Shown: piece after piece, positions 1 to 38,256 of the stretch | Position numbering within the stretch: position 1 is the stretch's first letter | Layout: every line of letters starts with the position of its first letter | Origin: Deltaproteobacteria bacterium | Lineage (GTDB): Bacteria; Myxococcota_A; Polyangia; Haliangiales; Haliangiaceae | Direction of reading: 5' to 3' | DNA length: 38,256 nucleotides | NCBI GenBank assembly: GCA_005887925.1 | Contig: VBLP01000180.1 | Span: 21,796 to 60,051, forward strand | Program-made: the position numbers and the translations under genes | The notes under the pieces: generated by a model | Databases searched by the model: none | Told to the model about the DNA's origin: nothing | What the model saw: the letters and a program-made list of their open reading frames with translations, nothing else

Positions 1-422
1 ATCCACGCTGGCTCGCCGGCCTGATAGGCGCGCTGGATGCGCCCGCGGGTCGCGTACTTGCGGCCCTCCTCGACGGGGACGCCAGCGATCTCGAACACAG
101 CGTGCTCCCAGATGTGCCAGGGCGTCGTCTCGTTCCTGGCGTCTCGCCCGGGGTGTTGGGTGTTCGAGGTCAGCTGACCCATGGGGATTGCACGCGCGTT
201 GCGCGTTGGCCTGCCATGGGCGGTTTCCGGCTCGCGGCGGGTGCTTCCAGATGTGCGCCCCCGCGTCGGCTTCGTCGCGGGGGCCTTGGTTACCGGGGGT
301 TGCGCCGGCAGTCGGAGAGCCCGCTTCGCGAATCCCTCCCGAGCGGGATCAGCGACAACGCGCCCACCGAGCACGAGGAATTCAGCGATGTCCGTGTCCA
401 TCTGGGTCGGCGACTTCGACAT
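1..422 (-). CDS. Hypothetical protein, 3'-truncated by the window edge
   Basis: An open frame of 140 codons starts with ATG at 422 and runs off the left edge without a stop. Its start is well supported. The minus strand reads AGGAGGTGGTGAACATG, so a near-perfect Shine-Dalgarno (GGAGG) lies inside the last codons of the RadA-like gene, and only 2 bp separate that gene's TGA from this ATG. This indicates translational coupling in the same operon. The N-terminal 20 residues are acidic and aliphatic. They are followed by a Pro/Lys/Arg/Thr-rich, probably disordered stretch (about 40-85) and then a more ordered part with a TPWHIWEHAVFEIAG segment (about 105-119) and basic residues. I do not recognise a family. 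Opposite-strand frames here are shadows. Confidence 0.75.
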   Translation of the reverse strand, partial: MSKSPTQMDTDIAEFLVLGGRVVADPAREGFAKRALRLPAQPPVTKAPATKPTRGRTSGSTRREPETAHGRPTRNARAIPMGQLTSNTQHPGRDARNETTPWHIWEHAVFEIAGVPVEEGRKYATRGRIQRAYQAGEPAW

Positions 423-424
423 GT

Positions 425-1465
425 TCACCACCTCCTCAACTGCTCGACGCGCGCACCGAGCTCCGAATCGATCTCGCCGCCCAGCGCGAGGTAGCGCTCG
501 AGGAGCTCGCGTGCGAGCGACAGCAGCGCACCAGGCGGCGGCTCCGGCGCGCGCTCCACAGCCGGATCGCGAGGATGAAGGCCCGAACTCGTCATCTCGA
601 AGCTGCCGACCTCCAGCGTCGAGCCATAGCGGTTCTTGTGCGCGCGCAGCTCGCGCCATGCGCCGAGCTCGCCGAGCTCGAACTGGAGCACGACGTCGAC
701 CAAGTGCTCGAGCGTCTTGGGGCCGGCCAGTGCTCCATCCTTCGTGACGTGCCCGATCACCAAGATGGTCAGGTCACGCGACTTGCCGAACGCCGCGAGC
801 CTCGTGGTGCACTCGCGGACCTGCGCGACGGATCCTGCCGTGGAGGCGACGTCGGCGCTCACCAGCGTGTGAATCGAGTCAATGGCGAGGAGCTCGGGTT
901 GGAGCTCATCGGCGTGCGCCAGCACGCTGTCAATGTCGGTCTCGGCCACGATCCGAATCCGGGGGTGCGCGGCATGCACCCGGCGCGCGCGCATCGCCAC
1001 CTGCGCGATCGACTCCTCGCCGGTCGCGTACAGGATGCGCTCGCAGCCCACGGCTGCGAGCAGCTGGGCCAGCAGCGTCGACTTACCGATGCCCGGCTCG
1101 CCGCCGAACAGCACCAGGCTCCCCACCACCAGGCCGCCCCCGAGCACACGATCGAGCGGCTCGATGCCGGTCACCAGCCGGGGCTCGACCGATGCCTCGA
1201 CGTCGGTGATCGGGATCGGAACGGAGCCAGACCGCACTGTCGGCGAGCTTGGCGGCGCGGGGACAGCGGCGAGCCCCGAGCTCGGCGGAGTCGGCGGCGG
1301 CCGGATCGGCTCCGGCTCCGGCTCCAAGGCAACGGGTGAGGCCGCGGACGAGCTCCATGCCTGGCACTTCGGGCAGCGCGCGATCCATCGGCCGTGGGTC
1401 GCCCCGCACGCCTTGCAGACATAGGGCGACGACGAGGACGCTTGTGGTCGCGGGACGGCGGTCAT
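425..1465 (-). CDS. radA: RadA/Sms-like ATPase lacking the Lon-like C-terminal domain
   Basis: This RecA-superfamily ATPase belongs to the RadA (Sms) family, which promotes branch migration and processing of recombination intermediates. Visible motifs in order are an N-terminal C4 zinc finger (CKACG...CPKCQAW, about residues 18-36), a Pro/Glu-rich linker, Walker A GGEPGIGKST (about 120), a Walker B-like LLAIDSIHT segment, and the RadA-specific KNRYGS motif near residue 276. Bacterial RadA is usually about 450-460 residues with a Lon-protease-like domain after KNRFG. Here only about 70 residues follow, ending in a helical tail, so that domain is absent. The start is chosen because ATG overlaps the upstream TGA (TGATG). 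It sits beside a GIY-YIG nuclease in a virus-like operon, so a role in element DNA recombination, replication or possibly packaging is inferred. Confidence 0.9.
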   Translation of the reverse strand: MTAVPRPQASSSSPYVCKACGATHGRWIARCPKCQAWSSSAASPVALEPEPEPIRPPPTPPSSGLAAVPAPPSSPTVRSGSVPIPITDVEASVEPRLVTGIEPLDRVLGGGLVVGSLVLFGGEPGIGKSTLLAQLLAAVGCERILYATGEESIAQVAMRARRVHAAHPRIRIVAETDIDSVLAHADELQPELLAIDSIHTLVSADVASTAGSVAQVRECTTRLAAFGKSRDLTILVIGHVTKDGALAGPKTLEHLVDVVLQFELGELGAWRELRAHKNRYGSTLEVGSFEMTSSGLHPRDPAVERAPEPPPGALLSLARELLERYLALGGEIDSELGARVEQLRRW

Positions 1466-2031
1466 CAGAAGGGGATCTCCTCGTCGCCGAGCACCTCGTC
1501 GCCGAACGCTTCATCCCCGAACGCCATGTCGTGGGCGTCCGGCTCCCCGGCGAGGTCGGGATCCGCCTCCGCGATGCCGTCGGGGTGCAAGACGAGGTTG
1601 TCGCGCGGCGCGAAGCGCTCGATCAGCGCGGCCTCGACCTCGAGCCGCTCATCTTTCTCGGTGAGCTGGATCGCGACCTCCGAGCGTGACCGCTGGTACA
1701 CCAGGCCCGGATCGTGGGCGCCGGGCCCGCGCATCCCTTTCCACCACTGCTTGCCCCTGCGCCAGGTCTGAAAATGTCGGGTCATGGTGTCGTAGAGGTC
1801 CTTCTTCGCCGAGCCGATGTAGAGGACCCGCCGCGTCCCGGCGTCGCGGATCACGTAGCAGCCCGGCTGACGCTTCAACGCCAGGACCCACGCCGGCCAT
1901 GCGCCTTCGGTGCCGACCGGTCGAAACTCCGACAGCCGGCCTCGCTGGGCGACGCGCTCGACCGCTTTGGTGTGCGCCGCGAGATCACGCTCGAGTCGAT
2001 CGAGCTGCTTTCGTAGTCGTTGCTTGGCCAT
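1465..2031 (-). CDS. GIY-YIG nuclease-like protein with an SSB-type acidic C-terminal tip
   Basis: The protein has 188 residues. An N-terminal coiled coil (KQRLRKQLDRLERDL) leads into a GIY-YIG-like core. This has GCYVI near residue 57, LYIGSAKKDLYDTMTRHF near 70 with the second (YIG) element and a basic helix, and EAALIERFAPRDNLV near 133, matching the Glu/Asn end of the fold. GIY-YIG domains cleave or nick DNA using a Tyr and a metal-binding Glu. The last 25 residues are strongly acidic and end in DEEIPF. This closely copies the C-terminal tip of bacterial SSB (consensus DDDIPF), which docks repair and replication enzymes. The gene overlaps radA by TGATG, which suggests joint function. Catalytic competence is inferred. 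Confidence 0.8.
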   Translation of the reverse strand: MAKQRLRKQLDRLERDLAAHTKAVERVAQRGRLSEFRPVGTEGAWPAWVLALKRQPGCYVIRDAGTRRVLYIGSAKKDLYDTMTRHFQTWRRGKQWWKGMRGPGAHDPGLVYQRSRSEVAIQLTEKDERLEVEAALIERFAPRDNLVLHPDGIAEADPDLAGEPDAHDMAFGDEAFGDEVLGDEEIPF

Positions 2032-2034
2032 TGC

Positions 2035-2484
2035 CTATCCCTGGACCTTGATGCCCGTCGCTTGCTCGATCTCGTCGCTCAGTTGACGCGCGGTCTTGCC
2101 GGACCGCCGGCGTGGCGCGGCCGTGGGCTCGTCGCCCTCGCCCGCAGCCACCCACCCGGTTCTGAGCAGCCGCTCCCAGCGGCCATCGTTCCAGCGCAGC
2201 TCCTTGCCGCGACTCGGCGGCGGAGGCACGCGCTCGCGCTCGACGAGCGCCGCCTCTCGATTGCCGTCACCCGTGACGACGGTGTAGCGGTTGCCCCTCC
2301 AGCGTCCCCCTCGTTGATAGGTCACCTCGTCTTCGGGTGCCGGATCCACCGCGTGGTAGCCGTTGCGATGCACTTCGAGCACGCGCCACCAGATGCGTTG
2401 ACGGAACGGCTCCGCGAACTCGTTGTAGGTGTAGAGCACGTAGAGCTGCCCGTTGCGGGTCTTGAGCTTGCCGGTCATCGTCAT
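2035..2484 (-). CDS. Hypothetical protein with shared C-terminal QLSxEIEQATG tail
   Basis: This is a 149-residue protein of unknown function. The first 75 residues look like a small beta-rich fold with aromatic strands (QLYVLYTYNEF, RIWWRVLEVHRNGYHAV, GNRYTVV). A charged Pro-rich linker follows. The last 20 residues, KTARQLSDEIEQATGIKVQG, form an amphipathic segment that is nearly repeated at the end of the next upstream gene (2510-3016). That pattern suggests a common docking or targeting tail. The gene lies 3 bp from the GIY-YIG gene. I recognise no family, so no function is proposed beyond membership of this operon. Confidence 0.8.
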   Translation of the reverse strand: MTMTGKLKTRNGQLYVLYTYNEFAEPFRQRIWWRVLEVHRNGYHAVDPAPEDEVTYQRGGRWRGNRYTVVTGDGNREAALVERERVPPPPSRGKELRWNDGRWERLLRTGWVAAGEGDEPTAAPRRRSGKTARQLSDEIEQATGIKVQG

Positions 2485-2509
2485 GGGTTCTTCCTCGAAG
2501 GCGTCGCGC

Positions 2510-3016
2510 CTACTCGCCCGAGCTGATCCGGACTCCGGTGGCCTGCTCGATCTCCCAGCTGAGCTGCTCCGAGGTCTTGCCCGTTGCCGCCGGCGTCTCC
2601 GGTTCAGCGGTCATCCGAATGAAAAGACCGTGCGCGATGGCCTCCGCCGGCGTCGCACCACGATGGAGGCGCGCCTCCAGGTTGTAGATCGTGTTTCCCA
2701 TGGCACCGTCCATGGCGGGGCGAAGCCATCGCGGCGCCTCGACCTGCGACTCCGTCTTCGAGAACGTCCAGTCGCCGTCGGCCCACTCCTCGACCAGGCC
2801 GTAGACCTGGTCATTCAGCCTGCTGACGACGAGCCACGCATCGTCCGCCTTCCTCGTGCGATAGCCGTACGGGACACCACCTGTGTGCTGGCGATGCTCT
2901 CCGTAGTGGGTCCGACTCCGAGCCGGCTCGAGCCGGTACGAATTGTAGTCGCCGACCTGGATGCGCGACGGCTTGGTCGTGGGAGGGCGGGTGCCGGGTG
3001 TGCGCTTCGTCGTCAT
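2510..3016 (-). CDS. Hypothetical protein, second carrier of the QLSxEIEQATG tail
   Basis: This is a 168-residue protein of unknown function. The N-terminus (about 1-20) is basic and Pro/Thr-rich. The body has aromatic beta-like segments (DDAWLVVSRLNDQVYGLVEE, GDWTFSKTES) and a helical segment around IYNLEARLHRGATPAEAIAHG. It ends KTSEQLSWEIEQATGVRISSGE, which aligns with the tail of its downstream neighbour (K-T-x2-QLS-x-EIEQATG). The bodies of the two proteins are otherwise not obviously alike. The spacing to both neighbours is short (25 and 15 bp), so it is probably in the same transcript. Confidence 0.8.
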   Translation of the reverse strand: MTTKRTPGTRPPTTKPSRIQVGDYNSYRLEPARSRTHYGEHRQHTGGVPYGYRTRKADDAWLVVSRLNDQVYGLVEEWADGDWTFSKTESQVEAPRWLRPAMDGAMGNTIYNLEARLHRGATPAEAIAHGLFIRMTAEPETPAATGKTSEQLSWEIEQATGVRISSGE

Positions 3017-3031
3017 GGCGACCTCTCTGGT

Positions 3032-3907
3032 TCAAGCGAGCTCGGGCTCGGCGAACACGCTGGCGCACTGCTCCGCGTTGGCGAGAATCGCGGGGAACTC
3101 ATCCCGATACTTCATCGTCTCGGGGTCGAGCTGCACGTGACCGACGGTGGCCGCGAACTCCTGCCAGCTGTGCGGGGCACGCTGCAAGCGCCGAGCGACG
3201 GCCCGCAGCCCTGTGTGGGACAGGCCCGGCAGACCGTGTTGCAGCTTCACCAACGTCCAGTAATTGCGCGTCGACCGCGACCAAGCGGCATCCGCGTTGA
3301 CAGCGACGAGATCGTGCGTCGCCATCACCATGCAGCGCGCGATGAGGTCGATCGTCGCGTCGGCCTGCTCTTGCATCTCGGCCGCGGTGAGCGGCCGCAA
3401 CAGCGCCGACGAGAATCCTCGAACGGTCCGCCCCTTGTACACGATCGCGTGGTCGTCGCCCGGCACGCAGTACGCGCGCAGCTGCGCACCTGTCACGCCG
3501 GAGCGCGCCAGGTCATCGGGGTTGTACAGCTGCGCAATCCCGATCTCGCGGGGATTCCCGTCAGGGCCGTGGGCGGCTGGATGGCCGATCGCGCACGGAT
3601 TGCCGCCGCTCTCGAGATCGATCCACCGGAGCGCGTACGGCAGCTGAATGCGATGCGCGAGGCACCCGGGCGCAAGAAGGGCCGCCCACTGCTCGAGGGT
3701 CGGCGGTGGAACGCTGCTGGTGCTGGTGTCCGTCGCGGTCGGCTCGGTCATACGTCCTCTCCTGGGTCCCCTGAGCACCGGGGGCTCTGTGTAAGCCCTC
3801 GGCGCGATGGCTGCTGCCGCCCGGCGGGGTCGGCCGGCGAGCGCGTAACCGGCCGCACCGGCCACCACGAAGAACAGCAAGATCCCTCCTGATGCCTCTC
3901 TGGCCAT
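3032..3907 (-). CDS. Membrane-anchored lytic transglycosylase-like protein
   Basis: The protein has 291 residues. An N-terminal transmembrane segment (GGILLFFVVAGAAGYALAG, about residues 7-25) is followed by a basic linker. A lysozyme-like SLT domain then carries WIDLESGGNPCAIG near residue 94, where the Glu is the expected catalytic residue, and later GIAQLYNP, the usual G-x-x-Q-x-P signature. Such enzymes cut the peptidoglycan glycan chain to the 1,6-anhydro product. An anchored SLT enzyme in a virion operon would open the cell wall during DNA entry or release, as P7 does in phage PRD1; that comparison is inference. The start is ATG in a TAATG overlap with the upstream gene. A later ATG (MTEPTATD) would remove the membrane anchor and is less likely. 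Confidence 0.8.
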   Translation of the reverse strand: MAREASGGILLFFVVAGAAGYALAGRPRRAAAAIAPRAYTEPPVLRGPRRGRMTEPTATDTSTSSVPPPTLEQWAALLAPGCLAHRIQLPYALRWIDLESGGNPCAIGHPAAHGPDGNPREIGIAQLYNPDDLARSGVTGAQLRAYCVPGDDHAIVYKGRTVRGFSSALLRPLTAAEMQEQADATIDLIARCMVMATHDLVAVNADAAWSRSTRNYWTLVKLQHGLPGLSHTGLRAVARRLQRAPHSWQEFAATVGHVQLDPETMKYRDEFPAILANAEQCASVFAEPELA

Positions 3908-4698
3908 TACATCTTCTCGGGCGCCGCGCTGGGCGCTGCCGGCGTGCTCGGTTCCCCGTCGCTCGGCAAGCTCGGGCCCTCCGGTGAGCTCGGCGGTCCC
4001 GCGGGCGTCGAGCCTTCCGATGGCGCGCTGGCGTGACCGCCAGCGCCGCGCCCGCGAGGGCGACGACGCGATCGACGCGCAGCGTTGGCGTCGTCGGTCT
4101 CCGCGATCGCCACCGTCGGACTCGGCGCCGCCACCGGCGCGGCGACTACCACCGCCGGGGTCGGCGCCGCAAGCGGTGCCGAATCCTGGGCTGGCGGCGG
4201 CGGCGCTGCCGGCGCCGGCAGGAGCCCGGCGAGCACGATCAGGGCACCCTCGGCGAGGGCCGCGTTCGCCGTGTCCTGGATGGCCAGCGTGTTCTCGAGG
4301 TAGCGATCGAGCAGGTGGCCGATCAGCATCATCTGCTCGATGGTGAACGGCGACGCGGCACCCGCGGGACCCGGCGACCGGGGCCGCTCCACGAGCTGCA
4401 CGGTCGGGCCCTGGATTCCGGCGCTCGCCGGATCGGCCCCGGTCGATGCCGAGGCTGTCGCCGGTGATTCCGGTGCCGGCGATCGCCGGTCGAGGATCTG
4501 GACCCTCGCGTCCTGGCGCATCCCTGGCGGCCGGCGCGCGGCCCTCACCTGGGCCTGGGCTTGCGCGCCCGCGGCCGGCGACGCCGACACGTGAGACGTG
4601 GTTGTGTCGGTCGGCTGGCGCTGAGGAACCTGGGTGCTCGAGCGCGGGATGCCGGTTGGGCGTGCCGCAAGGCGTGGAAGAAGTCTGACGTCACTCAT
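3907..4698 (-). CDS. Low-complexity Pro/Ala-rich protein with a central hydrophobic helix
   Basis: The protein has 263 residues, with ATG at 4698; a longer frame upstream would overlap the neighbouring gene. The N-terminal 110 residues are basic, Gln/Arg/Pro-rich and predicted disordered. A conserved-looking helical core (about 120-165) reads FTIEQMMLIGHLLDRYLENT and continues into a hydrophobic stretch ALIVLAGLLPAP. The C-terminal half is Pro/Ala/Ser-rich with an Arg-rich patch (ARRSRRRPRGRGAGG) that could bind nucleic acid. No known family is recognised. The core resembles a short membrane-associated or oligomerising helix, so a minor structural or DNA-contacting role is a guess from context. 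Confidence 0.65.
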   Translation of the reverse strand: MSDVRLLPRLAARPTGIPRSSTQVPQRQPTDTTTSHVSASPAAGAQAQAQVRAARRPPGMRQDARVQILDRRSPAPESPATASASTGADPASAGIQGPTVQLVERPRSPGPAGAASPFTIEQMMLIGHLLDRYLENTLAIQDTANAALAEGALIVLAGLLPAPAAPPPPAQDSAPLAAPTPAVVVAAPVAAPSPTVAIAETDDANAARRSRRRPRGRGAGGHASAPSEGSTPAGPPSSPEGPSLPSDGEPSTPAAPSAAPEKM

Positions 4699-4715
4699 CG
4701 CTGTACTCCGTCTGT

Positions 4716-5615
4716 TCAAATTGCGAGGTTGTAGAGAATGGAAAACCGAGCCTCGACGGCCAGGCCGCTGCGAACGCTCGCGTAGGCCGCGCCGGCGGGG
4801 ATATCGAACGAGGTCGGCCGCTCGCCCGAGACGACGACGTTGCCGACGTTGCCGGTCCGATTCGGGCTCTGCCAGAACCGCAGCGTTGCCGCCGTCACCG
4901 GGGGCCGATCCGACGAGTCGCTGGCCAGCACGTAGGCGCTGCGCGAGAAGCGCGGGATCGGCGACGCGTTGCTTTCGGCGTACGCGCACAGCGTGCCGAG
5001 ATAGACGGTCTTCTGCGCAACCCCCGGGCGAGCGAAGCCCGGCCCGACCCACGCGCAGAGCACGTACGCCGCGCTGGTCCCGACGATCGTGTCGGGCGAG
5101 GCCGTGACCGCGGCGTGCACTTCGACGCTGGAGGCGACGAGGTTGACGGTCGCGCCATTGATGAAGTCCACCGCGACCGTGGCGGACGTGCCGCCGACGC
5201 CCCAGACGATGATGGCCTCAAGCGGCGGCCAGGCGATCGGCCTGCGCTCGCCCGGGAAATTGCCGCGGCTGACGATGTCGTTGTTGTCCTGCTCCCCGGT
5301 GACGTTCTGGGCCCGCGCGGTGAGCCGCGGCGAGAACGCCAACGGCACCACGAGCGGCGGCGCGAGCGTCAGCGTGAGGTGCTGCGCGTCCAGGTCGTCG
5401 CCCTGGACGCGGAGGATCGAGACCGGCGAGCTCTGCTGCGCAGCTCGTCGGGTCGCGTTGTAGACGAGCACCGACTTCTTGCCCAACGCGCCACCCCGCG
5501 CGAGCCTCGCCCAGGCTGACAAGCTCGGGCGGTCCTCGCCGGGCCGTGGCGGATAGCCGTGCTCAGGATAGACGAGCTCGCGCGACAGCGGCGTCATCAG
5601 CGTGAGCGGCGTCAT
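4716..5615 (-). CDS. Putative jelly-roll-type structural protein
   Basis: The protein has 299 residues and is predicted almost entirely beta. After an N-terminal arm (about 1-45) come alternating hydrophobic strands: LDAQHLTLTLAPPLVVPLAF, AIIVWGVGGTSATVAVDFI, ATVNLVASSVEVHAAV, AAYVLCAWVGPGF, VTAATLRFW, FDIPAGAAYASVRSG, ARFSILYNL. About eight strands with a VWGVGG..VDF.NG core and a final DIPAGA strand fit a single jelly-roll or similar sandwich, the fold of many capsid proteins. There is no signal peptide. The ATG at 5615 overlaps the upstream TGA by 4 bp (ATGA). The fold is inferred from strand pattern only. It is a candidate capsid or coat component, competing with the twin proteins at 13.1-15.1 kb. 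Confidence 0.7.
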   Translation of the reverse strand: MTPLTLMTPLSRELVYPEHGYPPRPGEDRPSLSAWARLARGGALGKKSVLVYNATRRAAQQSSPVSILRVQGDDLDAQHLTLTLAPPLVVPLAFSPRLTARAQNVTGEQDNNDIVSRGNFPGERRPIAWPPLEAIIVWGVGGTSATVAVDFINGATVNLVASSVEVHAAVTASPDTIVGTSAAYVLCAWVGPGFARPGVAQKTVYLGTLCAYAESNASPIPRFSRSAYVLASDSSDRPPVTAATLRFWQSPNRTGNVGNVVVSGERPTSFDIPAGAAYASVRSGLAVEARFSILYNLAI

Positions 5616-6721
5616 TCCGGTTCCCTCCCGCTGCTCGCGAGCGCTGCGATGCCAGCGACCGCGAGCGCCGCCACCACCGCCACCACCGCGCCGCTCGGGT
5701 GCGAGCGGGCCGGCGCGACGGGCTGCGCCGTGATGTCGATGGCCCTGCCCGTGCCGAACACTTCATTGACGGGCTGGGGCCACGCGTGGCTCGTCTTGTC
5801 GTAGTAAGCCACGTAGAAGAAGGTCTCCGGCTTATCGGTGAGCTCGCCGTACCAGTCGGCGGCGGCGTGCAGCGACGGGAACACCTGCCAAGACCAACCC
5901 GTCGGCGCTCCCTCCACCCCGGCGAAGGTGGTCGGGTCCTGCATGGCGACCACACCAACGAGGTCGCCGCTCGCCTCGTCGGCGACCGCGATGGCGATGT
6001 CGCGGATCTGCGCGATGGTCTGCGCGGGCAGCGTCCCGGTCGGCGCCGGAACGCCCTGGTCCGCGCGTGCCTGCGCGGCCTCGTGGACCGCGACAGCCAC
6101 ATCCGGCGCCGACACCGCCTGCGCAACGGCGAGCCGCTGCGCAGGCTGCGGCATCGAGACCGGGGATCCAGACGGCGCCGTGGCGAGCTCGGGCGGCAAG
6201 ATCGGCTGCGCCGCGATCGAGGACACCGCCGGATGCTCGGCCGGCAACTGGTCGACGACCGGCGCAGGTGGAGGCACCGCGGCTGCGTGCGCTGCCTCCC
6301 GTGCCGCAGCGGCCACCACCACTGGAGACACCGTCGCCGGCTGGAAGGCCGCGGCGGCGTGCGTGGCCGAGCTCGCGGTCGTGGTCGCCGCAGCCGCCGC
6401 CTCGGCGTGCTGCTGGGCGCGCACCGGGTCGGGTTCTTTCACCGCCGCGTCGAGGTGCGCCGCGGCTGCTTGCATGGCGAGCTCCGCGTCGCTGAGGTGC
6501 TGCTCGACCGCAGGATGGGTATAGGTCAAGACGAGCTGGCCCGCTCGGTCCTCGCGCTGGACCTTCGCGAAGATGTCGAGCCAGACCCGCATCATCGCCC
6601 GGTCGGTTGGATCGGCGGGATTGAGGCGCTTGCCCACGCGATAATGCGTTTGCGCCCAGAAGCGAGCGTCCGTCTCCCGGTCGAGCACTGCGTTGGATTT
6701 CCCTTGGGTCGATGTCCTCAT
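5612..6721 (-). CDS. Structural protein with C-terminal membrane anchor and shared FPS..DW domain
   Basis: The protein has 369 residues. The N-terminal domain (about 1-70) contains DARFWAQTHYRVGKRLNP and DRAMMRVWLDIFAKVQRE. It is followed by a long Ala-rich helical or disordered stretch (about 75-240). A compact C-terminal domain (about 265-330) has VFPSLHAAADWYGEL, FFYVAYYDKT and AWPQPVNEVFG, and it recurs at the C-terminus of the protein at 9881-11413. The protein ends with a transmembrane helix (AVVAVVAALAVAGIAALAS, about 345-363) and a short charged tail. This C-anchored layout suits a protein of an internal membrane or host envelope. No named family is recognised. Confidence 0.75.
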   Translation of the reverse strand: MRTSTQGKSNAVLDRETDARFWAQTHYRVGKRLNPADPTDRAMMRVWLDIFAKVQREDRAGQLVLTYTHPAVEQHLSDAELAMQAAAAHLDAAVKEPDPVRAQQHAEAAAAATTTASSATHAAAAFQPATVSPVVVAAAAREAAHAAAVPPPAPVVDQLPAEHPAVSSIAAQPILPPELATAPSGSPVSMPQPAQRLAVAQAVSAPDVAVAVHEAAQARADQGVPAPTGTLPAQTIAQIRDIAIAVADEASGDLVGVVAMQDPTTFAGVEGAPTGWSWQVFPSLHAAADWYGELTDKPETFFYVAYYDKTSHAWPQPVNEVFGTGRAIDITAQPVAPARSHPSGAVVAVVAALAVAGIAALASSGREPE

Positions 6722-6748
6722 GGCGACGCTCTCTCGTGAATGACGTGG

Positions 6749-7696
6749 TTAAACGGTCCCCGCAGCGATCGAGAACGGCGGCGTCGACAGCAGAAAGTCG
6801 GTTGTCGTCAGCGCCACGCCGATTTGCGCGATCACGGGACCGCGAGCGAACGGTCTCTCGATCGAATAGAAGCCGGCCTCGAAGTCCCCGGTGAGAAAGT
6901 ACGGCTGCCCGGGGAACAGCCCGACCGCCGAGTGTGTCACGCGGTTCCACTGCGCGACGGTCAACGTCACGACCCCCGCGGTCTGCACGACCACGTCGGC
7001 GCCATCGACGAGTACGACGACGCCGATGGCGGCCGCCTCGGTATCCTTGATGTTGAACGCGCCCCGTACCACGCCCGGCGCTTCGACCTTGACGGCGATG
7101 CCGAGCGGCGGCGGCTGACCGTCAAAGCGCGCCCGCACCGTCGCACCGTCAAGATTCCGGGTCATCTGCGACGGAAGCGCCAACAGCAGCGTGCGCGCGT
7201 TCAGCGCGATGCCGATGCGCGCGACGAAGACCCGCGGCGTCGTCGGCGGCGTCGGCACGAGCCTCGCGAACTCCACCGCGTCGAGGAAGTACGTCACACC
7301 GAGTTGCAGCCCGCCCGTATTTCCGGTCACGGGGTCCCAGTCTTCGGGCGCGAGCTCCACGAGCCCCGAGCTCTTGACCTGCACCGTGCCATCCGGGTTG
7401 ACGGCGACGATCACGCCGGCGACCTGCGAGGTCGCGAAGTCCTCGATCGCGATCGCGGGCTGCACCGTCGTGATGCCGCCAGGCACGGACACGAACGCGA
7501 CGAACACGGGTTGACCACGCTGAGGAAGCGACACTCCACCGCGAAAAGCGGCGGTGAACACCGACGCGTCGACGGCCTGGCCAGCGCGCAGCGGGTGCTC
7601 GGGGGTCCCGTTGCCGAGGATCGTCACCTGGTCGGCGGACACCATCGCCAGACTTGGAACCGGCGGCCCGCCCGCGATGCGTCGGGTGTCCGTCAT
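6749..7696 (-). CDS. Beta-repeat protein, fibre- or spike-like (two W-VTG-GGL repeats)
   Basis: The protein has 315 residues. The opening TRRIAGGPPVPS matches the start of the next gene (TTPIAGGRPPSS). It carries two copies of a repeat of about 65 residues. Copy one is VELAPEDWDPVTGNTGGLQ..YFL..RIGIALNARTLLLALP, and copy two is VTLTVAQWNRVTHSAVGLF..YFLTG..QIGVALTTTDFLLSTP. The pattern Wx2(V/I)T-x4-(G/V)GL-x6-YFL-(n)-(I/V)G-(I/V)(A/G)L resembles small beta domains common in phage tail-fibre, spike and capsid-decoration proteins; this is from my memory of the pattern, not a database match. ATG overlaps the upstream gene's end in the ATGA style. It is probably a surface component of the particle. 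Confidence 0.75.
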   Translation of the reverse strand: MTDTRRIAGGPPVPSLAMVSADQVTILGNGTPEHPLRAGQAVDASVFTAAFRGGVSLPQRGQPVFVAFVSVPGGITTVQPAIAIEDFATSQVAGVIVAVNPDGTVQVKSSGLVELAPEDWDPVTGNTGGLQLGVTYFLDAVEFARLVPTPPTTPRVFVARIGIALNARTLLLALPSQMTRNLDGATVRARFDGQPPPLGIAVKVEAPGVVRGAFNIKDTEAAAIGVVVLVDGADVVVQTAGVVTLTVAQWNRVTHSAVGLFPGQPYFLTGDFEAGFYSIERPFARGPVIAQIGVALTTTDFLLSTPPFSIAAGTV

Positions 7697-8232
7697 GGCG
7701 CGGTGGTCTTGTCGCTCGAGCTCGTCGGCGCTGCGCTCGACGCCTCGGACTTCGCCTTGAGCGCGCTGCTGCTGCCGTTGAAGCTCGGGAAGCTGAGCAG
7801 GATGAGCAGCGTGGTCGGCGACAGCCCCACGCCGACAGGCGCGTCGAAGGTGTCGCCCCCAGAGCTGTAGGGCGCCGTCCTCGTCAGCTTGCCGGGGACG
7901 GTCGCGCTCAGAAAGTACGGCACGTCCCGAACGAGCCCACCCTCATCGCCGGTGATCTCGTCCCACTGGTCAGCTGTCAGCGTGAGCGGACCGATGTACT
8001 GCACCAGGACGCGATTCGTGCGCTGCCCCCAGGGCGCGACGCCCGAGCTCACGGCAAGACCCGTAACGATCGTGGTCTCGATGGAGTTGGCGACGGCCGG
8101 AAGGACCGTGTCGTCGTGCGCGAGGTCTTGCCGAACGGGAGTACCCGGTGGAAACGACGCTCCTGCAACTGGGTTGTATGAGGTGGGGCTGCTCGGCGGT
8201 CGGCCGCCTGCGATCGGGGTTGTGTCTGCCAT
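7693..8232 (-). CDS. Beta-repeat protein, single-repeat paralogue of the preceding fibre-like gene
   Basis: The protein has 179 residues and shares its N-terminus (DTTPIAGGRPPSS) and one copy of the W-VTG-GGL repeat with its neighbour: LTLTADQWDEITGDEGGLV..PYFLSATVPGKL..VGVGLSPTTLLILLS, about residues 82-150. The C-terminal 30 residues are Ser/Ala/Lys-rich and probably flexible. The 4-bp overlap with the gene downstream indicates coupled translation, which would suit subunits of one spike or fibre made in fixed ratio. Function is inferred from repeat type and context. There is no catalytic motif. Confidence 0.75.
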   Translation of the reverse strand: MADTTPIAGGRPPSSPTSYNPVAGASFPPGTPVRQDLAHDDTVLPAVANSIETTIVTGLAVSSGVAPWGQRTNRVLVQYIGPLTLTADQWDEITGDEGGLVRDVPYFLSATVPGKLTRTAPYSSGGDTFDAPVGVGLSPTTLLILLSFPSFNGSSSALKAKSEASSAAPTSSSDKTTAP

Positions 8233-8246
8233 GTTCCTCGTCTCAC

Positions 8247-8276
8247 TTCCTGTGCTGTAGGTTTCTGTGCTGTGGG
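8247..8276. repeat. Two tandem 15-bp repeats in the gap between two operon genes
   Basis: TTCCTGTGCTGTAGG is followed directly by TTTCTGTGCTGTGGG (13 of 15 positions equal). It fills most of the 45-bp gap at 8233-8277, one of the few true gaps in this operon. It lies between the coiled-coil gene's stop and the start of the single-repeat fibre gene. No clear function is visible; local slippage is the simplest explanation. Confidence 0.6.
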
Positions 8277-8277
8277 G

Positions 8278-9183
8278 TTAGTGGGCCTGCGCGCCGTTGG
8301 TCCCGGCGCTCGGTGCGCCAGGTGCCGGCGCGGGCGTGGACCCGGCTGGGTTGCCGTCGGAGTTCGCGCGCATCGCCTCGCGCATGGCCTCGACAAACAG
8401 GATCTGCTGGTTCTGCGAGAGCGCCGACGCGATGTGCGCGATCTGCTCGGGGGTCAGCGACGTCGCAAGCTCGCCGATGAGAATGGTGAGCGGCGATGGC
8501 GCCTCGCTCGGTGCAGTGCCCTTGCCGAGCAGCCGACCCGCAACCACGGGGGCGAGCTGGAGCAGCTTCCCGAAAGCCAGGTCCTTGCGGTTCTCTGACG
8601 CCATCTGCCGCATGCCCGCGAGTTCGCGCTCGTCGCGGCGCGACCGCGCCTCCTCGAGCTCGACGTAGTGCTCGTTCCGCTCACGACGGAGCCGTGCGTT
8701 GTCCTCGCTCAGCTCGGCGATCTGGCGTTGCATCGTGCCGAGCGTGGTCGAGTACATCTGCGCCGACATCCGCATGTGGAGCTCGTTGTGGCGCATCTGC
8801 TGCGCCACCATTCCCATCGCGGTCGGCGCGTCCTCGCCGGTGGCGGCGCTGTCGCCATCGCCAGCGCCGGCCAGGATCCGGAATCCCAGCTTCTGCCGGC
8901 CACCGTGGTGCTGCTCCGTGCGCAGCTCGAAACGGTGCTGGCCCGAGCCAAACGAATCCGCGTGGTCCTCGGTGATGCGCAGGATGGATGTCGCGAGCTC
9001 CTCGATGCGCCCTAGCTGCACGAACAGCTCTGGGTCCTCGTGGCGGTCCCACGTGCGCAGCACGTCACCGCGCAAGCCCGGCTGCGCGCTCGAGAGCTCG
9101 AGGCGTACACACTGCCGTCCTTCTGTGCGCGCGAACTCTCCTCGGAGAAAAGCGAGGACACGGCTGTGCAGGTCCTCGCTCAT
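8278..9183 (-). CDS. Coiled-coil protein of the virus-like operon
   Basis: The protein has 301 residues from ATG 9183; a longer frame exists but would overlap the upstream gene by more than 350 bp. The N-terminal domain (about 1-75) mixes strands and helices (LHSRVLAFLRGEFARTEG, RVLRLE-like strands, GRIEELATSILRITEDHADSF). Residues about 120-200 form a strong coiled coil (MQRQIAELSEDNARLRRERN, EEARSRRDERELAGMRQ). A second helical part (about 235-275) has LTILIGELATSLTPEQIAHI. The Pro/Ala-rich tail is disordered. The start overlaps the upstream stop (ATGA). No known family is recognised; a scaffold or assembly role is possible. Confidence 0.75.
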   Translation of the reverse strand: MSEDLHSRVLAFLRGEFARTEGRQCVRLELSSAQPGLRGDVLRTWDRHEDPELFVQLGRIEELATSILRITEDHADSFGSGQHRFELRTEQHHGGRQKLGFRILAGAGDGDSAATGEDAPTAMGMVAQQMRHNELHMRMSAQMYSTTLGTMQRQIAELSEDNARLRRERNEHYVELEEARSRRDERELAGMRQMASENRKDLAFGKLLQLAPVVAGRLLGKGTAPSEAPSPLTILIGELATSLTPEQIAHIASALSQNQQILFVEAMREAMRANSDGNPAGSTPAPAPGAPSAGTNGAQAH

Positions 9184-9884
9184 CGCAGCGTCTCCCGGGC
9201 CCTCGCGGTCTTCGCGAGCGTGAGCACGACATACCCGCCGCCGATCGCGAGGGCGGCGTAGAGCGCGAACTTCACCACGCCCCACAGGTCGGTCATCGCC
9301 TTCTGGGCGCCATCCCCGAGGCTGTCGATCACGTTGTGCCGCGGGTCGAACAGCAGCGACGGCGCGAAGTGCGTGGGCGTCGGCGACGACACGTCCATGC
9401 CGAGCTGCTTGGCGCGGGCGCGGACCTCGACGAGCTGGTCCGAGTAGGCTTCGGCCTCTGGCGCGTGATTCCACATGAGGTTGCCAAGCCAACTGTCGTG
9501 CTTCTCGAAGAACGCTCGCCATTCCTTGAGTAGCGGCGTCCATACGTCCTCGAACAGCTCCACGAGCGGTCGCAGCGCTGGCACCACCTTGTCGGGGTAA
9601 CCACGGTGTTTTAGAAAGCCCCCGAACTCGTGCTCGAAGACCTCGAAGTCGCCGTTGATGCGCTCGAGTTCAGATACGACGGCACCCGGTGTCTGCCAGA
9701 TCGAGGCTCCGACTCCAGTGCGGTTCGCAGGCGCTTGAACGGTGCGCACTGCTGGAACGGCGCGCTCCCTACCACCCGCTCTGGCGCGAGCCTCCCATAC
9801 CGCTTTCCGTTCCAGAGCGCGCGCGCTGGGTCGTACGACCCACGCATTGCCGGACCGTCCCGTGTAGCGTCCCGCGGCCGTCAC
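9180..9884 (-). CDS. C-terminally membrane-anchored protein of the virus-like operon
   Basis: The protein has 234 residues and starts at GTG 9884, which overlaps the upstream TGA (GTGA). The N-terminal 60 residues are strongly basic (RYTGRSGNAWVVRPSARALE, then Arg-rich) and could contact DNA or phospholipid. The centre is helical with many aromatics (FEVFEHEFGGFLKHRGYP, PLLKEWRAFFEKHDSWLGNL). A transmembrane helix lies near the C-terminus (FALYAALAIGGGYVVLTLA, about 205-224), followed by a short basic tail. It is one of five proteins in this operon with a single membrane span. No enzyme motif is seen. Confidence 0.75.
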   Translation of the reverse strand: MTAAGRYTGRSGNAWVVRPSARALERKAVWEARARAGGRERAVPAVRTVQAPANRTGVGASIWQTPGAVVSELERINGDFEVFEHEFGGFLKHRGYPDKVVPALRPLVELFEDVWTPLLKEWRAFFEKHDSWLGNLMWNHAPEAEAYSDQLVEVRARAKQLGMDVSSPTPTHFAPSLLFDPRHNVIDSLGDGAQKAMTDLWGVVKFALYAALAIGGGYVVLTLAKTARARETLR

Positions 9885-11413
9885 AGCGCCGCCTCCGACA
9901 CGTGGGCATGTGCGGACGCCGCCGCCGCGCCGCCGAGCTGCTCGTTGATGGGGCTCGGCCACGTCGGATCGGTTGCGTCGAAGTACGCGGCGTAGAGGTA
10001 GTGCCGCGGGTCGAGCGCGCCGAACCAGTCGTCCGCGTCGTCGAGCGACGGAAACGGCACGACGGTCGAGATGTGAGCGTCCTTGACGTAGCCGAGCGCG
10101 GTCGCGCCGTGCTTCCGGTGCGCCGACATCACCGCAGCTTTCGCGGCGCGCCTCAGCGTGGTGATCGCCGCGCCGATGAGCTCGCCCGAGCTCGCGGCCG
10201 GGCTCGCGGCCGGGCTCGCGGCGGGCGGCGGCGCCTGCGGCGGCGGCGCCGTGGCGGGGTCCTGGATCGCAGCCGCCGCACGCTGGGCCTTCCATGCGTG
10301 ATATCGACGCCACGCGGCAGCACCGCCGATGCCGGCGGCAACTCCCAGCGCGAACGGTACCACGGGGGTTGCCCCCGTCGTCGTCAGAGCAGCATCGCCG
10401 CCGCCGTCGCTGGCCGCGGAGAATGCCTGCGTGATGACTGACATCGCGCGCTGCGCGGCCGTGTCGCCGCTCGCGGCCGCTCGATCGAGATCGACCAGCT
10501 TCCGGGCTGCGTTCGGATCGCCGCTCGCCGCGTCGGCTGCGGTCGAGGTGAGGTGATAGGCCGCCGCGGTGTCCGCGACCGCCTTGTGCGCGTCGGCGAG
10601 GGCCTTGGCCATGCGCGGATCGCTCTGCGCCGCTGCATGCGCGGCATCGATGACCGCCTTGGCATCCTTGCGCGTCTTGAAGTCGTCGGCGACCGCGTCG
10701 ATGATCGGGCCGGTGAACTTGGAGGCAGCCGCGCCGGCCGCGGGTCCGCCGTATGCCGTCGCCACCGCGGTGGCGGCGATCGTGATCGGCGCCTTGAATT
10801 TCTGGACCGTCTTCGCGACCGCGTGGTGGACGTCGTAGACGGCGTGCGTGAGCGAATGCCACCAGCCGGCGGACAGCGTCGTGCTGTGCTGATCGATCAG
10901 CGCGCCGACGACCAGGTCGCCGGCGGCCTCGACCGCGGCGCTCGCAGCGTTGGCAGTGCCTTCGAGCGCGTCCGGATCGTCGGCGACGTGATGCAGCGGC
11001 GCCGCGTGGAGCGAGGCGTGGTGCGACGCGATCCCGCTGGCGATGCGCTCGAGGACCTCGGAGAGGTCCACCGAGCCCTCGTAGCACTCACCGTCGATGC
11101 AGATCGAGACGTGCAGCTGACGATCCGGCCCCAGGCATGTCTTCACCGTGAGACCACTCGACCCGGGCGCGATCAACGCACCGAGGTCGGCGAGCTCGCG
11201 ATCCGGGCGGCCGGTCCCCAGACCGGACAGGACTGTGACCGCTCGTGGGCGGGTCGTGATCCGGACCGGCACACCAGGGCTGAGCTCGACGACCTCCTCG
11301 GTCGCGAACCAGGGGACCCCATAGAAGCCGTATCCGCCCGGACCGCTGAAACCACGTGCGCGGCCTCCCCAGCGGCGTCCGACGAGGTTCGGGATGTTCA
11401 GGTTCAGGCTCAT
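9881..11413 (-). CDS. Large structural protein with internal membrane segment and shared FPS..DW domain
   Basis: The protein has 510 residues and starts at ATG 11413 in a TAATG overlap. The N-terminal part (about 1-130) is Gly/Arg-rich, then beta-like, with PVRITTRPRAVTVL, loosely similar to the ITSRPQAV strand of the twin proteins at 13-15 kb. Residues about 180-330 are Ala/Asp-rich helices with repeating ASGDPNA / ASGDTAA motifs. A membrane segment (VVPFALGVAAGIGGAAAW, about 350-367) is followed by basic residues. The C-terminal domain (about 450-500) has VPFPSLDDADDWFGAL, YLYAAYFDATD and TWPSPINEQLG, a clear copy of the domain in the 5612-6721 protein. Two such proteins may face the same partner across a membrane. 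Confidence 0.75.
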   Translation of the reverse strand: MSLNLNIPNLVGRRWGGRARGFSGPGGYGFYGVPWFATEEVVELSPGVPVRITTRPRAVTVLSGLGTGRPDRELADLGALIAPGSSGLTVKTCLGPDRQLHVSICIDGECYEGSVDLSEVLERIASGIASHHASLHAAPLHHVADDPDALEGTANAASAAVEAAGDLVVGALIDQHSTTLSAGWWHSLTHAVYDVHHAVAKTVQKFKAPITIAATAVATAYGGPAAGAAASKFTGPIIDAVADDFKTRKDAKAVIDAAHAAAQSDPRMAKALADAHKAVADTAAAYHLTSTAADAASGDPNAARKLVDLDRAAASGDTAAQRAMSVITQAFSAASDGGGDAALTTTGATPVVPFALGVAAGIGGAAAWRRYHAWKAQRAAAAIQDPATAPPPQAPPPAASPAASPAASSGELIGAAITTLRRAAKAAVMSAHRKHGATALGYVKDAHISTVVPFPSLDDADDWFGALDPRHYLYAAYFDATDPTWPSPINEQLGGAAAASAHAHVSEAAL

Positions 11414-12549
11414 TAGAAGACTCCGTTGCAGCGCAGGAATGCCTGCGTCGTGTTGATGAAGCGCGTGCGATCCGCGGGCTGCTCGAGCCACTGGACCGCG
11501 CCCTCGAGTCCGGCTGCTTGGATGACCCCGAGCACGCCAGACAGCGTCACCTCGGCCGGCTGTGCATCTTCGCCAGCGGTCACATGGAGGGTGGTGCCGA
11601 GGTAGTCATCGACCAAGCCCGACGCGCAGGCGTGCTGATACGCGTCGCGCATGTCGGCACCCAGCGCCGCGAGCTGCGCCTCGGGCGAGCCGATCACCGT
11701 CGCGGGGTCGATGCCGAGCTCGCGCAGCCGCTCGCGCCGGACCCGGAACTGGCCCACGTGGTGCGGGGCGCTGAACGTCAGCGGCTCCCGCGCAACCCGG
11801 CCGACGAATGTGGCCCAGGCGTCCGCTCCAACGCCGTCGATCGGCGAGCTCAGCGCTGCGCCCTCCGGCTCGATTGCCGCGGGCCCAGTCAGGAGCTCGA
11901 CCCTCGCTGCGCGGCCCCCGGTGCTTGCGAGCTCCTCGAGCACCTCCAGGGCCTCGGCATCAATGTCGGCCGGGACCACCGTCGAGTACGTGCCTGGCGG
12001 TGTCGCCGCCGCGGGCGGCACACGCGCCGAGCTCGCCGGCGTCGCCGCCGCTGACATCGCCGCGGCCGAGGCGCCCAGCGGCGCAGCACCGGCACTCGAC
12101 GCCGGCCCAGGCGCCGCCGCGGCGGCGGCATCAGGGCGAGCGGCAGCAGCGGCCGGCGTCGGCGTGATGCCAGCGCTCGGCCAGGACGTCGGCGCCGCCA
12201 CGGCCGGATTCCACGTCGGCACGGCCGTCATCGGCATCGCCTCGGGACGCGGGCGCTCGCGCGGAAGCGCGTCGCCCTCGGCTTGCAGGATGGCCGGCAA
12301 GACGAACACGCGCACGAGCTCGTCTGCAAGGTCCCTGTAGCCGAGCGACTCTGCGTGACCGATGGCAGCGGCGACCACCGGCGGCGGAGGCTGCTCGCCC
12401 ATGCAGAGGAACGCGTCCAGCACCACGAGCGGCGATGGCTCGTCGGCTGCGCTCGGAATGCTTGCCGCCGAGTGCGAAGCGTCGACGCTGCGCGCCAGGT
12501 ATCTGACGGCCCCCAGGGTGAGGAGAGGAAGAACGATCGGAATCAGCAT
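11413..12549 (-). CDS. Membrane-anchored protein with a GRY-type muramidase-like C-terminal domain
   Basis: The protein has 378 residues from ATG 12549. It opens with a hydrophobic N-terminus (MLIPIVLPLLTLGAVRYLA), a signal anchor. A helical domain (about 35-95) and a long Ala/Pro linker follow. The C-terminal domain (about 245-378) has HHVGQFRVRRERLRELGIDP, SPEAQLAALGADM, LSGVLGVIQAAGLEGAVQWL and a final TTQAFLRCNGVF. This order (G-x-(Y/F) plus RLRxLG, then a GLLxAAHLxG-like helix, then a terminal phenylalanine motif) resembles the lysozyme-like domains of phage wall-degrading proteins that carry a G(R/K)YQFxP motif. I do not see a certain catalytic Glu, so activity is uncertain and the domain may only bind peptidoglycan. 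Confidence 0.7.
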   Translation of the reverse strand: MLIPIVLPLLTLGAVRYLARSVDASHSAASIPSAADEPSPLVVLDAFLCMGEQPPPPVVAAAIGHAESLGYRDLADELVRVFVLPAILQAEGDALPRERPRPEAMPMTAVPTWNPAVAAPTSWPSAGITPTPAAAAARPDAAAAAAPGPASSAGAAPLGASAAAMSAAATPASSARVPPAAATPPGTYSTVVPADIDAEALEVLEELASTGGRAARVELLTGPAAIEPEGAALSSPIDGVGADAWATFVGRVAREPLTFSAPHHVGQFRVRRERLRELGIDPATVIGSPEAQLAALGADMRDAYQHACASGLVDDYLGTTLHVTAGEDAQPAEVTLSGVLGVIQAAGLEGAVQWLEQPADRTRFINTTQAFLRCNGVF

Positions 12550-12551
12550 GG

Positions 12552-13049
12552 CTAGATGCGCTCCATGAATTGCCCGCCCATGCCGAGAATCCGAGATGGA
12601 TCCTCGATGCGGCCGTCGGGCCAGCGCACACAGCAGTGCACGAGCCAGACGCCTCTCCCGGGCAGGTGGTGTTCGGGATACCCCTGTCGAATCATGATCT
12701 CGCGAGGCACCCACTGCCACTTGATGACCGGCTCAACATTGAAGCCTGCAACGCGAAGCTCGGCGGTGCGGTACGCAGCGAGGTCCTCGCAGTCCGCATA
12801 CCCTTGGCGCAGGACCGCCGGAACGTCCATCCAGTCTTCATGCCCCGGGGCCTCCTCGCGATAGACGACGCCGGACGCGTAGAGCGGAGGGATAATGGTG
12901 TCGGACAGCCCGCGGGCAACACGCCGCAGCGAGCGGCGAATGTGCCACTCGTTGATTTGCGCCAGCCCTTCGAGCGCAATTTGAAGGGGCGCGAAGTGGG
13001 CCGCGTCGTCGGTGTCGGGCAGCGACACATGGAACAGCGGTGTGGTCAT
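12552..13049 (-). CDS. Transglutaminase-like cysteine protein
   Basis: The protein has 165 residues. Motifs in order are QGYADCEDLAAYRTAELRVAG (Cys about 86, an N-terminal helix cap), GVWLVHCCVRWPDG (His about 138) and IEDPSRILGM (Asp about 150). The Cys-His-Asp order, with the helix after the Cys and the two strands carrying His and Asp, is that of the transglutaminase-like/NlpC-type papain fold. Substrate is unknown. In a particle operon it could crosslink or process structural proteins, or cut peptidoglycan peptides. The gene ends 2 bp before the ATG of the muramidase-like gene. Fold assignment is by motif only, and the catalytic triad looks complete. Confidence 0.75.
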   Translation of the reverse strand: MTTPLFHVSLPDTDDAAHFAPLQIALEGLAQINEWHIRRSLRRVARGLSDTIIPPLYASGVVYREEAPGHEDWMDVPAVLRQGYADCEDLAAYRTAELRVAGFNVEPVIKWQWVPREIMIRQGYPEHHLPGRGVWLVHCCVRWPDGRIEDPSRILGMGGQFMERI

Positions 13050-13144
13050 ATCGCCTCTCGCTGGCCGTCGGCGCGCGCGCTACGCGAGCGCCACGTGGCC
13101 AAGCCACATGACCGACAACTACTCAGCCGCCCACTCCGCATGGG
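13050..13144. promoter_or_regulatory. 95-bp gap after the twin-protein gene, with hairpins
   Basis: This gap lies between the stop of the 13145-14326 gene and the start of the transglutaminase-like gene. It holds GTGGC-CAA-GCCAC (13097-13109 region, 5-bp stem) and an imperfect GGCGC...GCGCC pairing around 13067-13091. There is no T-run, so a rho-independent terminator is not supported. The hairpins could attenuate transcription or stabilise the upstream mRNA so that the twin genes are expressed more than those after them. This is inference from position. Confidence 0.35.
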
Positions 13145-14326
13145 TTAGACCGCGGCCGTTCCGAGGACGCCGCACACGAATGGTGCGCCCTCCTGGTTGT
13201 CGCCGACGAACGTCACCACCATGACGAAATCCATTGCCGTCTGGACGGTTTCCATCGACACGAATCCGTCGATCGTCGTGGCCGCAAACATCTCGCCAGG
13301 CACGTCGCCGCTCTGAGCGAACTGCGACCGGTTCCCGACCTTCACGTCGTTCACGATCCAGCTCGACGGCGTTCCGCCGATGATGATCCTCTCCGGCCTG
13401 AAGGCGACCGCCTGAGGTCTCGACGTGATTTGCGCCGACGTATTCGGGAAGATCGCCACGCCCGACGACATCGGCAGCGTGATGCGATCCGCGCGGTGCG
13501 GACCCGGACGCTCGACGAGCTGCGCGCGTCCCGCGATCGGGTGCGACGCGTGCGCGTAGCCGTACGCATACGCGGGGTGCGCCGGATACATCTGTGCCGG
13601 ATACGGACCACCGTGCCCGAAGTGGTGATGGTGGTGGCCGTGGCCGTGATGATGACCGTATCCGTGATGGGGCCCGGGAGGCAGGGCCGCAAGCGCGGCG
13701 TCCGGTGGCCCCGGCGGCGGCGCCGGCGGCGGCGGCATGGGCGGCGGAGGCGACGGCATCACGGTAACCGGCGGCGGTGGCGGTGGCGGCGGCGGCATCG
13801 GCGGCGGCATCGGCATCGGCGGAACTGGCGCCGGCGGCGCGTCGAGGTGTGCGTCGGTCGGGTGGCCGTTGGCGGCGGCCGCCGCCGCATCCTCGGCGCC
13901 GAGGATCTCGAGCGCGCCGAGCGCGACCGGATCCCCCATCACATAGGCGCGATGCTGGAGTTCGGCGCGACGGTGGTCGCGAAACGCGTTCGGCCAGAAC
14001 GAGAGGCCCGGACGCGCCTGGTTGTAGCCGCCGTACGGGTTGCCGTACCCGCCGCCGTACTGGTTGCCGTACCCGCCGCCGTACTGGTTGCCGTAGCTGC
14101 CGTAGCCGTAGCTGCCATAGCCATGCCGTCGGTGATGCCGATGGTGCTGGTGCGGGTAGCCCCGACCATACAGATTGTTATACGGATAGGCTCCTTGGGA
14201 GTATGGATTGTAGTTGTAGCCGGCGCCGACGATGTCGACCATACCTTGTGCTCCGATAATGGATTGCCACTTGCCGATGAGAGCGTGCACCTCATCGGCA
14301 CCGATGTATTGACTGCGGCCCCGCAT
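13145..14326 (-). CDS. Twin structural protein A: N-terminal helix, Pro/His/Tyr-rich middle, conserved C-terminal domain
   Basis: The protein has 393 residues from ATG 14326 (TGATG overlap with its twin upstream). The N-terminus YIGADEVHALIGKWQSIIG matches the twin's YIGAEQARALLGAWHEIVG. The middle is low complexity: Gly/Tyr-rich GNQYGGGYGN repeats, a helical insert (about 125-155), a polyproline run and a His cluster (HHHGHGHHHHH). The last 123 residues (from VERPGPHRAD to the stop) are beta-rich (FRPERIIIGG, SWIVNDVKVGNRSQF, MDFVMVVTFVG) and identical to the twin. The arrangement suggests a globular coat or vertex domain on a flexible arm. No named family is recognised. The domain may be a single jelly roll, which is inference. 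Confidence 0.8.
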   Translation of the reverse strand: MRGRSQYIGADEVHALIGKWQSIIGAQGMVDIVGAGYNYNPYSQGAYPYNNLYGRGYPHQHHRHHRRHGYGSYGYGSYGNQYGGGYGNQYGGGYGNPYGGYNQARPGLSFWPNAFRDHRRAELQHRAYVMGDPVALGALEILGAEDAAAAAANGHPTDAHLDAPPAPVPPMPMPPPMPPPPPPPPPVTVMPSPPPPMPPPPAPPPGPPDAALAALPPGPHHGYGHHHGHGHHHHHFGHGGPYPAQMYPAHPAYAYGYAHASHPIAGRAQLVERPGPHRADRITLPMSSGVAIFPNTSAQITSRPQAVAFRPERIIIGGTPSSWIVNDVKVGNRSQFAQSGDVPGEMFAATTIDGFVSMETVQTAMDFVMVVTFVGDNQEGAPFVCGVLGTAAV

Positions 14327-15099
14327 CACACAGCCGCCGTTCCGAGGACGCCGCACACAAACGGTGCGCCCTCCTGGTTGTCGCCGACGAACGTCACGAC
14401 CATGACGAAATCCATCGCTGTCTGGACGGTTTCCATCGACACGAATCCGTCGATCGTCGTCGCTGCGAACATCTCGCCAGGCACGTCGCCGCTCTGAGCG
14501 AACTGCGACCGATTCCCGACCTTCACGTCGTTCACGATCCACGAGGACGGCGTTCCGCCGATGATGATCCGCTCCGGCCGGAACGCGACCGCCTGCGGCC
14601 TCGACGTGATCTGTGCGGACGTGTTCGGAAAGATCGCCACGCCCGACGACATCGGCAGTGTGATGCGATCGGCGCGGTGTGGGCCAGGGCGCTCGACGAT
14701 GGCGGGCGACGAGCTGCCGTGGCCTGGAATGGCGTATCCGTGTGCGGGATAGCCGTGCGCCGGGTGGACCGCCGCGTGGTGTGCATGCGGCGCCGGGTAC
14801 ACCTGCACGGGGTACTCGGGCGCCGGATAGATCTGGGTCGGGTAGACCTCCGTCGGGTAGTAGCCCTGCGCGTACGCGGGGCCGTAGCTAGGGGCGTAGT
14901 CGTAGGGCCCGTAAGCTGGACCGCCGTACACAGGACCGCCGTACACAGGGCCGTAGCCGAAGTGCCGGCCATGCCCGTGATGACGGCCGCCGTACGGGCC
15001 ATGGTGGATGTTGCTCGGGCGGCCGGCCTCCTGCCAGCCCACGATTTCGTGCCACGCACCGAGGAGTGCGCGAGCTTGTTCAGCTCCGATATAGGACAT
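14326..15099 (-). CDS. Twin structural protein B: short arm version of protein A
   Basis: The protein has 257 residues. The start at ATG 15099 has a good Shine-Dalgarno (GAAGGG, 7 nt spacing). The N-terminal helix (YIGAEQARALLGAWHEIVG) is followed by a His/Gly/Tyr/Pro-rich arm with repeats such as PVYGGPVYGGPAYGP and YPTEVYPTQIYPAPEYPVQVYP. The C-terminal 123 residues are the same, residue for residue, as in protein A, although by my count about 30 of the 123 codons differ at the DNA level. Being first after a leader with two hairpins and a long gap, it may be the most strongly expressed gene of the operon, as expected for a major coat protein. Confidence 0.8.
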   Translation of the reverse strand: MSYIGAEQARALLGAWHEIVGWQEAGRPSNIHHGPYGGRHHGHGRHFGYGPVYGGPVYGGPAYGPYDYAPSYGPAYAQGYYPTEVYPTQIYPAPEYPVQVYPAPHAHHAAVHPAHGYPAHGYAIPGHGSSSPAIVERPGPHRADRITLPMSSGVAIFPNTSAQITSRPQAVAFRPERIIIGGTPSSWIVNDVKVGNRSQFAQSGDVPGEMFAATTIDGFVSMETVQTAMDFVMVVTFVGDNQEGAPFVCGVLGTAAV

Positions 15100-15113
15100 G
15101 ACTCGACCCTTCG

Positions 15114-15182
15114 GTCACGCGCTCGTGACTTCGCTGAGAGTGGTTATTGAAGGGATGAAGCGCATCGCGCGGTCGCGATGCG
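15114..15182 (-). promoter_or_regulatory. Leader of the twin structural genes with two perfect hairpins
   Basis: The 160-bp gap 15100-15259 precedes twin gene B. It contains GTCACG-CGCT-CGTGAC (15114-15129, 6-bp stem, next to the Shine-Dalgarno) and CGCATCGCG-CGGT-CGCGATGCG (15161-15182, 9-bp stem, 4-nt loop). The sequence between them (15130-15160) is the most AT-rich of the gap and could carry a promoter, but I see no convincing -35/-10 pair. The outer hairpin may terminate or stabilise the upstream transcript, and the inner one could regulate translation. The rest of the gap (15183-15259) shows nothing else. Confidence 0.5.
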
Positions 15183-15259
15183 GCTCGCGGCCGAGCCCCC
15201 AGCCGCCGAGCGATGCGCTCGCGCAGCAGTTCGGGGCCCGGTCGCGCCGGGCGAGTGCG

Positions 15260-15832
15260 TCAGCCGTGCGGCCCCCCGTGCATCGCCGCCGCACCGCGAA
15301 CACGCGCGACGATCTGCGCCATCTGGTGCGGCGAGATCTCGCCCCTCACCGCGGCGGCGCCGTTCGAGGCGGCCAGCGCTGGTTGGCCCTTGCCCCCGAA
15401 CAGATGCCCGGTGTTTGCCCACTTGGCACCGACGTGGAATCCCAGGCCCGAGGTCCACGATGCGAGGAACCCGTCGCCGAGGTTGATCGCATGCTCGGAC
15501 AGCTGGCCGGGGCCGCCGAAGTAGCCGACCGCCTCCATCGCGAAGCCTAGCCACGCCTCGAGCGGCACGCCCAGAAACTGGCTCCCCTCGTCCCCAGCCT
15601 TCCCCTGACTGAGCCCACCGACGAAGGCCGCGACGTTGACCTCGAGCGTGCGGATGAGGTGTTCGCGATGCCCGGTCGGGGTCAGCGTCAGTTGCCGACC
15701 GGCAGTCGCCATCGCCGATTTCGTGGCAGACGCCGCGGCCGACAGCCGCGCTCGGAGCGCCTCGACTCGCTCGGCCAACGTCCGGTTCTGACTGACGAGG
15801 TGTTCGACGTGTTCTCGGTTGATCTCGACCAT
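15260..15832 (-). CDS. Coiled-coil protein with Gly-rich C-terminal half
   Basis: The protein has 190 residues from ATG 15832, which has AGAGGA 9 nt upstream; an in-frame ATG 15 codons further out has no such site. The N-terminal helix HVEHLVSQNRTLAERVEALR (about 7-26) is a coiled coil. After that come beta-like QLTLTPTGHREHLIRTLEVN, then Gly-rich aliphatic segments (AMEAVGYFGGPGQL, GFLASWTSGLGFHVGAKW) and a final helix ISPHQMAQIVARVRGAAAM. There is no motif of a known enzyme. It sits directly upstream of the twin coat-like genes, a position often held by scaffold or assembly proteins; this is a guess. Confidence 0.7.
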   Translation of the reverse strand: MVEINREHVEHLVSQNRTLAERVEALRARLSAAASATKSAMATAGRQLTLTPTGHREHLIRTLEVNVAAFVGGLSQGKAGDEGSQFLGVPLEAWLGFAMEAVGYFGGPGQLSEHAINLGDGFLASWTSGLGFHVGAKWANTGHLFGGKGQPALAASNGAAAVRGEISPHQMAQIVARVRGAAAMHGGPHG

Positions 15833-15896
15833 GTTTGCAATTCCTCTGATGCCCCAGCCCATGGCGAACTTGCCCAAGCCTGCGGGGCTAGACAGG

Positions 15897-16190
15897 CTAT
15901 TCAGTCACCACGAGCACCTTGCGTTGTGCGACCTCGAGCTGCGCAACGATCGCCCGACCTCGGTCGGTCAGACGCAGCTTGAGGTCGCCCCTCAGCTGCA
16001 ACGCGTGCGTGACGTACTCACGCTCGACGAGCAGCTCCTTGTTGATGAGATCGGCGATCATCGCCTTGACGTCGAGGCGGCACCTCTCCCAGTCCCATGG
16101 GATCTCGGCGCCGCGCTCGGCGACGAACTCGAGAAACTTCGCCTGCGGATGCGTGATGCGCACGCCCTGCAGTGGTCCCGAGCTAGCCAA
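15897..16190 (-). CDS. Small winged-helix-like protein
   Basis: The likely product has about 97 residues if TTG 16190 is used (overlapping the upstream TAG) or 88 from GTG 16163. No ATG exists in the conserved part, so the start is uncertain. The sequence has HPQAKFLEFVAERG, RLDVKAMIADLINKELLVER and LKLRLTDRGRAIVAQLEVAQ. This is a helix-helix-wing order with the LTDRGRA(I/L) motif typical of the C-terminal end of MarR/PadR-like winged helices. It may be a DNA-binding regulator or a small helical structural protein. It is followed by a 64-bp gap (15833-15896) in which I see only the Shine-Dalgarno of the next gene. Confidence 0.6.
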   Translation of the reverse strand: MASSGPLQGVRITHPQAKFLEFVAERGAEIPWDWERCRLDVKAMIADLINKELLVEREYVTHALQLRGDLKLRLTDRGRAIVAQLEVAQRKVLVVTE

Positions 16191-16482
16191 GGGACACCCG
16201 CACTCGCTCGGCGAATTCCGCCGAATTGCACGTTGCGCTGTCGTGGCCATTCGACACGACCCACGACACAACGCCGGTGGGTTCGATGACTTCCAGGATA
16301 TCGAAGCGTCCCGCGGCTTGCTGCCTGCGCGCCGCGGGCAGCTGGAAGGTCTCGCCCGACGGAGACGTGACGCCAAGCATTCGCTCGGCAACTCCGACTG
16401 CGCCCGCAGCGAATCCGAGGATTCTTTCTACAGCACTAGCCATCTCGAGTGCTGTTCTACGACCGACTCCATCGGTCGTCAC
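16183..16482 (-). CDS. Small hypothetical protein, first gene of the leftward operon
   Basis: The product has up to 99 residues from GTG 16482; ATG 16443 (MASAVERILGF) is an equally plausible start, and neither has a strong ribosome binding site. It has an amphipathic N-terminal helix (ERILGFAAGAVGVAERML), then beta-like ETFQLPAARRQQAAGRFDIL and VVSWVVSNGH. No family is recognised. As the first gene after the divergent regulator it could be an early or regulatory product, but that rests on position only. Confidence 0.55.
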   Translation of the reverse strand: MTTDGVGRRTALEMASAVERILGFAAGAVGVAERMLGVTSPSGETFQLPAARRQQAAGRFDILEVIEPTGVVSWVVSNGHDSATCNSAEFAERVRVSLG

Positions 16483-16544
16483 GCAGTTTCAACTGCAGCA
16501 CCCGATCTCATTGCTTATGACAATGTTTGTACTAATCCTCTAAT
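16483..16544. promoter_or_regulatory. Divergent promoter region between regulator and leftward operon
   Basis: This 62-bp region is AT-richer than its surroundings and separates the regulator gene (plus) from the long minus-strand operon. It contains ACAA-TGT-TTGT (a 4-bp inverted repeat) and TACTAAT and TATGACA elements that could be parts of promoters. I cannot assign -35/-10 boxes with confidence. An autoregulated switch operated by the regulator is the natural expectation. Confidence 0.45.
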
Positions 16545-17084
16545 GTGGCGACTCCTCCATCGATTTCCGACGATAAACCGCGCTGGCTCACGCACACGGA
16601 GGCGGCGGACTTGGTCGGCGTTTCGTACAACACGATCGCGTACTGGGCGCGCCGCGGGTTGTTGCAACCCCAGAAAGAACGCCGCACGCTCTCCAACGGC
16701 ACCGTTCGCGAGGTGCTTGTGTTCGACAGCGACGCCGTCATGAAGCTCGCGCGCCGACGAAACGCGAACGGCGTGAACGACGTCGACGAGACGGCCGCGA
16801 GCGCCTTCGAGATGTTCGAGGCGGGGAGGTCAATTCGCGAGGTGGTGATCAAGCTCCGGAAGGCCCCGGAGCGGATCGAAGCGCTCCACGAGCAGTGGCT
16901 GAGCTGCGGTGGCAGCGAGCTCGTCCTCAACGCGGTCGCCCGACGAGAGCTTGCGGATCTTGTCGGTTCGTTCGACGGCGTCGCAGACCTCGTGCAGCGC
17001 GTGGCCGAGATGGCGAACCGCCTGGCCGAGATGGCGAACCGATCGGCTACCGCTGAGGCAAGCAACAAACCGAGCGAACGCTGA
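16545..17084 (+). CDS. MerR/excisionase-type helix-turn-helix regulator
   Basis: The protein has 179 residues from GTG 16545. The N-terminal DNA-binding domain reads RWLTHTEAADLVGVSYNTIAYWARRGLLQP (about 13-42), a MerR/excisionase (HTH_17) helix-turn-helix, followed by a wing with REVLVFDSDAVMKLARRR. The rest is helical and includes a C-terminal heptad stretch with an internal duplicate (RVAEMANRLAEMANRS). There is no ligand-binding domain of classical MerR proteins. It is divergent from the virus-like operon with a 62-bp shared control region, so it is the likely repressor or switch. There is no clear Shine-Dalgarno, so the mRNA may be leaderless or nearly so. An exact family assignment is not possible. 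Confidence 0.85.
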   Translation: MATPPSISDDKPRWLTHTEAADLVGVSYNTIAYWARRGLLQPQKERRTLSNGTVREVLVFDSDAVMKLARRRNANGVNDVDETAASAFEMFEAGRSIREVVIKLRKAPERIEALHEQWLSCGGSELVLNAVARRELADLVGSFDGVADLVQRVAEMANRLAEMANRSATAEASNKPSER

Positions 17085-17447
17085 TACCAGCACGCCCCGC
17101 ATTTCTCGTCGATGCGCCACCGTAGCGCGAGGCACAACGCGACCACATCGCCCCAACCGACGTGCGGCTCGCGTTCTACCGCCGTGCGCATACGACGCAC
17201 GCTCCACCTGCCTTCATTCGCTGCACCTTCCCTGTAGCTATCCGCGATCCAGGAGGTCGGCCAGCAAAAACGACTCCCGCTGAAAGCCCGACGGGGTGCG
17301 ACGGTGCGGAGAGATACCGGAACATCTGGAACACCCGGAACACTGAGACACTGTCCCTGGCAACAAGCGGCAGCGTTCGCGCGGGGGGCAACTCGGCGCT
17401 GCCTGATGGAACTCGTCGAGAAGGCCCCGCGGACGCGGCGTTCGCGA
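17085..17447. other. Gene-free stretch after the regulator
   Basis: There are about 360 bases without a supported gene. A 96-codon frame (GTG 17162) exists but has an unstructured, Arg/Thr-rich composition and no ribosome binding site. The only notable element is a run of short direct repeats at 17319-17342, listed separately. No tRNA, integrase or terminator is recognisable. Confidence 0.5.
17319..17342. repeat. Three GGAACA direct repeats with 9-bp period
   Basis: GGAACA occurs at 17319, 17328 and 17337, each separated by three bases, followed by the related GAGACA at 17345. The strict 9-bp period resembles a short iteron or protein-binding array. It lies about 110 bp from the presumed edge of the virus-like element. 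Function is unknown. Confidence 0.5.
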
Positions 17448-17463
17448 CCTAAATTAAATTAGG
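17448..17463. repeat. AT-rich inverted repeat at the pseudogene junction
   Basis: CCTAAATTAAATTAGG has 5-bp arms (CCTAA/TTAGG) around an ATTAAA centre. It sits exactly where the coding sequence of the truncated FAD monooxygenase begins and is strikingly AT-rich for this genome. It could mark an integration or deletion scar. I see no second copy in the window. Confidence 0.45.
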
Positions 17464-17975
17464 CCGGTGCGCTCGGAAGGGCGGCCTCGACCGGCTCAAG
17501 CAACGCGGGCTGCCGGCGTCCCAGGACGCGCTGCGCTCGCTCGTGCCGTTCCTCGGCGATCGCGTCGCGCTGCTCGAGCACTGGGACGACATCAAGCTGC
17601 TGACCGTGGTCGTCGACCGGCTCGAGCGCTGGTGGGCACCGGGTCTGCTCTGCATCGGCGACGCGGCGCACGCGATGTCACCGGTGGGCGGCGTCGGGAT
17701 CAACCTCGCCGTCCAGGATGCGGTGGCGGCGGCGAACCTCCTGTTTGCCCCGCTGCGGCTGGGCACGGTCACCGGGGACGACCTGCAGCTCGTCCAGCAG
17801 CGGAGGGAGTTCCCGGCGCGAGTCACCCAGTGGCTGCGCTGCGGCTCGTCGCGTTTGCGATGCCTCACCTCGGGCCGCTGCGCCGGATGGCCGCGCAGAC
17901 CCTCGGCGTCGGACAGCTCGAGCACGTCGCACCGCTCGATCGGCGGCCCGAGACTCGCACGCGTGTCGCTACCAA
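17464..17975 (+). pseudogene. FAD-dependent monooxygenase remnant (5'-truncated, frameshifted)
   Basis: The frame beginning GLDRLKQRGLPA carries PFLGDRVALLEHWDDIKLL, RWWAPGLLCIGDAAHAMSP and VGGVGINLAVQDAVAAANLL. These are the C-terminal FAD-binding hallmarks (GDAAHxxxPxxGxGxNxxxxDA) of the PHBH/UbiH monooxygenase family. About two thirds of the protein (NAD/FAD Rossmann GxGxxG, substrate domain) is missing upstream of 17464. Around 17825-17850 the frame shifts and the C-terminal helix continues in another frame (LRLVAFAMPHLGPLRRMAAQ). Two lesions make it a pseudogene. Full-length relatives are about 400 residues. Confidence 0.8.
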
Positions 17976-17996
17976 CCCATCGATGAATTCGAAGGC

Positions 17997-18466
17997 ATGA
18001 ACATGGGTCTCGTCATCGAGCGCATGACCGTTCCAAACGGACGACGTTCGCAACCTGATCGCCGAGCTCGAGGACATCCTGACCGCCGAGTACGTGCCGG
18101 AGCACCGCCACGGGCTTGCGCTCGACGCGATCTTTCAACCACACATCCAGTTCTTCGTCGCGCGCGTCGACGGTGCTGCCGTCGGCTGCGGAGGAGTCGC
18201 CCTGTTCGCTGACTTCGCCGAGGTCAAGCGCATGTACGTCCGACCGGCTGCGCGTGGTCACGGCATCGCCGACGCATTGCTGGCGCGGATGGAGTGGTGA
18301 CCCGCGACGCGGGTATCGCGCGGCTTTGCCTCGAGACCGGCGACCGCCAGATCGCAGCGATCCGGGTGTACAGCCGGGCCGGGTTTCGCGGTGCGAGGCG
18401 TTTGGCGCCTATGCCGCCATGCCGCCGGCCAGCGTCGCGACGAGCGTGTTCTTCGAGAAGTACCTG
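17997..18466 (+). pseudogene. GNAT acetyltransferase remnant with several frameshifts
   Basis: Pieces of one GNAT N-acetyltransferase lie in three frames. These are MNMGLVIERMTVPN, then (after a shift near 18035) DDVRNLIAELEDILTAEYVP and FFVARVDGAAVGCGGVALF with the acetyl-CoA loop VRPAARGHGIADALLARME. After a shift near 18295 comes ARLCLETGDRQIAAIRVYSRAGF, and finally FGAYAAMPPASVATSVFFEK. The V-x-P-x-x-R-x-x-G-(I/H)-A signature is intact, but at least three frame changes and a stop interrupt it, so it is not functional as written. Sequence errors could in principle explain single shifts, though not the decay shared by all neighbours. Confidence 0.75.
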
Positions 18467-18559
18467 GTGTCCGAACCAGGGTGTTCAGCCTGACATCGAT
18501 GCCGTGTGCCGAGTTCGAGCGCAACGAGCGGTGAGCTGGGTCGAGGTGCTCGAGGTCGA

Positions 18560-18900
18560 GGTGCTCGTCTGGCCGGCGCGAGTCCCGGCGGATCTCCCGC
18601 GGCGTCACGCTGAATTCGCGGCGGAACCGGGCTGTGAAGTGACTCGCTGTCTTGAAGCCGACGCCAAGCGCGATGTCGAGCGCCGAGCGACCGGTGCGCT
18701 CGAGCTGCTCATGCGCGCGCGCCAGCCGGCGGGTGATCACGTACTGGAAGGGCGTCATCCCGGCCGTCGCGGTAAACGCGCGCGCGAAGTGCGCCGGGCT
18801 CAACGCCGCGACATTCGCCATCATCGTCACATCCAGGTCTTCGGCGAGCCGGCTCTCCACGTAAGTCGCACAGACGACGAAGCGTGAACGCCGGGAGGCG
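18560..18900 (-). pseudogene. AraC-family regulator fragment (C-terminal HTH half)
   Basis: The frame contains VESRLAEDLDVTMMANVAAL, SPAHFARAFTATAGMTPFQY, RRLARAHEQLERTGRSALDI and GVGFKTASHFTARFRREFSV, covering both helix-turn-helix motifs of an AraC/XylS DNA-binding domain. The N-terminal effector domain is missing and is replaced in frame by the tail of the DUF4157 protein. The downstream end has lost its stop and reads on into the antisense of the GNAT pseudogene. It is a chimeric, probably dead remnant. Confidence 0.75.
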
Positions 18901-18904
18901 TTCG

Positions 18905-19740
18905 CGGGGGTGTATGCCTCGGAGCGGTCGTTCGTCTGTACGAGGTTGCGATCCGCCTCGCCACCAGTCGAATGATAATCCGCAGCCGGCGTCTTGCCGA
19001 GATCGAGTGTCTTGACGATCTGCGTAAGACGAATCGACTTTGCATCGGGAGATTTGTCGTTGGGCTTGAACGTTACCTTGCCGCTCTCTCCCGAGTTTCC
19101 ACCGACATTCTCCTGCTTCTTCATGTCGATCTCGAACTCGAACTCGCCCATCGGAACGGGTCCCTTGCCCTTGATGTTGCGTGCACGCACCCGGCGCGGT
19201 GGTCGACACCGAGGCATCACCCGCCATCTGGTCGAGCAGTCCCTCGGCCGACTCGCCTCACACCACGCGATCGGCGACCGCATCGGCATGCTGCTCGTAA
19301 CGGTCCCCCGCCTCGCCGATGCCGCCCTTGAGTTGCACGCCGCCACGCTGCTGGATCACGTGCGCTGCTTCGTGCGCGGCTGTGTGTAGATCGGGCGCTT
19401 CCCGGAACGCCACGTGTGCCCCGGTGGCGAAGGCGTTGGCTCCGATGGCGTCGCTGGCGACTGCAGCGGGACCGCCGACGTGCGCCTTGGTACCGGTCAC
19501 GTAGTGGCGACCGAATGCACGCTGGATGGACGCCAGGTGCGGAAGCTGGCTGGCCGCACCCGACAGGCCGGCGGTGGCGATCTCTTGCGCGTCGCTCGCA
19601 GACCGCTTGCCATTGCCATGCATCTGGACCGCCGCGGCGCTCGACGCAGACGTGCGCTGCGCCGGCGGCAGGCCCATAGTGAGTGTCGCCTTGCCGGGTA
19701 CCGCGGTGGGGCGAGGACGGTGGCTTGTGACCCGTCGGTT
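18905..19740 (-). pseudogene. DUF4157 (eCIS-associated) protein remnant
   Basis: The first part has [65 protein letters not shown] and [16 protein letters not shown]. This is the DUF4157 pattern with its HExxH-type motif (HEAAH), found in proteins linked to extracellular contractile injection systems and common in myxobacteria. A TGA stop follows directly (19258-19260). The same frame resumes with [13 protein letters not shown], and after a frameshift near 19190 a C-terminal part continues ([37 protein letters not shown]) in the frame that runs on into the AraC fragment. The gene is therefore broken by one stop and one frameshift. No injection-system gene is present here. Confidence 0.75.
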
Positions 19741-19795
19741 CCGTCCTGGCGCCTGGTTTGTACCATCATAGCACCGTGTTACAGTAAGGCTGCAC

Positions 19796-20557
19796 ATGAG
19801 CCTTGGGACAACAACGGGCGCGTCGCTCCTTCCGATCGACGAGGACATCTGGCAAATGTCGGGTGGTGATGTGCGAATGCCCGGGGGCGCGCTGTTTCCG
19901 ACAGCATCCACCGTGATCCGCTTGCCCGATCGCTCGCTGGTGGTGTACTCGCCAATCGAATTCGACGATGCGACGGCAGCGGAGCTGGCGTCGATTGGAG
20001 AAGTCGCCCACCTAATCGCGCCGAGCCGGTTTCATCATCTATTCGTGCCGGCCGCGGTGGCGCGCTGGCCGCGCGCGATCGTGCACGCCTCACCCGGAGT
20101 TGCGGCCAAGCGCCCGGACCTGCGGATCGATCGCGTGCTCGGACGCGATGACGAACCCGCGTGGCGCGATGTGCTCGCGATCGAGCGCATCGAAGGCGTG
20201 CCCAAGATCGATGAGATCGTCGCGTTTCATCGGCCCAGTGGTGCGCTGGTGTGTGCCGACCTGGTGTTCCACATCGCCCGACCGCCAAACCTGCGCGCGC
20301 GCATCGTGCTGGCGCTCATGGGTGCCGGGGGCGGCAGGCTCGCCCAGAGCCGGACCTGGGGTTTCTTACGCTCCGATCGCGTCGCTGCTCGCGCGTCGGT
20401 TGCCCGCGTCCTCGCGTGGCCGATCAAACGCGTCGTCCCCTGCCACGGTGCACCATGCGCGATCGATGCTTCGGGGCTGGCATCGCGCATGACCCGCCTC
20501 GCAGGGGGGCTCGTTCCGTTGCTTGCGCCGACGGCCGAATCGTCGCGGGAGGCATAG
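19796..20557 (+). CDS. DUF4336 (metallo-hydrolase-like) protein
   Basis: The protein has 253 residues and is the only intact gene of the decayed region. It matches the DUF4336 pattern: [80 protein letters not shown] and a late [10 protein letters not shown]. These positions mirror the beta-lactamase fold, but the classical HxHxDH motif is absent. The FHH, CAD and CHG segments could still hold metal. Reaction and substrate are unknown. It starts with ATG at 19796 and has its own upstream region with no clear promoter boxes. It looks complete and of normal length. Confidence 0.85.
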
Positions 20558-20816
20558 GAGGTCGAGCGCAGCGAGCGCAGCGGCCAGCTCGCGGCCCACG
20601 ACGTCCATGGACGCCTGTCCGAGCTGTGATAACCTGCGCTCCGATCGCTACGAGTGGCTGGTCGTATACCAAAAGCAAGGTTCTCGGTCGGGCCGTGGCG
20701 CCGTGGCGCCGTGGGATGAAGATACGAGACGATCGCCGACGGGCCATCGACTGTGTCGGCCTCCAAGGGGCTCATCGAGGGTGTCCACGGGCCTCCGCCA
20801 CGTCCAGCAGGGCATA
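20558..20816. other. Intergenic stretch without a supported gene
   Basis: The gap contains a short plus-strand frame starting MDACPSCDNL near 20607 and a local triplication of GCCGTGGC (about 20692-20715). Neither has a ribosome binding site or a convincing product. Nothing else is recognised. Confidence 0.4.
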
Positions 20817-21717
20817 CTACGTTAAGACGCTTGTCCTAGCGTCGTCAAGGCAACGCGGATTCCTGAAAATACTCCAAACGAGTTCGTAGCGGTACACACA
20901 TTGAATAAATGCGGGGTCGTCGAACGCAGTCTCGCGCAGTTCTGTAAATGACTCATTACGACACTGCCACGGTGCAAGCGTCACGCATTCCACGAGCTGG
21001 CGAAGCACAGACGGTTCCTCTGGCACTGGCTCGCCATCACCCAGCAACTCCGCCACCCATGCTGCACTCTGAGCACTCATCGGAAGGCGGGCCGTCACTC
21101 GAGACAGCGCCGGTGTTGCAGGCTCCGCATGAGGTGGCAGATAGAGTACTTCATAGTGGAGAGGAACGCCTACGAAGTCTGCAATTCTGTTAAGATGACC
21201 GAAGAACGCCGAGAGCGCGATTGCGTGCAATAGCTCCTCGTCGGCTATCCCAACACGGTGTGCCTGAACTCGATGCTCACATGATAGAGACCACGGAGAT
21301 TCGGTGACCAGACATGCGATTTCGGTGAGCAGGCGCTGCCGGAGTAGCGGCCATCGTGACGCAACGGGGTGAGCGTCGGCAATGAGCGCCCGCGTGAGCT
21401 CATCTCTGCCGTCGAGCGCAACACGCAGAAACCCTGCGTGACAGGCAGTTCAATAAAAACACTGATTCAGACGAGACGTTACCGAGTTGACCAATTCGCG
21501 ATCCTCCCAATCGAGTGGGCGCCTGTGCCATTAAGAGTTGACGAACAGCCAAATATTATCGGCATAAGCACCGGACCGAGACTGTGAGCTTGAATGATTC
21601 CCGGGACACCACCGTGTGGTGATCGATATGCCGACGGAGCGAGCGATCGCGCATCCGATCGTACATCTCACAAAACAAGCCAGTCGAGGCAGAATATTCA
21701 ATAATTGCGAACGGCAT
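20817..21717 (-). pseudogene. AhpD/carboxymuconolactone decarboxylase-like remnant
   Basis: The N-terminal piece starts at ATG 21717 with GAGGA just upstream and reads MPFAIIEYSASTGLFCEMYD, the usual opening of AhpD/CMD peroxidase-like proteins; it stops at 21556. The main body lies in another frame from about 21450 without any start codon. It includes RQRLLTEIACLVTESPWSLS, CEHRVQAHRVGIADEELLHA and IALSAFFGHLNRIADFVGVP, matching the CMD helix pair with its conserved C, H and (F/Y)xNRIAD-like motif. It then has a Pro-rich C-terminal part ending LDDARTSVLT. At least one frameshift and a missing segment (21450-21556) break it. Base composition here is more AT-rich than its neighbours, which suggests a foreign origin. 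Confidence 0.6.
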
Positions 21718-21977
21718 AAGTTCCTCGGGAAGTATTCCCCTGTACTTAATGGAACTCAAATTTAGATGCATGAATATCCTGTCACTGAGCTCGCCAGAGA
21801 CTCCGCCAGCCGCTGCATGATGCGAACTCGTTGCAGGAGCTGATCTGGCGAGGTGCAGCTTAAAGGTTGCATATGGGGTGTGTAGGAAGTGTTGTCGCCA
21901 TTGATCGGGTGTGCGGGCTTAGCACAAAGCCGGCGCAATCCAGGATTCTTCGAGGCTCCACAAGTAGTCTCTCGTGG

Positions 21978-21994
21978 AGCTAAACAGGATCGCG
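21978..21994 (+). repeat. Left terminal inverted repeat of the IS630 element
   Basis: AGCTAAACAGGATCGCG pairs with the right end at 23144-23160 with two mismatches. Confidence 0.75.
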
Positions 21995-22089
21995 TGGCCT
22001 GAGATCCACGCTTGACTGCGGATCGCGAGGGGATCATCGTTTCGCGATCGTGGCGAAGACCAGGACAGGACACGCGATCCGACGCTCGC

Positions 22090-23161
22090 GCCGACGCCCC
22101 GCGCAACTCAAGGGGTTGGACGAGTTCATCCTCTAAGGGCAGCTCAAGAACGACTTGGCGGAGTGGCGACGGGGGCGAGCCGTTCGAGCGTACATCGATG
22201 GTCGACGCGTCACCGACATCGCCGGCGATTGGAAGGTCACACGCGGGTCGGTGAATCGCTGGCTGCAGTGGTACGACGCCGACTACGTCGACGGTCTTCG
22301 GACCAAGATCGCGGAGGGTCCCGAGCCAAAGCTGACGGAGCTCCAGCGCGCGACGCTGACGGTGCTCATCGAGCGCGGACCGATCGCCGCGGGCTATCAG
22401 TCGGGCGTCTGGACCGGCCCGATGATCGGAGACCTCATCGAGGACCGGTTTGGCGCTCGTTACCATAACCATCACCTTCCCAGGCTGTTGCACCAGCTCG
22501 GGTTCTCCGTCCAGCGGCCTCGCAAGCGCCTGGCGCGGGCGGATCTGGCCCCGGCAAGCCACGTGGCTCCGCGAGACCCTGCCTCGGGCAAAAAAAAGCC
22601 CGCCAGTGCCGCGGCGTTGTTGCCTTCGGGGACGAGGCGAGCTTCTGGCTCGACGGGACGCTCTATCGAACTTGGTTGCGGGTGGGCCAGCAGCCTCGCG
22701 TAGATACCTTTGGGATGCGCAAGACGGCGCACGTCTTTGGCATCGTCACCCTCGAAGAACGCCCCTCGTTCCTGCACCAGTTCGCGCCTGTGTTCAACGC
22801 CGGCACCTTCCTTCCCCTCCTCAAGGAGATCGTACGCCGTGCTCGTCGCCGCAAGGTGTTCCTGATCATCGACAATGGGCCATGCCACAACGTCGACGAG
22901 GCAGGAAGACGCTGGTTCGTCGAAAATCGCGACCGTATCGAGCTGTTCCGCTTCCACCCTATTCGTCCAAGCTGAACCCGCTCGAAGGCGTCTGAAGGTG
23001 ACCAAGAAGCTCACCACGCACAACCGGTTCTATAGGACCACCGACGAACGCGACGACGCACTGCGCTCCAAGTTCGGCACCTTCCAATCTCGGCCCAGCC
23101 TGATCGCGAATCAAGTGGCACGCTTCCTATGGTCCACAAGCTGCGCGTTTCTGTTTAGCTA
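22090..23161 (+). pseudogene. IS630 transposase, broken by stops and frameshifts
   Basis: The N-terminal HTH part reads QLKGLDEFIL-stop-GQLKNDL then AEWRRGRAVRAYIDGRRVTD, VTRGSVNRWLQWYDADYVDG and GPMIGDLIEDRFGARYHNHH. The catalytic half lies in other frames: VVAFGDEASFWLDGT (first Asp), RKVFLIIDNGPCHN (second Asp) and KLNPLEGV (Glu) of the DDE triad, followed by KVTKKLTTHNRFYRTTDERD. I see one stop near 22130, two frame changes between about 22540 and 22600, and another plus stops near 22970-22990. All three DDE residues are preserved, so decay is probably fairly recent. Confidence 0.85.
23144..23160 (-). repeat. Right terminal inverted repeat of the IS630 element
   Basis: CGCGTTTCTGTTTAGCT is the complement of AGCTAAACAGAAACGCG. 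It contains the last codons of the transposase remnant. Confidence 0.75.
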
Positions 23162-23284
23162 GAGATGTCATCAGCCAATGCCGTGTGTTGCTCAGAATTG
23201 AGCAGCGCGTCGCAATGTTGCCGGACTATTAGAACGACGAGAGCAGGTACCGGCCCAAAAGGGAGCGAGGCCCGAGGAGAATCG

Positions 23285-23365
23285 ATGAAAGCGTCACTGA
23301 TTGGTTTAGTGGTGGCCGGTGGTTTCGGCGATGCCTTGCAGCAATTTGCTGCAGGAATTGCTTGA
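23285..23365 (+). CDS. Tiny hydrophobic ORF (26 aa) with strong ribosome binding site
   Basis: ATG 23285 is preceded by GAGGAGAATCG, a strong Shine-Dalgarno at good spacing. The peptide is MKASLIGLVVAGG, FGDALQQFAAGIA and then stop. It is aliphatic with a double-glycine in the middle. A 17-bp palindrome lies within it and a GC-rich hairpin follows its stop. It could be a leader peptide controlling the ABC operon, a small membrane peptide, or chance. The preceding stretch 23161-23284 shows no gene and no certain promoter. Confidence 0.4.
   Translation: MKASLIGLVVAGGFGDALQQFAAGIA
23337..23353. promoter_or_regulatory. 17-bp palindrome inside the tiny ORF
   Basis: TGCAGCAATTTGCTGCA is a perfect inverted repeat of 8-bp arms around one central base. 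It lies about 190 bp before the permease start. It could be an operator; it does not match the Crp or FNR consensus as I know them. Confidence 0.45.
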
Positions 23366-23366
23366 C

Positions 23367-23388
23367 CGCGGCCTTTATTTCGGCCGCG
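23367..23388 (+). promoter_or_regulatory. GC-rich hairpin between the tiny ORFs
   Basis: CGCGGCC-TTTATTTC-GGCCGCG gives a 7-bp perfect stem with an 8-nt loop right after the tiny ORF's stop. There is no T-run behind it, so it is more likely an attenuator-like or mRNA-stabilising element than a classical terminator. Confidence 0.45.
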
Positions 23389-23439
23389 TTCGAGACCGAG
23401 ACTCCGATCGGCAGTCTAGGCAGCAGAGGAGGCTTCGAC

Positions 23440-23532
23440 ATGTCGCTGTGGAAGTTTCAATTGAGCTGCTCGTATGTCGTTTCTGTGTCCGCAATGGGTC
23501 AGTCGGCCTTGAAAATATCGAGCATGCCATGA
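23440..23532 (+). CDS. Tiny ORF (30 aa) overlapping the permease start
   Basis: ATG 23440 has GAGGAGG seven bases upstream. The frame encodes MSLWKFQLSCSYVVSVSAMG and QSALKISSMP and ends in a TGA that overlaps the permease ATG (ATGA at 23529-23532). The same overlap style is used by the next two genes, so this frame probably couples ribosomes onto the permease gene, which has no Shine-Dalgarno of its own. The product has no recognised family and may matter only as a translated leader. Confidence 0.5.
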   Translation: MSLWKFQLSCSYVVSVSAMGQSALKISSMP

Positions 23533-24338
23533 CCACCGCGATAGTTTCCCCGGTTCCCGAGATACGACGTACTCGCCCGACTTGGTTTCCGCATTGGTGC
23601 CTGCCGCTCGCGACAGGCCTACTGCTCCTCGCGGCATGGTGGCTAGCATCGTCGGCCAAGGTGTTTCCTACCGGCACGGTCCCCTCGCCGGCAGATGTCG
23701 CCAGCGCATTCGCGACCGAAGCCGACTCCGGTCGGTTACTCGAAAACGTCATCGCGTCTTTGTATCGCGTCGCCTGGGGCTATCTATCCGCAACGATAGC
23801 TGCGGTCCCGCTCGGTCTCGTGATCGGCCGCTCGGCGTCGACCCGCGCTGCGTTGCTGCCCTGGATCAACTTCTTCCGGAGCCTGTCACCGATCGCGTGG
23901 ATCCCATTCGCGATCATCTGGTTCGGGATCGGCGATCCCCCCGCAATCTTCTTGATCTTCCTGGCGACGTTCTTCCAGATCGTGCTGGCAACCGCGGCTG
24001 CAACCGGCTCGGTGCCGAGTGTCTACTACCGCGTAGCGCGTGAGATGGAGCTCGGCCCAGCGGCGGTGCTGTTCAGGGTCACATTCCCGGCGATCCTGCC
24101 GCAACTCGTGATCGCGTTGCGCGTCGCCGCCGGCGTCGCCTGGATGGTCGTTGTTGCCGCCGAGATGATCGCCGTGCGTAGTGGGCTCGGTTTCCTGATC
24201 GTCGACGCCCGCAACGGTCTGCGCATGGATCTCGTGGTGTTCGGCATGCTCGTGATCGGGCTGATCGGGATGGCTCTCGACATCGTATTCGCTCGGCTCG
24301 CAAAGGTCGGCGGCGTGCGTTGGGGGTTCGAGCGATGA
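23529..24338 (+). CDS. ABC transporter permease (SsuC/TauC/NrtB type)
   Basis: The protein has 269 residues; ATG 23529 lies in an ATGA overlap with the tiny ORF, while a longer frame has an N-terminus unlike the family. About six transmembrane segments are visible, starting with LPLATGLLLLAAWWLASSAK. The inner-membrane permease loop that contacts the ATPase reads EMELGPAAVLFRVTFPAILP, the EAA motif. FFRSLSPIAWIPFAIIWFGIG is typical of the NitT/TauT family, which imports nitrate, sulfonates, taurine or thiamine precursors. It forms an operon with the ATPase and binding protein that follow, each overlapping by 3-4 bp. The substrate cannot be read from sequence. Confidence 0.93.
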   Translation: MTTAIVSPVPEIRRTRPTWFPHWCLPLATGLLLLAAWWLASSAKVFPTGTVPSPADVASAFATEADSGRLLENVIASLYRVAWGYLSATIAAVPLGLVIGRSASTRAALLPWINFFRSLSPIAWIPFAIIWFGIGDPPAIFLIFLATFFQIVLATAAATGSVPSVYYRVAREMELGPAAVLFRVTFPAILPQLVIALRVAAGVAWMVVVAAEMIAVRSGLGFLIVDARNGLRMDLVVFGMLVIGLIGMALDIVFARLAKVGGVRWGFER

Positions 24339-25048
24339 CCGAGGTCGTGCTCGAAGCCAGCGGTGTCGGGTTCAGCTATGGCGGCTTGGTCGTAATCGAA
24401 CGCCTCGATCTCGCGGTCGCGAAGGGCGAGTTCGTCGCCTGCGTCGGGCCATCGGGTTGCGGCAAGACGACCTTGCTCGCACTCCTTGGCGGGCATATCG
24501 CGCCCGCGCGAGGCACGCTGCAGCGTCGCGGCCGCAGCCGCACGATCTACCAGGACGGCGGACTATTCCCGTGGCTGACCGTTCACGACAATGTCGCGTG
24601 TGGCTTGCCGCCCAGACTCGACGGCGGAGCGCGGGAGCACAAGGTCGCCGAGTGGCTCGCCGTGACCAGGCTCACCGAGTTCGCAGATCTCTATCCACAT
24701 CAGCTGTCTGGAGGAATGCGGCAACGAGTCGAGCTAGCTCGTGCGCTCGCCGCTGAATCGGACACCCTGCTACTCGACGAGCCCATGGGCTCTCTGGATT
24801 ACCAGACCCGGTTGCGCATGCGACGCGAACTCGTCGCGACGCTTCGCGAACGCCCGCGCACCGTGGTGTTCGTCACTCACGATATAGAAGAGGCTGTCCA
24901 GCTCGGCGATCGCGTGATCGTCCTGGGACCCCGACCGACTAGCGTTCGCCGCGTGATCACACTACCGCCAGGTCGTCCGCGGTTACCGACGGCGCCGGGA
25001 GTCCCCGACGCCGAGCAGGCCATCATGGAGGAGCTCGGGTTGACATGA
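24335..25048 (+). CDS. ABC transporter ATPase (SsuB/TauB/NrtD type)
   Basis: The protein has 237 residues. Motifs are Walker A GPSGCGKTT (about 42-50), the Q-loop at YQDGG (about 75), the signature LSGGMRQRVELARAL (about 127), Walker B LLLDEPMGSLD (about 152) and the H-loop VFVTHDIEEA (about 183). All nucleotide-binding and hydrolysis residues are present. It energises import by the permease encoded just upstream (ATGA overlap). The length is slightly short compared with the usual 250-260 residues, but no motif is missing. Confidence 0.95.
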   Translation: MTEVVLEASGVGFSYGGLVVIERLDLAVAKGEFVACVGPSGCGKTTLLALLGGHIAPARGTLQRRGRSRTIYQDGGLFPWLTVHDNVACGLPPRLDGGAREHKVAEWLAVTRLTEFADLYPHQLSGGMRQRVELARALAAESDTLLLDEPMGSLDYQTRLRMRRELVATLRERPRTVVFVTHDIEEAVQLGDRVIVLGPRPTSVRRVITLPPGRPRLPTAPGVPDAEQAIMEELGLT

Positions 25049-26055
25049 CCAGCAAGACCAGAGTCGTCGCAATCGCGATCGTCGTTCTCACCGCGCTCAC
25101 GGTCTTGCACTGGCGACCGTGGCAAGGCACCGCACCGGCGGTAGCAGCCGAGCTCGCAGTCGGTTATCTGCCGGTCACCTGTCACCTGACGTGCCCGGTG
25201 ACCGATTTCGCGAGCAAGACAACGACGTCGTCGACGCGATTCGTGTCGCAGCGCTACAGCGACTTCCCGACGGTGGCCGAGGCACTCAAGGCGCGCAAGA
25301 TCCAGGCAACGTTCTTGCTCGCGCCGCTCGCGATGCTGCTGCGCGAACAAGGCGTGCCGATCAAGATCGTCTATCTCGGTCACCGCGACGGCTCGACGGT
25401 CATCGTGCCGAGATCCTCGAACGCCAGATCGCTGCGCGACCTCAAGGGCAAGACGTTCGCGCGGCCCAGCAGGTACTCGAATCAGTACCTCGTGATCACC
25501 AAGCTGATGGAGGACGAGGGCATGCAATCTGACGACATCAAATTTGTCGACATGGCGCCGCCCGACATGCCGAGTGCGCTGGCCGCCGGCGCAATCGATG
25601 CCTACTTCGTCGGAGAGCCGCATGCCGCTAAGGCCGAGCTCGCCGGCACCGGCCGCGTCCTGTATCACGCCAAGGACATCTGGCCTAACTTCATCTCGTG
25701 TGTACTCGTTGTCCGCGATGAGCTGATCCGCGAACATCCAGAAATCGTCCGCGACCTCGTTCGCGGGATCGCCGAGAGCGGCGAGTGGGTGGAACGCAAC
25801 CGACTAGCCGCGGCGAAGCTTGCCGCCAGGACGGAATACTATAATCAAGATCAGAAGCTACTGACTTTCGTCCTGACGCAGCCGCCCGACCGAGTGTCGT
25901 ATCGGCAACTCACTCCGAGCGACGAGGACCTGCGGTCGATCATGCACTACGCGCTCAAGGCCAAGATCTTGCGGCGCGCCATCGACCTCAGCGATCTCAT
26001 CGATCGTCGATTCATTCCGGAAACCATACATCCCGCCGAGATCCATGGAGAGTGA
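25045..26055 (+). CDS. ABC transporter periplasmic substrate-binding protein (NMT1/SsuA/NrtA-like)
   Basis: The protein has 336 residues, with ATG overlapping the ATPase stop (ATGA). The N-terminal hydrophobic segment VVAIAIVVLTALTVL (about 7-21) is a signal peptide or anchor; no lipobox cysteine is present. The mature start AELAVGYLPVTCHLTCPVTD matches the NitT/TauT binding protein opening (xGYxPxxxxxP) but carries an unusual C-H-L-T-C pair. Later YSDFPTVAEALKARKIQATF, LAPLAMLLREQGVPIKIVYL and LAAGAIDAYFVGEPHAAKAE follow the two-lobed periplasmic fold. The ligand is a small anion or heterocycle by family. It could be sulfonate, which would fit the sulfur-inserting PKS next door, but this is speculation. 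Confidence 0.9.
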   Translation: MTSKTRVVAIAIVVLTALTVLHWRPWQGTAPAVAAELAVGYLPVTCHLTCPVTDFASKTTTSSTRFVSQRYSDFPTVAEALKARKIQATFLLAPLAMLLREQGVPIKIVYLGHRDGSTVIVPRSSNARSLRDLKGKTFARPSRYSNQYLVITKLMEDEGMQSDDIKFVDMAPPDMPSALAAGAIDAYFVGEPHAAKAELAGTGRVLYHAKDIWPNFISCVLVVRDELIREHPEIVRDLVRGIAESGEWVERNRLAAAKLAARTEYYNQDQKLLTFVLTQPPDRVSYRQLTPSDEDLRSIMHYALKAKILRRAIDLSDLIDRRFIPETIHPAEIHGE

Positions 26056-26059
26056 TGAC

Positions 26060-26812
26060 ATGACGGCTCGTGCGCAGGTGCTGGGGCGCCGTCCGGGAGC
26101 TCCGATATCGCTCGGGGATGCCGGCGGTGCGATGCTGTTGGGCCATGAGGAGCTGCGATTCGACCATCGTGCGTTCTACAAGCAGTTATGTGCTTCCATG
26201 CCGAATCGCTCCGCATCGCGACGACTGATCGCGAACGAAGCACTCTACACGTGTGGTACTGAAAATTATAACATCTATTTCGTCGAGAGCGGCTATCTGA
26301 AGGTATCTCTGTTATCGCAGAGCGCACGCCAGTGCCTGCTCGACATCTGCGCACCGGGAGACATGGTCGGCGAATCTTGCCTGTTATGTGCAGAACGGCT
26401 CGAGACCGTCATTGCGATGACTCCGTGTGCCGTGCGTGCGATTCCTCGCGCGGAGTTTCTCGAGACGGTCTCCAGGCACAAGCTCGTGGAGGCCAGCCTG
26501 CAGTACCTCACGGCGAAGTTGCTAGAGCAGCAGCAGATCGTCTCGCACTTCGTCACCGCGGACAGCGAAGGCCGCCTGGCCGCGACGCTGCTGCGCCTCG
26601 CACGCAAGCTCGGAAAGCCGCATCAGGGCCGACTGCTGATCGACGAGAAGATAACTCAAGAGGAGCTCGCCGAGATAGTCGGGACCACGCGGTCCCGGGT
26701 CGGCTACTTCCTCAAGCGATTTCGGGCCACAGGCCTGATCGAGCAGCCGTCCCCGACAACGCTGCTGATCAACGAGAGCCGGCTCGACGAGTACGTTCAG
26801 TCCTGCTTGTAG
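26060..26812 (+). CDS. Crp/Fnr-family transcription regulator
   Basis: The protein has 250 residues from ATG 26060 with GGAGAG seven bases upstream; an in-frame ATG at 26045 lies inside the preceding gene. The N-terminal cyclic-nucleotide-type beta barrel (about 45-150) has YFVESGYLKVSLL and DICAPGDMVGESCLL. A long dimer helix and a C-terminal winged helix follow (ITQEELAEIVGTTRSRVGYF about 203-222). Several cysteines (for example CAERLE, QCLLDICAPG) are present but no FNR-type N-terminal cluster. It is four bases behind the transporter operon and probably regulates it. Its last 44 bp overlap, tail to tail, the end of the PKS gene, so convergent transcription could interfere. Confidence 0.92.
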   Translation: MTARAQVLGRRPGAPISLGDAGGAMLLGHEELRFDHRAFYKQLCASMPNRSASRRLIANEALYTCGTENYNIYFVESGYLKVSLLSQSARQCLLDICAPGDMVGESCLLCAERLETVIAMTPCAVRAIPRAEFLETVSRHKLVEASLQYLTAKLLEQQQIVSHFVTADSEGRLAATLLRLARKLGKPHQGRLLIDEKITQEELAEIVGTTRSRVGYFLKRFRATGLIEQPSPTTLLINESRLDEYVQSCL

Positions 26813-29800
26813 TCACGATCTCGTCGAGGAACGCCGCGAGTTCCGCATTGACCGCGTCGGAGTCAGTGACGCAGACGAAGTGACCGGACCTGGGTAAGTC
26901 AACGTAGCGTGCGTCGGGGATCGCGCCGTGCAGGAAGTGTCCGGTTTTGACGCCGACGACCGAGTCGTGCCGGCCGTGCAGGATCAGGGTCGGCGCCGAG
27001 ATCTCATTGAGCCGCGGCGCGAGCGCCGGCTCCTTTGCGAACAGGTCGAGATAACCCAGGCCGGTTTGCGGATCCATGCTCTCGCAGCGCAGCAGAAACT
27101 GGGTGAACCGGTCACGATCCTCGACAGCGCAGGGCACGCCGCTTCCCGTCGCGATCGCATCGAAGTCCTCGGCGATCACCTGTTCGAGGCGGTCGATCTG
27201 GCCTTTGCGGTTGGCGAACCGGTACGAGCCGCCGATCAGGCTAAGTGACCGCGTCAGCTCGGGAAACCGAAGCGCGAAGTACTGCGCGAAGATCGCGCCG
27301 ACAGATGCACCACCGATGTGGATCGGCTCGTCGATGCCGATCGCCGCGAGCACGTGCCGCTGCAGACTTGCGATGCCCTCGAGGCTGAGGCTCCCGATCA
27401 CCCGCGTCCGACCGACTCCAGGCTGGTGGATGACGATGATCCGGAAGCGATCCGAGAGCGTCGCGAACTGGGGTGCGAAGATCCCGGCGCCGATGTTAAA
27501 GGGCTGCATCAGCAGCAGCGTCGGACCAGACCCTGCGCTGAACACCTCGACCTCGCCGCCGGCTACGGTGACCATCCGACACTCGATCGCGGGGACAAGC
27601 TCGCGGAGCACGTCGAGGTTCTGGTTGGCCGGTGCGTAGTCCGTGCTGGTCAGCGCCGTGCCGAGCTCGTGCAGCTGGCGCGAGAACCACTCTTCGGGCA
27701 CGGTGCGCGCGCCGCGTGTCCCGACCAATAGCGCGCCGGCGCGCTCGGCTGCCTCGACAGTCAATCCCACCGGAACGGCGAGGCGACAGCAGGTCCGCAG
27801 CTCCGGGTACGCGTCGCCGGCGAGGTGCGGGCCGCCGCGCACGCCGGTGAGGTCGAAGACCTGGGTCAGGAACTCCTCGATCGGGCGCCCCGCGAAGCCG
27901 GGGACGCGATCGACGTCGACGAGCACGCAGTGACCGCCGACGGGCGCGACCACCGGCAACCCCGCATCCGCGAGGCGCTTCGCCAGCGCATGGACGGCGG
28001 CCATGCGCTGGCGGACCTGCCCGAGCACGGCGTCGAGATCGCCTAGCGCGACCTGGAGTAGTCGACGGCTCGCCAGGCCAACATCGGTACCGCGCAGCGC
28101 AGCCTCCTCCCGCAGCCGGTCGTCGAGCTCCGGGATCCGGCTCGCAACCAGGCCGCCGAAGTTCACTCCCCAGTCCTTTGACAAGCTGAACGTTGCGGCA
28201 TCGCCGAGCGCAAGGAGTTCGCGACCGACGTCCCACACGTCGCGTCTGGCGTGATCGGCGATGGACACCGCGTTCTCGACCAGGCGTGTCGCGTCGAGCA
28301 CCAGAGGTACCCCCCGGGCCCGGGTGGTCGCCGCGACGTGCTGAAGCTCCGGAAGCGAAAGCGGCCGTCCCCCGGCGGCGTTGCACGAGAGCTCCACGAC
28401 GACGAACGACACGCCCCTGGCGTCGCGCGCGAGCGCATCCTCGAGCACGGTCCCCTCATCGAGACCGGGCAGCGCAACAGGGGTGAACCGTTGGTCGGCG
28501 AGGTTGAACAACCAGGTCGGAAACAGGCCGTTGTGCAGAACGGTACCGCGCCGGCCTGGCCAGCTGCGGCACAGCAGCGCCTCGGCAGTGCGCCCACTCG
28601 GCGTCGAAAGCACGAGGGTGAACGGCAACCATGGCTGGTCGATCGTGTCCGAGGCGCCGGCGGCGGCCTGCTCTAGCCCGCGCATCCGCTCGGCGATCCA
28701 CGGATCGTCCCGTTCGGCCCACGAGTCGGTGAGCAGATCGATCGAGACATCGCGGTGCGCAAGCTGGAGCGGGCTACGTGCCAAAGGCTCGGGACTCCCG
28801 ATCATCACCAGGACGTCAGCTACACTGGTCGGACGATCGGCCGGCTGGCAAAGGTAGATCGGCAGCTCGTCGGGCCGGAACTTGCTCTTGAACTGATAGT
28901 TGCCCCGACCGAGCATACCTGAGGAGGACAGCTCGTCGAGCGCGCGTTCTACCTCGGGCGAGGTGTTCGGTGAGTCGCAGACCTTGACGCCGAAGGTGGC
29001 GCCAAAGCTGAAGATGGTGACTCCCTCGGTGCGCAGGGCCTCGATGATCTGGACGATCGAGTATTCGAGTCCGCCTGCCGGCATGTCGTCACCGTAGAAC
29101 TCGGCGTCGAGCAGGTAGCCCAGCTCCGACGACATTCGCGTGACGATCACCGCGGCGCGCAGGACGCCATCTACCGAGGTGAGGAACACCCGATGATCCG
29201 CTGGCAGGGCACCTCCGCGCAGTTCCTCCCGGATCGTGTACGCGTACGGGTTGACGACCCGCTTGCCCGCCGCCCAGCGCTCGACTAGCTCGACAAGCTG
29301 GGCATCGACGGCGGGATCGCTGCCCGTCGAGTACTCGGTGACTGCGACGTCCCCGGCGCGCGTGAAGCGGCGCACCATGCCGCGCAGCCGCTGCAGCTTG
29401 GGCCCGTCGAGCGTGAACGCTGCGAGGTCCTCGAGCTGTTGGACTACGCCGAACGGAGTCGCGGTAAATGCCAAGGCCCCGACCTGCTCCAGCCGCACGG
29501 GGGACAGCACGGTGAGGCGCAGGCGATGCGTCTGGACGTACGAGATGAGCTCCTCGAGGATGCCCACGAACCCGTCGGACGGCCCTGTGTAGCTCCAGAC
29601 CAGCAGCCGGTCGCCGCTGCGCGAGAACTCGAGGTAGCCGCGCTCGTCGGCGGCGACGAACACCAGCGGCGCGATGTCGCGGCCGGCGAGGCCGCTCTCG
29701 ACACCGTGCTGCCGTGCCAGGTCGCAGAGCAGGCTCGCCAGCCGGGATCCGGCTGGCACCTGGCGCTTGGGAACGATCGTTGCCCCGCTCGCCGCGGCTG

Positions 29801-32422
29801 CCGGCACCTCGTCCCCGCTCGGGCGCAGCTGGCGTACGGCCTCGATGCCGTAGAGCGCGCACAACTGCGCCGTCAGAGCCGAAACGTCGGGGTGGTCGAA
29901 CAGCAAGGTCTTCGGGAGCGTTCCCAGCCCACGCTCGAGCTCGCCGACGACGCGCAGCATGTCGATAGAGGTGAAGCCGCTGTCGAGGAACGAGCGCCGC
30001 GGATCGATCAGGCGTCGCAGCACGGCCCCAATGAGCGACGTGACCGCGGCCTCCGCCGACGGTTTGGCCTCCGGCGCCTCGCTGAGAAACGCGACGAGTT
30101 CGTCGATTGTGTCATGATCGTACAGCGTCGGCGCCTGGACCTCGATGCGGAGCGCGGCACCGAGCCGGTCCGCGAGGTCCATCGCGAAGATCGAGTCGAG
30201 TCCGAGGTCCTCGAACGGCTGATCCCCGGGGATGCCGGTCGGGTCGACGGCCAAGAGCTCGCCGAGCTGAGCACGGACGAGGTCCGCGATCCGCGAGCTA
30301 GTGGCCGATCGGTGCACGCTGGGCGCAGCGCTTGTTAACCAGTGGCGGGTCCGCGCGAGCGGGAAGATCGGGAGCGACACGCGGAATGGCAGTGTTGACC
30401 AGTGGGCCCGCCAGTCGACGGGGTCGCCGCGCAGCCAGGCTGTGGCCAACGCGTCGGCGTCGCCGTGAAGTCCGCCCGGCGTAGGCTTGCGCAGGGCGGC
30501 GACAAGTTGCTCGCGGGAGCGAGTGACGACGACAAATCGCTCGCGCTGATCGTCACGCCCGAGCTGCAGGACGTATGCGACAGCGTGCAGCTCGAGCTCG
30601 GGCTCGGTTTCCAGGCGCGTGGCGAGCGCGGTCGCGTACGCGGCGAGCCTCGGTGCGTCGGGCGCGGACAGCGGAAACACGAGCGGACCTCGTGCGACGC
30701 GCGGCGCAACGGGCAGCGCTGCCTCTACGACAACGTGTGCGTTCGCGCCGCCGAAGCCGAACGAGCTCACACCGGCGCGGCGCCGCGCCGCCGGCGGCCA
30801 GGCGCACAGCCGGTCGCTGATCCGCAGCGGCGTGCCGTCGAGCTCGATGTGCGGATTGAGCGCCTCCAGGTGGAGGTGCGGCGGTAGCACGCCGTGCCGG
30901 ATCGCGAGCACGGTCTTGAGCAGGCCGGCGATTCCTGCCGCGGACTCCAGGTGGCCGATATTTGTCTTCACCGAGCCGATCGCGATCGAACCCGGCGCAC
31001 CACCGGAACCGAGCGCCAGCTTGATACCTTCGATCTCAACGGGGTCGCCCAGCCGCGTGCCGGTGCCGTGGGCCTCGATATAGGCGACGGTGGTGATACT
31101 AACGCCGGCGTCGGCATATGCTGCGCGCAGAACCGCTGCCTGCGCGCGAGGGTTGGGGGCAGTGAGCGAGGCAGCGCGGCCACCGTGGTTCACCGCGCTG
31201 CCCTTGATGATCGCGTGGATGTGATCAGCGTCCGCGAGCGCGCGATCGAGTCGCTTCAGGACAACTGCGCCGACGCCCTCGCCTCGAACGTAGCCGCTCG
31301 CGCTACGATCGAACGTCCGGCACCGGCCGTCCGAGCTGAGCATGCCGGACTCGGCGAAGGCGACGAACAGCCCCGGCGTCAGCGTCACGTTGACGCCCCC
31401 TGCGATGGCGACGTCGCATTCCCCCGTGCGGAGGGCGCGCACTGCGCGGTGCACCGCGACCAGCGAGCTGGAGCACGCTGTGTCGATCGCCTCGCTTGGG
31501 CCACACAGGTGGAAGCGATACGACACCCGATTCGCGAGGACGGCGTGCGCGATCCCCGTCGCGGTGTGGGCCTGCACCGGCACGCCGTGGCGGGTCAGGA
31601 GGTCATCATAGTCCGAGGTCGAAACGCCTGCGAACACCCCGGTCGCGGTCCCAGCAAGGTCAGCGGCGCGGTACCCGGCATCGGCGATCGCCGACCACAC
31701 GGTCTGCAGAAATAGCCGCTGCTGAGGATCCATCAGCGCCGCCTCGCGCGGGGCAATGCCGAAGAGGGAGGCATCAAACGCTGCGATGTCGTCGAGGAAG
31801 CCACCGTGCATGTTCCGCGTGCGAGGCTCGGCTAGCAGATCCTCGCGGTCGGCGGGCACCGCGCGGACTAGGTGATCTCCGGCGATCAAGTGGGCCCAGA
31901 ACTCGTCGAGATCGGCCGAGCCCGGGAGCTGGCCGGCGATACCGATCACCGCAACATCGCTGGTCGCTTGCGGAGCACTCGCGCCGCCGTCGCGCGGCAC
32001 GAGCGGCTCGGGCACAGCGCGTTCGATGTGGGCGATCAACTCTGCGAGCGTCGGACACTCGAACAACACCGTGACGCGGAGCGCGAGGTCATAGGTCTCG
32101 TTGATGCGCGTGATCAGCTCGGTCATCGAGATCGAGTCGAAGCCGAGATCGAGCAGCGCGGTATCGAGGTCGACTTCGGCGGACTCGACGAGCAGGAACT
32201 CTGCGGCCAAGGCGCGGAGGCGATCTCCGACCGAGCCGGCAGGAATAGCGGGCGCAGCATGCACGGCGGGTGCGGCTCGCTCCGCGGGCATGGCATGCTC
32301 GGCCGGCGTGGCATGCTCGGCCGGCGTGGCATGCTCGGCCGGCATGGCATGTTCGGCCGGGGCGACTCGCCTTGTGGACGCGAGTGGTCCGGCGAACCCC
32401 GCTCGTTCGGCGGTGGCCTCGA

Positions 32423-32426
<4 letters not shown>
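26769..32426 (-). CDS. Trans-AT PKS, terminal subunit: ACP-KS-ACP-ACP-DUF-SH(PLP lyase)-TE
   Basis: The protein has 1885 residues from GTG 32426, which overlaps the upstream PKS stop (GTGA). Order: a hexapeptide-repeat linker (23-45); ACP (Ser98, GFDSIS); KS (about 155-575; Cys318 in DTACSSS, His453 in EAHGTGT, His492 in NIGHLE); a post-KS linker without AT; ACP (Ser745, GLDSIF); ACP (Ser820, GFTSID, the usual Asp before Ser replaced by Thr); a DUF (about 890-1195) resembling DUF2156/LPG-synthase GNAT domains; a PLP beta-eliminating lyase (about 1215-1570; Lys1417 in SLSKDWGVNFGG); and a thioesterase (about 1620-1870; Ser1708 in GGASVG). ACP-DUF-SH-TE is the leinamycin-family ending, in which the SH domain cleaves a cysteine-derived C-S bond to leave a sulfur group on the chain, and the TE releases it. 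Extension needs a separate acyltransferase, not seen in this window. Confidence 0.95.
32292..32360 (-). repeat. 18-bp tandem repeat coding for PAEHA(M/T) hexapeptides
   Basis: Four near-identical 18-bp units (GGCATGCTCGGCCGGCGT and variants) encode PAEHAM/PAEHAT. More degenerate units (PAERAA, PAVHAA, PAIPAG) follow in the protein up to about residue 63. They form the flexible linker between the subunit's start and its first ACP. Copy number is probably variable. Confidence 0.85.
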
Positions 32427-37225
<4,799 letters not shown>

Positions 37226-38256
37226 GGCGGCGGGCGGAATAATGGACCGTAGCGCAAGCTAGCGTCGTCGAACGAGCGGTACAGCGCCGCGATGTCCTCG
37301 GCCCGCGTGCACTGAACGCGGACCGCGGCCAGGTCGATGCGTGGGGCCTCGGTCGCGTGCGCCTCGATCGTTCCGGTGCAGTGCGGCTGCTCCGCGTCGC
37401 CGACCCGGAAGGTGCCATCTTCGACCTCGATGTGGAGCGGGGTCGGCCGATCGACGACCAGCGGCCGGAGCCAGCGCAGGCGGCCTAGCCGCAGCGGGAG
37501 CTGCAGCCCGCCGCGCTGCGCGGCGGCGACGACGAACTCGACGGAAGCCGCACCGGCGAGCATGCGACGGCCGTCGACCTGGTGATCCGCGATCAATGGC
37601 TCGTCGGGGTTGAGGGTGCGGCCGGAAGACTGGACGGGTGGCGCGGCGGTGACCCAGTGGCGCGCGTTGCTGAACGGGTAGGTCGGCAGGGCGACGCGGC
37701 GCACCGGACGGCCGCCAAAGTGTGCGTGCCACTCGAGTGCACGGCCCTCGACGTATGCTGCCGTTGACTGCACAAGATCCGTCCCCGGATCAGCGCCCGG
37801 CGAGGCCGGCAGATCTGTTGCGACTGAACCGACGCCGGCTCGCGAGCAGCCCGCGACGATGGTCCCGGCGGCCAGCGCGAGGAGCTTCCCTCGAAGCTCG
37901 ACGACATCATTGGCGATCACGGCGGCGCGCGCCGCGAGGTGGCGCCGCCCAGTGGCGAGCGTGAACGCTACATCGGCGAGCACGTGGTGCGGCGTCAGCG
38001 CGTCGGCGAGCCGGCGGAGGTGCGCGTCGAGCTCGGCCTCGGTGCGCGCGGACACCGGGACGATCTCCGGACGCGCCGCGAGCGAACGCAACGGCTCCGG
38101 CGGCGGCTCCCCAACCACGACGTGGCAATTCGTCCCGCTGAACCCGAAGCTCGAGACGCCTGCGATCCGCCCTGCACGACCGGGAGCCCAGTCGACCAGA
38201 TGGTCGGTCATGAAGAAGGGACTGGCCCCGAAGTCGATCCTGGAGTTCGCGGCGGT

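Follow-up and report, generated by a model that had tools for sequence, protein, structure and literature searches.

A leinamycin-type terminal polyketide synthase subunit in a Myxococcota genome, with one HMG synthase probably serving both branching modules

What kind of assembly line ends in the polyketide synthase (PKS) subunit that is encoded in a 38,256-nucleotide stretch of DNA (the window) from a Myxococcota genome, and how would that line build its beta-branches? The answer that we favour, and hold to be likely, is that the window carries the terminal subunit of a leinamycin-type (LNM-type) trans-AT NRPS-PKS, in which one HMG synthase (HMGS) probably serves both branching modules. A sulfur-installing, pharmacologically notable assembly line would then be found outside the Actinomycetota, with a near-complete cluster available for comparison.

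The terminal module and its relatives

The ORF and Pfam analyses identified a reverse-strand frame of 1926 amino acids (26769-32549) that encodes the end of a KR followed by ACP-KS-ACP-ACP-DUF-SH-TE, the arrangement of the LNM-family terminal module. It represents the C-terminal part of an LnmJ-like PKS gene and was collinear with the LnmJ-like proteins of Saccharothrix and Ardenticatenaceae. An earlier note, made from the sequence alone, had read an ACP-DUF-SH-TE ending on a subunit spanning 26769-32426; the ending was borne out by the Pfam domains and by the GASVG motif in the TE, and the subunit is real, although its frame is slightly longer. Within this frame Pfam recovered PP-binding domains in three stretches, the KS, LPG_synthase_C (residues 963-1234, E 3e-17), Beta_elim_lyase (residues 1313-1536, E 1e-20) and an alpha/beta hydrolase (residues 1689-1895). 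The same scan detected no AT domain on the subunit, and neither KR nor DH in the terminal module.

The domains, all on the reverse strand, are arranged as follows. The penultimate-module ACP (32025-32225; PF00550, residues 109-175) precedes the terminal-module KS (30480-31961; PF00109/PF02801), which has the Cys and both His motifs (DTACSSS, EAHGTGT, KTNIGHL). Two tandem ACPs come next; the first (30072-30317) clustered with the LNM-type first tandem ACPs and the second (29805-30047) with the second ones (100/100), in both cases on the basis of few columns. The DUF (28830-29744; PF09924) is LPG_synthase_C-like; addition of thiocysteine has been proposed as its role in the literature. The SH domain (27750-28799) is a predicted PLP-dependent thiocysteine lyase, as judged from phmmer, identity, tree and fold. 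Its predicted PLP-binding lysine, Lys1458 (28176-28178), sits in SLSKDWGVNFGG and did not vary among the 24 rows compared, from which L042 and L047 were excluded; it is the residue that the earlier note had called Lys1417, here counted from an earlier start. The terminal TE (26805-27629; PF00561) has Ser, Asp and His motifs, of which the nucleophile motif GASVG begins at residue 1747.

The leinamycin-type assignment was then supported at several levels. The SH domain matched PDB entry 9CEN, the guangnanmycin thiocysteine lyase by its PDB title, in sequence (phmmer E 3e-80, 51% identity) and in fold (rmsd 1.8), and fell inside a DUF-SH clade of 26 rows (100/100) that includes 9CEN and the row of the leinamycin producer Streptomyces sp. 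CB01635 and stands apart from the tyrosine phenol-lyase-like enzymes. The DUF scored 277-369 bits against the DUFs of 25 GTDB loci and 63 bits against the Pfam LPG synthase model, and phmmer gave no match between it and the LPG synthase of the same genome; by these scores, in the absence of a tree with LPG synthases, it is nearer to the family DUFs than to LPG synthases. KS-ACP-ACP-DUF-SH-TE was encoded in a single frame in 23 of the 25 loci (L042 is cut before the TE and L047 is broken). In the module-8 tree the nearest relative was actinobacterial, a sister from a Streptosporangiales MAG with 57% identity. The Pfam names alone would allow for a chance fusion, in which an ordinary PLP lyase and an LPG synthase were joined to a PKS unrelated to leinamycin; this reading is refuted by the trees, the bit scores, the architecture and the cluster content, and we regard it as practically ruled out. 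A fusion with an unrelated aminotransferase or LPG synthase was likewise excluded by the SH tree, the DUF bit scores and phmmer.

By analogy with relatives that have been characterised, the first tandem ACP would receive the beta-branch, as does the first tandem ACP of the terminal module in weishanmycin biosynthesis (PMC7618002, available in part). Dehydration of the branch would yield a Michael acceptor, to which the DUF would add L-thiocysteine; the PLP-dependent SH domain would cleave the C-S bond to leave a hydropersulfide (there are no enzyme activity data), and the TE would release and cyclise the chain from the second ACP.

The remainder of the cluster and its host

Most of an LNM-type cluster was recovered from the same genome, on contig C406 and on contig C693, which contains the window. 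It comprises an AT-oxidoreductase (AT-OR), a Cy-Cy-A-PCP-Ox-KS-ACP-KS hybrid, a modular ECH, a discrete ACP (C74934-75173), a cysteine-less KS, ECH1 and a single HMG synthase (C69847-71121). The LnmI-like protein on C406 contains two Condensation/Cy domains, an A, a PCP and a nitroreductase-type Ox; the line opens with an NRPS portion that feeds the PKS and includes heterocyclisation and oxidase domains. The Ardenticatenaceae LnmI spans both contigs (residues 17-3160 cover C406 and 3395-4301 cover C693) and therefore the contig ends lie within one LnmI-like gene, of which some 235 residues, or about 0.7 kb of DNA, are absent in between. The discrete ACP is located upstream of a KS in which Ser replaces the active-site Cys, the LnmG-like AT-OR on C406 aligned to the CB01635 protein in two pieces (54% and 60%), and the seven KS domains agree in number and order with those of CB01635 and the Ardenticatenaceae MAG. 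Judged by predicted domains, the terminal module, the upstream line and a number of accessory genes correspond to those of LNM-type clusters domain by domain.

The PKS had been described as AT-less, and indeed no AT domain was found by Pfam in the PKS ORFs that were scanned. A discrete AT, an HMGS cassette and an MT had been suggested as targets for a search of the flanking genome; the AT-OR, the HMGS and ECH1 were found, but an MT was not: Pfam scans of chosen cluster ORFs, which were not exhaustive, recovered no methyltransferase family, and no GnmP-like enzyme was found. Among the 26 AT matches in the genome, contigs C276, C346, C676 and C406 were considered for a discrete AT; the candidate on C346 belongs to an AT-DH module, and the frames on C276 and C676 gave an AT domain only, with no link to the cluster. 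A CRP-family regulator (26045-26812, forward strand; Pfam) is convergent with the PKS. Its homologues gave tblastn matches in 13 of the 25 GTDB loci, including the LNM producer CB01635 (47% identity to L045), which makes a link to LNM-type loci suggestive, CRP being a broad family.

The earlier note's suspicion of damage upstream proved justified. The middle part of the same PKS (32423-37225, reverse strand; DH end-KR-ACP-KS-KR start by Pfam) lies in another frame, as judged against homologues, and the upstream part (37186-38256, reverse strand; KS C-terminus and DH start by Pfam) lies in a third, which terminates at a run of Ns adjoining the window edge. With the one-frame homologue from Saccharothrix ST-888 (7435 aa) as the reference, the frame was seen to change on contig C693 near C60641, over the N gap C60052-60059 and within the intervals C59308-59023 and C54224-54014, the last two corresponding to about 37228-37513 and 32219-32429 of the window. 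The DUF-SH-TE frame is unbroken. The three frame changes and the gap in the PKS, together with one frame change in the gene of the cysteine-less KS and one across an N gap in the LnmI-like end, could point to a decaying pseudogene copy. However, the frames flanking the PKS breaks are open for hundreds of codons, the catalytic motifs are intact, and the draft assembly contains N gaps, one of them near a break; we therefore judge decay to be unlikely. Given the frame breaks and N gaps, the activity of this copy of the cluster remains unproven.

A contig from an actinobacterial contaminant, or a chimera in a Myxococcota bin, has to be considered as well. A search of 282 genomes of the phylum with the DUF alone found it in none of the 281 others (weak or fragmentary DUF-SH could have been missed), the nearest relative is actinobacterial and, as a weak sign, GC3 is 0.81-0.84 in the PKS frames while 0.90 is reached by 20 of the 37 ORFs that were called on four other contigs. 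Against this, positions 593-1157 of the window, which lie within a RadA-like ATPase gene and are joined to the PKS without a gap, have matches with 66-74% DNA identity in 12 of the 14 other genomes drawn from the genus, in agreement with the myxobacterial host that had been proposed, and the identity of module 8 to its nearest actinobacterial counterpart is only 57%. A foreign contig thus seems quite improbable. The genes to the left of the cluster in the window have a GC3 near 0.85, GC3 being a weak sign of foreign origin.

The family itself is broader than the LnmJ, GnmT and WsmR proteins to which the earlier note had confined the arrangement, since 109 DUF-SH PKS clusters, three groups of which fall outside the LNM type, have been counted already (PMC8479088, in the part available). 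The Myxococcota do not stand alone outside the actinobacteria either, as a Chloroflexota (Ardenticatenaceae) MAG also carries an LNM-type cluster. Among the listed matches by title and abstract there was no myxobacterial or Chloroflexota leinamycin-type cluster; a myxobacterial DUF-SH could still have been reported before.

HMG synthases and the acceptor carrier protein

The HMGS tree resolved two clades at 100/100. An HMGS downstream of the PKS (module-8 type, LnmM/WsmS clade) was present in 23 of the 25 loci scored, one further locus being cut, and the synthase of the window's cluster lies outside that clade. It is the sole HMGS of the cluster and by the tree is WsmD-like, i.e. of the module-5 type, pairing with the Ardenticatenaceae enzyme (91/76) and not with that of the sister. 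No module-8-type HMGS was found downstream of the PKS or among the HMGS genes of this incomplete genome. The Streptosporangiales MAG sister has one HMGS gene in its assembled genome, of the WsmD clade, so that both lack the synthase found in 23 of 25 loci. Because the module-8-type HMGS was not found, we would file the cluster, on present sequence evidence, as a variant and not as a standard member of the LNM-type assembly lines. The one other HMGS gene of the genome, on contig C52, is only a distant relative and was rejected as a cluster part: it scored 117 bits against the cluster HMGS (self-score 957) and lies next to Lnb-like and BipA-like genes.

The acceptor carrier protein differs at one position. 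In the comparison of first tandem ACPs, with residue 39 numbered after PMC7618002 by motif spacing, the equivalent of WsmR ACP7 Arg39 is an Ala codon, GCG (30183-30185, reverse strand). Arg occupies this position in 24 of 26 ACPs and Ala in two, those of the window and of the sister L025, which are sisters of each other. According to the accessible part of PMC7618002, Arg39 in the first tandem ACP is 100% conserved across 29 PKSs; the window ACP departs from this. The remaining four acceptor residues (Asp35, Asp/Glu41, Tyr60 and Asp63) are retained in window and sister, and the module-5 ACPs have Ala at the residue-39 equivalent (5/5). The same source, as far as available, reports that in vitro the R39A substitution in weishanmycin WsmR ACP7 abolishes the action of the module-8 synthase WsmS and that WsmD is inactive on WsmR ACP7; dual use would consequently need a change of specificity. 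Neither the missing module-8 HMG synthase nor the change of Arg39 to Ala was part of the earlier note. The association between Arg39 and the HMGS rests on a single evolutionary event, shared by two sister loci that both come from MAGs.

As only a module-5-type HMGS was found and Arg39 was lost, we infer that a single WsmD-like synthase probably serves both branching modules, and the new element of the proposed mechanism is that this enzyme would build both beta-branches. The fuller scenario, to which we give about even credence, is that a lineage comprising one myxobacterium and the Streptosporangiales MAG dropped the module-8 HMGS and Arg39 and gained the module-5-type Ala, with one WsmD-like HMGS building both branches and still feeding the addition and cleavage of thiocysteine.

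The same observations could also fit a module 8 that no longer forms a beta-branch, in which case the SH domain would act on a different, unbranched substrate or sulfur would no longer be installed. The absence of a detected module-8-type HMGS and the Ala in place of Arg39 are compatible with this, as is the S. argillaceus lrgKLM1 deletion (the module-8 HMGS and two genes), which led to compounds without the C3 branch (PMC9396626, available in part). Yet the four other acceptor residues are kept in both ACPs, as are the invariant residues of DUF and SH in the window protein and in the sister L025, and the module has no KR or DH in the Pfam scan, so that without a branch there would be no obvious Michael acceptor; the loss of branching is accordingly possible but doubtful. 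It is also conceivable that this is an ordinary two-HMGS leinamycin-type cluster whose second synthase lies on unassembled DNA, given that the MAG is 81% complete, that C406 begins at or inside the cluster and that 23 of 25 relatives have a second HMGS. Against it speak the assembled usual site downstream of the PKS, which holds the convergent CRP gene, the single HMGS gene of the sister genome, and the loss of Arg39 in exactly these two loci, and we consider an overlooked synthase rather unlikely. On its left side C406 breaks off at a contig end, beyond which a second HMGS could lie.

The two loci amount to a natural experiment on how HMG synthases and ACPs recognise each other, in that the substitution that kills WsmS branching in vitro occurs in just those loci in which no WsmS-type synthase was found. 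The choice of carrier proteins by trans-acting enzymes thereby becomes testable, which is useful for the engineering of trans-AT synthases and of sulfur chemistry.

Comparison with known systems

The weishanmycin (wsm) and largimycin (lrg) systems, as covered by the available parts of PMC7618002 and PMC9396626, share with the window's cluster the KS-ACP-ACP-DUF-SH-TE ending, an in-cis ECH in the module that lies three modules further upstream, a donor ACP, a decarboxylating KS and ECH1. They differ in having a second HMGS for module 8 (WsmS, LrgM1), whereas none was found here, and WsmR ACP7 has Arg39 where the first tandem ACP of the window has Ala. The leinamycin type of Streptomyces sp. CB01635 (L045, L092-L094) has in common the LnmI/LnmJ split, in which one protein closes with a KS and the next opens with a DH, the AT-OR, the seven KS domains and the CRP regulator; it has a module-6 MT motif, an LnmM-type HMGS and no module-5 ECH hit, and the window's cluster is the reverse in all three. 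The product would differ from those of the leinamycin and weishanmycin types; it would, for one, be without the C-methyl group of module 6. With the guangnanmycin lyase 9CEN the likeness extends to the catalytic lysine region, but the activity of the window SH domain is inferred.

The Streptosporangiales MAG Dino_bin2 (L025, L102-L103), besides its single WsmD-clade HMGS and Ala39, resembles the window's cluster in the absence of a module-6 MT motif, but carries genes for a P450, a cupin and an AlkZ-like DNA glycosylase close by, none of which was found by tblastn on C693 or C406. The non-leinamycin DUF-SH PKSs share the DUF-SH didomain with the window; in the part of PMC7618002 that was available their modules have one ACP and no TE, whereas the module in the window has two ACPs and a TE.

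Identity of the terminal subunit

The terminal frame of the LnmJ-like PKS (window 26769-32549, minus strand) is an ORF of 1926 residues, on which Pfam models recovered three ACP stretches, a KS, an LPG_synthase_C-like domain (DUF), a beta-eliminating lyase (SH, a predicted PLP-dependent thiocysteine lyase) and an alpha/beta hydrolase, in the order (KR end)-ACP-KS-ACP-ACP-DUF-SH-TE. The motifs found included the KS Cys/His, the ACP Ser and the TE Ser/Asp/His; the PLP lysine is expected to be residue 1458, and the nucleophile motif of the TE starts at residue 1747. The best PDB match of the SH in a sequence search was 9CEN (E 3e-80; 51% aligned identity), entitled, according to Foldseek, the thiocysteine lyase (SH) domain of the guangnanmycin A pathway, with tyrosine phenol-lyase far behind (8e-22). 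The predicted DUF-SH model (mean pLDDT 86.4, pTM 0.58) matched 9CEN with a Foldseek rmsd of 1.8. For the DUF a family-profile search of the PDB gave no close solved relative, the best matches being acid-pH and LpiA-type proteins (E 5e-13 and weaker).

A scan of the GTDB r220 species genomes, queried with an alignment of the window and 9CEN sequences (pattern-based and not exhaustive), yielded 25 loci: 24 actinobacterial and one from an Ardenticatenaceae (Chloroflexota) MAG. We built an SH tree of 37 rows: 24 of these loci (the broken L047 was omitted), 9CEN, the window, and 11 lyase-like proteins from relatives among the myxobacteria. All 26 SH rows, the window's among them, fell on one side of a split with 100/100 support and the lyase-like proteins on the other; many forks within the SH clade remained unresolved. 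This split and the identity to 9CEN bear out the earlier note's proposal that the SH belongs to the leinamycin family.

Cluster content and related lines

The contig carrying the window (C693, 77804 bases) has N runs at 21757-21795, 60052-60059 and 76240-76276, the first two of which adjoin the window edges (just before window 1 and just past window 38256). The LnmJ-like PKS has its first part, with the domains DH-ACP-KR-KS-ECH-ACP-KS, to the right of the window. Also found there were three small genes on the plus strand and genes for an acyl-CoA dehydrogenase, an HMG synthase (HMGS), an alpha/beta hydrolase, a type II thioesterase, a KS with Ser at the active-site Cys position (taken for a decarboxylating KS), a discrete 79-residue ACP (taken for the donor ACP) and the end of the LnmI-like protein (KR-ACP-KS). 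A bacterial globin gene (L011:11296-11745, minus strand; C71296-71748) adjoins the HMGS gene and recurs in the Ardenticatenaceae and Streptosporangiales clusters. A second contig of the same genome, C406, has at its left end the gene for an ECH1 that shares 44% identity with that of the Ardenticatenaceae MAG, and carries further an AT-oxidoreductase (AT-OR) gene with an N run inside it, and Cy-Cy-A-PCP-Ox-KS-ACP-KS. Residues 17-3160 of the Ardenticatenaceae LnmI map on C406 and residues 3395-4301 on C693, with which the protein of Streptomyces sp. CB01635 agrees; both contig ends therefore lie inside one gene, with some 235-242 residues between them. Counted from the CRP gene (window 26045-26812; homologues in 13 of the 25 loci) to the ends, the cluster spans about 44 kb over the two contigs. 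Next to the CRP gene lie plus-strand ABC importer genes (window 23319-26055: permease, ATPase and NMT1-like binding protein), which could supply a sulfur source or have no relation to the cluster.

The locus L045 and its flanks in CB01635, a leinamycin-producing strain according to PMC8479088, resemble the window's line: the LnmI-like protein ends in a KS, the LnmJ-like protein starts with a DH, and there are an AT-OR and seven KSs. The Ardenticatenaceae MAG has the same split, AT-OR and seven KSs, plus a modular ECH. In the window's line the modular ECH lies three modules before the last, as in WsmR module 5 of weishanmycin (PMC7618002). The Ardenticatenaceae cluster (L095-L097 and L024), with two HMGSs and a globin, is a second non-actinobacterial case. 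The flanking genes suggested by the earlier note were recovered in part: the discrete AT-OR on C406, an HMGS and ECH1 are there, but a motif scan found no methyltransferase motif between the KR and ACP of module 6. The same scan found it in 20 of the 25 loci; it is absent from L025, L040 and L042, and L046 and L047, the remaining two negatives, are cut short in that region. The Streptosporangiales sister cluster carries, beside a cupin gene and between the PKS and AT-OR genes, an AlkZ-like DNA glycosylase gene (L103:7675-8964, minus strand), possibly for self-resistance to a DNA-damaging product; none was found on C693 or C406.

The damage noted earlier upstream of the DUF-SH-TE is real at the level of the assembly: comparison with the Saccharothrix protein shows three frame changes in the PKS gene in addition to the N gap at C60052-60059, near which one of the three lies. 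The gene of the cysteine-less KS shows one frame change against the Ardenticatenaceae protein, and the LnmI-like end one across its N gap. To either side of the PKS breaks the frames remain open and the catalytic motifs are retained; assembly errors of a draft MAG with N gaps are the simpler reading, and recent decay of the cluster is not excluded.

HMG synthase and acceptor ACP of module 8

In weishanmycin biosynthesis WsmD acts on the module-5 ACP only, and WsmS, which groups with LnmM, only on the first of the two tandem ACPs in module 8 (PMC7618002). Our HMGS tree (29 rows) fell into two clades with 100/100 support: a large one of 23 rows, each downstream of the PKS, from 23 of the 25 loci including CB01635, and a small one of six rows, comprising those of the window's genome, Ardenticatenaceae (first), Saccharothrix (first), L038's genome (one), L025 and CB01635 (one). 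The CB01635 row, from another contig of that genome (L083), is a distant HMGS on a long branch of this WsmD-like clade, and may belong to an unrelated pathway. The loci without a large-clade HMGS are L025, of the Streptosporangiales cluster, and L042, whose contig stops 14 bases beyond the match. Genome-wide searches, confined to the window's genome and seven others, gave one more, only distantly related HMGS gene in the former (on contig C52) and a single one in L025's genome, of unknown completeness. In the module-8 tree (24 rows; L042 and L047 omitted) the window and L025 are sisters (100/100; 57% identity). Within the weakly supported order of the small HMGS clade the window's HMGS pairs with Ardenticatenaceae (91/76) and not with L025, with a long-branch warning.

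According to the same source (PMC7618002), five residues of WsmR ACP7 are important for branching, Arg39 is fully conserved in 29 PKSs, and the R39A variant gives no HMG product with WsmS. Positions were assigned via motif spacing in the first tandem ACPs of the window and the 25 loci: Asp35, Tyr60 and Asp/Glu41 occur in all 26, Asp63 in 25 and Arg39 in 24, the exceptions to the last being the window and L025, both with Ala (codon GCG). Two independent assemblies agree on this residue and a sequencing error is therefore unlikely; on the tree the change is one event. All five module-5 ACPs examined have Ala at the equivalent position. Because no module-8-type HMGS was found and Arg39 is replaced, we class the cluster as a leinamycin-type line of a new, variant form.

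Most likely, the WsmD-like HMGS, the discrete ACP, the cysteine-less KS and ECH1 would introduce branches on both the module-5 ACP and the first tandem ACP; that one HMGS serves both modules is an inference. The modular ECH would decarboxylate the first branch only, and the second would retain its carboxylate, as proposed for weishanmycin module 8, take thiocysteine via the DUF and be left with a hydropersulfide by the SH. The parts are present in the sequence; the order of steps is borrowed from the cited wsm, gnm and lnm work. Branching at module 8 may instead simply have been lost, which has a precedent since compounds that lack the C3 branch are obtained when lrgKLM1 is removed (PMC9396626). 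Such a loss predicts drift of the other acceptor residues and would leave the DUF without a Michael acceptor, but two sequences are insufficient to decide between the readings.

Host and origin

The MYXO-CTERM model matched in 12 of 13 genomes, including the window's own, and in none of 14 controls, and window 593-1157, inside a RadA-like ATPase gene, has matches in 12 of the 14 other genomes drawn from the genus (66-74% DNA identity); on these grounds the host is assigned to the Myxococcota. The ATPase gene and the DUF-SH share one gap-free 38 kb stretch. The earlier note's call of a leinamycin-type terminal module in Myxococcota is upheld. No earlier report of a myxobacterial DUF-SH was found in literature listings, which did not cover a list of 109 known clusters, and a prior report is not excluded.

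Among 56 genomes (own and 55 relatives) the DUF-SH-TE query matched the DUF in the own genome only, other matches being confined to the lyase or hydrolase part, and at E 1e-10 the DUF was absent from the 281 others of 282 genomes of the phylum, an absence consistent with horizontal acquisition. The nearest relative shares 57% over module 8, too little for a donor to be named. Base composition contributes little: the PKS frames have a GC3 of 0.81-0.84 and the window's genes left of the PKS one near 0.85, and among 37 ORFs from four other contigs 20 reach at least 0.90. Elsewhere in the window, a short stretch (13690-13890) recurs at the DNA level, among the matches listed, at many sites of the own genome and of the genus genomes drawn, and is perhaps a widespread domain or repeat.
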